Assembly: GCF_000024985.1 (NCBI RefSeq)
Contig: NC_013523.1
Span: 248,001 to 312,000, forward strand
DNA length: 64,000 nt
Source of the DNA: Sphaerobacter thermophilus DSM 20745
Lineage (GTDB): Bacteria > Chloroflexota > Chloroflexia > Thermomicrobiales > Thermomicrobiaceae
Direction of reading: 5' to 3'
Position numbers and translations under genes: made by a program. Positions 1 to 64,000 of the stretch are shown here, piece by piece (positions within the stretch are counted from its first letter, which is position 1; each line of letters starts with the position of its first letter). The notes under the pieces are model-generated. The model worked only from the letters and a program-made list of their open reading frames with translations, did not search any database and had not been told where the DNA came from.

Positions 1-1
1 A

Positions 2-574
2 CCGGCAGCGCTGGTCCCCGAGGGAGGCTGGGAGTCGTTCGCGCGCGGGTTCGCCCGGCGGTACCCCGACGCCGATACCTTCCGCCGCGCCTGTGTCGCC
101 GCGGCCGGTGGGCGAGAGTTGCGCCGGTTGACCGACATCGAGGCGGCAACCCCGTTCTCTCCGTACAATCTCCGGATCTACCGGCAGACCTACACCGGCA
201 TCCGCGACCTGCTGGCCCCGCTGGTGGCCGCCGGGGTCGCCTGCGTCGTCCCGATGCAGCCTGCGTTGCCGGGGCGTGCCTGGCTGCTGGAGGTCTGTCC
301 GGCGTCGACGCTCAAACGGGACGGCCGCTATGCTCCCTACAAAGGACGGGGTGAGGCGCGCCGCGCCGGCCGGGCCCGGATCCTGGAGGCGCTCGCGTGT
401 GTGGAGCGGGTTGCCGTGCCAGACAAGGTCCGGCGCGCTGCGCTCGACGACGCTGGCGGTGACGCGCTCGACAGCCTGCTCGCCGCAGTCGCGGCCTTCC
501 GGGCCATCACCGACCCGGCGTTTCCCGGGCCGCGCGATGGCCGGTACGTGCGCGAAGGCCGGGTGTATGTGTAA
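2..574 (+). CDS. DUF429-like protein, 5'-truncated by window edge
   Basis: The reading frame is open from base 2 and ends at TAA 572-574, so the start lies outside the window and 190 codons are visible. The visible part resembles the C-terminal half of DUF429 proteins, predicted RNase-H-fold nucleases of unknown substrate. It shows the family-like 'EVCPASTLKRDGRYAPYKG' stretch, then a helical region that ends with a conserved-looking 'DALDSLLAAVAAFRA' segment. The first methionine-like codon in the window (119) is internal: good coding sequence (GWESFARGFARRYPDADTF) continues upstream of it. The assignment rests on motif memory rather than a search. Confidence 0.6.
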   Translation, partial: PAALVPEGGWESFARGFARRYPDADTFRRACVAAAGGRELRRLTDIEAATPFSPYNLRIYRQTYTGIRDLLAPLVAAGVACVVPMQPALPGRAWLLEVCPASTLKRDGRYAPYKGRGEARRAGRARILEALACVERVAVPDKVRRAALDDAGGDALDSLLAAVAAFRAITDPAFPGPRDGRYVREGRVYV

Positions 575-575
575 A

Positions 576-696
576 GCGTGTTGCGTGCTTCGTGTTCCGT
601 ATTGGACTCTATATAATGATTCCAGCGTTGAGGGAAGCTGGCGGTACAGCCTGCGCTCTACGGAGCACGCAACACGGAACACGCAACACGAAGCAC
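576..696. repeat. GCGTGTTGCGTG-type inverted repeat
   Basis: Two arms of short iterated words lie in opposite orientation: GCGTGTTGCGTG-type sequence at 576-600 and its complement-like partner (ACGGAGCACGCAACACGG and following) at 660-696. The same words recur near 18.83-18.99 kb and 21.04-21.16 kb. The space between the arms holds a consensus -10 box. Confidence 0.6.
589..617 (+). promoter_or_regulatory. Putative sigma-70 promoter of the DUF1648 gene
   Basis: A perfect TATAAT lies at 612-617. The hexamer 17 bases upstream, TTCGTG at 589-594, is a poor -35 box and overlaps the repeat arm. Transcription would start near 624, leaving a 5' leader that contains the second repeat arm. Confidence 0.45.
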
Positions 697-713
697 CTAC
701 CACAAGGAGCGGT

Positions 714-1232
714 ATGACTGCGACGTCCTCGAAGCGAGAACAGCGACCGGTGCTCGACCTGCCGCGATCGTCGTTCGAGATCGTGGGGGAGTTGCTGGCC
801 CTGATCGGCATCATCGTCACCGTTGCCATCCTGCTGTATGCCTGGCCCGACCTGCCCGACCGGGTTCCGACGCACTTTGGCGTGACCGGGGAGCCGGACT
901 CCTGGGGGTCTAAGACGTCTGTCCTCTTCCCGCCGCTCGTGATGATGGCGCTCTATGCCGGGCTAACGATCCTGAATCGGTTCCCGCACATCTTCAACTA
1001 TCCCCGGGTGATCACCGAGGAGAACGCGCCGCGGCAGTACCGATTGGCGCGCACGCTGATGACCTGGCTGAAGGCGGAGCTGGTCTGGCTCTTCGCATTC
1101 CTCGAGTGGAGCATCGTCCGGACGGCGCAGGGGGAGTCGACGGGCATCGGCGTCGTTTTTCTGCCGGTCATGCTCATCGTCTTGTTCGGCACGCTCGGTA
1201 TCTACTTCTGGGTCTCGGCGCGGAAGGCGTAA
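714..1232 (+). CDS. DUF1648 (SdpI-like) membrane protein
   Basis: This is a 172-residue protein. After a charged N-terminal tail there is a first membrane segment (GIIVTVAILLYAW), then the hallmark DUF1648 stretch 'LPDRVPTHFGVTGEPDSWG'. Two or three more hydrophobic segments follow (FPPLVMMALYAGLTIL, LVWLFAFLEW, VFLPVMLIVLFGTLGIYFW). DUF1648 is the N-terminal domain of SdpI-type proteins; its biochemical role is unknown. The ATG at 714 was chosen because AAGGAG lies at 704-709 just upstream, and because the open frame further upstream overlaps the DUF429 gene and the repeat. It probably forms its own transcription unit. Confidence 0.75.
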   Translation: MTATSSKREQRPVLDLPRSSFEIVGELLALIGIIVTVAILLYAWPDLPDRVPTHFGVTGEPDSWGSKTSVLFPPLVMMALYAGLTILNRFPHIFNYPRVITEENAPRQYRLARTLMTWLKAELVWLFAFLEWSIVRTAQGESTGIGVVFLPVMLIVLFGTLGIYFWVSARKA

Positions 1233-1342
1233 GTCCGGCGGCTGAACGCTCGGCGCCGGCCCGGGGCGCGCGGGCACGCAGCAGCCCATCGCGCGGTCTT
1301 CGCCACAACAGTCCGCTGACGGCGGTTCGATAGGACGCACCC

Positions 1343-1672
1343 ATGCGCATCTGGGATCTCCCGCCCGAGTGCCTCTGTCGCCAGCATCTCCTCGGCGAGC
1401 ACCGTGAGTTGCACGCACTCTGGTCGGTCCTGACGGAGGGGAAGCCGGGATTCGCCAACCACCCGGAGACGCGCCGCTGGCGTGGCAAGCTCAAAGCCCT
1501 CTTCCTGCGGCACGACCAACTTGTTGCCGAGATGCAGCGTCGCGGCTACCAACACCGCAGCCCCCTCCCCGCCGCTCTCGCTACCGGCGCCGCTGTCCAG
1601 ACCGAGTACGTCGACACTCCCGAGGAACAGCGCCGCCTCCTCCGCGAGAAGGGGTGCGGGTGTGGGGTGTAG
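1343..1672 (+). CDS. T4 endonuclease V / pyrimidine-dimer glycosylase-like protein
   Basis: This is a 109-residue protein. Its N-terminal half resembles the T4 DenV family (PF03013), which cuts DNA at UV-induced pyrimidine dimers. The segment 'RQHLLGEHRELHALW' matches the DenV helix carrying catalytic Glu23 and Arg22, here E22 and R21, and 'HDQLVAEMQRRGYQH' matches the following helix. The residue after the initiator Met is Arg rather than the catalytic Thr of T4 DenV, so the N-terminal amine nucleophile, if active, would sit on a retained Met. The C-terminus ends in a CGCGV tail. It stands alone between a membrane-protein gene and the HEPN pair. Substrate specificity cannot be read from sequence. 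Confidence 0.6.
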   Translation: MRIWDLPPECLCRQHLLGEHRELHALWSVLTEGKPGFANHPETRRWRGKLKALFLRHDQLVAEMQRRGYQHRSPLPAALATGAAVQTEYVDTPEEQRRLLREKGCGCGV

Positions 1673-1880
1673 CGGGTGCCAGCGAGGGGCTGTGAGGACA
1701 GGCTCCGCAACCTGTTATCGGCTATCGATACCAGTGGTGTATCCGATATTCTCAGTACGTGCCTGTGCTGCTAGACTGATGAAGCATAGATGATGACTTG
1801 GATGCGCAGCGTGACGAGCGGCTACGGCTGGCTCTGATCTTGCAACGATCCTGTGAGAAGCAAAGGCAGGACGCACTAGG

Positions 1881-2198
1881 ATGAGGCAGACCAGCGTGGG
1901 ACTTGACAATGAAATCCCCGTGCAACGCATTGGCCGCGCGTTTGCTGCCTTAATACAGGATGAGCCAGCGGTACAGCAGTTCTGGGTTCGCCAGCATTGC
2001 GGTTGGGTCGAACTATGGCTGCTGACGGAGCCGATCGACCGCTCGATCGAGCGACACCTCTACGGCACTGTGTCACACCTGTACGAGCAGTTCCCTGAGG
2101 CAGCCATCCGGCTTCACCTCATCAATCCGAGACTCTATGAGGCAATGGATTTGGAAACCATCATTCCGCAAGACGCGGAGTCAGTTCCTTTGCACTAG
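1881..2198 (+). CDS. Small protein paired with HEPN-like gene (degenerate nucleotidyltransferase-like?)
   Basis: This is a 105-residue protein of no firm family. It has a beta-alpha-beta look: 'WVELWLLTEPIDRS', a helix 'SIERHLYGTVSHLYEQFP', then 'IRLHLINPRLYE', ending with 'IIPQDAESVPLH'. Strand order and operon position fit a minimal nucleotidyltransferase-like partner, but the GSx10DxD catalytic signature is absent. The gene ends 5 bases before the next gene, so the two are probably co-translated. Base composition is lower in GC than the flanking genes, a sign of transfer. Function is unassigned; an antitoxin role is only an inference from the pairing. Confidence 0.5.
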   Translation: MRQTSVGLDNEIPVQRIGRAFAALIQDEPAVQQFWVRQHCGWVELWLLTEPIDRSIERHLYGTVSHLYEQFPEAAIRLHLINPRLYEAMDLETIIPQDAESVPLH

Positions 2199-2203
2199 GT
2201 GCG

Positions 2204-2599
2204 GTGGCGGTGAAGAAGCGGACTGTTCAGCATCTCGCCACCGCCGACCGTAACCGCGATATTGCCTGGCAACTAGCTCAGATCACTAACATCCAGCCTT
2301 CGCCAACCGAGTGGTCGGTCGTAGTCGGTTTCTACGCTGCCGTTCACTACGTGAACGCATTCCTCTGGGAGCGGCTGGACTACGAGCCAAAGAGTCATCA
2401 GGATCGGTCCCGCTTGGTCAACCTGACGGCTGAACTGCGTCCTATCGCATCCTCATACACCCTGCTGCTTGACTACGCATATAAGGCGCGATACGAGCCT
2501 GGCTTTCGTCTCACACGTGATGATGTTATTGACGTCCTCCGCAACGATGTGGACGGGATTGCACAGCATATCCGCAGGGAGTTAGGGCTTATCCCCTAA
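2204..2599 (+). CDS. HEPN-like domain protein
   Basis: This is a 131-residue, mostly helical protein. The core 'VVVGFYAAVHYVNAFLWERL' followed by 'PKSHQDRSRLVN' resembles HEPN domains, where a helix starting with 'WAxFxAYHA'-type residues is followed by a conserved 'KxHxxR' turn. HEPN proteins are often RNases in toxin-antitoxin, CRISPR or abortive-infection systems, but the classical RX4-6H catalytic motif is not clearly visible here, so activity is uncertain. The GTG start at 2204 follows the upstream stop by 5 bases; GTG at 2210 is an alternative. Lower GC than the neighbourhood suggests recent acquisition. Confidence 0.55.
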   Translation: MAVKKRTVQHLATADRNRDIAWQLAQITNIQPSPTEWSVVVGFYAAVHYVNAFLWERLDYEPKSHQDRSRLVNLTAELRPIASSYTLLLDYAYKARYEPGFRLTRDDVIDVLRNDVDGIAQHIRRELGLIP

Positions 2600-2647
2600 T
2601 CAGCTCTGGAGTGTGATGCGTTGATTGGGGCGACGGCGGTGATGCGT

Positions 2648-2730
2648 GCCCGGGGGTAAACCCCCGGACTAACAAGGGAAGCCGGCTGAAGCCGGCTTTG
2701 GAGTGCGGCGGCTCCGGCCGCCGCTTTGGT
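2648..2730. repeat. Cluster of three small REP-like hairpins
   Basis: Three palindromes follow each other. CCGGGGGT (2650-2657) pairs with ACCCCCGG (2660-2667), an AGCCGGC/GCCGGCT hairpin follows at about 2680-2699, and a GCGGCGGC/GCCGCCGC hairpin lies at about 2706-2725. They open the 533-base gene-free stretch 2600-3132. The rest of that stretch holds a further GGCGCGGAATCATCCCGCGCC palindrome and the long inverted repeat at 2821-2940; I see no gene in it. Confidence 0.6.
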
Positions 2731-2820
2731 ATGGCGCGGAATCATCCCGCGCCAGCGTTGGTTCCGCGCAATCGTCGGGACGCGGGATGGGTGGTGCGAG
2801 GATCCCGCGCCGTGGTCGGG

Positions 2821-2940
2821 GCCCGGGGCTAAAGCCGCCGGGCTAACAAGGAGAAGTCCACTAAAGGGACTAGGGACGAATATCGTTCCAGCCCCTTTAG
2901 TGGGCTTTTCTGTATCAGCCCGGTGGCTTTAGCCCCGGGC
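2821..2940. repeat. 120-bp REP-type long inverted repeat
   Basis: The outer arms 2821-2844 and 2917-2940 are 24 nt each and complementary except at one position. Inner arms around 2853-2870 and 2889-2905 (AGTCCACTAAAGGGACT and CCCCTTTAGTGGGCTTTT) are also largely complementary, so the whole segment could fold into one long hairpin. The segment lies in a gap where a plus-strand gene (HEPN) and a minus-strand gene (GNAT) converge, so it could act as a terminator or be an interspersed REP element. Confidence 0.7.
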
Positions 2941-3132
2941 ACGTGCCGAAGACGATGCGCTTCCTCACCACACCAATACTCTTCACCAACGTTCTCAGCC
3001 CGCTCTACCGGGCTCTTGGTCGTGCGCCCGGGGGTCTCCCGGGCACGGATCACCGCCGTAGCCTCATCGAGTTCGCCAAACGGCATCATTTCGGGGCCGT
3101 GCCGCCCACGTACCACCATGGCTGCGCCGGTA

Positions 3133-3651
3133 TCACACCCCCTCAAACGCCTCCGGATAGACCACGAGCCCGTGAACGCCATCGAGCGCGCCGGGCGTGA
3201 GGGCGAGGGCCATGAAGGCGGGGTCGGAGACCGGGAAGGGGGCTTCCAGCCCTTGCGCCCGGGCTGAGGTGAAGCCGAAGCGGGGGTAGTAGTCGGGGTG
3301 GCCGACTACGACCACGATCCGGTGGCCGAGGGCGCGGGCACGGTCGAGCCCGGCGCGGATCAGTGTGGAGCCGATTCCCTGACCCTGGTACTCCGGTAGC
3401 ACGGCGACCGGCGCGAGGGCCAGTGCCGGAACCTCCTGCCCCTTGTCGGTGCGGATCGCGATCCGGCTGAAGAGGATGTGGCCGACGACACGGCCGTCGC
3501 GCTCGGCGACGAGTGAGAGCCCCGGGATGAACCCCGGTGTGTCGCGGATCGCCTCGACCAGCCGCGCCTCGTTCTCGCGGCCGAACGCGAGCCGGTTGAC
3601 CTCGGAGATCGCCTCGGCGTCGGCCGGTGTCTCGGCCCGGATCGTTGTCAT
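3133..3651 (-). CDS. GNAT family N-acetyltransferase (YhbS-like)
   Basis: This is a 172-residue acyl-CoA-dependent acetyltransferase. It opens with the typical 'IRAETPADAEAISEVNRLAF' and carries the acetyl-CoA pyrophosphate-binding motif A as 'VLPEYQGQGIGSTLIRAGL' (Q/RxxGxG/A). Then comes 'GHPDYYPRFGF', a stretch typical of the COG3153/YhbS branch. The substrate is unknown. ATG 3651 was preferred over the GTG three codons upstream because a G-rich ribosome site lies just before it. It diverges from dnaE2, with 68 bases between the two start codons. Confidence 0.85.
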   Translation of the reverse strand: MTTIRAETPADAEAISEVNRLAFGRENEARLVEAIRDTPGFIPGLSLVAERDGRVVGHILFSRIAIRTDKGQEVPALALAPVAVLPEYQGQGIGSTLIRAGLDRARALGHRIVVVVGHPDYYPRFGFTSARAQGLEAPFPVSDPAFMALALTPGALDGVHGLVVYPEAFEGV

Positions 3652-3719
3652 CGCCCCCACCCTCTCTTCTCGACTGCTCGACTGTTGGAACGTCTTGATC
3701 GCCCTCTGGGAAGGATGCC

Positions 3720-6700
3720 ATGGGACGTGAACATCGCTATGTGGAGTTGCACCTCCACACCGCGTACTCGTTCCTCGACGGCGCCTCGTTGCCGGAGGAG
3801 ATCATTGCGCGTGCCTCGGAGCTTGGCTATCGGGCGCTGGCTATCACCGACCACGATGGCCTCCACGGCGCGATGGAGTTCGCCCAGTTGGCGCGTGCGG
3901 CGGACATCCAGCCGATCACCGGCGCCGAGCTGACCCTGGCCGACGGCTCGCACCTGACGCTGCTGGCGGAGTCGGTGACCGGTTACGGGAACCTCTGTCG
4001 CCTGATCACGGCCGCGCACCATGCAGGGGAGGACCGCGTGCCCCGGCTCGATCCCGACCTGCTGCCCCGGCACGCCGAGGGGTTGATCCTGCTCACCGGC
4101 TGCCGGCAGGGGGCGCTGGCGCGGCTGGTGGATGCCGGAGATCTGGCCGGGGCGGAGGGGCTGCTGCGGCGGTACGTGGAGTGGTTCGGGGCGGAGAATG
4201 TCGTCGTTGAGCTGCAGCAGAACCTGGTCTACGGCGATACCCGGCGTGTCCGGCTGCTGGTGGAGCTAGCGGAACGCCTGGGCCTGCGCTACGCCGCGAC
4301 GGGGAATGTCCACTACCACCGGCCGGAGCGGCACCGCCTGCAGGATGTGCTGGTGGCGATCCGCGAGCGGACGACGCTCGACGGGGCGCACCGGGCGCGG
4401 CGGGCCAACGCGGAGTTCTACCTGCGTGCCGCCGAGGAGGTCGCCGTACTCTTCGACCGCTACCCGGCGGCGCTGGAGGCGACGCTGGAGATCGCCGAGC
4501 GCTGCGCCGGGTTCGATCTGACGCGGGATCTCGCCTATCGCTTCCCCGACTACCCGACGGCGCCGGGGGAGACGCCCGACGACCTGCTGGCGCGGATCTG
4601 CCGGGAGGCGCTGGCCGAGCGCTACCCGGAGCCGGAGCGGCGCGCGGCGGCTGAGGCACGGCTGGCGGAGGAGTTACGGCTGATCGCCCGGCACCGGCTG
4701 GCCGGCTTCTTCCTGCTCTACCGCGACCTGTTGCTGCTGGCGCAGGAGGTGGCGGCCGAGGTGCGTGGGACGGACACGCCGCGTGCGGGCGGGAACCTGC
4801 CGCCCGGGCGAGGGCGCGGTTCGTCGGTCAGCTCGATCGTCTGCTACCTGATCGGCCTGTCGCACGTCGACCCGCTGGCGCACGGGCTCTTCCTCGGTCG
4901 CTTCCTCAACGAGGATCTGCGCTCGGTGCCGGACATCGACCTCGACTTCCCGCGCGACATCCGCGAGCGGCTGATCGAGCGGGTCTACGAGGTGTACGGC
5001 CCGGAGCATGCCGCGCTCGTCTGCGCGTTCTCCACGTACAAGCTGCGCAGCGCGGTGCGCGACATCGGCAAGGCGCTCGGCCTTCCCCAGCCCGACATCG
5101 ACAAGATCGCCAAGCTGAGCGAGGCGCGCTCGGCGAAGGATCTGGGGGAGGAGCTGGCGCGTATCCCGGAGTTCGCCGCGCGGCGGGACGCGCCACCGCT
5201 GCGCTATCTGGTGGAGCTGGCTGAGGAGCTGGCCGGCTTCCCCCGCCACGTCACCCAGCACGTCGGCGGGATGATCGTTTCCTCTTCGCCGCTGGTGGAG
5301 CTGGTGCCGATCCAGCCGGCCGCCATGCCGGGGCGCTACCTCTGCCAGTGGGACAAGGACTCCTGCGACGACGCCCGCTTCATCAAGATCGACTTCCTGG
5401 CGCTGGGGATGCTCTCGCTGGTCGAGGAGTGCCTGGAGTTGATCGTCCGCTCGGGCAAGCCGCCGGTGGATCTCTCGCGGATCGACTTCGCCGACCCGGC
5501 GGTCTACGACATGATCTGCGCCGGGGACACCATCGGCGTGTTCCAGATCGAGAGCCGGGCGCAGATCCAGATGCTGCCGCGCACCCAGCCGCGCTCGCTG
5601 GAGGACCTGATCGTCCAGGTGGCGATCGTCCGTCCCGGCCCGATCGTCGGCAAGGCGGTCAATCCCTACGTGCAGAACCGCCAGCGGCGGATGCGCAACC
5701 CCCGGGCACCGATCCGCTACGACCACCCGTCGCTGGAGCCGGTGCTGGAGGAGACGCTAGGGGTGATCCTCTACCAGGAGCAGGTGCTGGAGGTGGCGAT
5801 GGTGCTGGCCGGGTTCACCGCCGGGCAGGCCGAGGCACTGCGCCGGGCCATGAGCCGCAAGCGCTCGCGCGAGGCGATGCTCCACTTCTGGCGCCAGTTC
5901 CGGGATGGGGCGCTGGCGCGGGGGGTGCGCCTGGAGGTCGCCAAGGAGGTGTTCCGCAAGTTGCTGGGCTTCGCCGAGTATGGTTTCCCCAAGAGCCACT
6001 CGGCGGCGTTCGCCGTGCTCGCCTACCAGTCGGCCTGGCTGCGGTGCTACTACCCGACCGAGTTCACCTGTGCGCTGTTCAATAACCAGCCGATGGGGTT
6101 CTACCCGCCCCACGTGATCGTCAACGACGCCAAGCGGCACGGCGTGCGTATCCTCCCGCCCGACGTGAACCAGAGCGGCGCGCGCTGCACCGTCGAGGGG
6201 AACGCCGTGCGCATCGGCTTCGGCTATGTCCAGGGGATCGGCGAGGATGCCGCGCTGCTGATCGAGCGGGAACGGGAGGCAAACGGCCCCTACCGCTCGC
6301 TGGCCGACTTCGTCCGCCGAGTGCCGCTGGCGCGGGAGGCGGTCGAGAATCTGATCGTGGTCGGCGCGTTCGATGGCTTCGGCTTGGGGCGCCGGGAGGC
6401 GCTCTGGCAACTCGGCCTGTTCATCCCGGCGCGAGGATTCGGGAAGAACGGGGCTGCCGGGAAGCAGCTCCCGCTGGCGCTGCCGGTGGAGCAGGACATG
6501 GTGGAACTGCGGCCGATGAGCGCCTGGGAGCAGATGGCGGCGGACTACGACACGCTGGGCCTCTCGCCCCGCTACCACCCGCTTGGACTCCTCCGCCCGC
6601 ACCTGCCGGAGGCGATCGTCTCCACAGTCGATCTGGCGGAGATTCCCGACGGGACCGAGGTGCGGGTCGCGGGGTTGGTCGTCTGCCGCCAGCGCCCGGG

Positions 6701-7007
6701 GACGGCCAAGGGGATCACCTTCCTGTTGCTGGAGGACGAGCGAGGTCTGGTGAACGTCATCATCTACCCGGCGCTCTACGAGGAGCAGCGGCTGCTGGTG
6801 CGGGGCGAGCCGTTCCTGGTGGTCGAGGGGCGTCTGCAGCGGCGCGACGGGACGATCAACCTCGTCGCCCACCGCCTGCACACGCTCGACGCGGCGCGCC
6901 GGGCCTTCGCTCCGGCGCCGTCGCCATCTGTCCACGAGGCCGGCCCCATCTTCCCCGAGCGCAAGCCCGACCGCCGGCTCGCTCCCGTCTCGCACGACTT
7001 CCGGTAA
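3720..7007 (+). CDS. dnaE2: DNA polymerase III alpha subunit, error-prone DnaE2 type
   Basis: This is a 1095-residue C-family DNA polymerase, the length expected of DnaE2/ImuC rather than replicative DnaE (about 1150-1200). The N-terminal PHP domain starts 'YVELHLHTAYSFLDGAS'. The palm includes 'RGRGSSVSSIVCYLIGLS' (about residues 362-380) and the catalytic 'PDIDLDFPRDIRERLI' (about 404). Further on are 'VAIVRPGPIVG', the helix-hairpin-helix region and an OB fold near residues 970-1060. DnaE2 enzymes do translesion synthesis with ImuA/ImuB; neither partner gene is in this window. ATG 3720 follows AAGGA at 3711-3715. The last 39 codons are duplicated 2245 bp downstream (see repeats), so the 3' end appears to be the integration site of the following element. 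Confidence 0.85.
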   Translation: MGREHRYVELHLHTAYSFLDGASLPEEIIARASELGYRALAITDHDGLHGAMEFAQLARAADIQPITGAELTLADGSHLTLLAESVTGYGNLCRLITAAHHAGEDRVPRLDPDLLPRHAEGLILLTGCRQGALARLVDAGDLAGAEGLLRRYVEWFGAENVVVELQQNLVYGDTRRVRLLVELAERLGLRYAATGNVHYHRPERHRLQDVLVAIRERTTLDGAHRARRANAEFYLRAAEEVAVLFDRYPAALEATLEIAERCAGFDLTRDLAYRFPDYPTAPGETPDDLLARICREALAERYPEPERRAAAEARLAEELRLIARHRLAGFFLLYRDLLLLAQEVAAEVRGTDTPRAGGNLPPGRGRGSSVSSIVCYLIGLSHVDPLAHGLFLGRFLNEDLRSVPDIDLDFPRDIRERLIERVYEVYGPEHAALVCAFSTYKLRSAVRDIGKALGLPQPDIDKIAKLSEARSAKDLGEELARIPEFAARRDAPPLRYLVELAEELAGFPRHVTQHVGGMIVSSSPLVELVPIQPAAMPGRYLCQWDKDSCDDARFIKIDFLALGMLSLVEECLELIVRSGKPPVDLSRIDFADPAVYDMICAGDTIGVFQIESRAQIQMLPRTQPRSLEDLIVQVAIVRPGPIVGKAVNPYVQNRQRRMRNPRAPIRYDHPSLEPVLEETLGVILYQEQVLEVAMVLAGFTAGQAEALRRAMSRKRSREAMLHFWRQFRDGALARGVRLEVAKEVFRKLLGFAEYGFPKSHSAAFAVLAYQSAWLRCYYPTEFTCALFNNQPMGFYPPHVIVNDAKRHGVRILPPDVNQSGARCTVEGNAVRIGFGYVQGIGEDAALLIEREREANGPYRSLADFVRRVPLAREAVENLIVVGAFDGFGLGRREALWQLGLFIPARGFGKNGAAGKQLPLALPVEQDMVELRPMSAWEQMAADYDTLGLSPRYHPLGLLRPHLPEAIVSTVDLAEIPDGTEVRVAGLVVCRQRPGTAKGITFLLLEDERGLVNVIIYPALYEEQRLLVRGEPFLVVEGRLQRRDGTINLVAHRLHTLDAARRAFAPAPSPSVHEAGPIFPERKPDRRLAPVSHDFR

Positions 7008-7014
7008 GGGAGGT
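6890..7014 (+). repeat. Direct repeat, left copy (3' end of dnaE2)
   Basis: These 125 bases, including the dnaE2 stop codon (7005-7007) and 7 bases after it, recur at 9135-9259 with a single mismatch (C6919 versus T9164). The left copy is the functional dnaE2 end. It resembles an attachment site left by site-specific integration into a gene's 3' end. Confidence 0.9.
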
Positions 7015-7183
7015 GAGAGTCTGCTACGATAACGATCACAGATTCCTCCATCTGCCTGTGGCCTCTAAATACTTCGCCCGAAGCACGCAGACTGTCTCCC
7101 GACATCCCATCGCGATATCTGGTAGCATGTCTTGTGATCGAGAATGCTCAACTAGCACGAACGGTCGCTGGGAGGACCCGCAA

Positions 7184-9094
7184 ATGCGCCTTACGAGCTT
7201 CCGTGTTCAGTATTTCCGTAACATCATTGATTCCACTACTGTAGAAGTTCAGCCTGACATTACGTGCCTCGTCGGTAAGAATGAATCAGGCAAGAGTGCA
7301 CTTCTTGAGGCATTGTACATGCTGAATCCCGCTTATCCGGCCGCGTTCGATCAAAGCGAGCACTACCCTCGCTGGATTTGGGCTGATGATCGCAAGCGAG
7401 GTGTCGTCGACGCGGTGGTGCCTATTACTGCTTCATTCGAACTAGAACAAGATGACTTGCGTGCTGTTGAAGACCGCTTCGGCCCTGAAGTCCTCTCTGG
7501 GTCTACCTTTGAGGTCTCCAAGACCTATAGCGGTGCAGTCGTGGCTAAGTGCCACGCAAATGAGCAGGCAATCGTAACAAACACGCTGAACCGGCTCAAC
7601 GTTGGCAGTGCCACGCGCAAACGCTTGAGGAGTTGTCACGACTTCGACGCCTTGCTAACCAAGCTCGCGCAGCTGAGTAATGTGGACGACCTGTCTGAGG
7701 AGGAGAAATCCGATCTCCGTCGCATCAAGGAGGAGATCTCCAAGGTACCAGGATCCGGCCGAACAGTGCACGACGCAGTGGCAGACCTTCTGCGTCACCG
7801 GATGCCTTTGTTTTTCTACTTCAGCGAGTACAGTATTCTCGAAGGGCGCATCGATCTCGCCGACCTTGCCAAGTCCGACAATGGCCACCCAAACTCAAGC
7901 TCCAAGCAGACGGCGCGCGCACTGCTGAAGCTAGCGGGTACTGACTTGAACGCGCTTCGCGACGACAACTACGAGATTCGCAAGGCCGAGTTGGAGGCCG
8001 TTTCCAACCACCTAACTAGACAAGTCTTTCAGTACTGGAAACAAAATCGAGAGTTGAGTGTGAACCTGGATCTCGATAAGGTGGTAAGACACGGACCGAA
8101 AGGATCCCCTGTCGTTGCTCGCTACCTCGATGTTCGCGTTCACGATCGGCGTTACGGCTATACCAATAACTTCGGGCAACGTTCGTCTGGATTTCAGTGG
8201 TTCTTCTCCTTCTTTGCCGCGTTCAGTGAGTTTGAACATAGTGATGAGAAAGTGATCGTGCTCCTGGATGAACCAGCGCTCGGCCTCCACGGACGCGCTC
8301 AGCACGACTTCCTCCGCTTCATCGAGGAGCGCTTGGCGCCAAAGGTTCAAGTGCTCTATACCACGCACTCACCATTCATGGTCCAGATGGGGCGGCTTGA
8401 ACGAGTTCGTATCGTGGAGGACAAGGGGGCGGATAGGGGCGCTGTTGTATCGGCGGATGTCTTAGGCTTAGACCGCGACAGTCTCTTCCCTCTTCAGGCA
8501 GCTATCGGTTACGACATCGCGCAGAGCCTATTCGTTGGGCCGGACAACCTTGTGGTAGAGGGAACGTCGGACTTCACGTACTTGACGCTTATTAGCGAGC
8601 ATCTACGCTCACAGGGGCGTGCGGGGCTGGATGAGCGCTGGCGAATTCTTCCCGCTGGTGGTGCAACCAATATCCCAGCGTTTGTGGCTCTCGTCGGTCC
8701 ACATCTCGATGTTACTGTCGTAGCCGATTCGGGTGCCCAAGGGATGCAACGCCTGCTCGAAATGGCCCAGCGGGGCCTTCTCGAGGACCAGCGACTCATC
8801 ACCATTGGATCGGTGACCGGATCTAAGTACGCTGACATCGAGGATCTCTTTGATCCCGAAGACTACTTGGAACTCGTCAACGGTGCCTTTGCGACGACGA
8901 TCACCCTTAAGGATCTTCCACCGGGTGACCGGATCGTGAAGCGTGTAGAGCAGGCCCTTGGCCGTGACTTTGATCATCGCCTTCCGGCGGACTATCTCTT
9001 GCGCAACCGTGACAAGTTGTGTTCCAAACTACGGCCCGCAACTCTGGATAGGTTCGAGCAACTCTTTCAGCGAATCAATGAGACGCTGATGTAA
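7184..9094 (+). CDS. OLD-family ATP-dependent endonuclease (AAA/ABC ATPase + TOPRIM)
   Basis: This is a 636-residue protein. An SMC/ABC-type ATPase half has Walker A GKNESGKS (31-38), Walker B 'VIVLLDEPALGLH' with D362/E363, and the H-loop 'YTTHSPFMV'. A C-terminal TOPRIM-like domain begins 'NLVVEGTSD' (E459), with 'VVADSGAQG' (D515) where the DxD motif is expected, then 'DIEDLFDPEDYLELVN', typical of OLD proteins. OLD nucleases act in phage defence; class 1 enzymes work alone, and no UvrD/GajB helicase gene is adjacent. ATG 7184 was chosen because GGAGG lies at 7171-7175 and the protein then starts with the canonical 'MRLTSFRVQYFRNI'; the frame is open further upstream to 7013. Low GC marks it as acquired. 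Confidence 0.85.
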   Translation: MRLTSFRVQYFRNIIDSTTVEVQPDITCLVGKNESGKSALLEALYMLNPAYPAAFDQSEHYPRWIWADDRKRGVVDAVVPITASFELEQDDLRAVEDRFGPEVLSGSTFEVSKTYSGAVVAKCHANEQAIVTNTLNRLNVGSATRKRLRSCHDFDALLTKLAQLSNVDDLSEEEKSDLRRIKEEISKVPGSGRTVHDAVADLLRHRMPLFFYFSEYSILEGRIDLADLAKSDNGHPNSSSKQTARALLKLAGTDLNALRDDNYEIRKAELEAVSNHLTRQVFQYWKQNRELSVNLDLDKVVRHGPKGSPVVARYLDVRVHDRRYGYTNNFGQRSSGFQWFFSFFAAFSEFEHSDEKVIVLLDEPALGLHGRAQHDFLRFIEERLAPKVQVLYTTHSPFMVQMGRLERVRIVEDKGADRGAVVSADVLGLDRDSLFPLQAAIGYDIAQSLFVGPDNLVVEGTSDFTYLTLISEHLRSQGRAGLDERWRILPAGGATNIPAFVALVGPHLDVTVVADSGAQGMQRLLEMAQRGLLEDQRLITIGSVTGSKYADIEDLFDPEDYLELVNGAFATTITLKDLPPGDRIVKRVEQALGRDFDHRLPADYLLRNRDKLCSKLRPATLDRFEQLFQRINETLM

Positions 9095-9134
9095 AGCAGA
9101 GACCAGCGGCGTGCCAACTACGGCGACGCCACAG

Positions 9135-9259
9135 CGCGGCGCGCCGGGCCTTCGCTCCGGCGCTGTCGCCATCTGTCCACGAGGCCGGCCCCATCTTCCC
9201 CGAGCGCAAGCCCGACCGCCGGCTCGCTCCCGTCTCGCACGACTTCCGGTAAGGGAGGT
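9135..9259 (+). repeat. Direct repeat, right copy (orphan dnaE2 tail)
   Basis: This is a 124/125-identical copy of 6890-7014, detached from any start codon and so non-coding. In the dnaE2 frame the one difference would change a Pro codon (CCG 6918-6920) to Leu (CTG). It bounds the OLD insert on the right; normal high-GC sequence resumes after 9259. Confidence 0.9.
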
Positions 9260-9274
9260 CTGGTGTTGGAGGGG

Positions 9275-9317
9275 GCCGGTACCGGCTGAGGGCGCCAGAC
9301 ACTCAACCGGTACCGGC
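9275..9317 (-). terminator. Palindromic hairpin downstream of E1-beta gene
   Basis: GCCGGTACCGG at 9275-9285 is complementary to CCGGTACCGGC at 9307-9317, giving an 11-bp stem with a 21-base loop, 26 bases after the minus-strand E1-beta stop. The tail has no U-run, so it may be a weak or factor-assisted terminator. Confidence 0.4.
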
Positions 9318-9343
9318 AGGCGGTGCGCTCTCTTCGTCAGGGC

Positions 9344-10324
9344 TCAAACGCGGGCGAGGGTACTGCGCACCGCTTCGATGATGGTCTGCGTTGACGGAAG
9401 GATCGCCGCCTCGACCGCGCGGCTGTAGGGGATCGGAATATCCGGCGTGGCGATGCGGGTGACTGGTGCGTCGAGTTCGGTAAAGAGCTCCTCCTGGACC
9501 CGCGCCGCGATCTCCGCGCCCGGCCCGAAGCTCCGGTGCGCCTCGTGGACCACCACCAGCCGGTTGGTCTTGCGGACCGAGCGGTAGATCGTCTCCATGT
9601 CGAGCGGGACCAGGGTGCGCAGGTCGATGACCTCCGCCGCGATGCCGTCGTCGCGCAGCGCCTGAGCCGCCTCGACCGCCCGCAGCAGCGAGCGCGACCA
9701 GGACACGATGGTGATGTCGGACCCGGGTACAACGACCTCGGCCTGGCCGAAGGGAATCACATACTCCTCATCCGGAACCTCGCCGCGCGTGAAGTAGAGC
9801 ATCTTGTGCTCCAGGAAGACGGTCGGGTCGTCCTGGCGCAGGGCGAACTTGAGCAGCCCCTTCGCGTCTCGCGGGGTAGCGGGGAGGACGACCTTCAGCC
9901 CGGGGATGTGGGCGAACAGCACCTCGAGCGATTGCGAGTGCTGGGCACCGTTGCCGCGTCCACCCCCCTGCTGCGTGCGGATCACGAGGGGGACCCGGGC
10001 TTGCCCGCCCGACATGTAGCGCAGCTTCGCTGCCTGGTTGAGGATCTGATCCATGGCGACCAGGGTGAAATCGACCCACATCACCTCGACGACCGGTCGC
10101 ATCCCGGTCATCGCCATGCCGATCGCCGCGCCGATGAAGCCGGTCTCGGAGATAGGCGTGTCCCGCACCCGATCGGGGCCGAACGTGTCCAGGAGTCCGC
10201 GGGTCACCTTGAAGACCCCACCGTACTCACCGATATCCTCGCCGAGCAGGACGATCCGCGGATCCCGCTCCATCTCCTCCCGGAGCGCCTCGTTCAGCGC
10301 GTCTGCATAGGTGATCTCACGCAT
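9344..10324 (-). CDS. 2-oxoacid (acetoin/pyruvate-type) dehydrogenase E1 beta
   Basis: This 326-residue protein is the beta subunit of a thiamine-diphosphate E1 component. It shows 'YADALNEALREEMERDPRIV', the 'GEDIGEYGGVFKVTRGL' segment, 'DTPISETGFIGAAIGMAMTG' and 'RTQQGGGRGNGAQHSQSLE', all typical of AcoB/PdhB/BkdB proteins. With E1-alpha it decarboxylates a 2-oxoacid or cleaves acetoin and passes the acyl group to a lipoyl E2. ATG 10324 was chosen because CAGGAG precedes it; the frame is open 13 codons further. It starts 17 bases after the E1-alpha stop, so the two form one operon. No E2 or E3 gene follows, so the subunits must use partners encoded elsewhere or act alone. Acetoin versus pyruvate specificity is not resolved. 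Confidence 0.85.
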   Translation of the reverse strand: MREITYADALNEALREEMERDPRIVLLGEDIGEYGGVFKVTRGLLDTFGPDRVRDTPISETGFIGAAIGMAMTGMRPVVEVMWVDFTLVAMDQILNQAAKLRYMSGGQARVPLVIRTQQGGGRGNGAQHSQSLEVLFAHIPGLKVVLPATPRDAKGLLKFALRQDDPTVFLEHKMLYFTRGEVPDEEYVIPFGQAEVVVPGSDITIVSWSRSLLRAVEAAQALRDDGIAAEVIDLRTLVPLDMETIYRSVRKTNRLVVVHEAHRSFGPGAEIAARVQEELFTELDAPVTRIATPDIPIPYSRAVEAAILPSTQTIIEAVRSTLARV

Positions 10325-10341
10325 GATCTCCTGCCCGCCCC

Positions 10342-11316
10342 TTAGCTGCTCGGTGACACCCACACATCCTCGAACGCCGACTCAACCGTCGGCTCGGGGC
10401 TTGCCAGGGCGAACGCCACCGCCTCTTCGATCCAGCGCTCGACCTCGCGCTCGGCGCGATCCAGCGCGTCCTCAGCGACGCCCAGCTCGATGAGCTTCTG
10501 CCGACTCAGCCGGAGCGGGTCGCGCGCCATCCACTCCGTCACCTCCTCACGGGTCCGGTAGACCTCGGAGTCGCCGATCATGTGACCCTTGAAGCGATAG
10601 GTCTGGGCCTCGATCAGGGTTGGGCCGCCGCCGCTCCGGGCACGCGCGACGGCTACCACCGCCGCCGCATGGACCGCCTCGACGTCCATCCCATCGACGA
10701 TCACCGCGGGGATGCCGTAGGCCGTTGCCCGATCCGCCAGACGCTCGATCCGCACCGTGCGCCGGATGGGGGTCATCTCGGCGTACTGGTTGTTCTCGAG
10801 CACCAGCACGACCGGTGCTTGCCAGACGGCGGCCAGGTTCATCGCCTCATGCCAGGCACCCTGGTTCGTCGCTCCCTCCCCGAAGAATGTGACCGCGACG
10901 CGATCGCTCCCCTGCATCTTGGCCGAGAGCGCGGCGCCGACAGCGATCGGCACGCCCGCGCCCACGATAGCGTTCGCGCCGAGGCACCCCAGCTCCACGG
11001 CGGTGACGTGCATCGGCCCCCCCTTGCCTCGGCAGTAGCCATCGCGCCGGCCCAGCAGCTCGGCCATCGTCCTGCCCGGGTCGGCACCCTTGGCCAGGAA
11101 CTGGGGGCGCCCCCGGTAGGTGTTCGTCATGTAGTCGTCGGGACGGAGCGCGGCGCAGACTCCGACGGCCACCGCTTCCTGGCCAATGCCGACGTGCAGC
11201 GAGCCGCCCATCAGTCCCTGCTGATACAGCTCGATGGAGCGCTCCTCGAACCGCCGTAGCTGGAGCATGCGGCGGTAGAAGTCCAGCAGTCGCTCTGCTC
11301 GCGTCTCGCTTGACAT
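10342..11316 (-). CDS. 2-oxoacid (acetoin/pyruvate-type) dehydrogenase E1 alpha
   Basis: This is a 324-residue E1 alpha subunit. The thiamine-diphosphate motif runs from 'FFGEGATNQGAWHEAMNLAA' to 'LENNQYAEMTP' (GDG-type start and NN end). The segments 'GSLHVGIGQEAVAVGV' and 'RGKGGPMHVTAVELG' are typical of the AcoA/PdhA family, and 'YRFKGHMIGDSEVYR' is the phosphorylation-loop region. ATG 11316 was chosen over an upstream in-frame ATG because AGGAG lies close before it. The gene is 89 bases downstream of CoxS on the same strand, so it may belong to the same transcript as the molybdenum hydroxylase genes. That pairing suggests hydroxylation feeding a 2-oxoacid, which is an inference. Confidence 0.85.
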   Translation of the reverse strand: MSSETRAERLLDFYRRMLQLRRFEERSIELYQQGLMGGSLHVGIGQEAVAVGVCAALRPDDYMTNTYRGRPQFLAKGADPGRTMAELLGRRDGYCRGKGGPMHVTAVELGCLGANAIVGAGVPIAVGAALSAKMQGSDRVAVTFFGEGATNQGAWHEAMNLAAVWQAPVVLVLENNQYAEMTPIRRTVRIERLADRATAYGIPAVIVDGMDVEAVHAAAVVAVARARSGGGPTLIEAQTYRFKGHMIGDSEVYRTREEVTEWMARDPLRLSRQKLIELGVAEDALDRAEREVERWIEEAVAFALASPEPTVESAFEDVWVSPSS

Positions 11317-11405
11317 CCCTGCTCTCCTACTCCTCCGACACGTCCGGCGGCCATCTCCCGGCAACCGGGGTGCGGCGGCCGCAGACGTGGCTCGGGAGCT
11401 GATCG

Positions 11406-11915
11406 TCAGTCGCCGGTGCGGGCGGTGGCAGCCATTGCCTCCGCGACCGCCTCAACCGCGTCGACGATGTTCTTGTAGCCGGTGCAGCGGCAGAGATTGC
11501 CGGACAGCGCCTCCCGAATCTCGTCGCGACTGGGCCGGGGATTGTCCTGCAAGAAGGCGTATGCGGAGATCACGAACCCGGGGGTGCAGAAGCCGCATTG
11601 CAGGCCGTGGTGCTCCCAGAACGCCTGCTGGATCGGGTGGAGCTCGCCCGGCCCCGGAGCCAGCCCCTCGATCGTGGTAATGGAGCAGCCGTCTGCCTGG
11701 ACTGCCATGGTGATGCAGGAGCGCACGGCCTCGCCGTCCAGTAGAACGGTGCAGGCGCCGCAGACGCCCTGCTCGCAGCCGACGTGCGTACCCGTCAGGC
11801 CCAGGTCATATCGAAGGAAGTCGGCGAGCAGCCGCCGCACGTCGACATCGCGCTCGTGCGTGACGCCGTTGACCGTGACCGAGATCCGTTGCCGGGTCGT
11901 CACTTCCGCGCTCAC
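11406..11915 (-). CDS. Molybdenum hydroxylase small (2Fe-2S) subunit, CoxS-like
   Basis: This 169-residue protein carries two 2Fe-2S clusters. The N-terminal plant-type ferredoxin cysteines are in 'GCEQGVCGACTVLLDG' plus the later 'SC'. The C-terminal four-helix cluster is in 'GLQCGFCTPGFVISAY' and 'GNLCRCTGYKNIV'. It passes electrons from the molybdenum centre to the FAD subunit. The GTG start directly follows the TAG stop of the CoxM gene, a sign of tight coupling. The family includes CO dehydrogenase, nicotine and aldehyde-type hydroxylases; the subunit itself does not tell which. Confidence 0.9.
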   Translation of the reverse strand: MSAEVTTRQRISVTVNGVTHERDVDVRRLLADFLRYDLGLTGTHVGCEQGVCGACTVLLDGEAVRSCITMAVQADGCSITTIEGLAPGPGELHPIQQAFWEHHGLQCGFCTPGFVISAYAFLQDNPRPSRDEIREALSGNLCRCTGYKNIVDAVEAVAEAMAATARTGD

Positions 11916-12782
11916 CTAGATCTCTCCCTTCGCACGTGCCAGAGCCGTCTCCATGGCCCGCCGAGCCACGACGCCGGCCAGGTGCTTCTTGTAGCTCACG
12001 TCCACGGTGCCGTCTGGGTCTGGCTGGACGTTGGAGGCGATGCCGAGGGCAATGTCGGCCAGCAGGTCGGGCGTCGGGCTCTGGCCGGTCATGTCGATCG
12101 CGGCCAGGTACGGGATGCCTCCGCCGACGTTGCCGAGGGCCACCCGTGCGTCCTTGATCGTTCCATCCGGGTTGAGCTCCATGGTGGCCGCCGCGGAGAT
12201 CATCGCGAAGTCCCCGTGGCGCCGCGCCAGCTTGACGAAGGCAGCGCCCTTCCCGTTGAGCCTGGGGATGCGAACCTCCGTGATCAGCTCATCGGGCGCG
12301 AGGGTCGTGGCCAGGTACCCAACGAAGAAGTCGCGGGCCGGGATCACCCGCTGGCCGCCTGGGCCGGTGGCGACGATCTCGGCCTCCAGCAGGCGGGCGA
12401 CGACCACATACTCCGCGTTGGGGTCGTTGTGGGCGAGGCTCCCGCCGATGGTGCCCCGCGTCCTGATCTGGAAGTGTCCGATCTGCCGTGCGGCCTCCTG
12501 CAAGAGCGGGTTCGCGCGCTGCACCACCTCTGAGCGCTCGACCTGGCGGTGCCGCGTGAGTGCCCCGATGGCGAGCCCGTCCGGCGTCTCGCGGATATAG
12601 CGCAATTCAGCAACGCGGTTGATATCGACGAGATAGGCCGGGCGAGCCAGGCGCATGTTCATGGCTGGTATCAGGCTTTGCCCGCCCGCGAGCGGTCGCG
12701 CGTCCGGCCCATACTGCTGCAGCGTGTGGATCGCCTCGTCGACGCTCGAGGCAACCGCGTAGGCGAATGGAGCGGGCTTCAT
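11916..12782 (-). CDS. Molybdenum hydroxylase medium (FAD) subunit, CoxM-like
   Basis: This is a 288-residue FAD-binding subunit of the xanthine-oxidase family. The flavin-contact motifs are 'AGGQSLIPAMNMRLARP' and 'TIGGSLAHNDPNAEY', both matching the CoxM signatures. The protein takes electrons from the CoxS clusters to the external acceptor. TAAGGAGGAGAGCACC just upstream is a strong ribosome site and at the same time carries the stop of the 33-codon ORF before it. It is followed without a gap by CoxS. Confidence 0.9.
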   Translation of the reverse strand: MKPAPFAYAVASSVDEAIHTLQQYGPDARPLAGGQSLIPAMNMRLARPAYLVDINRVAELRYIRETPDGLAIGALTRHRQVERSEVVQRANPLLQEAARQIGHFQIRTRGTIGGSLAHNDPNAEYVVVARLLEAEIVATGPGGQRVIPARDFFVGYLATTLAPDELITEVRIPRLNGKGAAFVKLARRHGDFAMISAAATMELNPDGTIKDARVALGNVGGGIPYLAAIDMTGQSPTPDLLADIALGIASNVQPDPDGTVDVSYKKHLAGVVARRAMETALARAKGEI

Positions 12783-12795
12783 GGTGCTCTCCTCC

Positions 12796-12897
12796 TTACC
12801 GCTGGCACGTCGTCTCCAGGAGTTGCGCGAGCTGAGCCATCGCCTCGTCGAGATCGCAGATCTGGAGCGCCACGCGTTTGATGCCTCGAACCACCAT
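12796..12897 (-). CDS. 33-residue ORF resembling a truncated VOC-domain start
   Basis: This short ORF sits between the MBL hydrolase and CoxM. ATG 12897 begins 2 bases after the MBL stop and is preceded by GGGAGGTGAC, a very good ribosome site. The product starts 'MVVRGIKRVALQICDLDEA', which looks like the first strand and turn of a VOC (glyoxalase/bleomycin-resistance) domain, and then stops after another 14 residues. No continuation of a VOC domain is seen in other frames before CoxM. It is either a functional micropeptide or, more likely, the remnant of a deleted VOC gene kept as a translational bridge. Confidence 0.4.
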   Translation of the reverse strand: MVVRGIKRVALQICDLDEAMAQLAQLLETTCQR

Positions 12898-12899
12898 CG

Positions 12900-13703
12900 T
12901 CACCTCCCTGCCCGGGCCGGCAGCCCATCTGCCCAGCGGTGGAAGATGTCGTAGTCGTGGGTGGGGAGCGGGAAGTCGGCGTCCGCGCGGATGCGGGCCA
13001 TGGCACGCCGCGTCGCTTCGAGGTCGTAGTACAGCCCGGGCGGAATCCCCTGGTTGATGTTCAACTCCACATTGCGAGCGATATCGCCCAGGATGACCGC
13101 CGTCCCACCGGCGGTCTGGACGTAGACGGCCTGACTCCCCGGGGTGTGGGTATTCGCAAAGAGCACGCAGCGCACACCGGGCGCGACCTCGGCGTCTCCC
13201 TCCAGGAGGTCAACGCGCGGCCAGAACGTGTCGACCAGCAATGCGACATCCCGGCGGTCGTAGAAGACAGCCCCGCCTCCGAAGTCGAGCTGCCGGGAAA
13301 CGATGGTGGCGGCCGCTGCCTGCAGTTCGCTCCGCTGCACGACGAAGCGCGCCTGTGGCAGTGCCACGCAGCCACCAGCGTGGTCGTAGTGCAGGTGGGT
13401 CAGGATGACCGTCTCGATGTCCGCCACAGTGAGGCCGTGGAGGGCCAGTTGGGCCTCCAGGGTCCACTCGGGCCGGCTGCGGTGCGGGCCAAGCCGCTGA
13501 ATCGACATGGCCCGCTCGGCGTCGCTGAAGCCGGTATCGACCAGAATCGGTCGCGCCTCGCCGTCGGGGATGAGCAGCCAGGCGAGGATCGGCACGGTCA
13601 CGACGTCCTTCTCCCGGCTCAGCGACCAGAAGGCGTCGAGGATCCGCGAGACGTCCGCCTCGCCGAGCAGCAAGGGGTAGATAGTCCAGTTAGTTGCCGC
13701 CAT
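12900..13703 (-). CDS. MBL-fold hydrolase (N-acyl-lactonase-like)
   Basis: This 267-residue protein has the metallo-beta-lactamase metal signature 'THLHYDHAGG' (H103, H105, D107, H108), and later 'ANTHTPGSQAVYV' and 'VILGDIARN' as further metal-ligand regions. The general layout (N-terminal 'IYPLLLGE', 'PILAWLLIPDGEARPILVDTG') is that of AiiA-like lactonases of the AttM/AHL branch. The substrate could be a lactone or thioester in the pathway served by the neighbouring hydroxylase; this is inference. Its start overlaps the CoxL 3' end by 14 bases, so translation is probably coupled. Confidence 0.8.
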   Translation of the reverse strand: MAATNWTIYPLLLGEADVSRILDAFWSLSREKDVVTVPILAWLLIPDGEARPILVDTGFSDAERAMSIQRLGPHRSRPEWTLEAQLALHGLTVADIETVILTHLHYDHAGGCVALPQARFVVQRSELQAAAATIVSRQLDFGGGAVFYDRRDVALLVDTFWPRVDLLEGDAEVAPGVRCVLFANTHTPGSQAVYVQTAGGTAVILGDIARNVELNINQGIPPGLYYDLEATRRAMARIRADADFPLPTHDYDIFHRWADGLPARAGR

Positions 13704-16083
13704 CGCGCGCCCGCGCTTCCTGGATCCACCCGTACACGCGCTCCGGTGTGAGCGGCAGGTCGCCCACGCGGACGCCGAACGGCGCCAGGGCGTCCTCCAC
13801 CGCGTTCGCCACCGCCGCGGGCGACGGGATCGTGCCGCCCTCGCCCATGCCCTTCGTGCCGAGTGGCGTGAAGGGGGATGGGTTCTCGATGTGGGCTACT
13901 TCGATGTCCGGGATCTCCATCGCCGTGGGGCAGAGGTAGCTGCTGAAGTCGGTGTTGAGGAGTTGGCCGTTCGCGTCGTAGCGCAACTCCTCGAGCAGCG
14001 CGCCACCGATGCCCTGAGCCACGCCGCCGACGACCTGCCCCTCCGCGATCATGGGGTTGATGATGGTGCCGGCATCGTGCGCGACGACGAAGCGATCGAC
14101 CTGGACGAAGCCGGTGTCTACATCCACGGAGACCACCGCGATGAAGACTCCGGTCGGATGGGTCGTGTACAGGTTGAACGTGCCGTGCTCGTCGGGCACC
14201 CAGCGCACCACGCTGCTCGTCCAGGTGTAAGTGCCCTCGAGGTTGGCATCGACTCCCTCGGGCAGGGTGCCGTAGGGGCCGGGCCAGAGGTGAACCCGGT
14301 TGCCAATGTCCTTGAGCGCGATGGCGCGGTCCGGGCTCCCCTTGACCTGGGCCCGACCGCCGACGAGCTCCACGTCTTCGGGGTCCACTTCGAGCAGGTG
14401 ACCGGCGATCTTGCGTAGCTTGTCGCGGAGGACCCCCGCGGCCTCGTGCACGGCCGAGACGACGAACGTCGCACCCCGTGACGACCATGGGCCGAGCCCG
14501 TACGGGGTGGCGTCGGTATCCCCGAAGACCAGGCGAACATCATCGACCGAGACGCCGAGCACGTCGGCCGCGACCTGTGCCAGCGTCGTCTCGACGCCCT
14601 GGCCGATGTTCTGATGACTGGTAAGCACCTGGATGCCGCCTTCTGGCGTCATCCGCACCGTCGCCGGCTGGTAGCCGTTGAAGATGCCGTTGAAGACCGC
14701 CGCGCCTGAGGGCTCGAGCATGGCCGCGATGCCGATGCCCAGGTACTTCCCTTCGGCGCGCAACTCCGCCTGCCGCTGCCGCAGCGCCGGCGCGTCGATC
14801 ATCTCCAGGGCCATGTCCATGAGCCGGTCGTAGTCGCCGCTGTCGTACAGGGGGCCGGAGATCTGCTGGTAGGGGAACTCTTCCTTACGGATGAAGTTGC
14901 GGCGGCGAAGCTCATCGGGCGCGATGCCAAGCCGCTGCGCCATGATCTGCATCATGCGCTCCATCGGGTAGTTGGCGACATCTTTGCCGTACCCTCGGTA
15001 GGCGCCGTAGGGAGCCTTGTTGGTGACTACCCCGATGGTCTGCACCCGGTACGCGGGCACCTTGTAGGGGCCGGGGAAGTAGGCACCGGCGACCAGCAGC
15101 GAGGGCGTGCCCGCGGCGTGGCACGTGCCGTCGACGCCGATGTTCCCGGTCAGGCTGACATCCAGACCCAGGATGCGGTAGTCGGCGTCCAGCGCGACCC
15201 TCATGGTGCAGGTGTAGTCGCGCGACTGCACCCCGGTCAGAAGGTTCTCGGTCCGGTCCTCGGTCCACTTCACCGGCCGGCCGAGCAAAAGGGAGACGGC
15301 GCAGGGGATGACCTCCACATCGGCCTGCAACTTCGTTCCGTATCCCCCGCCGACGTCGGGCGCGATGACCCGGATGTTCTGCTCCGGCATCTGGAGCGTC
15401 TGGGCCAGGAGCGTGCGCACCTGATGCGGCGCCTGGGTCGAGCAGGTGACGTGAAGCATCCCGGTCGCCGGGTTGTAGTCGGCCAGGCAACTCCGCGTCT
15501 CCATCGGGGTTCCGGTGTAGCGGCTGTGGGTGATGGTCTCCTCGAAGACGTGCGTCGCCTCGGCGAACGCGCGTTCCACGTTGCCGATGCTGTTGGACCA
15601 GTCCAACTGGATGTTGTTGTCCCAGTCCTCATACAGCAGCGCCGTTGGGGCGAGCGCGTCCTCGATCGTGACGACGGGCGGGAGTTCCTCGTATTCCACC
15701 TCGATCAGATCGACCGCGTCCTCGGCCACGTAGCGATCCACCGCCGCCACCACCGCTACCGGCTCACCCACGTAGCGCACCTTGTCGACGGCGACAGCGT
15801 AGAGCGTTGGGACCTTGGTCAGGATGTCGATGGTCCGCGCGAGCGGTCCCCACACCTGGCGTAGATCCTCCCCGGTGAAGACCGCGGCGACGCCGGGGAG
15901 GTCGCGCGCCGCGCGGGTGTCGATGCGCCGGATCCGTGCGTGGGCGTACGGACTCCGTGCCATGGCGAGGTGCAGTGTGCCGGCCGGCTCGAGATCGTCG
16001 GTGTAGCGGGCGTGGCCCGTCAGGAACTTCGGGTCCTCCTTCCGCTTGACGCTCGCACCGAGCCACTTGGTGGTGGTTACCAT
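13690..16083 (-). CDS. Molybdenum hydroxylase large subunit, CoxL-like (not form I CODH)
   Basis: This 797-residue molybdopterin-cytosine-dinucleotide subunit starts 'MVTTTKWLGASVKRKEDP'. The active-site loop is 'GAYRGYGKDV' instead of the AYRCSFR loop of form I CO dehydrogenase, so CO oxidation is unlikely. The catalytic Glu is in 'KGMGEGGTIPSPAAVANAV' near the C-terminus, and 'DVGGGYGTKL' is a cofactor-contact motif. ATG 16083 fits the family start, although the frame is open 15 codons upstream. It follows the iclR gene by 64 bases and precedes MBL, CoxM and CoxS, giving the order L-M-S with a hydrolase inserted. The substrate is unknown; an aldehyde, N-heterocycle or CoA-ester ring is possible. 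Confidence 0.85.
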   Translation of the reverse strand: MVTTTKWLGASVKRKEDPKFLTGHARYTDDLEPAGTLHLAMARSPYAHARIRRIDTRAARDLPGVAAVFTGEDLRQVWGPLARTIDILTKVPTLYAVAVDKVRYVGEPVAVVAAVDRYVAEDAVDLIEVEYEELPPVVTIEDALAPTALLYEDWDNNIQLDWSNSIGNVERAFAEATHVFEETITHSRYTGTPMETRSCLADYNPATGMLHVTCSTQAPHQVRTLLAQTLQMPEQNIRVIAPDVGGGYGTKLQADVEVIPCAVSLLLGRPVKWTEDRTENLLTGVQSRDYTCTMRVALDADYRILGLDVSLTGNIGVDGTCHAAGTPSLLVAGAYFPGPYKVPAYRVQTIGVVTNKAPYGAYRGYGKDVANYPMERMMQIMAQRLGIAPDELRRRNFIRKEEFPYQQISGPLYDSGDYDRLMDMALEMIDAPALRQRQAELRAEGKYLGIGIAAMLEPSGAAVFNGIFNGYQPATVRMTPEGGIQVLTSHQNIGQGVETTLAQVAADVLGVSVDDVRLVFGDTDATPYGLGPWSSRGATFVVSAVHEAAGVLRDKLRKIAGHLLEVDPEDVELVGGRAQVKGSPDRAIALKDIGNRVHLWPGPYGTLPEGVDANLEGTYTWTSSVVRWVPDEHGTFNLYTTHPTGVFIAVVSVDVDTGFVQVDRFVVAHDAGTIINPMIAEGQVVGGVAQGIGGALLEELRYDANGQLLNTDFSSYLCPTAMEIPDIEVAHIENPSPFTPLGTKGMGEGGTIPSPAAVANAVEDALAPFGVRVGDLPLTPERVYGWIQEARARDGGN

Positions 16084-16147
16084 GCGTCCGCCTCCAATCG
16101 GTCGGTCAGCAACGTGACGACCTCGCACGCACGGTCATCACGGCGGG

Positions 16148-17077
16148 TCACGATCGACGATTGCGTCTCGGAACAGCCGCAGTCGCACTCCGTCGCCCGC
16201 TGCCCGCCCGCGATCCATCGCGCGGCGCCGAGGCTGTGTCCGCCTCGGCAGCGAACAACGGCGAGGGCGGCGGGTGCGACTCGGGGCATCCCAGGAGGCG
16301 TGATGCCTCACGGGCGGCACCGACCACCGCCCGCACGAGAGCCTTGCCCGACTCGGCATAACGCACCGCCGGGATCGCAACGGTGTACGAGCCGACGGGG
16401 AATGCGCTTCGGTCGAAGAACGGCGACGCGATGCAGACGACCCCTTCGGAGAACTCCTCGTGATCGACCGCCCAGCCGCGCCGGGCTGTCATGCGCAGGT
16501 GGTCAAGCAGGGTATCGAGCGTGGTGATGGTCGCCGCTGTTCGCCGGGGCAGCCCGCGCCAGGCGAAGTAGTCGCGCACCTGGCTCTCGGGTAGGAAGGC
16601 CAGGATCGCTTTCCCGGAGGCGCGCGCGTGAGCATAGCCCCGGTAGCCGATCTCCAGGCTCCGGACGTGGAGCGCGCGCGAGCCTTCCAGGTAGCGCTGG
16701 AGGACGATGTCGTCACCGTACCAGCCGGTGAGGTAGGTGGTCTCGTCCACCTCCTCCCGCAGTCGTGCCAGGATGTTCAACAGCTCGGGGGACGGCGCCA
16801 GCATGCTCCGCAGGCTGTCCTGCAGGAACGCCACGCGGCTCCCGAGACCGAACCGGCCACCCGGGAGCCGCACGATGTAGTTCTCCGACTCCATCGTCCG
16901 GAGCAGGTGGTAGCAGGTGCCCAGCTTGATCCCGAGGCGATAGCTGAGGGACTTGGCGGTCGCCTCACCGTTGCCCTCGGCGACGGCTTCCAACAGGCGC
17001 AGTCCCCGCTGGAGGGTAACGAGTATCCCATCCTGCCGCTGATTCGCAGGTACGCCGCTGACGTTCACGTTGTCCAT
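16148..17077 (-). CDS. IclR family transcriptional regulator
   Basis: This is a 309-residue regulator. The N-terminal winged helix-turn-helix is in 'TLQRGLRLLEAVAEGNGEAT' and 'SLSYRLGIKLGTCYHLLRTM'; the IclR effector domain contains 'GYRGYAHARASGKAILAFL' and 'IASPFFDRSAFPVGSYTVAI'. The Arg-rich C-terminal tail is longer than in typical IclR proteins (about 250 residues). ATG 17077 has AAAGGA upstream; the open frame extends 21 codons further. It is the first gene of the minus-strand cluster running to E1-beta and most probably controls it in response to the pathway substrate. Confidence 0.9.
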   Translation of the reverse strand: MDNVNVSGVPANQRQDGILVTLQRGLRLLEAVAEGNGEATAKSLSYRLGIKLGTCYHLLRTMESENYIVRLPGGRFGLGSRVAFLQDSLRSMLAPSPELLNILARLREEVDETTYLTGWYGDDIVLQRYLEGSRALHVRSLEIGYRGYAHARASGKAILAFLPESQVRDYFAWRGLPRRTAATITTLDTLLDHLRMTARRGWAVDHEEFSEGVVCIASPFFDRSAFPVGSYTVAIPAVRYAESGKALVRAVVGAAREASRLLGCPESHPPPSPLFAAEADTASAPRDGSRAGSGRRSATAAVPRRNRRS

Positions 17078-17140
17078 GGCGCTGATCCTTTCGCGCTCCA
17101 GCGTAGTGAGGGGGAGAGAGTGAGTCAAGATAAACGACAT

Positions 17141-17156
17141 GGATTTTCAAATATCC
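17141..17156. promoter_or_regulatory. Candidate IclR operator (imperfect palindrome)
   Basis: GGATTTTCAAATATCC matches its reverse complement at 12 of 16 positions. It lies in a markedly AT-rich patch between the predicted -10 box and the iclR start codon. IclR proteins bind AT-rich 14-16-bp palindromes of this kind, so autoregulation is plausible. Confidence 0.4.
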
Positions 17157-17183
17157 GGAAAAAGTCGTAGCGAGGTGCGCGAA

Positions 17184-17212
17184 AGCGTATACGGTGTCGG
17201 GCCTCAAGTCAA
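17184..17212 (-). promoter_or_regulatory. Putative promoter of the iclR-cox-E1 cluster
   Basis: On the minus strand TTGACT (17207-17212) and TACGCT (17184-17189) are separated by 17 bases. The -35 box is 5/6 to consensus, the -10 box 3/6. The rest of the gap 17078-17401 contains the palindromic GCGATAATCGC near 17356 before the opposite gene; nothing else is evident. Confidence 0.45.
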
Positions 17213-17401
17213 GCCGGTCGGAGTCGGGCTGCCGCGCGAGGTCAGGGAACACAACCGTGGGCAACCATCCGCTGCGGGCCCCACTGCCTTCCCTGTGGGC
17301 GCCTACGATGGTTCGAGACGAGTTCCTGCGCGCTGGACGGCATCATTGCCATTAGGCGATAATCGCTTATCTGTCGCTCTAGGGGCACGGAGGAGAGGAG
17401 G

Positions 17402-18823
17402 ATGATGCGCTCAGTCACGCGGATCATCGTGCTCGTCCTGGCCGTCGCGCTGCTACCGGTGATGCCGGCGGCGGCCGAGCCGATCGGCCATGACGCCTTT
17501 CGGCGCACCTGGGAGCGCACCGACTTGCCGGTAGCGACGCTCCGGGTGAGCCGCACCTGGATGTGGGGGCCGGAGCCGTTCAGCCCGGTCTTGTACGAGG
17601 AATACGCCCAGGCGCCGGGCGGAAAGCGGCAGGTACAGTACTTCGACAAGTCGCGCATGGAGATCTACGACCCCGCGGCGGACCCAAGCGCGCTCTGGTA
17701 CGTCACTAACGGGCTGCTGGCGCGGGAGCTGATCACCGGAGAGATGCAGGTCGGGGACCGGGAGTTCCGCACGCTCGTCCCGGCTGAGGTGAACGTCGCG
17801 GGTGACCCGGACGACCCGACTGGCCCGACCTATGCCACGTTCAACCCGCTGATGGCCGCCGCGCCGATGCCGGACGGGTGGCGGATCACCGCGACGGTGG
17901 ATCGCGCGGGTAATGTCGGAGTCGACCCGGCACTGGCGCGGTTCAACGTCCGTGCGGTCGCCGTCGGGGCGCCGACCGGGCACACGGTTGCCTCTGTCTT
18001 CTGGGAGTTCATGCACAGCGCGGGGCTGGTCTACCGCGATGGTCAGTACGTGCATGACCAGCTGGCGGAGAACCCCTTCTACATCACGGGCTACCCGCTA
18101 ACCGAGGCGTACTGGACGACGGTTCGCGTCGGCGGGGTGCCGAAGCTGGTGCTGGCGCAGGTATTCGAGCGGCGGGTCCTGACCTACACGCCGGAAAACC
18201 CTGAGGGCTGGAAGGTCGAGGCGGGCAACGTCGGGCAGCACTACTACCGCTGGCGCTACGGGCAGATCGGCGCGCCCGACCCGGACCCGGGCCCGCCGCC
18301 CGGCCACGAGCCGTCGGAGCAACCCGACCCCGGCCCGTTGAGTTTCCCGGATGGCACCTATCGGGTCGGCATCGACATCGCGCCCGGCACCTACCGCAAC
18401 ACCGACTCGTCTCAGTTCTGCTACTGGGAGCGCCTCAGCGGCTTCACCGGCGAGCTCAACGACATCATCGCCAACGGATTCTCCGATGCGCGTCAGATCG
18501 TCACGATCGCCCCGACGGATGCCGGCTTCGTCTCACGGCGCTGCGGCCGCTGGGTGCCGGACGATACGCCGCTCACGAGCAGCCCGACAGCGCCGTTCGG
18601 TGATGGGATGTACCGGGTTGGACGGGACATCGCGCCCGGCCTCTGGCGGAACAGCGACTCGACAGGGTTCTGCTACTGGGAGCGGCTGCGAGGCTTCAGT
18701 GGCGAGTTCGACGACATTATCGCCAACGAGTTCAGCAACGCTCCGCAGATCGTGCGAATCGCACCGACCGATGTCGGCTTCAGCGCCTCCCGCTGCGGGA
18801 TATGGACGAGGATCGGGGACTAG
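17402..18823 (+). CDS. Secreted protein with two C-terminal Cys-containing repeats
   Basis: This is a 473-residue protein. A Sec signal peptide ends near 'PVMPAAAEP'. The central part (about residues 200-290) resembles the 'GYPLTE...VQVFERRVLTYTPEN' modules seen in the deacetylase at 30.7-31.9 kb. After a Pro-rich linker ('DPDPGPPPGHEPSEQPDPG') come two repeats of about 70 residues each. Both carry 'YRVG(I/R)DIAPG', 'FCYWERL.GF.GE', 'DIIAN.FS.A.QIV.IAPTD' and 'RCG.W', so each repeat has two Cys that may form a disulphide. Function is unknown; an envelope or extracellular binding role is likely. GGAGGAGAGGAGG precedes the start. It is divergent from iclR and not obviously part of a larger operon. 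Confidence 0.75.
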   Translation: MMRSVTRIIVLVLAVALLPVMPAAAEPIGHDAFRRTWERTDLPVATLRVSRTWMWGPEPFSPVLYEEYAQAPGGKRQVQYFDKSRMEIYDPAADPSALWYVTNGLLARELITGEMQVGDREFRTLVPAEVNVAGDPDDPTGPTYATFNPLMAAAPMPDGWRITATVDRAGNVGVDPALARFNVRAVAVGAPTGHTVASVFWEFMHSAGLVYRDGQYVHDQLAENPFYITGYPLTEAYWTTVRVGGVPKLVLAQVFERRVLTYTPENPEGWKVEAGNVGQHYYRWRYGQIGAPDPDPGPPPGHEPSEQPDPGPLSFPDGTYRVGIDIAPGTYRNTDSSQFCYWERLSGFTGELNDIIANGFSDARQIVTIAPTDAGFVSRRCGRWVPDDTPLTSSPTAPFGDGMYRVGRDIAPGLWRNSDSTGFCYWERLRGFSGEFDDIIANEFSNAPQIVRIAPTDVGFSASRCGIWTRIGD

Positions 18824-18988
18824 AGATGCGTGTTGCGTGTTCCGTGTTCCGTCATGCGTGATGCGTCATGCGTCCCCCTCATCCCCGATCCCTCTCGGAC
18901 GGAGCCCACCAGGGGAGAGGGGAGCACTACTCATTTCATTATGGGTTTATGGGTGACGTATGACGCATGACGTATGACGTTCTCTGCA
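18824..18988. repeat. Composite intergenic repeat, copy A
   Basis: Three parts are visible: GCGTGTTGCGTGTTCCGTG-type words (18831-18870), a G/C-rich ~55-bp core (CCCTCATCCCCG... to ...AGGGGAGAGGGGAG, about 18873-18925), and GACGTATGACGCATGACG-type words (about 18954-18978). The reverse complement of this core and word set is the element at 21.04-21.16 kb, so two copies face each other around the next two genes. Confidence 0.6.
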
Positions 18989-19531
18989 CTAGCCAAGGAC
19001 CTCGTCCTCGTCCTCGTCATCACCGCGAGCTGCGAAGAGCCACCAGAGGACGACGGCGCCGAGGATGCCAGCGATGACCCAGATGACCCAGCCGGCCCGC
19101 TGGAAGATGCTCTCTCCCGCGACGTCCGCCTCGAAGCTGGCCTGCCCCTGCCCGTCGGGCCCGTCGACGAGCACGGTGAAGCGCCAGGTGCCCTCGCTGG
19201 GGATCTCGAACTCGGCGGCGTAGTAGTTCGGTTCGGTCGCCTGATCTTGCGTCGCCGGTTGTTCGATGGTTTCGCCGCCGTCGAGCGGTTCCGCCGTGAC
19301 CAGGAGGCGCGCATCGAGCACGAACTCGTCGGTCTCCGGCCGCTGGAGGAGCACGCTGATGTCCACCAGCCCGACCCGCAGTGGCGATGGGCTCGAGGTC
19401 ACGGTCAGGTCATAGGGGCCGACCCGTTGCCGGTCGATGCGGACCTGGCCCCCGTTCGCCAGCGTGGACATCGGGAGGAGCGCTGCAAGGCACGCCAGCA
19501 GCGCCAGTGCCACCAGTCGCCGGTTGATCAT
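18989..19531 (-). CDS. FixH/YtkA-like membrane-anchored protein
   Basis: This is a 180-residue protein with a signal peptide ('LALLACLAALLPMSTLA'), an extracytoplasmic beta-rich domain and one C-terminal membrane helix ('VIWVIAGILGAVVLWWLF') followed by an acidic cytoplasmic tail (DDEDEDE). The domain pattern 'GPYDLTVTSSPSPLRVGLVDISVLL' and 'WRFTVLVDGPDGQG' resembles the FixH/YtkA families, which occur with cytochrome-oxidase and copper-trafficking genes. It is the last gene of the minus-strand copper cluster, 37 bases after the polyferredoxin gene. The exact role is unknown. Confidence 0.65.
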   Translation of the reverse strand: MINRRLVALALLACLAALLPMSTLANGGQVRIDRQRVGPYDLTVTSSPSPLRVGLVDISVLLQRPETDEFVLDARLLVTAEPLDGGETIEQPATQDQATEPNYYAAEFEIPSEGTWRFTVLVDGPDGQGQASFEADVAGESIFQRAGWVIWVIAGILGAVVLWWLFAARGDDEDEDEVLG

Positions 19532-19568
19532 GCAGGAGATCCCTTCCTCGCCGCTCGTCTCGCCGCTA

Positions 19569-21026
19569 TCAGCCGGCCAGCATGGTACCGCGCATCTCCA
19601 TCGGGAGCGACATCAGCCACAGCCCGAGCGCGGAGAGGAGGAAGCAGAGGACCACCCACGGGAGTGCGGCTGCGCGGGTCTGGCGGCGGCCGCGGTAGTG
19701 GTCGCCGGCCACGCGGCGCACGGCCCAAAGGGAACCGAGCAGTCCACCGATGAGGAAGGCCGCCTCGATCGGGTCGGTCCACTCGACGGGCACCAGCGCC
19801 GCCAGGTCCCAGCGGGGCGTGCCGAGGATCGGCAGGCCCATGTCAGCCATGAAGCTCTGCGTCACCGGGACAATCGTCAGCGCGCCGACGAGGAAGTGGA
19901 AGCCGTAGTGGGCCAGCCACATGCCGAAGCCGAGCGGGACCAGCGCGTAGCTGAAGCGCACGGCCGTCCCGACGAGCGAGCCGCGATCCCCGGTGAGCCG
20001 GCGCGTCGCGAGCGCTGCTCCGGCCAGGAGGAGCAGCGGCACGATGCCGAGGAAGAGCCCGAACATCAGGGCGAGGAGTGCCGGGCGGGACGTGAGCCCG
20101 AACAGGCCCGCCATCCACGCCTCGAGGCGGTAGACCGGCTCGACCATGCCGAAGGCGTTGAGGAAGGCGCCGAAGACCAGCACCAGCACCAGCGCGGCGA
20201 GGTCGGTCCGCTGCGCGGGTCGGCCGACGCCGGAGCGCTGCACGTCGAGCCGGAACTCGCGGCTCGGGTGGCGGCGGAGGACGCCGACGTTGTCGTATGG
20301 GCAGGCCTGCACGCAGTCGAGGCAGAAGGTGCAGTCGATGTTCCCGACCTTGCGCTGCTGGAACAGCCAGAGCTCACAGCCATTCTGCGTGATCCGCCCA
20401 TCCGGTCCGGTGCGACCGCTGATGCAGTCCTTGGTGGTGCAGGTGGCGCAGGTATTCGGGTCACGGACGCTCACCTCGAGCGGTGAGGCCATGGCGTTGA
20501 CGAAGTGGAACTGCCCGATCGGGCAGACGTGCTTGCAGAAGGCGGCGCCTTTGAAGAACCCGTCGATCACGAAGGCGGCGACGAAGTAGGTCAGCGCGAC
20601 CCAGGCGGTCAGGAGCGGGCTGCTCCAGAGCGAGAACGCCTCATAGGCCCAGAAGAAGACGACGAGGACGCCGACCGCGAGCCACTTGCCGGGCAACCAG
20701 CTCGGCCAGGCGCGGCTCGCGGGGAGCAGCCGCTTCGCCAGCCGGCGCGGGAGCATGAAGGGGCAGGCAAAGCAGAAGAGGTTGCCCGCGACCAGCAGGG
20801 CGAGGACGACGAATCCCCGCCAGTGGACCCAGGGCAGGACCCCCGCCAGGTTCTTCGGCGCCAGCGTGGGGCCGAAAAAGCCGTCGTACAGGATCGCCAG
20901 GCTGAGCAGGAGCATCGGCACCTGCACGGCCGTTCGAGCGTGCCGCCAGCGCAGGAAGCGCCCCAGCACCGGCACCCGGAGCAGATCGAAGCGGGGTCGT
21001 GCTGCGGTTCGTGTCAGCGTAGCCAT
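19569..21026 (-). CDS. Polytopic 4Fe-4S ferredoxin-like membrane protein (NosR/NapH/CcoG type)
   Basis: This is a 485-residue protein with about ten hydrophobic segments. Cysteines that could bind iron-sulfur clusters lie in 'FCFACPFML', 'AAFCKHVCPIGQFHF', 'NTCATCTTKDC' and, as a classical ferredoxin motif, 'IDCTFCLDCVQACPYDN'. The layout resembles the polyferredoxin part of NosR/NapH and of CcoG-like copper/oxidase-assembly proteins. It probably moves electrons across the membrane to reduce copper or an assembly partner; that is inferred from its neighbours (YtkA-like, PCu(A)C, Sco). No Rieske or FMN domain is present. Confidence 0.7.
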   Translation of the reverse strand: MATLTRTAARPRFDLLRVPVLGRFLRWRHARTAVQVPMLLLSLAILYDGFFGPTLAPKNLAGVLPWVHWRGFVVLALLVAGNLFCFACPFMLPRRLAKRLLPASRAWPSWLPGKWLAVGVLVVFFWAYEAFSLWSSPLLTAWVALTYFVAAFVIDGFFKGAAFCKHVCPIGQFHFVNAMASPLEVSVRDPNTCATCTTKDCISGRTGPDGRITQNGCELWLFQQRKVGNIDCTFCLDCVQACPYDNVGVLRRHPSREFRLDVQRSGVGRPAQRTDLAALVLVLVFGAFLNAFGMVEPVYRLEAWMAGLFGLTSRPALLALMFGLFLGIVPLLLLAGAALATRRLTGDRGSLVGTAVRFSYALVPLGFGMWLAHYGFHFLVGALTIVPVTQSFMADMGLPILGTPRWDLAALVPVEWTDPIEAAFLIGGLLGSLWAVRRVAGDHYRGRRQTRAAALPWVVLCFLLSALGLWLMSLPMEMRGTMLAG

Positions 21027-21038
21027 CGGAGATCCTTA

Positions 21039-21156
21039 GGCGTCATGCGTGTTGCGTGATACGTGTTCCCTGTTCCGTAGTTCTCCCCTCTCCCTTGGTG
21101 GGCTCCGTTCGAGCGGGGCCGGGGGTGAGGGGGACGCGTGACGCATGACGCATGAC
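21039..21156. repeat. Composite intergenic repeat, copy B (inverted relative to copy A)
   Basis: GCGTCATGCGTGTTGCGTG-type words (21039-21078) are followed by a core CTCCCCTCTCCCTTGGTGGG... (about 21084-21134) and then GACGCGTGACGCATGACGC-type words to 21156. The core matches the reverse complement of the core near 18.9 kb. It fills the gap between the polyferredoxin gene and the YtkA-like lipoprotein gene. Confidence 0.6.
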
Positions 21157-21618
21157 TCAATGCCCCGCGTCCTCGTGGTCGTCGTGGTCGCCGTGGTCCC
21201 CGTTGTGCTTGTCATCCCCGTGGACGCCGGGGAGATCCTCGCTGTGCTCGAAGGAGGTGCCGTCGGCGAGCGTCACGCGGGCGGTGAGGATCCAATCGCC
21301 GCCCATGGTGAACTCGAACCCCTCGGTCACGTACTGGCCGTCACCCTGGTGGTGCGCGTCGGCGAAGACGGGCTTCATTCCGGCGTGGCTCATGTTCCCC
21401 TCGACCTCCACCGTGGCGCCCGTCACCGGCGCGTTGTCCTGATCACGGATCGTCACGGTCACGGTCGCCGGGCCCACGGCGGCGGGTGACGGTTCGACTG
21501 CGAGCGTTACCTGGTAGTTCGAGGGCGCCTCTGACGAGGCGCTGCGCCCGCAGGCCACGCCGACCGTCAGGACCGCCACAACCGCGAGCAGGACCAGCCC
21601 GCGGCTGAACTGCCTCAT
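21157..21618 (-). CDS. YtkA-like lipoprotein with His/Asp-rich tail
   Basis: This is a 153-residue predicted lipoprotein: hydrophobic leader and lipobox 'VGVACGRS' with the acylated Cys at residue 23. A YtkA-type beta domain follows ('VTVTIRDQDNAPVTGATVEV', 'MSHAGMKPVFADAHHQGDG'). The C-terminus is rich in His and Asp ('HGDDKHNGDHGDHDDHEDA'), a likely metal-binding tail. It overlaps the PCu(A)C gene by 4 bases (ATGA), so the two are co-translated. Copper binding or delivery to cytochrome oxidase is the natural inference. Confidence 0.75.
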   Translation of the reverse strand: MRQFSRGLVLLAVVAVLTVGVACGRSASSEAPSNYQVTLAVEPSPAAVGPATVTVTIRDQDNAPVTGATVEVEGNMSHAGMKPVFADAHHQGDGQYVTEGFEFTMGGDWILTARVTLADGTSFEHSEDLPGVHGDDKHNGDHGDHDDHEDAGH

Positions 21619-22175
21619 GGCTCTCGTACCTCCACCTCGATCGTCATCTCTCCGGCGCGTTCGAACTGCAGCGTGGCCGAGAAACGATCCCCCACCTCCA
21701 GGTCACGTGTGAGACCGATCAGCATGATGTGCTCCGCGCCGGGCTTCAGCTCCGCTTTGCCGCCCGCGGGGATGGTCACCCCGTCGATCGGCCCCATCCG
21801 CATGACGCCGCTCGCGTCGATAGTGCTGCGGTGGATCTCCACCACCTCGGCTACGTCGGTGGTCGCCGCCACCAGGCGGTCGTCCTCGTTGCCGGGGTTG
21901 CTGATCGTCAGGAAGATCGCGCTGGTGCCGCCGCCATGACCCCCGTGGGCGCTGTTGTCGTCGGTAGCCTCGTCCGTCTCATCGTGGGACATCGTTGACT
22001 GGCCAGGAGATGCCAGGCCGGGCCGCGCCCAGGGCTCGTCCAGCCGGAGCCCGCCGGCCTCGGCCTCTTCGGACCCTCCGCAGGCTGTCAACGCCACCAG
22101 GGCCAGTACGATCAGCAAGACCAGGCCGGGAGCCCGTCGCGCTCGTGGCCACCAGCCCTTCCCGTGCGTCACCAT
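21615..22175 (-). CDS. PCu(A)C copper chaperone lipoprotein
   Basis: This is a 186-residue exported protein. After a basic N-terminus comes a hydrophobic stretch with lipobox 'VALTACGG'. The PCu(A)C copper site appears as H-x(n)-M-x(n)-H-x-M: 'VEIHRSTIDASGVMRMGPID' followed by 'PGAEHIMLIGL'. An extra His-rich loop ('SAHGGHGGG') precedes the domain. The protein delivers Cu(I) to the CuA site of cytochrome oxidase or to Sco. ATG 22175 was chosen because AAGGAG lies just upstream; a longer open frame runs into the Sco gene. It is in a tight cluster with two Sco genes. Confidence 0.85.
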   Translation of the reverse strand: MVTHGKGWWPRARRAPGLVLLIVLALVALTACGGSEEAEAGGLRLDEPWARPGLASPGQSTMSHDETDEATDDNSAHGGHGGGTSAIFLTISNPGNEDDRLVAATTDVAEVVEIHRSTIDASGVMRMGPIDGVTIPAGGKAELKPGAEHIMLIGLTRDLEVGDRFSATLQFERAGEMTIEVEVREP

Positions 22176-22207
22176 CCACTCCTTCTCAGTCGTCACCTGG
22201 CTCAACA

Positions 22208-22819
22208 TCATTGCTTCAGCGCCCAACGCAAATCGTTCGCAATTTGCTCCCCGGTCAAGCCGTACGGGAGCATCAGGCGGAGGTCGCCGTTGCGGTCGAG
22301 GACGAGCACCGTGGCGGTGTGGTCCACCAGATAGCCGCCCGCGCTGCCGCGCTCCTGCTTCTCGAAGTAGACGCCCATGCCGGTCGCCACCTCGCGGATG
22401 CGCTCGACGTCCCCGCCGAGCCCGACGAAGGATGGGTCGAAGCGGCTGACGTACTCCTGGGTGATCTCCGGCGTGTCGCGGTCGGGATCGACCGTGATCA
22501 TCACGACCTGCACGTCCTCGGCGCGCTTGCCGAGTTCCTTCAGAGCGCGGGCCACGTTGGCGAGCGTGGTCGGGCAGACATCGGGGCAGTAGGTGTAGCC
22601 GAAGTAGAGGACCACGACCTTGCCGCGGAAGTCGGCGAGCCGCACCTCGCTCCCATCGGCGCCGATCAGGGGCGCGTCGACGATCGGCAGCGGCGGGTCG
22701 ATCGCCGATCCGTGCAGGCTGCCCCCACCGAAGGGGAGCCAGCCGGCCGCGAACGCGCCGGCCGTGGCACCTCCCACCAGCACCAGCGCGGCAACGGTCA
22801 GGATGATCCAGCGTCTCAC
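22208..22819 (-). CDS. Sco1/SenC family copper/thioredoxin-like protein
   Basis: This is a 203-residue protein with an N-terminal membrane anchor or signal ('ILTVAALVLVGGATAGAFAAG') and a thioredoxin fold. It has the complete Sco copper site: 'YTYCPDVCPTTL' (CxxxC) and the distal His in 'YLVDHTATVLVLD'. It helps mature the CuA centre of cytochrome c oxidase. Its start follows the stop of the second Sco gene by 4 bases. Confidence 0.9.
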   Translation of the reverse strand: MRRWIILTVAALVLVGGATAGAFAAGWLPFGGGSLHGSAIDPPLPIVDAPLIGADGSEVRLADFRGKVVVLYFGYTYCPDVCPTTLANVARALKELGKRAEDVQVVMITVDPDRDTPEITQEYVSRFDPSFVGLGGDVERIREVATGMGVYFEKQERGSAGGYLVDHTATVLVLDRNGDLRLMLPYGLTGEQIANDLRWALKQ

Positions 22820-22823
22820 GGCA

Positions 22824-23483
22824 TCACCTCGTCCGGCAGACGAATAGATGGGTCGCCTCGTAGGCCAGGCGGGCCGGGCCGCGACTCTTGCGGGCCTCGT
22901 TGGCGACGATGCGAATATCGTTCACGATGTGCTCTGCGCGCGGCGGGCCGACCCGGTACTCGGCGCGCACCACGCCCCAGCCGTCGACAAGCACCAGCGT
23001 CGGGTCGAAGCGGAAGGAGCCATCGGGTTTCTGCTCGTAGAACACATTGAACCCGCGCCCGACGATCAACTTCATCAGGTCCGGGTCGCCCGTGGCGAAG
23101 GTCCAGCGAGTCGGATCGGCACCCGCAGCTTCAGCGGCTGCCTTGAGCGCCTCGACCGAATCGCGCTCCGGGTCGAAGGAGATGGTCACGAGGCGGACCG
23201 GTGGGTCATCCTCCGGTTCGGCAGCGAGCTGTTCCTGGACCTCGCGCATGGTGGCGGTGGTGCGGTTGCACGGCTCCTGGCACGACAGGTAGGTGAAGTC
23301 GAAGAGGACGATCGACCCGCGCAGGTCATCGCTGGTGAGCCGGTTGCCGTCCTGATCGGTCAGGGCGAAACCCGGCGCCGGCGCGATACGCGGGAGCACG
23401 CGGATCGGGCGCAACGACGCCAGGGCGACGATCACCACCGTCACCGCCAGGATAGATCCGTAGAGAATGGTCGTCCGCTTCAT
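22824..23483 (-). CDS. Sco-like protein lacking the copper-ligand histidine
   Basis: This is a 219-residue Sco-family thioredoxin-fold protein with one N-terminal membrane helix ('ILAVTVVIVALASL'). The cysteine pair is kept ('LSCQEPCNRTT', CxxxC), but the position of the distal His is Asp ('FRFDPTLVLVDGW'). It may therefore act as a thiol-disulphide reductase for its neighbour or for CuA rather than as a copper carrier; this is inference. ATG 23483 was chosen because the membrane helix follows directly; the open frame extends 17 codons upstream. Confidence 0.8.
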   Translation of the reverse strand: MKRTTILYGSILAVTVVIVALASLRPIRVLPRIAPAPGFALTDQDGNRLTSDDLRGSIVLFDFTYLSCQEPCNRTTATMREVQEQLAAEPEDDPPVRLVTISFDPERDSVEALKAAAEAAGADPTRWTFATGDPDLMKLIVGRGFNVFYEQKPDGSFRFDPTLVLVDGWGVVRAEYRVGPPRAEHIVNDIRIVANEARKSRGPARLAYEATHLFVCRTR

Positions 23484-23648
23484 CAACCTACCGCGACCCC
23501 GCGCGAGCCACTGCGTCCCCGCGCGCAGGGCCACTCGCCCGCCGGCCCGCTACCCATAACTGTACGGCGCGCGCAGCGGGGAACCGATAGCCCCTTGCGG
23601 GCCAGAAGGGTCAAAAGAGGGTCATACGGGTGCTGCACGAGTCGAATC

Positions 23649-24320
23649 CTACTCATCTCTGGCCTTCGGCGGGGGGATCAGACCGTGTGCCACAGCGTAG
23701 GCCGCTGCCTGGCGACGGCTGGAGAGCTGCAGCTTGGCGAGGATGTTCTTCAGGTGGTTCTTGACCGTGTGCTCGCTGATCGAGAGGCGCGCGGCGATCT
23801 CCTTGTTCGACAGCCGCAGCGCGACCAGCTCCAGCACCTCGACCTCGCGCGGGGAGAGCCCGCCGTCCGGCTCGAGGATCTCCGCCTGGCGCTCCAGGCG
23901 GGCGAACTCCTCCAGGATGCGCGCGGCCATGCGGCGGCTGATCGCCGCTTCCCCGCGCGCCAGCCCGCGGAGCTGATCCAGGAGCTCAGCGGAGCGGATG
24001 TTCTTGATCAGGTACCCCTGGGCCCCGGCCTTGATCGACTGGAAGAGCCGTTCGTGGTCGTCGTAGACGGTGAGCATCACAACGCGCACCTCGGGCAACT
24101 GGCGCTTGATCCGGCGCGTTGCCTCGATGCCGTCGATGCCGGGGAGGTCGATATCCATCAGCACGACGTCGGGCACCAGTTCCCGCGCGCGCTCGACGGC
24201 CTCCTCGCCGCTCGCCGCCTCGCCGACGACGGTGAAGTCCGGCTGGTACGAAAGCAAGCTGGCCAGCCCCTCACGGAAAAGGGCATGGTCGTCAACCAGC
24301 AGCAGCGAGATCTGCGACAC
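23649..24320 (-). CDS. NarL/LuxR-type response regulator
   Basis: This 223-residue regulator has an N-terminal receiver domain ('SLLLVDDHALFREGLASLL', phospho-acceptor Asp in 'VVLMDIDLPGIDGIEA', conserved Lys in 'GYLIKNIRS') and a C-terminal LuxR helix-turn-helix ('LSPREVEVLELVALRLSNKE' and 'ISEHTVKNHLKNILAKL'). The GTG start at 24320 lies inside the 3' end of the kinase gene (29-base overlap). It is the partner of the upstream histidine kinase. The copper cluster begins 165 bases downstream on the same strand and may be a target. Confidence 0.9.
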   Translation of the reverse strand: MSQISLLLVDDHALFREGLASLLSYQPDFTVVGEAASGEEAVERARELVPDVVLMDIDLPGIDGIEATRRIKRQLPEVRVVMLTVYDDHERLFQSIKAGAQGYLIKNIRSAELLDQLRGLARGEAAISRRMAARILEEFARLERQAEILEPDGGLSPREVEVLELVALRLSNKEIAARLSISEHTVKNHLKNILAKLQLSSRRQAAAYAVAHGLIPPPKARDE

Positions 24321-25662
24321 GATGAGACACCCCTGTCGTCGGGAGCGGCGCGCGGAGTGTGATCCGCGTCCCGCTCCCGGGCTGGCTTTCGATCTGGAGC
24401 GTGCCACCCAGGCTCTCCGCACGCTCCCGCATGGTGAGCAGGCCGAAGTGGTGGCCCTGACGGTTGGCCGATGACGGATCGAAGCCCCGCCCGTCGTCGG
24501 CCACGGTGAGGATCAGGTCTCCCTCCTCGACGGTGCAGCGAACGCGGACGCTGCGCGCGTCGGCGTGCTTGCGCACGTTGCTCAGCGCCTCCTGCGCGAT
24601 ACGAATGACCTGCAACTCGGAGGCGCGAGGCAGCGCCCCGGGCGGCAGGTCGTCGATCTCGAGCGTGACATCCAGGTCGGTCTGCTCGGCGAAGTCGTCG
24701 AGGTACGTGCGCAGCCAGGCCGCCAGGCCGGGCGCGCCGTCGGTTACCAGCCGCAGCCCCAGGATCTGCTCCCGCACATCGGTGTAGGCGCTCTCGGCCG
24801 CCTGGCGCATCGTCTCGATCTCCGCGCGGGCGGTGTCCGCCGCACCCGCGGCGAGCAGGCCATCGACCGTGCCCAGCTTGACCAGGACGTAGGCGAGCAT
24901 CTGCGCCACGCCGTCGTGCATCTCCCGCGCGATCCGGCCGCGCTCCTCGACGACTGCCGCCTCGTGCACCTGCTGGTGGAGGCGCGCGTTCTCGATCGCC
25001 ATCCCCAGCGTGTCGCCGATGGCCCGCAGCAGGCGCTGATCTGCCCTGGAGAACTCGCCCCGGGAGCGCGTCAGCCGCAGCGTCCCGTGGCGGTGGCCGC
25101 GGGCCTGGAGCGGCACGCGCATCTCCCCCGCTGCCAGGCTCGTCCCGTCATCCGGCACATCCCCAGTGCCGGCGACGACCGGCTCCGTCAGGTCGATGCG
25201 GACGGAATCTGCCGGGAAGAGCCGCTGGAGAGTCTCCTCCGCCTGGGCGACGATGTCCCCGACCCGGAGCGACGCCCCGGCGGACGCAGCCACGGCGTTG
25301 AGCGCCGCCAGCTCCGCGTTGCGGCGCAGCAGCCGGCGTTGCATGTGCTCGATCACCCCGAAGACGAGGTGGCTGAAGCCGAACGCGAGCCCGAAGGCCA
25401 GCAATCCGACAATCAGGTTTCCGATGTCGAGCGGGATTGCCGGCAACCGTCCGGTCGCGCCGTGCTCCCGCAGGAACGGCTCGACCACCTGGTGCCGCGT
25501 GCTTTCCAAGACGAAGATGAAGACGCCAGGGACGACGACGGTGATCCACTTCAGCAGCCGCAGCCTGCGGGCGAACGGCGGTGTGGGCTCCAGCGGCACC
25601 GGCCCGTCGCCGCGGGCTGTTGCCGCTCCGCCCTGTCGCTCACCCGTGTTGCTGCGTGCCAT
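24292..25662 (-). CDS. Sensor histidine kinase, HisKA_3 type with GAF domain
   Basis: This is a 456-residue protein. Two membrane segments lie near the N-terminus ('ITVVVPGVFIFVLE' and 'LIVGLLAFGLAFGFSHLVF'). A GAF-like region follows, then the HisKA_3 box 'RIAREMHDGVAQMLAYVLVK' with the phospho-acceptor His. The HATPase domain has 'QEALSNVRKHADA' (N-box) and 'VADDGRGFD' plus 'HFGLLTMRERAESLGG' (G-boxes). It phosphorylates the response regulator gene that it overlaps. ATG 25662 was chosen by the ribosome site GGGAAG and the absence of protein-like sequence before it. The signal is unknown. Confidence 0.9.
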   Translation of the reverse strand: MARSNTGERQGGAATARGDGPVPLEPTPPFARRLRLLKWITVVVPGVFIFVLESTRHQVVEPFLREHGATGRLPAIPLDIGNLIVGLLAFGLAFGFSHLVFGVIEHMQRRLLRRNAELAALNAVAASAGASLRVGDIVAQAEETLQRLFPADSVRIDLTEPVVAGTGDVPDDGTSLAAGEMRVPLQARGHRHGTLRLTRSRGEFSRADQRLLRAIGDTLGMAIENARLHQQVHEAAVVEERGRIAREMHDGVAQMLAYVLVKLGTVDGLLAAGAADTARAEIETMRQAAESAYTDVREQILGLRLVTDGAPGLAAWLRTYLDDFAEQTDLDVTLEIDDLPPGALPRASELQVIRIAQEALSNVRKHADARSVRVRCTVEEGDLILTVADDGRGFDPSSANRQGHHFGLLTMRERAESLGGTLQIESQPGSGTRITLRAPLPTTGVSHRVADLAAAG

Positions 25663-25775
25663 GTCGCTTCCCTGCTCCGTCGCTCGCTGCCACCGCTCTT
25701 CATTATAGGAAATGTCCTCCAACGCCGTCGGCGGGCGGCATGTTGGCCAGCTCTTGCCGCGTAGGATGTCAGCGT

Positions 25776-26966
25776 TCACCCTTTCGTGCAGAGGCGGGCG
25801 TACACCGCATCCAGTTCGGCCGCGATGGCGCGCCACTGGTAGCGCTCGCGCACGAGGGCGTAGGCACGGTCGGCCAGGGCCTGCCGGAGGGTCGCGTCGG
25901 CCGCGAGGCGGGTGATGGCGGCGGCGATGGCGTCCGGTGTGTCGGCCAGCAGGAGGTGCTCGCCGTCCTTGGCGTCGATCCCGGCGGCGCCGAGGCGGGT
26001 GGAGACGACCGGGCGGCCCATGGCGAAGGCTTCCAGGATCTTCAGCCGGGTCCCGCCCCCGGCCCGCAGCGGGACGACGACCGTCCCGGCGCGTTCGACC
26101 CAGGGACGGACGTCGGGAACCGTGCCGGTGACGTAGACGCCGGGCACAGTGCCGAGCGCCAGGACGTCGGGCGGCGGGTCGGCGCCGACGATGGTGAAGG
26201 TCGCGGTCGGCAGCGCAGCGCGGACGCGCGGGAAGACGTGCTCGACGAACCAGCGGGCTGCGTCGGCGTTCGGCCGGTAGCGCATTGCGCCGACGAAGAC
26301 GAGCGCGGTCGGGTCGGCCTGGTCGAGCGGGAAGCGAGGGAAGCGGTCGAGGTCGACACCGTTGGGGACGACTGCCACCTCACGGCCGGTGGCGGCCCGC
26401 ACCACGGCGGCATCGGCGGCCGACGTGGCGACGCAGGCCGTGGCGCGTTGCCAGGCAGCGACCTCTTCGCGGCGGAACTTGCGGTACTCGATCTGATTGA
26501 AGATCCGGCGTGGCAGGGATCCCTGCACGGCGGCCTGCCGCAGCACGTCGTACTCCACGTTATGGACGTCGAGCACGACCGGCACACCAGGCGGCACCCG
26601 GTAGCCGCCCATCTGCGAGAACTCGATCTGGATCAGGTCGAACCGCTCATCGCGCGTCAGCCGATCGAGGGTGCGCTGCATCGCCGGATGATGGTAGAGG
26701 GCGTGCTGGAACGAGCGGCGGGAGAGGAGCGAGCGGACCTGCCCCAGGCGTTTGCGCCCGCCCGGCGGCTGGCGAGCGGTCAGCGGCACCGGCACCGGCA
26801 CGATCCGCGCCGGGAGACAACCGGGCGGCGTCTCGCCGGGGCCGGCGAGGCTGAGGACCACCACCTCGTGGCGCGCGGCTACCTCCTGGATCAGGTGGAA
26901 CATCCGCGCCGCGCCGCCGAAGTCGGGCGGGTCGGGCAGGTATGGTGTCAGGAAGAGGATGCGCAT
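25776..26966 (-). CDS. Glycosyltransferase family 4 protein
   Basis: This is a 396-residue GT-B glycosyltransferase. The N-terminal Rossmann domain starts 'MRILFLTPYLPDPPDFGGAA' with the glycine loop. The C-terminal donor-binding domain has 'VVPNGVDLDRF', 'LVFVGAMRYRPNADAARWFV' and the E-x7-E signature region 'GGTRLKILEAFAMGRPVVST'. It transfers a nucleotide-activated sugar, probably in envelope polysaccharide synthesis. ATG 26966 fits the family start. It is divergent from the APH-like gene and separated by 113 bases from the kinase gene. Confidence 0.85.
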   Translation of the reverse strand: MRILFLTPYLPDPPDFGGAARMFHLIQEVAARHEVVVLSLAGPGETPPGCLPARIVPVPVPLTARQPPGGRKRLGQVRSLLSRRSFQHALYHHPAMQRTLDRLTRDERFDLIQIEFSQMGGYRVPPGVPVVLDVHNVEYDVLRQAAVQGSLPRRIFNQIEYRKFRREEVAAWQRATACVATSAADAAVVRAATGREVAVVPNGVDLDRFPRFPLDQADPTALVFVGAMRYRPNADAARWFVEHVFPRVRAALPTATFTIVGADPPPDVLALGTVPGVYVTGTVPDVRPWVERAGTVVVPLRAGGGTRLKILEAFAMGRPVVSTRLGAAGIDAKDGEHLLLADTPDAIAAAITRLAADATLRQALADRAYALVRERYQWRAIAAELDAVYARLCTKG

Positions 26967-27134
26967 GCTCGGCACGCTCCGAGGTTCGTTGCCGCCCGGC
27001 CCTAGCCCCGGGCGCGACCCGGCAGGGATGATAGCAGGTCACATCCGCCGCCCGGTCGGGCTCCACGGGGATCGATGTCGCGCCGTGGGTGTATCCTCGG
27101 TGGCAGCCGCGCGAGCGGCGGAGAGGAGGCGCAC

Positions 27135-28088
27135 GTGTCGGAGCAGGTCGTGGCCGCAGTGGTGGAGGCGGTGCGGCGTCGGCATCCGGACGCGGTGCAG
27201 GTCGAGGCGCGCGCCGTTGAGCCGCAGGCCGAGGGTGGGTCCGGGTCGCTGCTGGCGGTCGAAGTGACCTGGCTGGCGGGCGGGGAACAGCAGGCAGCGT
27301 GGTTCGCCGCCAAGCCGGACGAGGCCGGGGCAGAGCGACGGATCCTCGCAGCGCTGGCCGAGACGAACGTGTCCGTGCCGCGTCTGGTCGAGGGTGATCC
27401 CGACTCACCGGTCCTCATCATGGAGCACCTGCCAGGCCGCCCGGCTGACGAGGTGCTGCGGGCCGCGGGGATGCGTTGGGAGGTGAGTGCGCTCGCCTTC
27501 ACCGTGGCGCGGGCGCTGGCGGAGATCCATGCCCTGCAGTGGACGCAGGTAGCCCCGTGGCTGGCCGCCCCCGAGGCGTTGCCGGAGGACGTGGTGGACG
27601 ACCAGGTCCAGGCTCGCTGGGAGCGATGGGAGGAGCGCATCGCGGCCCTCCCTGCTGGTGCGCGCTCGCCGTTCTCAGCGGCGCTCGCGTGGCTTGACCT
27701 CCGCCGCCCGGTGGAAGTATCAGTGTGCCTGTGCCATGGCGATTTCCGGCTGGCGAATGTGCTGCTCGTCGATGACGAGGTCAGCGGCATTGTCGGATGG
27801 AGCGCGGCGCGGGTGGCCGACGCGTCCGAAGACGTCGCTACGCTGGCGGTCGACCTTGGCGGGCTGGGTCTGCCGGTGGACACGGCTGAGTTGTTCATGC
27901 AGGCGCTGCTCGGGTTCTACCTCCAGGAGTCGCCGCGCTATCTGATGAATCTGCCGTTCTCGACGGTCGCCCTGCTCCTGGACCGTGCCCTGGACGCGGT
28001 CGAAGCGGGGGATCCATCCGCGCCGGACGCTCTGGCAGCGATGCAGCGGGCGATGGCTGGTGGTGGCCAGGTACCGTGGCGAACGTGA
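27135..28088 (+). CDS. Aminoglycoside-phosphotransferase-like protein with altered metal site
   Basis: This 317-residue protein belongs to the APH/choline-kinase fold family. It has a putative ATP-site Lys ('WFAAKPDEAGAERRILAAL'), 'VLIMEHLPGRPADEVL' (hinge) and the catalytic loop 'CLCHGDFRLANVLL' (HGDxxxxN). The expected 'I-D-W-E' magnesium motif reads 'GIVGWSAARVAD', with Gly in place of Asp, so normal kinase chemistry is doubtful. GTG 27135 was chosen because GAGAGGAGG lies 5 bases upstream. It is followed by the zinc-protease-like gene, 8 bases after its stop. The substrate is unknown. Confidence 0.7.
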   Translation: MSEQVVAAVVEAVRRRHPDAVQVEARAVEPQAEGGSGSLLAVEVTWLAGGEQQAAWFAAKPDEAGAERRILAALAETNVSVPRLVEGDPDSPVLIMEHLPGRPADEVLRAAGMRWEVSALAFTVARALAEIHALQWTQVAPWLAAPEALPEDVVDDQVQARWERWEERIAALPAGARSPFSAALAWLDLRRPVEVSVCLCHGDFRLANVLLVDDEVSGIVGWSAARVADASEDVATLAVDLGGLGLPVDTAELFMQALLGFYLQESPRYLMNLPFSTVALLLDRALDAVEAGDPSAPDALAAMQRAMAGGGQVPWRT

Positions 28089-28096
28089 GTGGTGGC

Positions 28097-28762
28097 ATGA
28101 CGAGCGAAGGATCGAGCCCCGACCGCAAAGAGCGCTCCCCAATTCCGCCCATCTGGTTCTCCATCGGAGACCCGCCACGCCGCGAGCCGCCGGTGGTGCC
28201 GGGCTACCGGCTGGCGGTGTGGGAACAAGTACCGCTGGTCCGCGCGAACGTGCTCGGCTGCCTTTCACTGCCGGTGTGGTTCATCTTCTTCTCGTGGATC
28301 GCCGCAATGGTCAGCAGGCGATCCGAGTACACGATCGTCTTCACCCTCCCGTCCTTCGTGGTGGGACTGCTCCTGGTGGTAGTAGGAGTGCCGTTGGTGC
28401 ACGAAGCCGTGCACGGCATCGTGGCGCTCCTCCTTGGTGCACGCCCGAGCTTCGGGGTCGGTGCCGGGTTCGCCTACACGACCTTTCGCGAATCGGTCGG
28501 GCGTTCGGGCTATGCCGCGGTCGCTTTGGCTCCGCTCATCGTCATCTCGTTCGCGGGGATCGCCGCCGTAGCCGTGTGGCCGGAGCATACCGAGTTGATT
28601 CTGTTCGTCGTGGTCGTGAACGCCGCGGGGGCGATCGGGGACCTCTGGATGACCTGGCGCCTGCGCGACGTCCCGCCCAATGCGCGCCTCTACGACCTCG
28701 CGGACGGGTTTGCCGCACTGGTGCCCGAGGAAGCGCCGTCTCAGGTCGGCGCTGAAGCCTGA
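28097..28762 (+). CDS. DUF3267-like membrane zinc metalloprotease
   Basis: This is a 221-residue membrane protein with four hydrophobic segments. The zinc-protease signature HEAVH (HExxH) lies in 'VGVPLVHEAVHGIVALLLGA', and the third ligand may come from 'VVVNAAGAIGDLWMTW' (NxxxxxxD), as in site-2-protease-like DUF3267 proteins. The target is unknown. Start choice is uncertain: ATG 28097 leaves 8 bases after the previous stop, while GTG 28076 or 28085 would overlap it. It ends before a strong hairpin between convergent genes. Confidence 0.7.
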   Translation: MTSEGSSPDRKERSPIPPIWFSIGDPPRREPPVVPGYRLAVWEQVPLVRANVLGCLSLPVWFIFFSWIAAMVSRRSEYTIVFTLPSFVVGLLLVVVGVPLVHEAVHGIVALLLGARPSFGVGAGFAYTTFRESVGRSGYAAVALAPLIVISFAGIAAVAVWPEHTELILFVVVVNAAGAIGDLWMTWRLRDVPPNARLYDLADGFAALVPEEAPSQVGAEA

Positions 28763-28888
28763 GCCGCGGTCCAGCCCAGCGCCGGCTATATCTGGCATCC
28801 CAAAGCCAAGAAGTCCAGCCAAAACCTCGGACTACGCACCCGGGGCCCCGGGCATCTTTGGAGCCGGCCCGCTCGACGGTCCCGGAAA

Positions 28889-28920
28889 CGTTCGAGCGCC
28901 GTGGGGGCGGCGCTCGAACG
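28889..28920. terminator. Hairpin between convergent genes
   Basis: A perfect 13-bp stem (CGTTCGAGCGCCG / CGGCGCTCGAACG) with a 6-base loop lies between the protease-like gene (plus) and DAHP synthase (minus). It could serve both strands; there is no U-run. The remainder of the gap 28763-28953 shows nothing else. Confidence 0.6.
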
Positions 28921-28953
28921 GGACACGAGGAGGAGTAGACCTGGTAGGCGTGG

Positions 28954-29982
28954 TCAGGCAGTGACGGCCAGCTCCGGCGTGAGGGCCGAGTGGATGGCCC
29001 GGGCCCGGGCGGCGATGGAGGCCAGTGTGTCGGGCGTGATCGACTGCGGACCGTCACACAGGGCGTCGTCAGGATCGGGTACGGCTTCGATGATCAGGCC
29101 ATGGGCTCCCGCGGCGATGCCAGCCAGGGCCATCGAGGCCACCAGGTCACGGCGCCCGGTGCCGTGGCTGGGGTCGACGATGATCGGCAGGTGGCTGAGC
29201 TGGCGGATGAGCGGGACCGCGTTCAGGTCAAGGGTGAAGCGGGTGGAGGGGTCGAAGCTGCGGATACCGCGTTCGCAGAGGATGACGCGGTCGTTGCCGC
29301 CGGCCAGGATGTACTCGGCCGAGAGCAGCCACTCCTCGATGGTGGCGGCGAAGCCGCGCTTGAGGAGGACGGGGCGATTGACGCGGGCGACGCGCTTGAG
29401 GAGCGGAAAGTTCGCCATGTTGCGGCTGCCGATCTGGAGGACATCGGCGTACTCGGCGACGAGCTCGACCTGATCCGGCTCCATCACCTCGCTGACGACC
29501 GGCATGCCGGTGGCGGCACCGGCCTCAGCGAGCAGGCGCAGGCCCTCCTCGCCGAGCCCCTGGAAGCTGTAGGGGGACGTGCGGGGCTTGAACGCGCCGC
29601 CGCGGAGCATCACCGCACCCGCTGCCCGAACCGCCTCCGCGGCCCGCAGCATCTGCTCGCGGCTCTCGACGGTACACGGCCCGGCGATGATGACCGGCTC
29701 CGGCCCGCCGATGCGGACGTTCCCGACCTGCACGACGGTCCCGGACGGGCGCGCCTCGCGCGCCGCCAGCCGGTAGGGGCGGGGCGAATCGAGAACATCC
29801 GCGACGCCCGGCAGGCTGCAGAGGGTCGGGCCGAGGTCTTCCGGGATCTGCCGGCCGTTGACACCGATGACCGGCGCGCCGCTCGAGGCGATCAGGTGGA
29901 CCTCGAAGCCCCTCGACCGCAAGTGTTCTGCAACCGATCTGGCCGCTTCCGTATCAGCGCCCTGCTGCATCCGTACGATCAT
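28954..29982 (-). CDS. aroF: 3-deoxy-7-phosphoheptulonate (DAHP) synthase
   Basis: This is a 342-residue enzyme of type I-beta (Thermotoga/Bacillus-like). It condenses PEP and erythrose-4-phosphate, the first step of the shikimate pathway. An N-terminal ferredoxin-like regulatory domain (about residues 1-70) precedes the barrel. The barrel contains 'IIAGPCTVESREQML', 'GGAFKPRTSPYSFQGLGEEG', 'LQIGSRNMANFPLLK', 'VLLKRGFAATIEEWLLSAEY' and 'PIIVDPSHGTGRRDLV', which carry the PEP- and metal-binding residues. It is monocistronic. Its 5' region holds a promoter, an aromatic-rich leader ORF, a long hairpin and an intrinsic terminator, so expression is very probably attenuated by aromatic amino-acid supply in addition to feedback inhibition. 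The symbol is a family label. Confidence 0.9.
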   Translation of the reverse strand: MIVRMQQGADTEAARSVAEHLRSRGFEVHLIASSGAPVIGVNGRQIPEDLGPTLCSLPGVADVLDSPRPYRLAAREARPSGTVVQVGNVRIGGPEPVIIAGPCTVESREQMLRAAEAVRAAGAVMLRGGAFKPRTSPYSFQGLGEEGLRLLAEAGAATGMPVVSEVMEPDQVELVAEYADVLQIGSRNMANFPLLKRVARVNRPVLLKRGFAATIEEWLLSAEYILAGGNDRVILCERGIRSFDPSTRFTLDLNAVPLIRQLSHLPIIVDPSHGTGRRDLVASMALAGIAAGAHGLIIEAVPDPDDALCDGPQSITPDTLASIAARARAIHSALTPELAVTA

Positions 29983-30039
29983 CGCCCGCGTTCCCTTCCG
30001 CCCGAGCTCACCGCCATCCGCGCCCGGATTCCGACAAAC

Positions 30040-30066
30040 AAAAAAGCAGAGGTGATTACCTCTGCT
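30040..30066 (-). terminator. Intrinsic terminator of the DAHP-synthase leader (attenuator)
   Basis: On the minus strand AGCAGAGGT (30066-30058) pairs with ACCTCTGCT (30053-30045) around a 4-base loop, followed directly by a run of T. It lies 58 bases upstream of the DAHP synthase start codon and downstream of the leader ORF, so it would end transcription before the structural gene. Confidence 0.85.
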
Positions 30067-30140
30067 CCCCTCCGACGTTGCTTGGTGGTTACGCGGCTAC
30101 CGGATCAACACCGATTGCCCCACCAGCAACGCCGGAGGGG
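30067..30140 (-). promoter_or_regulatory. Long leader hairpin abutting the terminator
   Basis: The RNA segments from 30140-30120 and 30088-30067 are complementary over about 21 bp with one G-U pair and one bulge. The 5' arm begins immediately after the aromatic codon run and the loop holds the leader stop codon (30097). Ribosome position would therefore decide whether this hairpin forms. It touches the terminator stem without a gap. Confidence 0.75.
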
Positions 30141-30207
30141 TAAAGTAAAAGTAGTACCAGTCCTGGTACTCGTATCGGTGTTGGTCGCAGTCAGTCCGCG
30201 TATCCAT
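30097..30207 (-). CDS. 36-residue aromatic-rich leader peptide of DAHP synthase
   Basis: This short ORF starts with ATG at 30207 and ends with TAG at 30097-30099. Residues 11-22 read RYEYQDWYYFYF: eight of twelve are Tyr, Phe or Trp, covering all three end products of the pathway. The rest (TPPALLVGQSVLIR) is encoded inside the long hairpin. No Shine-Dalgarno sequence is present. The predicted -10 box ends about ten bases before the ATG, so the mRNA may be leaderless or nearly so. By analogy with trp and phe leaders, slow decoding of these codons should prevent termination; the exact antiterminator is not resolved from sequence. Confidence 0.85.
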   Translation of the reverse strand: MDTRTDCDQHRYEYQDWYYFYFTPPALLVGQSVLIR

Positions 30208-30216
30208 AGTGTGGCC

Positions 30217-30245
30217 ATCGTAGCCTATCTCTCTGCCTCTGTCAA
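30217..30245 (-). promoter_or_regulatory. Sigma-70 promoter of the DAHP-synthase leader
   Basis: On the minus strand a perfect -35 TTGACA (30240-30245) and TACGAT (30217-30222, 4/6) are separated by exactly 17 bases. Transcription is expected to start around 30207-30211, which coincides with the leader ATG. Confidence 0.75.
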
Positions 30246-30359
30246 GCATTGGTGTAGAAATTCACATGCTCCTGGCCGAACGGCCAGTAGCAGGTCGGAG
30301 AGCCATGGCGTAGGATGGTTGCAGAGACGCAAAGTATTGGCTCGGAAGGTTGGTGAGCC

Positions 30360-30635
30360 ATGGGTCACGATCTCCGATCGAATCAGCCGGAGGAGACGGG
30401 CCAGGCAGCCCGCAACGAGACAGGTCGGGCCGGATATCCGCAGCCCCTGGTGTGGCTGTTTGTGGCCACGGCACTCTGCGCCGCGTCCGCGTCCCTTGTG
30501 CTCAGTGGCGTGATGGGGGACGGCGCGCCGGAAACCGCGCTTGGGAAGGCTGCTCTCGTCCTCGTCGCTATCGCGGTTGGTCTCGTCGCCGGCGGGGCCA
30601 TCGGATTCGCTGTGCGCCGCACCCAGGCGGAGTGA
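30360..30635 (+). CDS. Small two-helix membrane protein, unknown
   Basis: This is a 91-residue protein. A polar N-terminus of about 28 residues is followed by two membrane segments ('PLVWLFVATALCAASASLVL' and 'AALVLVAIAVGLVAGGAIGF') and a short basic end. No family was recognised. It is divergent from the DAHP-synthase leader and shares the 150-base intergenic region with it; GGTTGGTGAGCC before ATG 30360 is a weak ribosome site. It is convergent with the deacetylase gene. Confidence 0.55.
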   Translation: MGHDLRSNQPEETGQAARNETGRAGYPQPLVWLFVATALCAASASLVLSGVMGDGAPETALGKAALVLVAIAVGLVAGGAIGFAVRRTQAE

Positions 30636-30668
30636 GGGGCGGCCCGGGAAGAGCCACCCCCGTGACTC

Positions 30669-31919
30669 CTAGCGCGGCTGCATCGTCAGCACCTGACGGC
30701 CAAGCAGTCCGCCCATGACCCGCCAGGAGGGCGGGGCTTCAGGATGGTACTCGAAGCGTTGTCGCTCGAAGTATTGGACGGTGACCCCGTTCTCCACGAA
30801 CTCCTCGCTGATCGGGTAGCCGAAGATCGCTAGGCCACCGTTGACCCTCCAGTAGTCGCGGAATCCGAAGCAGAGGCGGTGACCGGTCTGGGGATAGAAG
30901 GTGCAGTTGGCGTCGTCCCCGCCCTGGACCGGCTGGAACGGGGCTTCTCCTGCGCGTCCGGCTGCCACCTCGCGGCCGAGGTGCCCGAGCAGCACATCGT
31001 AGCGCTCCGGCGCGGCGCCGGGATGCCACTCAAAGCGGGCCCGCTCGAAGTACTGGACGGTCACGCCGTTCTCGACGAACTCCTCGCTGATCGGGTAGCC
31101 GAAGATCCTTAGCCCACCGAATCGCTGCCAGTAGGAGAGGAACCCGTGGCCGACCCAGTGGCCGGTCTCGGGGAAGTAGCGGACGGTCGGGCCGATGCGC
31201 CCGGTGACGAACTCCTCGATGGTGGCGAAGCGGTAGCCCCGCGCACGGAGCTGGTCGATGATCCCGCCCAGCGCCAGGCCGTCCAGTGAGGTGGCGCCGA
31301 CGTGCATCAGCACGATCGCCCCAGGAGCGGCACCGGCGAGGGTTTCATGGGTGATCGCCTCGATCGAGCGGCCCTGCCAGCCGCGGGTATCGACCGACCA
31401 CATGATGTTGTAGGTGTAGCCGTTGGCTGCCAGATCCGCGAGCACGCTGTCGTTCATGGAACCGTAGGGCGGGCGGAAGTAGGGCCGCATCTCGTAGCCG
31501 GTCAGGGATCGCACCACATCCTCAGTCCGCCGGAGCTGATCGGCGCGCTGGGCTGAACCGATGACGGTGAATTCGGGGTGGTCCCAGGAGTGGTTGATGA
31601 GCTGGTGGCCCTCGTCAACCATGCGCCGGACCAGATCCGGGTTGGCCTGTGCCCAGGCGCCGGTCATCCCGAACGTGAGGCGCACGTCCTTCTCCTTGGC
31701 GGTGTCGAGGATCTGCACCGTGTAGCCGATATCGGAGCCACAATCGAAGGTGAGAGCGATCACTGGCTCATCAGTTGGGAACCGATAGATCGTCTGCACG
31801 TCGCTGGGGGCGGCAAGTGCCTGCTGTGCCGGGAGTCCCATGGCCACGAGCGCCAGGATCAGCGCCGTGACCAGGCTGGCGCAACTGACTCGCCGGGGTA
31901 CCGCCCTGTGCAGACTCAT
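30669..31919 (-). CDS. Secreted polysaccharide deacetylase with C-terminal repeat modules
   Basis: This is a 416-residue secreted enzyme of the NodB/CE4 fold. A signal peptide ends near 'AQQALAA'. The catalytic/metal residues are D59 and D63 in 'ALTFDCGSD', H110 and H114 in 'INHSWDHPEF', and the 'RPPYGSMND' motif. It removes acetyl groups from an N-acetylglucosamine polymer or similar. The last 170 residues hold two near-identical modules with 'FGYPISEEFVENGVTVQYFE' and 'R.RFE.HP', preceded by 'TGH...GF..YW...GGL.I', and probably bind the wall. ATG 31919 has GTGAGG upstream. The gap 31920-32121 shows only a partial palindrome near 32030. Confidence 0.85.
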   Translation of the reverse strand: MSLHRAVPRRVSCASLVTALILALVAMGLPAQQALAAPSDVQTIYRFPTDEPVIALTFDCGSDIGYTVQILDTAKEKDVRLTFGMTGAWAQANPDLVRRMVDEGHQLINHSWDHPEFTVIGSAQRADQLRRTEDVVRSLTGYEMRPYFRPPYGSMNDSVLADLAANGYTYNIMWSVDTRGWQGRSIEAITHETLAGAAPGAIVLMHVGATSLDGLALGGIIDQLRARGYRFATIEEFVTGRIGPTVRYFPETGHWVGHGFLSYWQRFGGLRIFGYPISEEFVENGVTVQYFERARFEWHPGAAPERYDVLLGHLGREVAAGRAGEAPFQPVQGGDDANCTFYPQTGHRLCFGFRDYWRVNGGLAIFGYPISEEFVENGVTVQYFERQRFEYHPEAPPSWRVMGGLLGRQVLTMQPR

Positions 31920-32121
31920 TTCCTCACCCCAATCATGCTTCCCGCGTATCATCCTCTTGGCGAATAATTAAGCTAGTCCTATGCCACTGGGTTTGTCTTT
32001 CCCTCTGTGGCGCACACTTACGAAGTGGACAGCGGCCGCCACCGCGATGTGGGCGGCGACCGCTGCCGGTGCTCTTCCCCCGGATGTGAATGAGGGGGTG
32101 CCGGTCATCCCGGCGAGCATG

Positions 32122-32991
32122 CTACGACTCCGGGGTGAACGTCGCGACGATCATGCTGTAGTACGACGGTGCTTCATAGGAGAGGACCTCGCCGCGCATC
32201 GGGGTATGGGCCATGGCACCGGCCAGCATCAGCGTCTGCCACAGGCCGTCAATGGCGGCGTTCTGTACCTCTTCCTCGGTCAGCGAGATCAACCGGCCGG
32301 GGTCGTTGTCCTTCAGCGCGGCGACCACCTTGGCGTCAACCTCGGCCGCGTCCGGGTGGAAGCCGTACGGCCCGCTCTCCTTGTGGGTGTGGGCCCAGTC
32401 ACACGACGCGACGAACGCCACCCGTCGGCCGCTCTGCGCGGCGGCTTCGGCGATGGCTACGCCGAAATCGATCATCGTCTCCCGCGGCAGCAGGCGCGAC
32501 GGCGTGGCGATCACGGCCGGGGGGCCGATGTCCTCCGGCGCGGGCGCCAGGACGTCGCCGTGTCCGACCATGTTGCGACCGTGGCCCAGGAACCAGAGTG
32601 GAGTGATGGTGCCCCAGTCGAGGGGGATGCAGCTCTGGTACCGGCGGTTGCCGGCGAAGCCCGCCATCGCGATCGGGATGTCACGCGCACGGGCGCGCTC
32701 GGCGATGAGGTCGGTCATCGGGCCGTCGACCGGGATGTTCATCTCGATCTGCCGCCCCTCCCAGCGTAGCGTCCCGGCGCCACGGGCGACCGACGCCAGG
32801 CAGATCGCGCCGTCCACCCTTGTGCCGTGGGGAGTGGCGACCACGATGACATCGGGTTGTGCAGCGGCGCAGCGGCGCCCCGCCTCCTCCATCGCCGCGC
32901 GCGTGGCGAGCGCGCCCTCGGCGTCGTCGCTCAGATCGGGGATGATCGGGAACCCGTGCGGCAGCACCGCAGCGAAGACCAACCCGGCCAT
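32122..32991 (-). CDS. Class III extradiol dioxygenase (LigB-like), copy 1
   Basis: This is a 289-residue protein of the LigB/MEMO-like superfamily. His12 ('FAAVLPHGFPIIPD') and His55 ('VVATPHGTR') are the expected iron ligands, with a Glu near the C-terminus ('SYEAPSYYSMIVATF') as the third. 'CDWAHTHKESGPYG' is a conserved active-site segment. Members open catechol-type rings or are of unknown substrate; no ring-hydroxylation genes are adjacent. A very similar copy lies at 62.3-63.2 kb. The start at 32991 has AAGGAGGG upstream. Confidence 0.8.
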   Translation of the reverse strand: MAGLVFAAVLPHGFPIIPDLSDDAEGALATRAAMEEAGRRCAAAQPDVIVVATPHGTRVDGAICLASVARGAGTLRWEGRQIEMNIPVDGPMTDLIAERARARDIPIAMAGFAGNRRYQSCIPLDWGTITPLWFLGHGRNMVGHGDVLAPAPEDIGPPAVIATPSRLLPRETMIDFGVAIAEAAAQSGRRVAFVASCDWAHTHKESGPYGFHPDAAEVDAKVVAALKDNDPGRLISLTEEEVQNAAIDGLWQTLMLAGAMAHTPMRGEVLSYEAPSYYSMIVATFTPES

Positions 32992-33093
32992 AGACGTGCC
33001 CTCCTTCAAGTAGTCGTGTGCTGTGGCTCCAGCTATCGCAGCACCGCCAGTATTGGTGTGTCACCCGCAGGCGTCAACGGCCTTTCCAGGAGC

Positions 33094-33165
33094 GGCCCTC
33101 GCCCCCGGCCCCTTTCCCAACGTTGGGAGAGGGGACCTATTACGCGAGCACCGGGGGTGAGGGCC
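33094..33165. repeat. Inverted repeat CCGGGGGYGAGGGCC type
   Basis: The outer arms 33094-33108 and 33151-33165 are complementary with one mismatch. The inner part (about 33110-33134) forms a second hairpin around CCCAACGTTGGG. The core words resemble those of the composite repeats near 18.9 and 21.1 kb. It lies between the epimerase-like gene end and the dioxygenase start. Confidence 0.6.
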
Positions 33166-33175
33166 GTCCCCCAGG

Positions 33176-33964
33176 TTATCTGAGGTAATTCTCCAGAAGC
33201 TCGGCTACGACCTGGCGGCTGCGAATCAGGCGGCTGAGATCCCCCTCGCAGTTCCCTTCGAGGATCAGCGGCCCGGTGTAGCCGATGGCGCGGAGCCGGG
33301 CGAACAGGGCCTGCCAGTCGATAGTCCCTTCCCCGACCGGCAGGTGTCGGCGCCCGCCGGGTGCGTGGTCGCTCAGGTGGACGTTGACCAGCGCGCCGCG
33401 CATGGCGTCGATCAGCTCTCCTCCATCGACCCCCGCCTCGGCGGCCTGGAACGGGTCGAAGGTGAACCCGACCGGCACTCCCCAGCCGCGCACCACCCGG
33501 ACGCTCGAAGCGTCCCGCACCAGGCACCAGCTCACGTTCTCCAGCGACAGCGTGACACCGGTCCCGGCGGCCTCCTCGCCCAGGTCCGCGAGGACCGCGC
33601 GCAGCCGCTCGGACGTGATGCCCTCGGGGAGTTCGCGGCGGGTGGGGCCATGCCAGATGAGGACGCGTGCGCCGAGCGTGACGGCCGCGTCGATGGCGCG
33701 CAGGAGCGCGCGGCGTCCCTCCTCGCGCCGTCGCGGGTAGGGATCGAACAGTGGGTGCAGGGCGGTGAAAGTATGCACCGAGGCAACGGCCGTCCCACCC
33801 GCTCGGACCCGAGCCGCCAGATCACGGACGAACCCGGGCTCGTACTCGCCCGCGGTCTGCAGCACCACCTCGATGGTGGGAAACCCCAGGCGCGCCAGCG
33901 TCTCGACGGCTTCCTCGGTGTGCTGGTGTGGGTAGAGCGTCCCGGTGGACGCGCCGATCAGCAT
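33176..33964 (-). CDS. Sugar phosphate isomerase/epimerase-like TIM barrel
   Basis: This is a 262-residue protein of the AP-endonuclease-2/xylose-isomerase-like TIM-barrel family. Metal-ligand stretches are 'TLSLENVSW' (Glu), 'GFTFDPFQA' (Asp), 'NVHLSDHAPGGRRHLPVGEG' (His/Asp) and 'GPLILEGNCEG' (Glu). Such proteins isomerise or epimerise sugars or inositols, or dehydrate keto-sugars; the substrate cannot be read. It is divergent from smc. Confidence 0.8.
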   Translation of the reverse strand: MLIGASTGTLYPHQHTEEAVETLARLGFPTIEVVLQTAGEYEPGFVRDLAARVRAGGTAVASVHTFTALHPLFDPYPRRREEGRRALLRAIDAAVTLGARVLIWHGPTRRELPEGITSERLRAVLADLGEEAAGTGVTLSLENVSWCLVRDASSVRVVRGWGVPVGFTFDPFQAAEAGVDGGELIDAMRGALVNVHLSDHAPGGRRHLPVGEGTIDWQALFARLRAIGYTGPLILEGNCEGDLSRLIRSRQVVAELLENYLR

Positions 33965-34129
33965 GCCCGTCCCTCACAGTTGTCCCGCCCCGCGCAGTTG
34001 CCGGGTGTCCGGACAGATGGTAGCATTCGGCCCCGTGCCTCGCGGCTTCGACGGTGGCCGACGACTCGGCCGCGCGGCACCGGAACCCCGGCTCCATCCA
34101 CGACATACCGACGCGACGACGGGACAGGC

Positions 34130-37100
34130 ATGCCGACGCGGCTGAAGCGCCTCGAACTGCATGGCTTCAAGAGCTTTGCCACGCCGACGACGTTCGTCTT
34201 CGATCCGGGCATCACGGCGATCATCGGCCCCAACGGCTCCGGCAAGTCGAACATCGCTGAGGCGGTGCGCTGGGCGCTGGGCGAGCAGAGCTATGCCAGC
34301 CTGCGGGGACGCCGCACCGAGGATGTTATCTTCGCCGGGAGCGCGGCCCGGGCGCCGCTCGGCATGGCCGAGGTCAGCCTCACCCTCGACAACGAGTCGG
34401 GGGATCTCCCCCTCCCGTTCAGCGAGATCACCATCACCCGCCGCGCCTACCGGAGCGGTGAGAACCAGTACTTCATCAACGGCGCGCGCGTCCGTCTGAA
34501 GGACGTGCTCCAGGTGACCGCCTCGCTCGGGCAGGCGTACACCGTCATCGGCCAGGGGCTGGTCGACGCCGTTCTGAGCCAGCGGCCGGAGGAGCGGCGC
34601 GGGTTGTTCGAGCACGCGGCCGGCATCACCGGGCTGCGGTTGAAGCAGGCCGAGGCTCAGCGCCATCTCGCCGAGACGGAGGCCAACAGCACCCGGCTGG
34701 AGGATCTGCTGGCCGAGATCGAGCCGCGTCTGCGCAGCCTGGAGCGCGCCGCGCGGCAGGCGCGGGAGTCGGGTGAGGTGCGCGAACGGCTCAAGGCCGC
34801 GCTGCTGCGGCTCTACGCCCACCAGTGGCAGGGCGCGCGACAGCGTCTCCAGGCCGCCGAAGCGGCGGAGGCTGCCGCCGCCCAGGCGGTCGAGGCCGCC
34901 GTGGCGGCCCACGCAGCGGCGCAGACTGCCCTGGCTGACATTGAGCAGCGGGGGGCGGCACAGCGCGCTGAGGTCGAGCGTCTGGCTGCCGAGACCGCCC
35001 GCCTGCGTGCCGAGGAGCGGGAGATCGAGCACCGCCGCGCGCTCGCCGCCGAGCGCCGCGCCGCGCAGGTACGGCGACGCGATGACCTGGAGCAGGAGGC
35101 GGCGCGCCTCCGCGGTGAAGCCGAAGCCGCCGCGCAGGAGGCCCAGGAGGCGAGCGACGCGCTCCAGGAAATCGACGCAGAGATCGCCGAGCGGGAAGCC
35201 GCCATCGCCCGGCTCGCCGAGGCGGACGCGGCCGCGCGCGCCGAGCGCGAGCGGCTAGCCGCCGCGCTGCGGCAGGCAGAGCAGGCCATTACCGAAGCCG
35301 AGCGGGCCGCTCTCGCGGCTGCGTCGCGCCGGGATCTGCTCGATCAGCAGGAGCGCGACCTGCTCGCCACAAGGGAGCGGCTCGAGCGCGAGCAGCGCGC
35401 CCGCGCGGCGCGCCTCGCCGAGTTGGAGGCGCAGGCCGCGGCAGCCACCAAGGCTCGCGACGAGGCCCGGGAGCGATTGGCGGAGCTGGCTGCCGAGCGC
35501 GAGCGCCTGGAGGCAGCCCTGAGTGCGGCCGCCGCCGCGCGCGACGAGGCGGAGCGTGCCATGAAAGCCGTCGAGCGGCGCCTGGTCGAGCGCACCACCC
35601 GGCTCGAGGCGCTCACCCGGCTGCGGGACAGCGGGGCGGGCCTCTACGCCGGGACGCGCGCCGTGCTCGACGCCGCTCGCGCCGGGCACCTCCAGGGCAT
35701 CATCGGCACCCTGGCCTCCCTCCTCATCGTCCCGCCGGAACTGGAAGCGGCTATGGAAGCCGCACTTGGCGGCCACCTGCAGGATATCGTAGTGGAGCGC
35801 TGGCGCGACGCGGAGCGGGCCATCGAGCATCTCAAGCGCACCCAGGCCGGGCGCGCCACCTTCCAGCCGCTGGACACCGTCCGCGGCAGCTCGGTTCGCG
35901 CGCCGCAGCTCGACCACCCCGGCGTCCGCGGCCTCGCCGTCGACCTGATCGACTACGACCCGCGCGTCGAGCAGGTCGTGACCGGGCTGCTCGGCCGGGT
36001 CGTGGTCACCGACGACCTGACCGCAACCCGCGCCATCCTCCGCGCGCTGCCGCCGGGCTGGAGCGTGGTGACCCTCGGCGGGGAGATCACCCGCAGCAGC
36101 GGCGCGGTGACCGGCGGCGCACGGGTCAAGGAGAGCGGCACCCTTGCCCGCGAGCGGGAGCTGCGCGACCTCCCGGTGGAGTGCCGCAAGCTGGAGCGCG
36201 AGCTGGACGCCGCTCGAGCGGAGGTGGAGGCGCGTGCCGCCGAGGTGGACCGGCTCCGCGCCGAGCGCGACGCGCTGGACCACGACATCGCCGCCGCCCG
36301 CGAGGCCGGCCGCGCGGCGGAGGCGGCTCTCGCGCGCCAGCAGCGACTCCGGGACGACGAAGCGCGCGCCGCGACCGAAGAGGAGCAGCGCCATGCCGGC
36401 GTCGCCGAGCGGCTGGCGCGGCTGGATGCGGACCGGCAGGAGGCCGAGCGCGCCGGGCAGGAGGCCGCGGCGCGCCGGCAGGCGGCGGCCGCGGAGCGGG
36501 AGCGGCTCCTGGCCGCCCTGCGTGAGGCGGAGACGGCAGGCCCCGATGCCCGGTTGCAAGACGAACGCTCGGCCCTGGCCGGCCTGGTGGAGCGCCGCCG
36601 CGGGCTGATCGCGCAGCAGCAGCGGCTGGAGTCCGAGCAGCAGCGGGTGGCCGCTGCCATCGCCGAGGCCGAGCGCCGCGCCGGCGAGATCGCGACCGCG
36701 ATCGCCGCGCTCGACGCCGAGGTCGAATCCCTCACTGCCGAGCGGGAGCGGATCGCGGCGCTCCTGGCCGCAGCCGAGGAGCAGCTCGGCCCCGCGCGCG
36801 CCGCGCGGGAGGACGCTGCCGCGGCCGAGCGTGCCGCCCGCGAGGCGGTCGCCGGCGCCGAGCAGCGGGTACGCGACGCCGAGCGAGAGCGGGACCGCGC
36901 GACACTGGAGTTGGAGCGCCGTCGGGACGAGGTCAATCTCCTCCGCGAGCGCGCCGCCCATGACCTGGGCGAGGAGGTGGACATCGACGCCGCCCTCGAC
37001 GCCGTCGACCTCGACGACACCGACCCGGACACCCTCCAGCGAGAGGTGGACCGGCTGCGGGAGCGCCTGCGCCGCATCGGGCTGGTCGGCGAGGATGCGA

Positions 37101-37681
37101 TCGAGCAGTACGAGCGCGAGGCGGAGCGCTACACCTTCCTCCGCGGCCAGCTCGATGACGTGCACGCCGCGGGTGAGGCCTTGCGGGCGCTCCTGGCCGA
37201 GCTTTCCCGCTCGATGGCCGAGGAGTTCAACCGCACCTTCGGCGAGGTGGCGGCGGCCTTCGAGGCGACCTTCACCACCCTCTTCGGCGGCGGCAAGGCC
37301 AAACTGCTGCAGGTGCAGGATGACGATGGCGCGACCGGGGTCGACATTCTGGCCCAGCCCCCCGGCAAGCGCCTGCAGAGCCTGGCGCTCCTCTCCGGCG
37401 GGGAACGCGCGCTGACTGCCGTGGCTCTCCTCTTTGCGATCCTGAAGGTGAACCCCAGCCCCTTCTGCGTCCTCGACGAGGTCGATGCCGCGCTCGACGA
37501 GGCCAACGTGGTCCGTGTGCGGGACGAGCTGAAAGCCCTCGCCGACCGCACCCAGTTCGTCGTGGTGACCCACAACCGCGCCACCATCGAGGGGGCCGAT
37601 ACCCTCTACGGCATCACCATGGGCGACGACGGCGTCTCCCGCGTCCTCTCCCTGCGCCTCCCGGCCGAAGCCTCGGCGTAG
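34130..37681 (+). CDS. smc: Chromosome segregation protein SMC
   Basis: This 1183-residue protein is a full-length SMC. The N-terminal head has Walker A 'IIGPNGSGKSN' (residues 31-41) and the Q-loop region 'VIGQGLVDAVL'. Long Ala/Glu/Arg-rich coiled coils flank a hinge at about residues 520-667 ('LQGIIGTLASLLIVPPELEA' to 'VTGGARVKESG'). The C-terminal head has 'LLSGGERALTAVALLFAIL' (signature) and Walker B 'FCVLDEVDAALDEANV'. It condenses and separates chromosomes with ScpA/ScpB, which are not in the window. ATG 34130 gives the canonical 'LKRLELHGFKSFA' start; the frame is accidentally open for 262 codons upstream, antisense to the epimerase-like gene. Confidence 0.95.
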   Translation: MPTRLKRLELHGFKSFATPTTFVFDPGITAIIGPNGSGKSNIAEAVRWALGEQSYASLRGRRTEDVIFAGSAARAPLGMAEVSLTLDNESGDLPLPFSEITITRRAYRSGENQYFINGARVRLKDVLQVTASLGQAYTVIGQGLVDAVLSQRPEERRGLFEHAAGITGLRLKQAEAQRHLAETEANSTRLEDLLAEIEPRLRSLERAARQARESGEVRERLKAALLRLYAHQWQGARQRLQAAEAAEAAAAQAVEAAVAAHAAAQTALADIEQRGAAQRAEVERLAAETARLRAEEREIEHRRALAAERRAAQVRRRDDLEQEAARLRGEAEAAAQEAQEASDALQEIDAEIAEREAAIARLAEADAAARAERERLAAALRQAEQAITEAERAALAAASRRDLLDQQERDLLATRERLEREQRARAARLAELEAQAAAATKARDEARERLAELAAERERLEAALSAAAAARDEAERAMKAVERRLVERTTRLEALTRLRDSGAGLYAGTRAVLDAARAGHLQGIIGTLASLLIVPPELEAAMEAALGGHLQDIVVERWRDAERAIEHLKRTQAGRATFQPLDTVRGSSVRAPQLDHPGVRGLAVDLIDYDPRVEQVVTGLLGRVVVTDDLTATRAILRALPPGWSVVTLGGEITRSSGAVTGGARVKESGTLARERELRDLPVECRKLERELDAARAEVEARAAEVDRLRAERDALDHDIAAAREAGRAAEAALARQQRLRDDEARAATEEEQRHAGVAERLARLDADRQEAERAGQEAAARRQAAAAERERLLAALREAETAGPDARLQDERSALAGLVERRRGLIAQQQRLESEQQRVAAAIAEAERRAGEIATAIAALDAEVESLTAERERIAALLAAAEEQLGPARAAREDAAAAERAAREAVAGAEQRVRDAERERDRATLELERRRDEVNLLRERAAHDLGEEVDIDAALDAVDLDDTDPDTLQREVDRLRERLRRIGLVGEDAIEQYEREAERYTFLRGQLDDVHAAGEALRALLAELSRSMAEEFNRTFGEVAAAFEATFTTLFGGGKAKLLQVQDDDGATGVDILAQPPGKRLQSLALLSGGERALTAVALLFAILKVNPSPFCVLDEVDAALDEANVVRVRDELKALADRTQFVVVTHNRATIEGADTLYGITMGDDGVSRVLSLRLPAEASA

Positions 37682-37758
37682 CGGGGCACCGGCGACCGTC
37701 GGCCGCTGCCCGGCTATAATCGGGGGCACGACAGCGACACCAGAAAGGAGCAGCCCCC

Positions 37759-38595
37759 ATGCGCGTGGCAGTCCTTCAGACCAACTCGCGGGACGACAAG
37801 GCGGAGAATATCCGCGTCGCGTTGGAACTCGTCGAGCGGGCCGCCGCGGCGGGTGCCGATGTGGCGGTCCTGCCGGAATGCGTCGATTACATGGGGCCGA
37901 AGGAGGGCGGGCTGGCCGCCGCCGAGCCGATTCCCGGCCCGACCAGCGAGGCGTTCGCGGCAAAGGCCCGCGAGCTGGGTATCTGGCTCCTCGCCGGCTC
38001 GATCCGGGAGGTCAGCGAGGATCCGGGTCACACCTACAACACCAGCCTGCTCTTCAACCGCCAGGGCGAGTTGGTCGCCAAGTACCGGAAGATTCACCTC
38101 TTCGACGTGGAGATCACCGGGAATGTCAGCGCCCAGGAGTCGGCCACTGTCTCGCCGGGCAATGAGATCGTCACCGCGGAGATTGAGGGCCACACCGTCG
38201 GTCTGGCGATCTGCTATGACCTCCGCTTCCCTGAGCTGTTCCGCGCGCTGACGCTGCGCGGGGCTGAGATCCTCTTCCTCCCGGCCGCGTTCACCCTCTT
38301 CACCGGGAAGGATCACTGGGAGATCCTGATCCGTGCCCGCGCGATCGAGAACCAGTGCTTCTTCGTCGCGGCGAACCAGACCGGGAAGTACGAGCCCGAC
38401 GGCGCCAACTACGGGCGCAGCATGATCGTCGACCCGTGGGGCACCGTCCTGGCGACGGCACCGGATGGGATCGGCATGGCGATCGCGGATCTCGACTTCG
38501 AGCAGCTCAAGCGCATCCGCCAGCAGCTCCCGTCGGTGGCGAACCGCCGCCCGGAGGTCTACGCGCGCGAAGCGCAGGCTGCTGTGGCCGACTAG
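37759..38595 (+). CDS. Carbon-nitrogen hydrolase (Nit1/Nit2-like amidase)
   Basis: This 278-residue nitrilase-superfamily protein has the complete Glu-Lys-Cys triad: E40 ('AVLPECVDY'), K111 ('YRKIHLFDVE') and C152 ('AICYDLRFPELF'). Length and the 'KIHLFD' plus 'CYDLRFPEL' motifs place it in the Nit branch, whose members include deaminated-glutathione amidase and omega-amidase. It probably repairs or recycles amide side products of transamination. AGAAAGGAGC precedes the ATG, 77 bases after smc. Confidence 0.88.
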   Translation: MRVAVLQTNSRDDKAENIRVALELVERAAAAGADVAVLPECVDYMGPKEGGLAAAEPIPGPTSEAFAAKARELGIWLLAGSIREVSEDPGHTYNTSLLFNRQGELVAKYRKIHLFDVEITGNVSAQESATVSPGNEIVTAEIEGHTVGLAICYDLRFPELFRALTLRGAEILFLPAAFTLFTGKDHWEILIRARAIENQCFFVAANQTGKYEPDGANYGRSMIVDPWGTVLATAPDGIGMAIADLDFEQLKRIRQQLPSVANRRPEVYAREAQAAVAD

Positions 38596-38622
38596 CGCGG
38601 TTTCTGACTCCGTTCACAGCAC

Positions 38623-38650
38623 CGACGAGCGGGCCGCGGCCCGCTCGTCG
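38623..38650. terminator. Perfect palindrome between convergent genes
   Basis: CGACGAGCGGGCCG and its exact reverse complement form a 28-base palindrome between the nitrilase-like gene (plus) and the hydroxyacyl-CoA dehydrogenase gene (minus). On the plus strand TTCTCTTCCCC follows, so it fits a terminator for the nitrilase gene. Confidence 0.7.
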
Positions 38651-38691
38651 TTCTCTTCCCCCACTTGTCCCGCGCTGCTTATTCCCCGTCG

Positions 38692-39585
38692 CTAGCGGCG
38701 GGGCCAGCTGGGGCGGGTGAAGGGTGGGTCGGGGTAGTCGTAGAAGCCGCGGCCGGTCTTGATGCCGAGCCGCCCGGCGCGCACCATCTCGTCGAGGAAG
38801 GCCGGCGGCTCGTCCTCGGGCCGCCCGGACTCCGCCGCGTAGTTCCGCTCGATGTCGGCGACCACGTCCAGCCCCACCCGGTCCATCAGACCGAAGGGGC
38901 CAACCGGGGCGCCGAGCGCCAGGCAGAAGAGCCGGTCCACCTCCTCCGGCGTGGCCAGCCCCTCGGCCACCACGCGCAGGCTCTCCCGCTTGATCGCCCG
39001 CCAGATCCGGTTGTAGATGAAGCCGGTGCTCTCCCCCCGCACCACGACCGGCAGGAAGCCGGTCGCCCGGAGGAAGGCCGCCACCCGCTCGATCACAGCC
39101 GGGTCGGTCTGGCCGCAGGTCATCAGCTCCACCCCGTTCCGCTGCCAGGGGTGGTGGTAGAAGTGGGTGTTGAGCAGGCGCGCCGGGTGCCGCGTCACGT
39201 CGGCCAGCAGGCGGCTCCGGAAGGAGGAGCTGTTGGTCGCCAGGATCACGTCCGGCGGCGCCAGCGCCGACAGCTCGGCGAAGAGCGCGCGCTTCAGGTC
39301 GAGACGCTCCGGGGCCGCCTCGATGACCAGCCACGCGCCGTGCACGGCGTCGGCCAGCGTGCTGACCGCCTCCACCCGCGCGCTGATGGCGGCCGCCGGC
39401 CCGGCGAGCACGCCCTCGTCGACCAGCCGCGCCGCCTCGGCCGCGACGCGGTCGCGCGCGGCGGTGAGCGCCTCAGGTGCGGGGTCGTAGAGGCGGACCG
39501 GGACGCCGCGCCCGGCCAGCGTCAGGGCGATCTGCCCGCCCATCGTCCCGGCGCCGATGATGGCGACCGTTTCCCACTGTGCCAC
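38692..39585 (-). CDS. 3-hydroxyacyl-CoA dehydrogenase family protein
   Basis: This 297-residue NAD-dependent dehydrogenase has the Rossmann motif 'VAIIGAGTMGGQIALTLAGR' at its start and the active-site stretch 'LNTHFYHHPWQRNGVELM', in which the catalytic His is expected; the C-terminal domain has 'STGFIYNRIWRAIKRESLRV' and 'FGLMDRVGLDVV'. It oxidises 3-hydroxyacyl-CoA to 3-oxoacyl-CoA (3-hydroxybutyryl-CoA dehydrogenase type), although relatives act on other 3-hydroxy acids. It is a single gene, convergent with the nitrilase gene. GGAGGTGATCC lies just upstream of the start. Confidence 0.88.
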   Translation of the reverse strand: MAQWETVAIIGAGTMGGQIALTLAGRGVPVRLYDPAPEALTAARDRVAAEAARLVDEGVLAGPAAAISARVEAVSTLADAVHGAWLVIEAAPERLDLKRALFAELSALAPPDVILATNSSSFRSRLLADVTRHPARLLNTHFYHHPWQRNGVELMTCGQTDPAVIERVAAFLRATGFLPVVVRGESTGFIYNRIWRAIKRESLRVVAEGLATPEEVDRLFCLALGAPVGPFGLMDRVGLDVVADIERNYAAESGRPEDEPPAFLDEMVRAGRLGIKTGRGFYDYPDPPFTRPSWPRR

Positions 39586-39876
39586 GGATCACCTCCTTCC
39601 TCCTCCGCCAGTGTCGCACGCGGGCGAGATACCCCGCCAGACCCGGATCAGCGGGCAGTCGCGTGGAGGCGGCTGTATACCGGCACCGCTCCGACCGGTC
39701 CGTGGCATATCGGTTGCAGCCGAGACGCTGGAGGTGTAAAGTTTTGCCCACGCACCAGGGCAAGCGGTCCAACCGCCGGGGGTTGCGACACCGGCGATTG
39801 GTCTCGCTGCCTCTCATTTTGTGGACGTCAAGGCATGTAAGCACGCGAACAACGTGGGAAGCGAGCGAACGGGCTT

Positions 39877-40350
39877 ATGCAGCGGGAGCGAATCCCCATC
39901 ACCAAAGAAGGCCTCAAGGCGCTTCAGGACGAGCTGGATGACCTTGTGAACCGGCGGCGTGTGGAGATCGCGCAGGCGCTCCAGGCGGCGCGCGAGGAGG
40001 GCGACCTCCGCGAGAACGCCGGGTACGACGCGGCCAAGCACGACCAGGCGTTCATCGAGGGGCGGATCCGCGAGATCGAGGATATCCTGCGTCGCGCCGA
40101 AGTGATCGACGAGGCACCCAACGGTGACGCGCGCGTCGTGCGGCTCGGTTCGACGGTGACGATTGAGATCGACGGCGCGCAGGAGACCTACACCATCGTC
40201 GGCGCCGTCGAGGCGAAGCCGGCAGCCGGCCGTATCTCCAACGAGTCCCCCTTCGGTCGCGCCCTCCTCGGGCACCGTGAGGGCGAGGAGGTCGAGATCC
40301 AGACACCTGCGGCAGTGCTCCATGCGCGGATCGTCAACGTGGAGGGCTGA
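39877..40350 (+). CDS. greA: Transcription elongation factor GreA
   Basis: This is a 157-residue protein of the usual GreA length. The N-terminal coiled coil carries the acidic tip 'AREEGDLRENAGYDAAKHDQ', which reaches into RNA polymerase's secondary channel to trigger transcript cleavage. The C-terminal FKBP-like domain has 'YTIVGAVEAKPAAGRISNES' and 'PFGRALLGHREGEEVEI'. It is the first gene of a short unit with the YbaK-like gene, whose start lies inside the greA end. The 291-base gap before it (39586-39876) shows no clear feature. Confidence 0.95.
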   Translation: MQRERIPITKEGLKALQDELDDLVNRRRVEIAQALQAAREEGDLRENAGYDAAKHDQAFIEGRIREIEDILRRAEVIDEAPNGDARVVRLGSTVTIEIDGAQETYTIVGAVEAKPAAGRISNESPFGRALLGHREGEEVEIQTPAAVLHARIVNVEG

Positions 40351-40861
40351 CGGGGCGGCGCAGCCGTCCAACCCCGGCGGGGAGCCGGAGGCGGGTCCAG
40401 ACCGTCTGGCGCGCTACCTCGCCGAGCAAGACATCGACGCGGAAATCCTGTTCCCGGACCAGCCGACACCCACCGTGCCACTGGCGGCGGAGGCGCTCGG
40501 CGTTCCCCCGGATCAGATCGTCAAGTCGCTCCTCTTCCAGGGCAAGGACGGGAACTGCGTGCTGGCGATCGTGCGCGGGACGGCGCGGGTCAGCCGTGCG
40601 CGTCTGGCCGCCGCGAGCGGTCTGCGCCAGCCGAAGCTGGCGCCACCGCAGGTGGTGCGTGACCTCACCGGGTACGAGCCGGGCGGCACCCCGCCGGTGG
40701 GGCACCTCACGCCGGTGCCGGTGGTGGTCGACCGCGCCGTGCTCGACGAGTCGGTCGTGTTCGGCGGGGGCGGCAGCGATCGCACTATGCTGCGTATCCG
40801 GCCACACGACATCGTGCGGCTCACCCGTGCCGTGGTGGCTGACCTCTGTGACGAAATGTAA
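40322..40861 (+). CDS. YbaK/EbsC-type aminoacyl-tRNA deacylase
   Basis: This 179-residue protein belongs to the YbaK/ProX editing family, which hydrolyses mischarged aminoacyl-tRNA. Typical segments are 'AAEALGVPPDQIVKSLLFQG', 'VLAIVRGTARVSRARLAAAS', 'GYEPGGTPPVGHLTPVPVVV' (GxxPPxGH) and 'VFGGGGSDRTMLRIRPHDIV'. ATG 40322 overlaps the greA end by 29 bases; no other ATG, GTG or TTG gives a full-length product, although the first 20 residues look non-conserved. Confidence 0.85.
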   Translation: MRGSSTWRADGAAQPSNPGGEPEAGPDRLARYLAEQDIDAEILFPDQPTPTVPLAAEALGVPPDQIVKSLLFQGKDGNCVLAIVRGTARVSRARLAAASGLRQPKLAPPQVVRDLTGYEPGGTPPVGHLTPVPVVVDRAVLDESVVFGGGGSDRTMLRIRPHDIVRLTRAVVADLCDEM

Positions 40862-40996
40862 GTCTACGCTCGGTGTGCCGAGACGCTCACCTATCGACGA
40901 TAATGGGAAGCACCGTTACAATAGCCCCGCACCCGAATCGGTAGCCGAGGGCGCAGACGCGGGCGAGCGCTGTCCTAGGGTAGGGAAGGAGCGGGT

Positions 40997-43264
40997 ATGG
41001 CGAGCTTGGTCATCAGCGAATATGTCGGCGCGCGGGTCCGGCGCAAAGAGGATCCGCGGCTCATTACAGGGAGGGCTACCTACGTCGACGACCTCCGCCT
41101 CCCGGGCATGTTGCACGTGGCGATCGTCCGCAGCGTGTACGCCCATGCTCGGATCACCGGGATCGACACCTCGCAGGCCGCGGCGATGCCGGGCGTGTTC
41201 GGCGTCTACACGGCGGCCGATCTCCAGAAGGGCGCCGTGGAGGGGGCATTCACCTCCCTGGCCACGGATCGGGTTCGCTATCTCGGGGAGCCGGTTGCTG
41301 TCGTCGTCGCCGAGTCGGCCTACGCCGCGCGCGACGCGCGGGATGCGGTCGTGGTGGACTACGAGCCGCTGCCGGTCGTGGCGAGCATTGAGGCGGCCAT
41401 GGCGGAGGGCGCGCCGCAGCTCTACGACGACAAGCCTGGCAACATCGCGGTGGATGTGACCCACACCCAGGGCGACGTCGCCGGGGCATTCGAGCGGGCG
41501 CCCGTGGTGGTCAAGCAGCGCATCGTCAGCCAGCGGCTGTCGGGTGTGCCGATGGAGCCGCGCGCTGTGGCGGCGGCACCTGACCCGACTACCGGCGGTG
41601 TCACCGTCTGGTCCTCGACCCAGGCGCCGCACTGGAACCGGAAGGCGATCGCCGGGGTGCTGGGTCTGGGCCTGAGCCAGGTACGGATCATCGCGCCCGA
41701 GGTCGGCGGCGGCTTCGGCGTCAAGATCGGGGCGTACCCGGAGGACTTCATCCTCGCCGTCCTGACCCGGTTGATCAACCGGCCCGTCAAGTGGATCGAG
41801 ACCCGCAGCGAGAACTTCCAGGTAACCAACCACGGCCGGGCGCAGATCGCGGATATTGAGGTCGCGGCCGAGAAGAACGGGAAGATCCTCGCCTACCGGA
41901 TGACGGTCATGCAGGACCAGGGGGCCGACGCGCGCGGCGCCTACCTGGCGCCCACGACCACCTCGATGGCCGTCGGCTGCTACGACATCCCGGCCATCGA
42001 AACGCGCGCGATGGGGATCCTGACCAACACCATGCCGGTCAGCGCCTATCGCGGCGCCGGACGACCGGAGGCGGCCTACTACATCGAACGGGCCATTGAC
42101 CTGGTGGCCGACGCCACCGGGCTGGACCCGGCCGAGGTGCGGCGGGTCAACTTCATCCCACCGGACAAGTTCCCGGTGACGACTGTGACGGGCGAGCGCT
42201 ACGACTCCGGCGAGTACGCCAAGGCGCTCGACAAGGCACTGGAGGTGTCGGGCTACCAGCAGCTCCGGCAGATGCAGGCGGAAGCCCGCCAGCAGGGGCG
42301 GTACGTCGGGATCGGCCTCGCCTCGTACGTCGAGATCTGCGGCTTCGGCCCCTTCGAGAGCTCGCACGTCCGTGTCGAGCCGACCGGCTCGGTGTCGGTC
42401 TACACCGGTATCTCGCCCCACGGGCAGGGGCAGGAGACGACCTTCGCCCAGATCGTCGCCGATAACCTCGGTGCGGACTTCGATCAGGTGGTCGTCCACC
42501 ACGGCGACACCAGCAACACGCCGGAGGGCAACGGCACGATGGGTAGCCGCGGACTGGCCGTCGGCGGTGGCGCGCTGATGCTCTCCGTCGAGCAGATCCG
42601 CGAGAAGGCGTTCAAGATCGCGGCGCACCTGCTGGAGGCCTCGGTCGACGACATCGAGCTGGTGGACGGCAAGTACCGGGTCAAGGGGGCGCCGGACCGC
42701 GGCGTGACCCTGGCCGAGATCGCCGAGGCGGCCTACGGCGGCAAGATCCCGGAGGACATGGAGCCGGGTCTGGAGGCCACCAACTTCTTCAAGCCCGCAG
42801 ACGAGACCTTCCCCTTCGGCACGCACGTCGCCGTGGTCGAAGTCTTCCCCGACACCGGCGAGGTCAAGCTGCTTGACTACTACTCGGTCGACGACTGCGG
42901 CGTGCGCATCAGCCCGATGCTAGTTGAGGGTCAGGTCCACGGCGGGCTGGCGCAGGGTATCGGCCAGGCGCTCTGGGAGGAAATCCGCTACGACGAGAAC
43001 GGCCAGCTCCTGACCGGCACCCTGATGGACTACGCCGTCCCGAAGGCCAGCTACTTCCCGGTCTTCAAGACCGACGCGACCGTCACCCCGACGCCGATCA
43101 ACCCGCTCGGCGCCAAGGGGATCGGCGAGGCGGCGACGATCGGCTCGACCCCGGCGGTGGCCAACGCGGTCATCGACGCGCTCGAGCCCTTCGGCATCAC
43201 CCACCTCGATATCCCCTTCACCGCCGAGAAGGTCTGGGCAGCGATCCGTCAGAGCGGCAAGTAA
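40997..43264 (+). CDS. Molybdenum hydroxylase large subunit, CoxL-like (form II), tandem copy 1
   Basis: This 755-residue large subunit begins 'YVGARVRRKEDPRLITGRA'. The active-site loop 'SAYRGAGRPEAAYYIERAI' is the AYRGAGR form-II type, 'EVGGGFGVKIGAYPEDF' is a cofactor motif, and the catalytic Glu lies in 'AKGIGEAATIGSTPAVANAV'. The substrate is unknown; form-II CoxL proteins are mostly not CO oxidisers. No small or medium subunit gene is adjacent. GGGAAGGAGCGGGT lies directly before ATG 40997. A strong hairpin terminator follows. Confidence 0.88.
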   Translation: MASLVISEYVGARVRRKEDPRLITGRATYVDDLRLPGMLHVAIVRSVYAHARITGIDTSQAAAMPGVFGVYTAADLQKGAVEGAFTSLATDRVRYLGEPVAVVVAESAYAARDARDAVVVDYEPLPVVASIEAAMAEGAPQLYDDKPGNIAVDVTHTQGDVAGAFERAPVVVKQRIVSQRLSGVPMEPRAVAAAPDPTTGGVTVWSSTQAPHWNRKAIAGVLGLGLSQVRIIAPEVGGGFGVKIGAYPEDFILAVLTRLINRPVKWIETRSENFQVTNHGRAQIADIEVAAEKNGKILAYRMTVMQDQGADARGAYLAPTTTSMAVGCYDIPAIETRAMGILTNTMPVSAYRGAGRPEAAYYIERAIDLVADATGLDPAEVRRVNFIPPDKFPVTTVTGERYDSGEYAKALDKALEVSGYQQLRQMQAEARQQGRYVGIGLASYVEICGFGPFESSHVRVEPTGSVSVYTGISPHGQGQETTFAQIVADNLGADFDQVVVHHGDTSNTPEGNGTMGSRGLAVGGGALMLSVEQIREKAFKIAAHLLEASVDDIELVDGKYRVKGAPDRGVTLAEIAEAAYGGKIPEDMEPGLEATNFFKPADETFPFGTHVAVVEVFPDTGEVKLLDYYSVDDCGVRISPMLVEGQVHGGLAQGIGQALWEEIRYDENGQLLTGTLMDYAVPKASYFPVFKTDATVTPTPINPLGAKGIGEAATIGSTPAVANAVIDALEPFGITHLDIPFTAEKVWAAIRQSGK

Positions 43265-43288
43265 CCCTGCCACTCGGGAACGGTCTTC

Positions 43289-43324
43289 GACGGGGAGGGC
43301 GAATGCCCTCCCCGTCGCGCTTTT
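43289..43324 (+). terminator. Intrinsic terminator between the tandem CoxL genes
   Basis: GACGGGGAGGGC (43289-43300) pairs perfectly with GCCCTCCCCGTC (43305-43316) around a GAAT loop, followed by GCGCTTTT. It separates the two CoxL paralogues, so the second probably has its own promoter or is read through. Confidence 0.8.
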
Positions 43325-43426
43325 CCGGCCCGCATCATCGCTGGCATGCCTCCTGCTGACCACCTGGTCTCAACGCATCCCAATCGAACCAGGAAGAGAC
43401 GGACGACACCGAAAAGGGGGCCGCGC

Positions 43427-45745
43427 ATGGTGCTCAGCAGGCTTGTCGGCGCGCGCGTGCGCCGGAAGGAAGACCCACGCCTCATCACGGGGCGTGCCAC
43501 CTACGTTGACGACGTGCGCATCCCGGGGATGCTCTACCTCGCGTTCGTGCGCAGTCCCCACCCCCATGCGCGCATCCGGAGCATCAACGTTGAGCAGGCG
43601 CTCGCGATGCCCGGCGTCGTCGCCGTCGTCACCGGCCAGGACCTTCGCGGCATCCTCAAGATGACCGATGAGATCGGCGGCGAGGGTGAGGACGCGGGAA
43701 CAGTGCAGGAGGGGGCCACTTCCCCGCGCATGTTCCCGATGGCGGTCGACCGGGTGCGCCACGTCGGCCAGGCGGTCGTCGCGGTCGTGGCCGAGAGCGA
43801 CTACCAAGCGCGGGACGCCGTCGATGCCGTGCAGGTTGACTACGAAACCCTTCCGGCCGTGGTCGATCCTGAAGCGGCCATGCAGGACGGTGCGCCACAG
43901 CTCTGGGACGAGCTGCCTAACAACATCGCCATGAGCTATGACCGCACGCGTGGCGACGTAGACGCTGCCTTCCAGAACGCGGACGTGGTCGTCAAGCAGC
44001 GCATGATCAATCAGCGGCTGGCCGGGGTGCCGATGGAGCCGCGAGGTGTCGTGGCGGCACCGGACCCCGCCACCGGCGGCGTCACCGTCTGGTCCTCGAC
44101 CCAGGCGCCGCACTGGAACCGCAACGATATCGCCAAGAACCTGGGGCTCGGCCAGAACCAGGTGCGGGTCATCGCGCCGCAGGTGGGCGGCGGCTTCGGC
44201 GTCAAGATCGGCGCCTACGCGGAGGACTTCATCCTCTCCGGCATCGCCTACCACCTCCAGCGGCCGGTGAAGTGGATCGAGACGCGCAGCGAGAACCTGA
44301 TGGCGACCCACCAGGGCCGCGCACAGATCGCCGATGTCGAGGTCGCGGCCGATGGGCGAGGCAAAATCCTCGCGTACCGCCTGAACCTGATCCAGGATCA
44401 GGGTGCTTACCCGAAGGACACCTCCCTCGGTGTCCTGACCTCGCTGGTGGTGGTCGGCTGCTACGATATCCCGGCGATCGACCTCCACATCCGCGGTGTC
44501 TGCACCAACACCATGGACGTCGGCGCGTACCGGGGCGCCGGCCGGCCCGAGGCGGCGTATTACATAGAGCGGGCGATCGACCTGATAGCCGACCGGACGG
44601 GGCTGGACCCGGCCGAGGTGCGGCGGGTCAACTTCATCCCGCCCGAGAAGTTCCCCTACACCACGATCGTGGGCGAGATCTACGACAGCGGCGACTACGC
44701 GAAGGCGCTGGACAAGGCGCTGGAACTCTCGGGGTACCAGCAGCTCCGCCAGGAGCAGGCGGCGGCTCGCCAGCAGGGCCGCTACCTCGGAATCGGCCTC
44801 TCGTCCTACGTCGAGATCTGCGGCTTCGGCCCCTGGGAGAGCGCCACCCTGCGGATCGAGCCGAGCGGCGCCGTGACGGTCTACAGCGGCATCTGCCCCC
44901 AGGGCCAGGGCCAGGAGACCGTCTTCGCGCAGATGGTCGCCGACCACCTGGGCGCCGACTTCGATCAGATCACCGTGCAGTTCGGCGACACCGCAACAGC
45001 TCCGCAGGGCAACGGCACCATGGGTAGCCGCGGGCTGGCCGTCGGTGGCGGGGCGGTTATGCTCAGCATCGAGAAGATCCGCGAGAAGCTCAAGCAGATC
45101 GCAGCCGCCATGCTGGAGGCGTCGGTCGACGACATCGAGCTGGCAGACGGCCGGTGGCGGGTCAAGGGCGCGCCGGACAAGTCGGTGACGCTGGCGCAGA
45201 TCGCGGCGGAAGCCTACGGCGGCACCCTGCCGGCCGACATCGCCCCCGGCCTTGAGACGACCGACTTCTTCCGGCCAGAGGACGAGACCTTCCCCTTCGG
45301 CACGCACGTCGCCGTGGTTGAGCTCATGCCCGACACCGGCGAGGTGAAGCTCTTGCGCTACGTCTCAGTTGACGACTGTGGCGTTATCATGAACCCGATG
45401 CTGGTCGAGGGCCAGGTCCACGGCGGGCTAGCGCAAGGGATCGCTCAGGCGCTGCTGGAGGAGGTGCGCTACGACGACAACGGCCAGCTCCTGACGGGCA
45501 CACTGATGGACTACGCCGTCCCCAAGGCGACGCACCTCCCGGTGTTCGAGACAGACCACACCGAGACACCCACGCACCTGAACCCCATGGGCGCCAAGGG
45601 GATCGGCGAGGCGGCGACGATCGGCTCCACCCCGGCGGTGGCGAATGCCGTCATCGACGCGCTCGAGCCGCTCGGCATCACCCACCTCGACATGCCCTTC
45701 ACCCCGGAGAAGATCCGCACCGTGATGCAGGAGGCGAGGCCGTAG
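43427..45745 (+). CDS. Molybdenum hydroxylase large subunit, CoxL-like (form II), tandem copy 2
   Basis: This 772-residue protein is a close paralogue of the preceding gene, colinear over its whole length. It has 'LVGARVRRKEDPRLITGRAT', the loop 'GAYRGAGRPEAAYYIERAID', 'QVGGGFGVKIGAYAEDF' and the catalytic 'AKGIGEAATIGSTPAVANAV'. It differs by an insertion of about 17 residues near position 75-100 ('EIGGEGEDAGTVQEGATSP'). ATG 43427 aligns with the neighbour's start; the frame is open 27 codons upstream. No S or M subunit gene is nearby. The pair probably arose by tandem duplication with divergence of substrate pocket. Confidence 0.88.
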   Translation: MVLSRLVGARVRRKEDPRLITGRATYVDDVRIPGMLYLAFVRSPHPHARIRSINVEQALAMPGVVAVVTGQDLRGILKMTDEIGGEGEDAGTVQEGATSPRMFPMAVDRVRHVGQAVVAVVAESDYQARDAVDAVQVDYETLPAVVDPEAAMQDGAPQLWDELPNNIAMSYDRTRGDVDAAFQNADVVVKQRMINQRLAGVPMEPRGVVAAPDPATGGVTVWSSTQAPHWNRNDIAKNLGLGQNQVRVIAPQVGGGFGVKIGAYAEDFILSGIAYHLQRPVKWIETRSENLMATHQGRAQIADVEVAADGRGKILAYRLNLIQDQGAYPKDTSLGVLTSLVVVGCYDIPAIDLHIRGVCTNTMDVGAYRGAGRPEAAYYIERAIDLIADRTGLDPAEVRRVNFIPPEKFPYTTIVGEIYDSGDYAKALDKALELSGYQQLRQEQAAARQQGRYLGIGLSSYVEICGFGPWESATLRIEPSGAVTVYSGICPQGQGQETVFAQMVADHLGADFDQITVQFGDTATAPQGNGTMGSRGLAVGGGAVMLSIEKIREKLKQIAAAMLEASVDDIELADGRWRVKGAPDKSVTLAQIAAEAYGGTLPADIAPGLETTDFFRPEDETFPFGTHVAVVELMPDTGEVKLLRYVSVDDCGVIMNPMLVEGQVHGGLAQGIAQALLEEVRYDDNGQLLTGTLMDYAVPKATHLPVFETDHTETPTHLNPMGAKGIGEAATIGSTPAVANAVIDALEPLGITHLDMPFTPEKIRTVMQEARP

Positions 45746-45788
45746 CCGTCCGCGTCGACGAATGGCTATTCGGATCGTCTGAAGCGAT

Positions 45789-45816
45789 GCGGCCGAGCCG
45801 GATCCGGCTCGGCCGC
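45789..45816. terminator. Perfect palindrome between convergent genes
   Basis: GCGGCCGAGCCGGA followed by its exact reverse complement forms a 28-base palindrome between the second CoxL gene and the minus-strand permease gene. It can serve as a bidirectional terminator; no U-run is present. Confidence 0.65.
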
Positions 45817-45845
45817 TGGCTTCGGTCAACTCAGCACGCGCTGTC

Positions 45846-46745
45846 CTAGCCGCGTCTCATGCGGGGATCCAGCACATCGCGTAGCCCATCCCCGAGCAGG
45901 TTGAATCCCATGACGACGAAGAAGATGGCGAGCCCGGGGAAGGTTGCGATGTGGGGAGCATCGCGGAGCCAACCGCGACCCGCGTTGACCATCTGACCCC
46001 ACTCAGGATCCGGCGGCTGAATCCCAAGCCCCAGGAAGGAGAGGATCGAGGCAGACAGGATCGCTGTACCGAGCTGGAGCGTCGAGTAGACGACGATCGG
46101 GTTCAAGCAGTTCGGGAGAATGTGCCGGAACAGGATGCGGGAGTCTCCACTACCCAGCGCGCGCGTCGCCTCAACGAACTCCTTCTCTTTGATCGAGAGC
46201 GTCGTCGACCGCACCAGCCGCGCATACGTCGGGATCGAGTTGATCCCGACCGCGATCATGACGTTGAACAGGCTCGGCCCCAGAACGGCGATGACGGCGA
46301 TGGCCAGAACGACGCTGGGAAATGCGAGCAGGATATCCATGATCCGCATGAGCAGGTTGTCAAGCCGTCGGTAGAAGCCCGCTGCCAGGCCGATGCACGT
46401 GCCACAGGTGGCGCCGATGCTCGTGGCAAGGACTCCCACGAGGAGTGACACCCTGCTGCCCACGATGATGCGAGACAGGATGTCTCGCCCGAAGTCATCT
46501 GTCCCGAGCCAGTGGGCTGCCGAAGGCGGTTGGAGCTGTGCTGGAAGATCCTGCGCGATCGGGTCGTACGGCGCGAGCCACGGGGCGAATATGGCCATGA
46601 TGAGGAAGATGGCGATGATGACGAGGCCGACCATCGCCAGTCGATTCCGGCTGAACCGGCGCACAAAGCGTGCGAGCCGGGCCCCTGCGAGGGGCGAAAC
46701 GCCCGGAGCGCCAATGTCGCTGCGAGCGAGCGCTTGATCACGCAT
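45846..46745 (-). CDS. Opp/Dpp-type ABC transporter permease (DppC-like)
   Basis: This is a 299-residue inner-membrane permease with six predicted membrane segments. The N-terminal 'PYDPIAQDLPAQLQPPSAAH' plus 'WLGTDDFGRDILSRIIVGSR' is the DppC/OppC signature, and the EAA loop reads 'EFVEATRALGSGDSRILFRH'. It forms the pore with the DppB-like protein for import of peptides or related solutes. The start overlaps the DppB gene end by 8 bases. No ATP-binding subunits (DppD/DppF) are encoded beside it. Confidence 0.9.
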   Translation of the reverse strand: MRDQALARSDIGAPGVSPLAGARLARFVRRFSRNRLAMVGLVIIAIFLIMAIFAPWLAPYDPIAQDLPAQLQPPSAAHWLGTDDFGRDILSRIIVGSRVSLLVGVLATSIGATCGTCIGLAAGFYRRLDNLLMRIMDILLAFPSVVLAIAVIAVLGPSLFNVMIAVGINSIPTYARLVRSTTLSIKEKEFVEATRALGSGDSRILFRHILPNCLNPIVVYSTLQLGTAILSASILSFLGLGIQPPDPEWGQMVNAGRGWLRDAPHIATFPGLAIFFVVMGFNLLGDGLRDVLDPRMRRG

Positions 46746-47679
46746 AGGAAATCCTCGGATCCAGCCATGCGTACAGCACGTCGACGATCAAGTTGATCAT
46801 CGTGAAGATCACGGCGACCATCAGGACAACCCCCTGGATCACGGGGTAGTCGCGCTGGTTGATGGCCTGGATGGCGAGGCGGCCGACACCCGGCAGGGCA
46901 AAGATGGTCTCCGTCACCACCGCACCGCCCAGGAGGAAGCCGTACTGCAGACCCACGAACGTCACAACGGGCAAGAGCGCGTTTCGCAGCGCATGGCGGA
47001 TGATCACCCTGCGCTCCTCGAGCCCCTTGGCGCGAGCGACCGTGACGTACTCCCGGTCAAGCACCTCGAGCATGGACGATCGGGTGAGGCGCGCGATCAG
47101 CGCGATCGATGTGAGCGCCAGCGTGATGCAGGGCAGCACGTACGCTTTCATGCCCTCGAACGTCCAGATGGGGCCGTGGAGCCCGCCGACAGGCAGCCAC
47201 TGCAGCCTGATGGAGAAGAGCAGGATCGCCATGATGGCGAACCAGAAGAGTGGCATGGATACGCCACCGATCGCGAACAACGTGGCGAGCGTGTCCACGG
47301 CGGAGTATTTCCGCGCCGCAGAGATAACTCCCAGCGGGATGCCGATCACCACCGCGATGATGACCGAGATCGTGGCGATCTTCAGCGTGACCGGCAGCCG
47401 GTCCTGAAGCTCCTTGACGACCGGTTGCCGGGTCAGCAGTGAGCGTCCGAGATCCCCCCGAACGGCTCCGGTGAGGAACTTCCAGTACTGAACGAGAATC
47501 GGCTGATCCAGGCCCAACTGCCGGCGTACCTCATCAACCCGCTGCTGGGGCGCATCGGGCCCAACGATCTGCCGGACCGGATCGCCTGGTGTCAGCCGGG
47601 TGATCGAGAACACCAGCAGTGAGACGCCGAGCAGCGTGGGGATGAGCGTCAGCAGACGGCGGATAATGTAGGCAGTCAT
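46738..47679 (-). CDS. Opp/Dpp-type ABC transporter permease (DppB-like)
   Basis: This is a 313-residue permease with the DppB start 'AYIIRRLLTLIPTLLGVSLL' and 'LTPGDPVRQIVG', six membrane segments and the EAA loop 'EYVTVARAKGLEERRVIIRH'. It pairs with the downstream DppC-like protein. ATG 47679 matches the family start; the frame is open 16 codons upstream. It lies 118 bases after the amidohydrolase gene, so transport and hydrolysis are probably linked. Confidence 0.9.
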   Translation of the reverse strand: MTAYIIRRLLTLIPTLLGVSLLVFSITRLTPGDPVRQIVGPDAPQQRVDEVRRQLGLDQPILVQYWKFLTGAVRGDLGRSLLTRQPVVKELQDRLPVTLKIATISVIIAVVIGIPLGVISAARKYSAVDTLATLFAIGGVSMPLFWFAIMAILLFSIRLQWLPVGGLHGPIWTFEGMKAYVLPCITLALTSIALIARLTRSSMLEVLDREYVTVARAKGLEERRVIIRHALRNALLPVVTFVGLQYGFLLGGAVVTETIFALPGVGRLAIQAINQRDYPVIQGVVLMVAVIFTMINLIVDVLYAWLDPRISYA

Positions 47680-47797
47680 CGAACCTCGTTCGGACGGAGT
47701 GGTGCGGCGGAGCGCCGTCCGCCGCACCTGCTCCGACGTGGGCGCGGCGAACCCGGCAGACCGGGCTCACCGCGCCTGGGCAACGGCAGATTCCCTA

Positions 47798-49234
47798 CTA
47801 GCCCTCGAAGGGCCGGAACGTCTGCGGCGACAGCTCGTCGGCTGAGCGGCCGGCCCAGTCGCCCGGTCCCATCTCGGCCCACATGCGCTCACCTGCGAAC
47901 TGCAGCGCCTGGCAGGCCTTCCGCTCGTCACACGTGAGGACCTTGCCGTCGCGCTGCACCCACTGGCCGTCGATCATCACGTGGCGCAGGTCCTCGGGCG
48001 TCGCGCTATAGACCAGGTTCTTGATCGGATCCCGCACCGGGACCATGAACAGCGTGTCGAGGCTCCAGAAGAGCAGGTCGGCCTTCGCCCCGGGGGCGAT
48101 CCGCCCCAGGTCGTCTCGCTGGAGCATCTTGGCGGCGTTCAAGGTGGCCGCATTGAACACGTCAGCGGCGGTGGCCTTCTGGGTGTCCCGCGCCATGATC
48201 TTGCCGATCACCGCCGTCCACCGCAGCGCCTCGATCATCGACTGCGGCGCGGTGTCCGTGCCCAGGCACATGTTGACCCCGGCCTCGAGGTAGCGGGGGA
48301 ACGACTCCATCGCGATGCCCCGGCGGGCGAAGACCCACACGCAGTGCGCGACCGACGCGCCATGCCGGGCCAGGATCGAGAGGTCGTCCCCGGCGAACTG
48401 AACCCAACTGTTCCCTGCGATCAGGATGACGTGGCCGAGGATGCAGCGCTCGCTCAGGAAACCGATCTGCTCCAGCCACTCGACCGGCGTGAGCCCATGC
48501 CGCTGCACCATCTCGTCGAACTCAAACACCGACTGGCTCACGTGCAGCGCCAGCGGCACGCCCATGCGGTCGGACGCCTCGCGGCTCAGACGCAGCAGTT
48601 CCTCGGTGCAGGTGTCGACCTGGGCCGGGGAAAGGAAGCCCTTGATGCGACCGTTCGCTCGACCGTCGATGCGCTCGATGAAGTCGACCGCGCGCCGGAA
48701 GCCCTCCAGCCCGGCCTCTTCGTTCCACTCGTACTCGACACGCTTGCCGTCCCGCGTCAACCAGCGCCCGGAGCGATAGGCGTTGGCGATGTAGGCGCGG
48801 AGGCCCGCCCGCTCTGCCGCGTCGGCGACGTAGTCGCCGATCCCGCCGATCTCCATGACCGTCGTCGTGCCGGTCCGGATCAGCTCGACCATCGAGTAGT
48901 CAACCGAGGCCTCGCGCCCCTCCGGGTCGATGGCAGCCCCGCGGACCGGGAGCATCTCGACCAACCCCGACATGGCGAACTGCCGGCGCCCGCGGTCCTC
49001 GATGAAGGACTTGTCCAGGGGTGACTCGGACAGGTGGGTGTGGGTGTTGATGAACCCGGGAGTCACGAGCTGGCCGCGTGCGTCGACCACCTGATCCACG
49101 GTGCCGTCGAACCGGCGGCCGACGTGGACGATCTCATTCCCCTCGATGACGATGCAGCCGTCTCGGAGTATGCGATGCTCGCCGTCCTGATAGGCGACGA
49201 TGATTCCGCCGTCGATCCGAATTCGATCCGCCAT
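47798..49234 (-). CDS. Amidohydrolase (TrzA/SsnA-like deaminase family)
   Basis: This 478-residue metal-dependent hydrolase has a small beta-sandwich plus TIM-barrel architecture. The metal motif is 'VTPGFINTHTHLSESPL' (HxH), further ligands lie in 'LALHVSQSV' (His) and 'GHVILI' (His), and the catalytic Asp is in 'MCLGTDTAPQSM'. 'PGAKADLLFWSLD' is the typical C-terminal sandwich stretch. Relatives deaminate or dechlorinate N-heterocycles or cytosine-like bases. Its substrate is probably brought in by the adjacent Dpp-type transporter; this is inference. Confidence 0.88.
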   Translation of the reverse strand: MADRIRIDGGIIVAYQDGEHRILRDGCIVIEGNEIVHVGRRFDGTVDQVVDARGQLVTPGFINTHTHLSESPLDKSFIEDRGRRQFAMSGLVEMLPVRGAAIDPEGREASVDYSMVELIRTGTTTVMEIGGIGDYVADAAERAGLRAYIANAYRSGRWLTRDGKRVEYEWNEEAGLEGFRRAVDFIERIDGRANGRIKGFLSPAQVDTCTEELLRLSREASDRMGVPLALHVSQSVFEFDEMVQRHGLTPVEWLEQIGFLSERCILGHVILIAGNSWVQFAGDDLSILARHGASVAHCVWVFARRGIAMESFPRYLEAGVNMCLGTDTAPQSMIEALRWTAVIGKIMARDTQKATAADVFNAATLNAAKMLQRDDLGRIAPGAKADLLFWSLDTLFMVPVRDPIKNLVYSATPEDLRHVMIDGQWVQRDGKVLTCDERKACQALQFAGERMWAEMGPGDWAGRSADELSPQTFRPFEG

Positions 49235-49300
49235 TCCCCCTCCCTCACGCTCGGTTGCGGCCCGCGGGCGGAAGCCGCCGCGCGGGCCGCCGGTTTATTG

Positions 49301-51074
49301 CTACTGCTCGACCCAGGTATCCATCAGCTTGTAGATGCCGTGGATGTTGTGGAAGGTCGTGCCCTTGGTCTTCTCATCCCAGGCGAAGATCCACTTGAGA
49401 TGCTGGATCGGGATGACGACGGCCTGCTCCAGGAGATAGAGCTCCATTTCCTGGAAGGTCTTGATGCGCTCCTCTTCGTCGGTCGTCGTCTGACTCTTCT
49501 CGAACAGCTCGTCGAACTTCGGATCGCTCCAGAAGGTCGTGTTCGGGGATGGGATCGAATCGGTGATGAAGAAGTACAGGTGGTCCGCGCTGGAGTAGAT
49601 CATCGGGATGAACCGCGCGTCGTGCTCGCCGGCCTTGGTGGCGTCGTCGTAGCCCGCCGCCTCCAGCCGCCGGACCTGCATATCGACGCCGATCTCCCGG
49701 AGTTGCGCCTGCACCGCCTGGTTGATCTGCTCGTGCAGCTCCGTGGTCAGGTACAGCGTGAAGGAGAGCGGCTTCCCGTCCTTCACCCGGATGCCGTCGG
49801 GGCCGAGGGTCCAGCCCGACTCCTCGAGCAGTTGGACCGCCTTCTCAGGGTTGTATTCAACGAGGGGCCGGGTCTGCTCGCGCGGCGCCGCGCCGACGAC
49901 CTCTGGGTGGAGATAGCCTTCTGCCGGGTCGGCCTGCCCGTGCATCACGAACTGAGTGATCTCCTCGCGGTTGATCCCGTGCATGATCGCCTTCCGGACG
50001 TTGATGTCCTGGAAGAGCTCTCGCTGCATGTTGAATCCGATGTGGTTGGACGAGAGGCGCGGGAAGGAAGCCACGGTCACCCCCGGAATATCCGACAGGC
50101 GCTGGACATCCCGGGCCGCGACCTCGATGTTCATGTTGGCCTCGCCCGTCTCGATCAACGCCGAGCGGGAGGCTTCCTCGGGCACCACCTTGAAGATGAT
50201 GCGCTCAGGGTAGGCCGGACCCGTGTTCGAGTAGATCGGGGATCCCCAAGTGTAGTCCTCATTCCGAACCAGGGTGATGTGGTCGTCCTTGACCCACTCT
50301 TCAAGCTTGAAGGGGCCGGTACCGTCCACCCCGACGACACCGTAGTCGTCGCCCAACTCCTCGACCTTCTTCATGTTCGGGATCGAGGCGTAGGCCCACT
50401 CGGTCTGGCTGATGTTGTTCAAGAACACCAGCGTGGGAGACTTCAGCGTGAACACCACGGTGTAGTCGTCCGGGGCCTCGACCGAATCCAGGAGGGCGAT
50501 CTTGGTGCTGGTGGGCATTTCCTTCCAGCGCTGGAAATGATCGACGACATGTGCGCTGGTGAAGGGCTCCCCGGAGTGGAAACGCACGTCTTGCCGCAGA
50601 TGGAACGTCCAGACGGTCCCGTCGTCAGACGATTCCCACGACTCGGCGAGCGCGGGATAGATCTTGCCGTCGAAGCCATGGATGACCAGCGCGTCGTAGA
50701 TCAGGAAGTTGGTCGCGATGTCCGCCAGCCCACTGTTCATGCCCGGATGCAGGTTGAGCGGATCCGTCGCGCGCACGATCGTGAGCGTGCCTCCTGGCGT
50801 CGCCTCACCGCCGGGCTCGGCGGTGACGGCCGCGGCGCCTGGGGTGCCGGCTGCCGGGGTTTCGCCATCCCCGGATGCGGCGCTGGTCGCTGTGCCCTGC
50901 GGAGAGTCAGATCCTCCGTCGCCCACCGCAGGCGAAGGTCACACCGGCGGCTGACAGCATCGTCGCCATCAGGCCGAGCTTGCCGCCGTAACTCAAGAGG
51001 TCTCGGCGGGTGACGGGGATCACCCACGTCCGGTCAGACTCCTTCGGGGGCTGCTGCCGAAGGTCCGCGCTCAT
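49301..51074 (-). CDS. Opp/Dpp-type substrate-binding lipoprotein, apparent frameshift
   Basis: The gene reads in two frames. The first part (51074 down to about 50924) encodes 'MSADLRQQPPKESDRTWVIP', a Tat-like 'TRRDLLSYGGKLGLMATMLS' and a lipobox 'GVTFACGG', then stops. The mature SBP_bac_5 protein continues in another frame (49301-50926), with 'ATPGGTLTIVRATDPLNLHP' and 'SWESSDDGTVWTFHLRQDVR'. Deleting one base in the CCC run at 50922-50924 would join 'ACGG' to 'DGGSDSPQG' cleanly. AAGGAGAGGG precedes ATG 51074. It is either a recent pseudogene, a sequence error, or read through by slippage. It is the binding component for the DppB/DppC permeases downstream on the same strand. Confidence 0.85.
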
Positions 51075-51129
51075 GAAACCCTCTCCTTCGCAATCACTCA
51101 TCTCCACCCTCACTGCCGCGCTGGACGGA

Positions 51130-51804
51130 TCACGTGAACAGTTCGTGGTCTCTCCCCTCCTGAATCAGTCGTTCCCCCGCGGTTACGATGTGCTCCCGGA
51201 CGGCTGAGCGTGCCTCTGTTGGATCCCCGCTCAGGAGCGCGTCGAGCAGCAGTTGGTGCCGCGCTACGATGTCCTCACTCAGTGGGTACATCACCTGAAA
51301 GAGCGTGACGTACTGGACGTGAAGTAGATTCTGGACCTGCCGCCAGAAGTGCAGGAGCAGCGTGTGATGCGAGGCCTGCACCAGGGCGCGGTGGAAGCCG
51401 ACGTCTGCCTCGAAGACCGCGGCCTTGTCTCGCTCCTCCGCAGCCTCGGCCATCACTCGGAGCCGTTCACGCAGCCGCTCGATATCCGCCTCGGTTGCCT
51501 CGTTGATCGCCAGCTCCATAGCGAATTCTTCGAGGACCGAACGCAGGGTGTAGAACTCCGACAGCTCTGCCTTGGTGAGCCGGGCAACGAAGACGCCCTT
51601 GTTCGGGATGCGGGTGACCAACCCCTCCTGCTGCAGAGCCATTAGTGCCTCGCGGACAGGGGCGCGGGAGACGTCCATCTGCTCCGCGATCTTCCCCTCA
51701 TAGATGCGCTCTCCTGCCGGCAGCGCTCCTCGGAGGATCGCAGCGCGCAGATCGCGGAGTACGCGCTCACGCAGTGATGTCCGCTTGTGCGGAGTGAAGA
51801 CCAT
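51130..51804 (-). CDS. GntR family regulator (FadR/FCD subfamily)
   Basis: This 224-residue regulator has an N-terminal winged helix ('LRERVLRDLRAAILRGALPA' and 'IAEQMDVSRAPVREALMALQ') and a C-terminal FCD helical domain. Putative metal ligands are in 'FEADVGFHRALVQASHH' (Asp, His) and 'REHIVTAGE' (His). It senses a small carboxylate and probably controls the transporter/amidohydrolase genes downstream on its strand and/or the divergent M20 gene. ATG 51804 was chosen; the frame is open 21 codons upstream. Confidence 0.9.
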   Translation of the reverse strand: MVFTPHKRTSLRERVLRDLRAAILRGALPAGERIYEGKIAEQMDVSRAPVREALMALQQEGLVTRIPNKGVFVARLTKAELSEFYTLRSVLEEFAMELAINEATEADIERLRERLRVMAEAAEERDKAAVFEADVGFHRALVQASHHTLLLHFWRQVQNLLHVQYVTLFQVMYPLSEDIVARHQLLLDALLSGDPTEARSAVREHIVTAGERLIQEGRDHELFT

Positions 51805-51916
51805 CCCAGCTCTAGGCCCTTTCGTCCGTATGCTGTAGGATGTATAAAGTCGACACAACACTAGCAAAGCCGTAAGTCCCTGTCAATGGGCGGGCGAGTG
51901 CAGCGAGGGGGTATGC

Positions 51917-53515
51917 ATGGCCGAACGATACCGCGAAAAGGCCCATGCGATAGAGTGGGTCGATGCCAACGCGGGAAGGCTGTCCGAGTTCCACCTCGAG
52001 ATCTGGAACTACGCGGAACCAGCCTGGCGGGAGTACAAGTCCGCGCGGGCGTATTGCGAGTTCCTGCGCAGTGAGGGCTTCGAGGTGGAGGAAGGCTCCG
52101 GCGACATGCCGACCGCCTTCGTCGCCCGGTTCGGCGACGGTGGTCCGGTGCTCGGCGCCTATGCGGAGTACGACGCGGTTCCGGGCAACTCGCAGCAGCC
52201 GGTGCCGTACCGGGCGCCGCGCGAAGGGTTGCACCCGTGGGCCGCGGGTCACACCGACCCGCACTCGATGCTCGGTGTGGCCGGGTTGACCGGGGTGCTG
52301 GCAGCCAAGGCGGCGATGGAGAAGTACGGGATCAAAGGCACGCTCGTCTTCTTCGGCGAGCCCGCCGAGAAGGTCTGCGGCTCAAAGCCGATCCACGCCG
52401 CCAAGGGCTACTACGATGGATTTGACGCCTTCATCGCCTACCACCCGTGGCCGCAGAACACGGTCGAGTGGGATACCCACTTCGGCGCCTACTGGAGCTG
52501 CGTGTTCACCTTCGAGTGTGTGGCGCCGGAAGAGTGGGCGGATCGGTCGCTCCTGCCGGCGGAGGCCGGCCCGCGGGCTGTGCCGCGCTGCCCGGGCGCG
52601 ATCGACGCGCTCTGCTTGATGTACACCACCACCAAGTACACCAAGGAGGCCATGTTCCCGCACACCGGTAGCTGGACCATCAATGAGTTCATCCTGGCTG
52701 CCGGCGATGCGACGGCTGACAACCTTCCCCCGCGATTCAGCCAGATTCAGTACGCGTGGCGCTCCCCCTCGCTCGGCCTGCAGGAGCAGATCTACCGCAT
52801 CCTGGAAAACAACGCCCGCCATGCCGCCGCCGCGACCGGGTGCGAGGTGTCGGTGCAGTGGGTCTCCAAGACCCGGGTGGGCCTACCGAACCATGCCATG
52901 GCCGACCTGACCTACCGGAACCTGGAGCTCGTGGGGCCACCGAAGCTGAGCGAGGCCGCTCGGGAGTTCGGCCGCGCCATCCAGGCCAATCTCGGACTGG
53001 AGCCCATGGCCAACCCGTTCCCCGATGAGGTCGAGCAGTTGCTCCCACCGCAGGAGTATGAGGAGCGGGTGCGACACGGCCTCCCGGCGTGGCAACACCA
53101 CATCGGTGCCGACGACTACGTGGAGTACATGTGGCACGCCCCCACGGTGCGGCTGCTAACGGGGCGCCCGCGCCTGCGGCCGCCGCATCCGCAGTACCAG
53201 TACCCGAACTGGACCTATCTGGCGTTGGGTGGACGGTCGGAGGTCGTCGATCCGGGCATGTTCGTCGCGGGCAAGACCATCGCGGCGACGCTGCTCGATC
53301 TGCTGACCCGGCCCGACGAGCTGGCCCGCGCCAAGGCAGAGTTCGTCGAGCGCACCGGCGGCGGTGTCGGCGGTTCCAAGTGGGTACCGCCGCTGCTGCC
53401 GCGGGACATCATCCCACCGATCGATCTCCGCTGGCCCGAGTACATCCGCACCGAGCGCGGTGAGGAGTGGACTCTGCCGACCCCGATTCCGAACGCGGCT
53501 CAGAAGCTCACCTGA
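51917..53515 (+). CDS. M20 family amidohydrolase (AbgB-like)
   Basis: This is a 532-residue zinc amidohydrolase of the M20D/AbgB branch. Metal-site segments include 'VLGAYAEYDAVPGNSQQP', 'GHTDPHSMLGVAGLTGVLAA' and 'FFGEPAEKVCGSKPIH' (catalytic Glu). The internal dimerisation domain lies in the middle. AbgB-type enzymes split aminobenzoyl-glutamate or other N-acyl amino acids and peptides. It diverges from the GntR gene, which is a plausible regulator. CAGCGAGGGGGT precedes ATG 51917. Confidence 0.85.
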   Translation: MAERYREKAHAIEWVDANAGRLSEFHLEIWNYAEPAWREYKSARAYCEFLRSEGFEVEEGSGDMPTAFVARFGDGGPVLGAYAEYDAVPGNSQQPVPYRAPREGLHPWAAGHTDPHSMLGVAGLTGVLAAKAAMEKYGIKGTLVFFGEPAEKVCGSKPIHAAKGYYDGFDAFIAYHPWPQNTVEWDTHFGAYWSCVFTFECVAPEEWADRSLLPAEAGPRAVPRCPGAIDALCLMYTTTKYTKEAMFPHTGSWTINEFILAAGDATADNLPPRFSQIQYAWRSPSLGLQEQIYRILENNARHAAAATGCEVSVQWVSKTRVGLPNHAMADLTYRNLELVGPPKLSEAAREFGRAIQANLGLEPMANPFPDEVEQLLPPQEYEERVRHGLPAWQHHIGADDYVEYMWHAPTVRLLTGRPRLRPPHPQYQYPNWTYLALGGRSEVVDPGMFVAGKTIAATLLDLLTRPDELARAKAEFVERTGGGVGGSKWVPPLLPRDIIPPIDLRWPEYIRTERGEEWTLPTPIPNAAQKLT

Positions 53516-53526
53516 GAGTGAGACAC

Positions 53527-53569
53527 GGATTCAGGCCACCGCTCGCAGCATGAGCGGTGGCCTGAATCC
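53527..53569. terminator. 18-bp hairpin between convergent genes
   Basis: GGATTCAGGCCACCGCTC pairs perfectly with its reverse complement at 53552-53569 around a 7-base loop, between the M20 gene (plus) and the LLM oxidoreductase gene (minus). It is the longest perfect stem of its kind in the window and can serve both strands. Confidence 0.75.
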
Positions 53570-53586
53570 ACGGCACACAGGCTCGG

Positions 53587-54459
53587 TCAGGCGCGCCCTA
53601 CGCCCAACTCCCGAGCGATGCGCTCGATGGCGGCGATATGGTCGCGGGGTGAGGAGAGGCCCATGCCGAGCGTGTTGATGAGCAGGTGCGTGGCACCGGC
53701 CTTCCGCCAGCGTTCCACCTGCCAGTGCCACTCATCGGGCGTGGATTGGCCGATGGTGATGCGGGGTTCCAGTCCGAGCGTGGCGGGGTCCCGGCCGGCC
53801 TCCCGGGCGTACTGCCGCACCCGCTCGACGATCTCCAGCCCCTCGTCGGTGGGCGGGAACTGTGGCTGCCAGCCGTCGGCCAGCCGGCCGATGCGCCGAT
53901 AGGCTGGCTCCGACCGACCACCCATCCAGATCGGAATCGGCCGCTGAACCGGTAGCGGGTTGATGCCGACGCCGGGCAGGTTGTGCCAGCGCCCCTCGTA
54001 GGTGACCACGCGCTGGGTCCAGAGCAGGCGCATGACCTCGATCTGCTCCTCGATCCGCCGGCCGCGGTTGTGGAAGTTCTCGTTCAGCGCGATGTATTCG
54101 GCCTCGTTCCAGCCCACGCCGACGCCGAGGCGGAAGCGCCCGCCGGTGAGGAGATCGACCTCGGCGGCCTGCTTGGCCACCAGGACCGTCTGCCGCTGTG
54201 GGAGCACCACCACCGTGGTCACCAGCTCGAGTTTGGTGAACGCCGCGAGATAGCCGTAGAGCACCATCGGCTCGTGGAACAGGCTGTCGACCGTGTACGG
54301 ACCGGTCCACCCGGGGCGCGTGCTGGTGTCGACACCAACGACGTGCTCGTAGCAGGCGATATGCGTATAGCCGAGCCCCTCGGCCGTCTGCACATACTCC
54401 CGGATTACGGCCGGGTCGGTGCCGATCTCGGTCTGCGGCAGGATCACCCCGATACGCAT
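53587..54459 (-). CDS. LLM class F420-dependent oxidoreductase
   Basis: This 290-residue luciferase-like monooxygenase-fold protein has the N-terminal 'MRIGVILPQTEIGTDPAVIR', 'LGYTHIACYEHVVGVD' and 'LTGGRFRLGVGVGWNEAEY', the last being the classical F420/FMN-binding segment of the MSMEG-type family. 'IPIWMGGRSEPAYRRIGRLA' is the C-terminal hallmark. It probably uses reduced F420 or FMN on an unknown substrate. It is a single gene. Confidence 0.88.
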   Translation of the reverse strand: MRIGVILPQTEIGTDPAVIREYVQTAEGLGYTHIACYEHVVGVDTSTRPGWTGPYTVDSLFHEPMVLYGYLAAFTKLELVTTVVVLPQRQTVLVAKQAAEVDLLTGGRFRLGVGVGWNEAEYIALNENFHNRGRRIEEQIEVMRLLWTQRVVTYEGRWHNLPGVGINPLPVQRPIPIWMGGRSEPAYRRIGRLADGWQPQFPPTDEGLEIVERVRQYAREAGRDPATLGLEPRITIGQSTPDEWHWQVERWRKAGATHLLINTLGMGLSSPRDHIAAIERIARELGVGRA

Positions 54460-54513
54460 CGCTCACCTCACTTCGTGCTGGTCATACCCAATATGGGCAA
54501 ACGATTGAGCCCA

Positions 54514-54582
54514 TGTCACCCTGAGCGGAGCAAAGGATCTGGCGGGTCTGACGCGAGATCCTTCACTCCGCTCACGATGACA
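54514..54582. repeat. Inverted repeat TGTCACCCTGAGCGGAGC type
   Basis: The 27-base arms 54514-54540 and 54556-54582 are complementary at 23 positions. A third half-copy (TGTCATCCTGGGAGGAGCG...) lies at 62154-62180. This word family is widely scattered in bacterial intergenic DNA. The rest of the gap 54460-54784 has no gene that I can support. Confidence 0.7.
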
Positions 54583-54784
54583 CAGAAACCCGGACGACAC
54601 GGAGACGCGGGATCACCCCCACTTGCTGTCACCCATCCGGGTGAGTGCCCCTCTCAGGGAGCATAACACCGCGACGGCGGCGAAACGTCCCGCCGCGGCC
54701 GGAATTGGCCGTTCGCGCGAGGAACATGCGACAATGGAGGTAGCGCGTGAGGGGTCGGCGCGCCGAACCGGGAGGAGACCAACG

Positions 54785-54895
54785 ATGCTGCGGAACTTGA
54801 TGGGCCTGATGCCCTACGTGATCCTGTTCTTCGCCATCGGCACGGTGGTATCGCTGTTGGCGATCATTATCCTCATCGCCAGGGCCGTCCCCTAA
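54785..54895 (+). CDS. 36-residue single-span membrane peptide
   Basis: A 37-codon ORF starts at ATG 54785 with GGAGGAG at 54771-54777 in good position. The product is 'MLRNLMGLMPYVILFFAIGT' followed by 'VVSLLAIIILIARAVP', i.e. one long membrane helix with short polar ends. Many annotators would miss it. No family is recognised; it may be a small membrane-complex subunit or regulator. It stands alone between the LLM and cold-shock genes. Confidence 0.5.
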   Translation: MLRNLMGLMPYVILFFAIGTVVSLLAIIILIARAVP

Positions 54896-55029
54896 GGTCG
54901 ACGACCGGCTGCACCCGCATCGCATCCGCTAACCAGCCTGAACGGCACCGGCCAGGGATGGCTCTGCGCCCGTTAGGGGGTACCGCGCCGCACAAAGAAA
55001 ACCGGCGCGACCGGGAATGGCCACGCCGG

Positions 55030-55145
55030 GGTATGGTGGGCAGGCCCTTACCCCTGGCTTGCCAGACCGGCCGCGAGAGATACGCGGTCGTCTGCTGCCC
55101 GCCAGGGGTCAGGGCGTTGCTTCGGAGAAGCCTAAGACGACCGCG
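55030..55145. other. Structured region with nested and competing inverted repeats
   Basis: GCCCTTACCCCTGGC (55044-55058) and GCCAGGGGTCAGGGC (55101-55115) pair over 15 positions with one mismatch. CGCGGTCGTCT (55083-55093) pairs perfectly with AGACGACCGCG (55135-55145) and partly with 55065-55075, so two folds exclude each other. GCTTC/GAAGC forms a small hairpin at 55119-55131. The region lies directly after the cold-shock gene stop (minus strand) and may be its 3' UTR/terminator or a separate RNA. Confidence 0.5.
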
Positions 55146-55379
55146 CTACGCGTAGCGCCTGCGCCGCGGCGGGTTCAGATTCGGCTCGGTCACGCGAACG
55201 TGCTCGGCCCGCGGCCCTTTGGGGCTGCTTGTGACATCGAACTCGACGCGGTCACCCTCGTTTAGTTCACTACCCGAGATGGCGCTGCGGTGAACGAAGA
55301 GGTCGCTATCCCCGTCGTCTCGCGCGATGAACCCGTACCCCTTCTCCGGGTCGTACCATTTGACCGTACCGGTGGTCAT
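55146..55379 (-). CDS. Cold-shock protein (CspA family)
   Basis: This 77-residue single-stranded nucleic-acid-binding protein carries both RNA-binding motifs: RNP1 'KGYGFIARDD' and RNP2 'DLFVHRSAI'. The start 'MTTGTVKWYDPEKGYGFI' is canonical. A basic tail 'NPPRRRRYA' extends beyond the usual 66-70 residues. It acts as an RNA chaperone. A 5' UTR of about 90 bases (promoter-like TACCGT at 55471-55476) fits the cold-shock type of post-transcriptional control. Confidence 0.95.
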   Translation of the reverse strand: MTTGTVKWYDPEKGYGFIARDDGDSDLFVHRSAISGSELNEGDRVEFDVTSSPKGPRAEHVRVTEPNLNPPRRRRYA

Positions 55380-55500
55380 GCGGTGCTCCTATACGTTTGC
55401 GCTCCCCTGGTATCGCTCCCCGGGGACGCTCCCTTGGGATAGACAACCCTGCTGCAGCAAGGCGAATGCCACGGTAGCCTATCCATCTGCCTGATCATAA

Positions 55501-56475
55501 CTATCGCAGAATCTGGGCCGGGCGTTCCTGCAGGAGCCGCTCGGCCTCAGCTGCGACCCACCGCACGATCTCCCCGGCCGGTTCGACGGTGTGGATCAGT
55601 CCGGCCACGTTCCCGGCCCGCACGGCCGCCACCTCGGCGTCCCCATCGCTTTGCGCCGCCTCGATCTGCTTGCGCAGCGCCGCGGCGTGGGTCGGGATCT
55701 CGTCCTCCCGCGGCTGCCAGGCGTCGACGAAGGGGTTGCGGATGACCCGGTCGGCGGTCCACTCCGGGAAGGGTGCGCTGGCGATGAGGTCGTAGACGCG
55801 CGTCTGGACGGCATCGTCGGTTGAAGCCGCGACGACGCGAGCCTTGGCCCACTCCCCGCCGGCCCACTCGTTGCTCGCGACAAAGCGCGTGCCCATCCAG
55901 ACGCCGGCGGCGCCCAGCATGAGCGCCGCGGCCAGCCCGCGTCCGTCGGCGATGCCCCCGGCCGCGAGCACGGGGATCGTGCCCACCGCATCGACCACGG
56001 CCGGGACGAGCGGGAGCGTGGCACTCGTGGTCCCCGCGTGGCCACCGGCCTCAACGCCCTGGGCGGCGATGGCGTCCGCGCCCGCGCGTGCCGCCGTCAC
56101 GGCCTGGGCGACCGTCTGCACCTGGACCAGTACCTTGACCCCGGCTCGGTGGGCGGGTTCGATCCACGGCGTCGGGTCGGCGAACGAGTGACTGACGGCC
56201 GCGACCCGCTCCTCCAGGGCGACCGCCATCAGGTCGGCAGTGCCGGGGGCGGAGGAGATGAAGCCGACACCGAAGGGGCGATCGGTCAGTTCTCGGACGG
56301 CACGGATCTGCTCGCGCAGCCACTCCGGCCCGCCGAGGCTGGTGCCGCCCAGGAGCCCGAAGCCCCCTGCTGCCGAGACCGCCGCGACCAGGTCCGCCGT
56401 GGCGGTCCCTGCCATCGGCGCGCTGACGATCGGATGCTCGATTCCCAGGAGGTCACAGAGCGGGGTGTGGAGCAT
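55501..56475 (-). CDS. Nitronate monooxygenase-like flavin oxidoreductase
   Basis: This 324-residue FMN enzyme of the 2-nitropropane-dioxygenase family has 'LCDLLGIEHPIVSAPMAGTA', 'GGFGLLGGTSLGGPEWLREQ', 'AQGVEAGGHAGTTSATLPLV' (the catalytic-His region of the family) and 'VPVLAAGGIADGRGLAAALM'-type phosphate-binding sequence ('IPVLAAGGIADGRGLAAALM'). It oxidises alkyl nitronates or acts as an NAD(P)H-quinone-type reductase. It is a single gene. GAAGGAGGGTCC lies before the start. Confidence 0.88.
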   Translation of the reverse strand: MLHTPLCDLLGIEHPIVSAPMAGTATADLVAAVSAAGGFGLLGGTSLGGPEWLREQIRAVRELTDRPFGVGFISSAPGTADLMAVALEERVAAVSHSFADPTPWIEPAHRAGVKVLVQVQTVAQAVTAARAGADAIAAQGVEAGGHAGTTSATLPLVPAVVDAVGTIPVLAAGGIADGRGLAAALMLGAAGVWMGTRFVASNEWAGGEWAKARVVAASTDDAVQTRVYDLIASAPFPEWTADRVIRNPFVDAWQPREDEIPTHAAALRKQIEAAQSDGDAEVAAVRAGNVAGLIHTVEPAGEIVRWVAAEAERLLQERPAQILR

Positions 56476-56580
56476 GACGGACCCTCCTTCGGGTGGAGCG
56501 TGAATGAAGGGGCAGCGATGGGTCCACCATAGCGCGGGGAGGGCCGCACCGCCAGAGGGCGGTCGCCACGACGGGACAGA

Positions 56581-57021
56581 TCAGGGGGTGTCGGACGGCT
56601 CATGGCCGTCAGGCGGGGGCTCCTTGGGACGGAGTTCGGAGAGTTCCGGCTCGGACAGGGCGCGCCAGAGGCGCCGGGCGATCCGAGGGAGCGCCGTGCC
56701 GACCAGGGTGCCGAGCGCGGTGGCGCCGAACAGGTAGACCTCGGCGTTGAACGCGGCGGCGACGAGCTGCTGCACGTTCCGGATCAGGCCGTCGGTGATC
56801 CCCGCCAGGACGACGGCGAAGATCACGGTAGCGGGGAGCAGCACGACGGACCAGAAGGAGCGGACCAGCAGGGCCAGCAGGAAGCCGAGGGCGAACAGTT
56901 GGACCTGCAGGTCGAACCGGCTGATGGTGAAGCCGTCCGGAAATCCGAGCACGAAGTACCCGAAGACGAACGCGGCGATGTACCCCGCCGCACCGAGGAT
57001 CTGGCCGAGCCGGGCCGCCAC
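56581..57021 (-). CDS. Conserved-looking membrane protein, unknown
   Basis: This is a 146-residue protein with four hydrophobic segments ('IAAFVFGYFVLGF', 'LFALGFLLALLVRSFWSVVL', 'LPATVIFAVVLAGITDGLI', 'VYLFGATALGTLVGTALP') and a Pro/Glu-rich cytoplasmic tail. No family was recognised. GTG 57021 was chosen because GGAGAGGAG lies 6-7 bases upstream; the open frame extends further but reads into low-complexity sequence. It is convergent with nothing and upstream of the flavin oxidoreductase on the same strand. Confidence 0.6.
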   Translation of the reverse strand: MAARLGQILGAAGYIAAFVFGYFVLGFPDGFTISRFDLQVQLFALGFLLALLVRSFWSVVLLPATVIFAVVLAGITDGLIRNVQQLVAAAFNAEVYLFGATALGTLVGTALPRIARRLWRALSEPELSELRPKEPPPDGHEPSDTP

Positions 57022-57146
57022 AGATCTGCTCCTCTCCTCCACGCACCGCGCCCCTGCGCCACCGTGCGCAGTGCCCGGCCAAGTGTTGCACAGGTCGCGC
57101 GGGCGTGGTGGGTGGCCAGGCAACCCGGCTCCGCCGCAGCAGATGT

Positions 57147-58013
57147 CTACGCCGTCGCCGGCTCCCAGCGCCAGCCCTCACCGTGCGGCGTGACACGGCC
57201 GAGGCCGGGGAAGGGGAAGTGGTAGACGAACAGCAGCGCGTCGTCAGCGGCTGCCTCCGCGAAGAAGCGTCGCCGTGTCGCCTCTGCCAGCGCCCGGTCC
57301 TGGTCGAGGGCGGCCCCCCACGACGGGCGCTCCAGGTGGAGCGGGTTGAGCGCGACATCCATCGGCAGCAGCACGCGCTCGTTGCCGGAGGAGATCGCCA
57401 GGGCCATGTGGTGGAGAGTATGCCCCGGTGCCGGGATCGCCTCGACGCCGGGGGCAATTTCTCCCGGCCGGTTGATGAGGTCGAGCTGGCCCGCGATCGG
57501 CTGGAGGTGTCGCCGCGCGAAGTCGGCCATCACCGCTTCGAGCTGACCGAGGCCGTAGATCGACCCGGCCGCGAGGCGGTTGAGGACCGTCTCATCGGTC
57601 CAGAAGCGCCACTCATCCTCCCACATGACATACCGTGCCGCCGGGAAGGCAGGCCGGCCCTCGGCGTCGACGTTGCCGCCGATGTGGTCGGGGTGGGCGT
57701 GGGTGATGATCACGGTGTCGATGTCGCGCGGCTCGTACCCCGCGGCACGCAGGCTCTCCTGCAGCTTCCCGGTCGTCGGCGCGAAGGGGCCCATGCCGGT
57801 GTCCACCAGGATGCGCTGCCCGCCGGTCTCAATCAGCAGGCAGTTCATGTTCGACGGGACATCCGCGGGGATACCGCGCTCTGCAAGCTCGCGCTCCCGC
57901 TCCTCCTCCGGCGCCCCGGCGAAGACCGACGCCGCCGGGAAGGCCGCGCCGCCGTCGCTGATTAGGGTGCAGGTAATCGATCCGACCGAAAAGCGGTGGA
58001 TGGCCGCGGACAT
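57147..58013 (-). CDS. MBL-fold metallohydrolase
   Basis: This 288-residue protein has the metal motif 'ITHAHPDHIGG' (H105, H107, D109, H110), with 'PAPGHTLHHMAL' and 'VLLPMDVALNPLHLE' carrying the next ligands, and a C-terminal His ('FVYHFPFPG'). Its closest look-alikes are lactonase-type hydrolases. It diverges from the hydantoinase genes by 143 bases. A common role in opening a cyclic substrate is possible but unproven. ATG 58013 has GAGAGGAGG upstream. Confidence 0.85.
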   Translation of the reverse strand: MSAAIHRFSVGSITCTLISDGGAAFPAASVFAGAPEEERERELAERGIPADVPSNMNCLLIETGGQRILVDTGMGPFAPTTGKLQESLRAAGYEPRDIDTVIITHAHPDHIGGNVDAEGRPAFPAARYVMWEDEWRFWTDETVLNRLAAGSIYGLGQLEAVMADFARRHLQPIAGQLDLINRPGEIAPGVEAIPAPGHTLHHMALAISSGNERVLLPMDVALNPLHLERPSWGAALDQDRALAEATRRRFFAEAAADDALLFVYHFPFPGLGRVTPHGEGWRWEPATA

Positions 58014-58156
58014 GGCACGCCTCCTCTCACGCATCCCCGGCACCACTCCGCGCAAGAGGGTACACGACCCCGCGCCCGCCCGCAAGGCGCTGCGGCGGGG
58101 TATGATGCCGCGCGGGGCGGCGAGGCTGCCCGAGAGGTGGAGGAGGTTCAGATCCT

Positions 58157-60265
58157 GTGAGGAAGCGATACGCCATCAGCGTGGACGTTGGGGGGACGTT
58201 CACGGACTTCGTGCTGTTCGATCAGGAGGCGGGCACGCCTGCCGCGTTTCATAAGGTGCTGACCGATGCGGAGCGTCCGGCCCGTGCGGTCGTGACCGGC
58301 TGGCGGGAGATCCTGGAGATGGTCGGGGCGACCTCGGCCGATGTCGACCACGCGGTGCATAGCACGACCATCGTGACCAACGCCATCGTCGAGCGCCGTG
58401 GCGCCAGGACCGCGCTCATCACCACCCGCGGCTTCCGCGACGTGCTGGAGATCGGCATCGAGCAGCTCTACGACATCTACGACCTCTTCGCACCCTACCC
58501 GCAGCCGCTCGTGCCGCGCGAGCTGCGCTGTGAGGTCGATGAACGGATCACCCGCGACGGCGAGGTGCTGCGCCCGCTGGACGAGGAGGCGGCCCGCGCG
58601 CTGGTGGACGAGTTGGCGGCCGCGGGGGTGGAGTCGATCGCGGTGGCGCTGATCCACGCCTACCGTAACCCCGTGCACGAGCGGAGACTGGCGGAGATCA
58701 TCGCTGAGACCCACCCGGAGATCACCGTCTCGCTTTCGTCGCGCGTTGCCCCGCTGATCGGGGAATATGAGCGGACCTCCACTGTGGCGGCGGATGCCTA
58801 CGTCAAGCCGTTGCTGCGACGCTACCTGACCGACCTGATGGAGCAGCTCCGGGCGCTGGGGTACGAGCGGGATCTCTCGATGATGCTCTCCTCCGGCGGG
58901 ATCACGACGGTCGAGGCGGCGATGGAGTTCCCGATCCGGTTGCTGGAGTCGGGTCCGGCTGCGGGCGCCTTCGCGGCCGGGTTCTACGGCCGGCTGGCCG
59001 GGCACGAGCATGTCCTCTCGCTCGACATGGGCGGGACCACCGCCAAGGCGTGCCTGATCGAAAACGGCGCGCCGACCGTGGCCGGGATGCTGGAGGCGGA
59101 CCGCATGCACCGCTTCAAGCCCGGCAGCGGGCTGCCGATCATGGCGCCGACGGTCGACCTGATCGAAATCGGCGCCGGAGGCGGGAGCATCGCCCACGTC
59201 AACAACCTCGGGCTCATGCAGGTGGGACCCCAGAGCGCCGAGTCGAACCCGGGTCCGGCCTGCTACGCGCTCGGCGGTGAAGAGCCGACGGTGACCGACG
59301 CCAACGTGCTGCTCGGCTACCTCGACCCCAACTACTTCCTGGGCGGCCGGATGGCGCTCGAGCCGGAGCGGGCGCGCACCGCCGTGGTCGAACGATTGGC
59401 GAAGCCGCTGGGGCTCGACCCGATCGACGCGGCCTGGGGCATCCACGCCATCGTCAATGAGAACATGGCTCAGGCAGCGCGGACGCACCTGATCGAGCGC
59501 AACCGCGACCCGCGGAGCGTTGCGGTGGTGGCCTTCGGCGGCGCGGGCCCGGCCCACGCGGCGGAGGTGGCCCGCATCCTGGGCATCCGGCAGGTGATCG
59601 TGCCGATGGGCGCCGGGGTCGGCTCGGCGATCGGCGCGTTGACCGCCCCGATGGCCCTCCCCTTTGTCCGCTCGCACATGACGCTGCTCGACGACTGCGA
59701 CTGGGCGCTGGTGCACGCGCTCTACGACGAGATGCGGGAGGAGGCACGGCGCGCGTTCGCCGCGACGGGGAACGTCGAGGCCGCGCGCTACCGCCTGGCG
59801 GCGGACATGCGCTTCGCCGGGCAGTACCACGAGCTGCGGGTGGACCTGCCGGAGGACGCGCTCGGCCCGGCAGGCGCCCGCGCGATCGAAGCGGCCTTCC
59901 GGGAGGGCTATGCCGCCACCTACGGGCGGGCGCCGAGCGGGCTGGGCATCGAGGTGCTCAACTGGCACCTGATCGCCGAGCTGCCGCGCCCCGCTTTCAC
60001 GCTGGCGGCCGAGGCGTGCCACGAGCGTGACCCGCGCACGGCCCTGAAGGGCGGGCGCCCGGTCTACTTCCCGAGGCCGGAAGCCGGGTACCGCCCCTGC
60101 CCTGTGTACGACCGCTACCGGCTGGAGCCGGGCGCGGCCTTCGACGGGCCGGGCATCATCGAGGAGCGCGAGGCGACCATCGTGGTGCCGCCCGAGTGGC
60201 GCGTCACCATCGACGGCTATCGGAACGTGATCCTGGAGCGCACGGAAGGCGAGGGGGCGCGATGA
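58157..60265 (+). CDS. hyuA: Hydantoinase/oxoprolinase subunit A (HyuA-like)
   Basis: This is a 702-residue ATP-dependent subunit of the hydantoinase/acetone-carboxylase/oxoprolinase family. The N-terminal actin-like domain starts 'YAISVDVGGTFTDFVLF' and the second phosphate loop is 'VLSLDMGGTTAKACLIENG'. 'STTIVTNAIVERRGARTALI' and 'GAGGGSIAHVNNLGLMQVGP' are family hallmarks. With HyuB it opens hydantoin-like or lactam rings using ATP, or carboxylates ketones. GTG 58157 follows GGTGGAGGAGG. The HyuB start overlaps the stop by 4 bases (ATGA). Substrate is unknown. Confidence 0.9.
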   Translation: MRKRYAISVDVGGTFTDFVLFDQEAGTPAAFHKVLTDAERPARAVVTGWREILEMVGATSADVDHAVHSTTIVTNAIVERRGARTALITTRGFRDVLEIGIEQLYDIYDLFAPYPQPLVPRELRCEVDERITRDGEVLRPLDEEAARALVDELAAAGVESIAVALIHAYRNPVHERRLAEIIAETHPEITVSLSSRVAPLIGEYERTSTVAADAYVKPLLRRYLTDLMEQLRALGYERDLSMMLSSGGITTVEAAMEFPIRLLESGPAAGAFAAGFYGRLAGHEHVLSLDMGGTTAKACLIENGAPTVAGMLEADRMHRFKPGSGLPIMAPTVDLIEIGAGGGSIAHVNNLGLMQVGPQSAESNPGPACYALGGEEPTVTDANVLLGYLDPNYFLGGRMALEPERARTAVVERLAKPLGLDPIDAAWGIHAIVNENMAQAARTHLIERNRDPRSVAVVAFGGAGPAHAAEVARILGIRQVIVPMGAGVGSAIGALTAPMALPFVRSHMTLLDDCDWALVHALYDEMREEARRAFAATGNVEAARYRLAADMRFAGQYHELRVDLPEDALGPAGARAIEAAFREGYAATYGRAPSGLGIEVLNWHLIAELPRPAFTLAAEACHERDPRTALKGGRPVYFPRPEAGYRPCPVYDRYRLEPGAAFDGPGIIEEREATIVVPPEWRVTIDGYRNVILERTEGEGAR

Positions 60266-61914
60266 CGCGGGCACGGACGTTCGACCCGGTCAGCCTGGAG
60301 ATCATGTGGAGCCGGCTGATCGGCATTGCGGACGACATGTGGACCACGGTCCTGCGGACTGCCGTCTCCACCATCATCGGCGCCGCCCAGGACTTCGGCT
60401 GCGAGATCCTCGACGCCGAGGGCCACTCGGTGGCGCACTCCAACCGGAGCATGCCGGTGTTCAACATCGTCATGCCGACGGTGACACGTGCGGTGATCGA
60501 GCGCTACCCGGTCGAGACCATGCGGCCAGGGGACGTGTTCGTCACCAACGACCCGTGGCTCTGCGCCGGGCACCTGGATGACATCGCCACCATCACCCCG
60601 GTCTTCCACGGGGGGCGCGTCGTCGCCTTCGCCGTAACCGTCGCCCACACCTCCAGCATCGGCGGCGCGCTGGCGCGGCGCACCGTGCGCGACATTTACG
60701 AGGAGGGCCTGCGCATCCCCCTGTTGAAGCTCTATGACGCAGGCGAACTCAACGAGACGGCCTGGGCATTCATCCGCGAGAACGTCCGCACGGCCGATAT
60801 GGTGCTCACCGACATCGAGGCGACCCTCACCGCGAACGACCTCGGTGCCCGCCGCATCGTCGCTTTCCTGGAGGAGTACGGCCTGCCCGACCTGGTGGAC
60901 GTCGCTCGGGCGATCCAGGAGCACTCGGAGCGGGCCATGCGGGAGGCGATCCGGGCGCTCCCCGACGGCGACTATGAGCATGAAGTGTGGGCCGACGGGC
61001 TGGACGAGCCGGTGCACCTGCGCTGCCGGGTCACGGTGCGCGGCGACGAGATCACGGTCGACTACGCCGGGAGCGACCCCGAGCGCCCGCGCGGCGGGAT
61101 CAACTGCACACTGACCTATACCAAGGCGCACACGGTCTACCCCCTGAAGTGCCTGCTCTCGCCGACCGTTCCGGCCAACGAGGGTACCTTCCGGCCGTTC
61201 ACCATCACAGCGCCGGAGGGCTCGATCCTCAACTGCCGGGTGCCGGCCTCGGTCGGCTCGCGTGTGCGCACCGGCTGGCACATCCACTCGCTCCTCTTCG
61301 GGGCGCTGGAGCGTGCGCTGCCCGACCGGGTGCAGGCCGGCAACGGCCTGATGAACTCGGTCCATGTCTACGGCCAGGAGCCGAATGGCCGCTTCTACAA
61401 CGCGCACTTCTTCATCGCCGGGGGGCGCGGCGCCAGCCGCGGGCGGGACGGTATCGGACGGAACTGCTTCCCGAGCAGCGCCCGCAACGTCCCGGTCGAG
61501 GTTTTCGAAGCCCGCACCCCGGTGCTGATCCACACCCGAGAACTGCGGGAGGACTCGGCCGGCCGGGGGCAGTGGCGGGGTGCCTTCGGCCACCGGCTTG
61601 AGATGGGTGTGCTCCCCGGCTACCCAGCCCCGGTCTCCTTCTTCATCGACCCGGATCGACTGCGCTTCCCGCCGCGTGGCCTGAGCGGCGGCGAGGACGG
61701 CCCGCTGACTGAGGTTCTGGTCAACGGCCGGCGCCTGACGCCCGAGGAGATCGGTGCGGGGCAGATCACCCTGTCCGGCCCGGACGAGCGCCTGGTGCTC
61801 CACATCCCCGGTGGCGGCGGCTATGGCCCACCCGACCAGCGTGACCCTGCCCTGATCGAGGCGGACATCCGCTCCGGGCTGGTGACGCCGACTGGTGCCG
61901 CGGTCGGCTCCTAG
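60262..61914 (+). CDS. hyuB: Hydantoinase/oxoprolinase subunit B (HyuB-like)
   Basis: This is a 550-residue partner subunit. 'FDPVSLEIMWSRLIGIADDM' at the N-terminus, 'PGDVFVTNDPWLCAGHLDDI' and 'GGINCTLTYTKAHTVYPLKC' are the standard HyuB signatures. The Glu/Asp/His residues in 'NDPWLCAGHLDD' are the likely metal site. It is translated together with HyuA. No transporter is adjacent. Confidence 0.9.
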   Translation: MTRARTFDPVSLEIMWSRLIGIADDMWTTVLRTAVSTIIGAAQDFGCEILDAEGHSVAHSNRSMPVFNIVMPTVTRAVIERYPVETMRPGDVFVTNDPWLCAGHLDDIATITPVFHGGRVVAFAVTVAHTSSIGGALARRTVRDIYEEGLRIPLLKLYDAGELNETAWAFIRENVRTADMVLTDIEATLTANDLGARRIVAFLEEYGLPDLVDVARAIQEHSERAMREAIRALPDGDYEHEVWADGLDEPVHLRCRVTVRGDEITVDYAGSDPERPRGGINCTLTYTKAHTVYPLKCLLSPTVPANEGTFRPFTITAPEGSILNCRVPASVGSRVRTGWHIHSLLFGALERALPDRVQAGNGLMNSVHVYGQEPNGRFYNAHFFIAGGRGASRGRDGIGRNCFPSSARNVPVEVFEARTPVLIHTRELREDSAGRGQWRGAFGHRLEMGVLPGYPAPVSFFIDPDRLRFPPRGLSGGEDGPLTEVLVNGRRLTPEEIGAGQITLSGPDERLVLHIPGGGGYGPPDQRDPALIEADIRSGLVTPTGAAVGS

Positions 61915-62327
61915 CCGCATCGTCGCCAGCCGGGGCGCCTGTGGGAGCGCCGGCCTCCCGGCCGGCCCCTGTCCCGTGCCCTTCCCTCCCAGCGGCGGCG
62001 AGGAGTAGCGGGGGAGGGGAGAGCCGTGTGCCGCGCGGAGCCGCCCGTCACGTGGCCTGTCCGGTAGGGGAGGGCCTGGTGCCCTCCCGCGTTCCCCTCG
62101 ACGATGACGGCGGGCGGTACTCCGTTCGATAAGCCCCGCCCCGAGCGGCGATGTGTCATCCTGGGAGGAGCGAAGGATCTCTTCGCGAACCCTGGATGCC
62201 CACGTCACCATGTCGGACGACGGCGGCCGTACCCGGGCTGACTCCACCCGTTGACGGCCCTCCGGGCACGCGGAATACTGGCCGCACGATCGCATACGAG
62301 AACCGTGCCGAGAAGGAGGACAAGCGC
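61915..62327. other. Gene-free 413-base stretch with scattered palindromes
   Basis: The stretch between HyuB and the second LigB-like gene has no convincing ORF. It holds a CGCCGGCCTCCCGGCCGGCC palindrome near 61949-61968, a GGGAGGGCCTGGTGCCCTCCC hairpin near 62068-62088, and a half-copy of the TGTCA-type repeat (62154-62180). The promoter of the next gene should lie in its last 150 bases. Confidence 0.5.
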
Positions 62328-63200
62328 ATGGCCGGGTTGGTCTTCGCCTGCGTGGTGCCGCATGGGTTCCCGATCATCCCCGATCTGAGCGACGACGCCG
62401 AAGGCGCGCTCGCGACCCGGGCGGCGATGGAGGAGGTTGGACGCCGCTGCGCCGCAGCCCGCCCCGACGTGCTGGTCGTCGCGACGCCGCACGGGACCCG
62501 CGTCGACAACACGATCTGCCTGGCGTCCGTCGCCCGCGGCGCCGGGACTCTCCGCTGGGAGGGCCGCCAGGTCGAGATGAACGTCCCGGTCGACGGCCCG
62601 ATGACCGACCTGATCGCCGAGCGGGCGGCCGCGCGCGGCATCCCCATCGCGCGGGCCAGCTTCGCGGGCAACCGGCGCGACCAGAGCGTGATCCCGCTCG
62701 ACTGGGGCACGATCACCCCGCTCTGGTTCCTGGGCCATGGGCGCAACCTGGTCGGGCACGGCGACGTGCTGGCGCCGGAGCCGGAGGAGGACGCCGGCCC
62801 GCCGGTGGTCATCGCCGCGCCGTCGCGCCTGCTGCCGCGCGAGACGATGGTCGAGTTCGGCACGGCCGTCGCCGAGGCCGCGGCGCAGAGCGGGCGTCGG
62901 GTGGCGTTCGTCGCATCCTGTGACTGGGCACACACGCACAAGGAGAGCGGCCCCTACGGCTACCACCCGGCGGCGGCCAAGGTCGATGCCGCGGTCGTGG
63001 CCGCGCTCCGGGACAACGACCCGGGCCGGCTGATCACGCTGCCCGAGGACGAGGTGCAGCACGCCGCCATCGACGGGCTGTGGCAGACGCTCATGCTCGC
63101 CGGTGCCATGGCCCACACGCCGATGCGGGGCGAGCTCCTGAGCTACGAGGCGCCCTCCTACTACAGCATGATCGTCGCGACGTTCGAGCCGGTGGGGTGA
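62328..63200 (+). CDS. Class III extradiol dioxygenase (LigB-like), copy 2
   Basis: This 290-residue protein is colinear with and mostly identical to the 289-residue protein at 32.1-33.0 kb. It shares the ligands H12 and H55 ('VVATPHGTRVD'), 'CDWAHTHKESGPYGYHP' and 'SYEAPSYYSMIVATF'. ATG 62328 has AAGGAGGA 8 bases before it. The two copies lie 29 kb apart in opposite orientation and were probably born by duplication. The substrate is unknown. Confidence 0.8.
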   Translation: MAGLVFACVVPHGFPIIPDLSDDAEGALATRAAMEEVGRRCAAARPDVLVVATPHGTRVDNTICLASVARGAGTLRWEGRQVEMNVPVDGPMTDLIAERAAARGIPIARASFAGNRRDQSVIPLDWGTITPLWFLGHGRNLVGHGDVLAPEPEEDAGPPVVIAAPSRLLPRETMVEFGTAVAEAAAQSGRRVAFVASCDWAHTHKESGPYGYHPAAAKVDAAVVAALRDNDPGRLITLPEDEVQHAAIDGLWQTLMLAGAMAHTPMRGELLSYEAPSYYSMIVATFEPVG

Positions 63201-63275
63201 GGGAGCACTGAGCGTAGGCCGAGCAGCAGCCGGGGACGAAAGCCACAGGGCTACCAGGCCGAGGATCCCCTGAAG

Positions 63276-63305
63276 GGCCGGGGTGCCGCTCCTGGCACCC
63301 CGGCC
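63276..63305 (+). terminator. 12-bp hairpin after the LigB-like gene
   Basis: GGCCGGGGTGCC pairs perfectly with GGCACCCCGGCC around a GCTCCT loop, 75 bases after the dioxygenase stop and before the convergent gene at the right edge. There is no U-run; it may serve both strands. Confidence 0.65.
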
Positions 63306-63377
63306 TCTAAGTCGGAGCCGAGGAGAGCGCCTTTCGAGCGCCCGCGTCCGAGGGCGTTGGGCACGTTGCGCGGAATG

Positions 63378-64000
63378 TTATGCGCGCCGGAATGCCTCGC
63401 CGAGATGGGTCTGCTGCACGGCCGCGACCTGCGGTGCTCGGCGCTGCGCCTCAGTCGGGGTTGGCAGCTCCTCGGCGAGGAACAGCTCCCCGGCAACGAT
63501 CTCATCGAGCAGAGCCTCCTGCTCCGGTTCCAGCGCCAACACCCCTTCCAGCACCCAAAGCAGCTCGAGCAGCTCCTTGGTCATCTCCCACGTCCAGCGC
63601 TCGGGACGAATGTCGTCCAGCGGCGAGGACTTGCGCCCGGCCCGCTCCCGCATGCGGTATCCGAGCCACGACCGCACTACGTTCAGTCCCGAGACCTCAT
63701 AGTCCCAGATGCGGGGATCAACCCGCTCGATTACACCTTCGCCGACATGGAGCTCTTGCGCGCTGGCATCGTAGCGGACGTCCTGTTGGAGGCTGACGGG
63801 GTATTTCTCGGGGTCGCTCGGGATCGCGACCTTGACCCGAGCGCGCCCAGGCGGTACCCGACCGCGTTGCGTGCCTATCGACTCAGGGAAGCGCTCTGCG
63901 TAGGTCTGCCAGGCGATGACCTGCTTACCCAGCTCGGCCGCTCGCCGGAAGAGGGTGACGTTCTTGGTCAGCGGCACCCGAGGGCCCGGCTCTTCCAGTT
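63378..64000 (-). CDS. Type ISP restriction-modification enzyme-like C-terminus, truncated by window edge
   Basis: The minus-strand frame is open to the right edge and ends at 63378, so only the last ~207 codons are seen. The segments 'GPRVPLTKNVTLFRRAAELG', 'WDYEVSGLNVVRSWLGYRMR', 'SSPLDDIRPERWTWEMTKEL' and 'ELPTPTEAQRRAP' are typical of the C-terminal target-recognition part of type ISP/N6-adenine methylase proteins. The methylase and helicase/nuclease parts would lie outside the window. GTG 63977 is not the true start, because coding sequence continues beyond it. It would be a third defence-type gene in the window. Confidence 0.6.
   Translation of the reverse strand, partial: LEEPGPRVPLTKNVTLFRRAAELGKQVIAWQTYAERFPESIGTQRGRVPPGRARVKVAIPSDPEKYPVSLQQDVRYDASAQELHVGEGVIERVDPRIWDYEVSGLNVVRSWLGYRMRERAGRKSSPLDDIRPERWTWEMTKELLELLWVLEGVLALEPEQEALLDEIVAGELFLAEELPTPTEAQRRAPQVAAVQQTHLGEAFRRA

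Follow-up and report, generated by a model that had tools for sequence, protein, structure and literature searches.

Leaderless attenuation leaders have been published for Streptomyces, Corynebacterium and Sinorhizobium (PMC8079986, PMC11857589, PMC7298713). In Streptomyces lividans, leuL, trpL, ilvL, metL and thrL were recognized as such from RNA-seq (PMC8079986). They share with the leaders described below an RNA starting at the start codon, the location ahead of biosynthesis or tRNA-ligase genes and, in several cases, an intrinsic terminator; they differ in phylum and amino acids, and their transcripts come from RNA-seq, whereas ours are predicted. The attenuator RNA of Sinorhizobium meliloti trpLE(G) has its 5' end at the ATG of the leader ORF, a feature only predicted here, and differs in having a 14-codon Trp leader, and a terminated RNA and a peptide both acting in trans (PMC7298713). 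The ilvB attenuator of Corynebacterium glutamicum has been discussed as leaderless (PMC11857589). This three-hairpin ilvBNC attenuator has a leaderless leader, overlapping antiterminator and terminator hairpins, and a first hairpin which blocks initiation and acts as anti-antiterminator, features predicted for the present one as well; it differs in its Leu/Val control codons and in being backed by mutational evidence (PMC11857589). The C. glutamicum aroF leader (Phe-Tyr-Phe; PMC4046766) is also a Phe/Tyr leader preceding a DAHP synthase gene; the likeness is one of description, and common descent is not implied. T-box leaders equally respond to amino acids, and are present before trpE in relatives; here, in contrast, the sensor is a translated ORF, and the 64-kb window (the whole stretch of Sphaerobacter thermophilus DNA analyzed) has no match at gathering score in Rfam 15, T-box and attenuators included.

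A preliminary description of the locus took a start next to the ATG to be atypical of attenuation leaders, which goes too far, given the published leaderless ones. Leaderless attenuation leaders are a known kind; what is new, as far as the literature search shows, is the lineage, the RNA family, and the way leaders have naturally switched between leaderless and SD-led forms, or vary in length. No published description of this leader in Chloroflexota was found in this search, made mostly without full texts.

Promoter and leader ahead of aroF

The leader precedes an aroF gene transcribed from the minus strand of the window. Its features, in the direction of transcription, are the following.

30240..30245, minus strand: -35 element TTGACA (sequence, consensus scan, kept in relatives)
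30217..30222, minus strand: -10 element TACGAT, 17-nt spacer (sequence, consensus scan, kept in relatives)
30210, minus strand: predicted +1, an A located 3 nt ahead of the AUG, seventh base after the -10 element (from the pyrimidine-purine step)
30097..30207, minus strand: leader ORF MDTRTDCDQHRYEYQDWYYFYFTPPALLVGQSVLIR-stop, 36 codons, rich in Tyr, Phe and Trp (translation; in-frame aromatic run kept in relatives)
30174..30206, minus strand: region 1, complementary to region 2, with which it would form a helix burying the AUG (duplex energy below shuffles, nascent fold)
30142..30159, minus strand: control codons W-Y-Y-F-Y-F, UGG UAC UAC UUU UAC UUU (sequence)
30118..30140, minus strand: region A, PPALLVG codons, with the local hairpin H1, CCCC-U-CCGGC-GUU-GCUGG-U-GGGG (folding, covariation, shuffles)
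30086..30115, minus strand: region 2, last codons, stop and next bases, pairing with region 1 (duplex energy, nascent fold)
30067..30088, minus strand: region A', pairing with region A as putative antiterminator helix (fold; p<=0.01 in 34 of 42 leaders)
30040..30066, minus strand: intrinsic terminator AGCAGAGGUAAUCACCUCUGCU and U-tract (sequence, fold, covariation)
28954..29982, minus strand: regulated gene, aroF-type DAHP synthase, 3-deoxy-7-phosphoheptulonate synthase (NCBIfam TIGR01361 and NF006421, over cut-off)

Nine bases, GGCCACACT, separate TACGAT from the leader ATG (30207-30205, minus strand), and the 18 nt preceding the ATG lack any 4-mer or longer piece of AAGGAGGTGA. The -10 box shortly before the ATG and the missing Shine-Dalgarno sequence, both pointed out in the preliminary description, are therefore borne out. 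A sigma-70-like consensus scan of 28900-31000 on both strands found the aroF leader promoter, with 10 of 12 consensus matches (0.2 expected in shuffles), and no second site on either strand; promoters of other sigma factors fall outside such a scan. As the usual +1 is the seventh base after the -10 box, transcription would start at A30210, giving a 5' UTR of 3 nt and not exactly zero, and a predicted 5'-ACU-AUG RNA.

The 36-codon ORF includes the aromatic stretch ...RYEYQDWYYFYFTPPALLVG... When translations are compared across leaders, the aromatic run follows the start codon in frame, and N-termini are diverse. The biosynthetic gene is thus preceded by a short ORF in which codons for the product amino acids are clustered, and an intrinsic terminator sits between the ORF and aroF; the earlier assignment of the leader to an attenuator is supported. 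The terminator helix was defined by folding and covariation, and is absent from the pattern-scan output. The site is best explained as the place where a ribosome-mediated transcription attenuator controlling DAHP synthase has its promoter and start. On sequence evidence, the translated attenuation leader before aroF very probably has a leaderless, or nearly leaderless, start.

An ORF encoding 91 aa, two segments of which are hydrophobic (window 30360-30635, plus strand), is divergent from the aroF leader, about 115 bp from the -35 box.

Start geometry in relatives

The start position lies 6-10 nt after the -10 box in 45 of the 47 aroF leaders of the same order, and in these 45 the TAnnnT box is 17 or 18 nt from TTGAC(A/T). 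One of the 45, L013, features AGT where the start codon is expected, with leader frame and promoter distance intact, which reflects either an assembly error or a lost start; L157, from the same order, starts with GTG. The two remaining leaders have wider gaps, of 18 in L004, with an SD-like GAGGTGA, and of 25 in L043; outside the order, a true 5' UTR is present in most leaders. Leaderlessness is therefore inessential to the mechanism. Overall, a gap of 6-10 was found in 61 of 88 leaders, which include the aroF leaders of the order as well as pheS, ppdK and out-of-order loci. The 36 phylum-level loci inspected are a subset of the covariance-model matches. Counts exclude leaders on contigs cut upstream (L040/L163, L047), near-copies of L166 (L167-L171) and of L181 (L182), and L201, a weakly scoring match inside an unrelated reading frame.

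Leaders with the short gap fall into two classes, defined after inspection of the sequences. A pyrimidine directly precedes the AUG in all 26 leaders with gap 6-7, suggesting that +1 is the A of the AUG, seventh or eighth base after the -10 box. All 35 leaders with gap 8-10, the class to which the window's aroF leader belongs, have a pyrimidine-purine step at exactly -4/-3 (background YR 0.25), the purine being the sixth to eighth base after the -10 box; in 31 of these 35 a pyrimidine is found also before the AUG, so that a start on the AUG itself is possible there. As leaders are related by descent and the classes were set post hoc, these counts are not independent tests. The first ATG or GTG from the sixth base after the -10 box onward is the leader start in 57 of the 61. 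Three of the other four (L018, L022, L191) have an earlier start codon, out of frame, at -5; it precedes the predicted +1, and with a start at -3 would be outside the RNA.

Closely related leaders, compared in 17 pairs, share 0.74-0.98 of their bases in the leader itself, 0.47-0.88 in the spacer, and 0.46-0.72 over the 100 nt above the -35 box. Among aroF leaders of the order, the start spacing is kept, and divergence is seen in the centre of the -10 box, in the spacer and in the upstream flank. The low identity above the -35 box means that no conserved upstream promoter is seen. A start at, or a few bases from, the ATG, as initially proposed, thus finds support in the promoter spacing, the layout conserved in relatives and the pyrimidine-purine signature. 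The rival promoter beyond 30245 which the same description envisaged was sought, and neither another sigma-70-like site in the scanned segment nor anything conserved above the -35 box in close relatives was found.

Genes with leaderless mRNAs average 4.7% in the 4 of 12 Chloroflexi genomes in which any were detected (PMC3160421). In the whole S. thermophilus genome, an ATG occurs 4-9 nt downstream of 22 of 244 TTGACN-16..18-TANNNT sites, and of 2 of 55 sites for a control pattern. Most of the 22 precede very short ORFs, few being plausible genes, and leaderless starts are probably not a general habit of this genome. A promoter with a nearby ATG is unremarkable by base count; it is lifted above chance by its conservation in 45 of the 47 order leaders. 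Chloroflexi are reported to be poor in leaderless genes (PMC3160421), yet across an order the aromatic leader retains a leaderless arrangement. The forms of this one attenuator, whether leaderless, 3-nt or UTR-bearing, make up a natural matched set, which could be used to test the timing of leaderless initiation relative to transcription.

RNA pairing and the proposed switch

The covariance model combines hairpin H1 and the terminator. The alignment (A2) and the model (R1) were built from 37 of 42 leaders, leaving out the near-copies L010, L014, L018 and L021, and the divergent L039. H1 and the terminator together pair in 96.1% of cells; on each measure, none of the 500 shuffles and none of the slid versions does as well. 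H1 alone reaches p<=0.01 in 24 of 42 leaders, the A:A' pairing in 34 of 42. The 1:2 duplex has z<-2 in 16 of 42, 15 of which are in family f1. Folding of the nascent RNA up to the stop yields a 1:2 helix that encloses all or the core of H1 in L001, L005, L012 and L017; the RNA folds otherwise, without the nested helix, in L024 and L029. In minimum-energy folds of the full-length RNA the terminator coexists with A:A' at every ribosome position tried, and A' overlaps the terminator only slightly. In genus g6 (L016-L022) and in L004, bases of the terminator foot are common to A', and the U-tract is reached only after a longer stem. This sharing is the best indication that A' and the terminator may compete.

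UTR-bearing leaders, such as L172-L175, L178, L183, L187 and similar ones, start with ATGCTCAGC, and the complementary GCTGAGC lies close to their stop; pairing of the start codon seems retained even in leaders that are not leaderless.

PPALLVG was considered as a conserved stalling peptide, and rejected as the main cause. The H1 codons CCG, GCG and CTG vary little at their third positions; L037 (oriented 487-676) has lost one base of the hairpin codons, which shifts the frame (TPRLCWRG), and still retains the pairing; and in L043 the hairpin is preserved although its bases differ.

According to the mechanism proposed, RNA polymerase would start at A30210, making a 5'-ACU-AUG RNA; geometry and conservation are observed, the exact base is predicted. 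A ribosome would load on the 5'-terminal AUG with no Shine-Dalgarno sequence, before region 2 is made. Loading would have to be this early because regions 1 and 2, once transcribed, can form a long predicted helix including or abutting the AUG. If Tyr and Phe (and Trp) are scarce, the ribosome may stall on W-Y-Y-F-Y-F, leaving region A free for A'; the A:A' helix would compete with the terminator, at its foot or its 5' arm, and aroF would be transcribed. With an ample supply, the ribosome would reach the stop codon on region 2, A would form H1, and the terminator would act. If translation fails, the 1:2 helix would hold A from A', and the terminator would win. For the details of antitermination in this model we rate the chances as even. 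Coupling of transcription and translation from the first nucleotide, which the preliminary description had envisaged, may fairly be inferred, the more so given the nascent fold, which would bury the AUG.

The leader could have an ordinary 5' UTR, if its RNA came from an unrecognized upstream promoter or from read-through. Relatives with longer UTRs do exist (L004, L043, L158, L172-L176), and promoters of other sigma factors would have escaped the consensus scan. This origin is nonetheless very unlikely, as the segment 28900-31000 contains a single sigma-70-like site, the sequence above the -35 box is not conserved between congeners, promoter elements and spacing are kept in 45 of 47 order leaders, and the ATG would lack a usable SD even on a longer RNA. 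The RNA could, alternatively, be an untranslated structured element or a small RNA, with the aromatic run as a by-product; region A is indeed constrained as RNA, pairing being kept in L037 in spite of the changed PPALLVG frame. Against this, and making it very improbable, the aromatic run stays in frame with the start though N-termini diverge; among congeners, Tyr/Phe codons vary synonymously and the Tyr/Phe run is mostly kept, an 8-codon stretch having 9 synonymous and 15 non-synonymous changes; and the downstream genes belong to the aromatic pathway.

A leaderless leader could also control aroF translation or RNA stability rather than termination, and static folds, in which the terminator is not displaced, would suit such a role. 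We consider it unlikely, since a conserved, covarying intrinsic terminator with a U-tract is placed between leader and gene, and the foot shared with A' in g6 (L016-L022) and L004 suits termination control.

Extending the preferred reading, a leaderless or near-leaderless transcription attenuator, to the whole phylum gives a tentative picture, to which we assign slightly less than even chances: in one undescribed aromatic attenuator family of Chloroflexota the start would have moved repeatedly among leaderless (+1 = A of AUG), fixed 3-nt purine-first and UTR-bearing forms, the switch being otherwise kept, and the nascent 1:2 helix would hide the AUG, so that only ribosome loading within the first ~100 nt would work.

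Distribution of the probable attenuator family

The covariance model, now available for an attenuator with no Rfam 15 match in the window, has hits in 53 of the 158 genomes from the class, and in 67 of 400 genomes sampled across the phylum. A 20-mer from the window is found also in MAG records of Sphaerobacteraceae and Thermomicrobiaceae. One further match, L206 (16 bits), was judged a chance hit. Neither the trpE locus nor the second DAHP gene of S. thermophilus itself is matched by the covariance model. A trpE leader of similar kind was looked for in 17 upstream regions from the same clade, and no convincing peptide leader was seen. A T-box precedes trpE, at gathering score, in 3 of the 8 loci searched in the clade (L100, L103, L107), which suggests that the Trp and the Tyr/Phe branches rely on RNA sensors of different kinds.

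Family leaders mark other genes as well. They were found before prephenate dehydrogenase (tyrA; L184, gap 8, with gene matches below NCBIfam cut-offs), chorismate mutase (aroH; L195, gap 62) and pyruvate phosphate dikinase (ppdK; L150, gap 6, oriented about 912-1115). The latter enzyme can supply PEP, a substrate of DAHP synthase. Leaders before pheS, the Phe-tRNA ligase gene, have gap 9 (L146-L149, starting about 54 nt before the model match) or 25 (L158). They have one Phe only, and a His-rich stretch, SHHVHF in L146-L149 and FHHHRW in L158.
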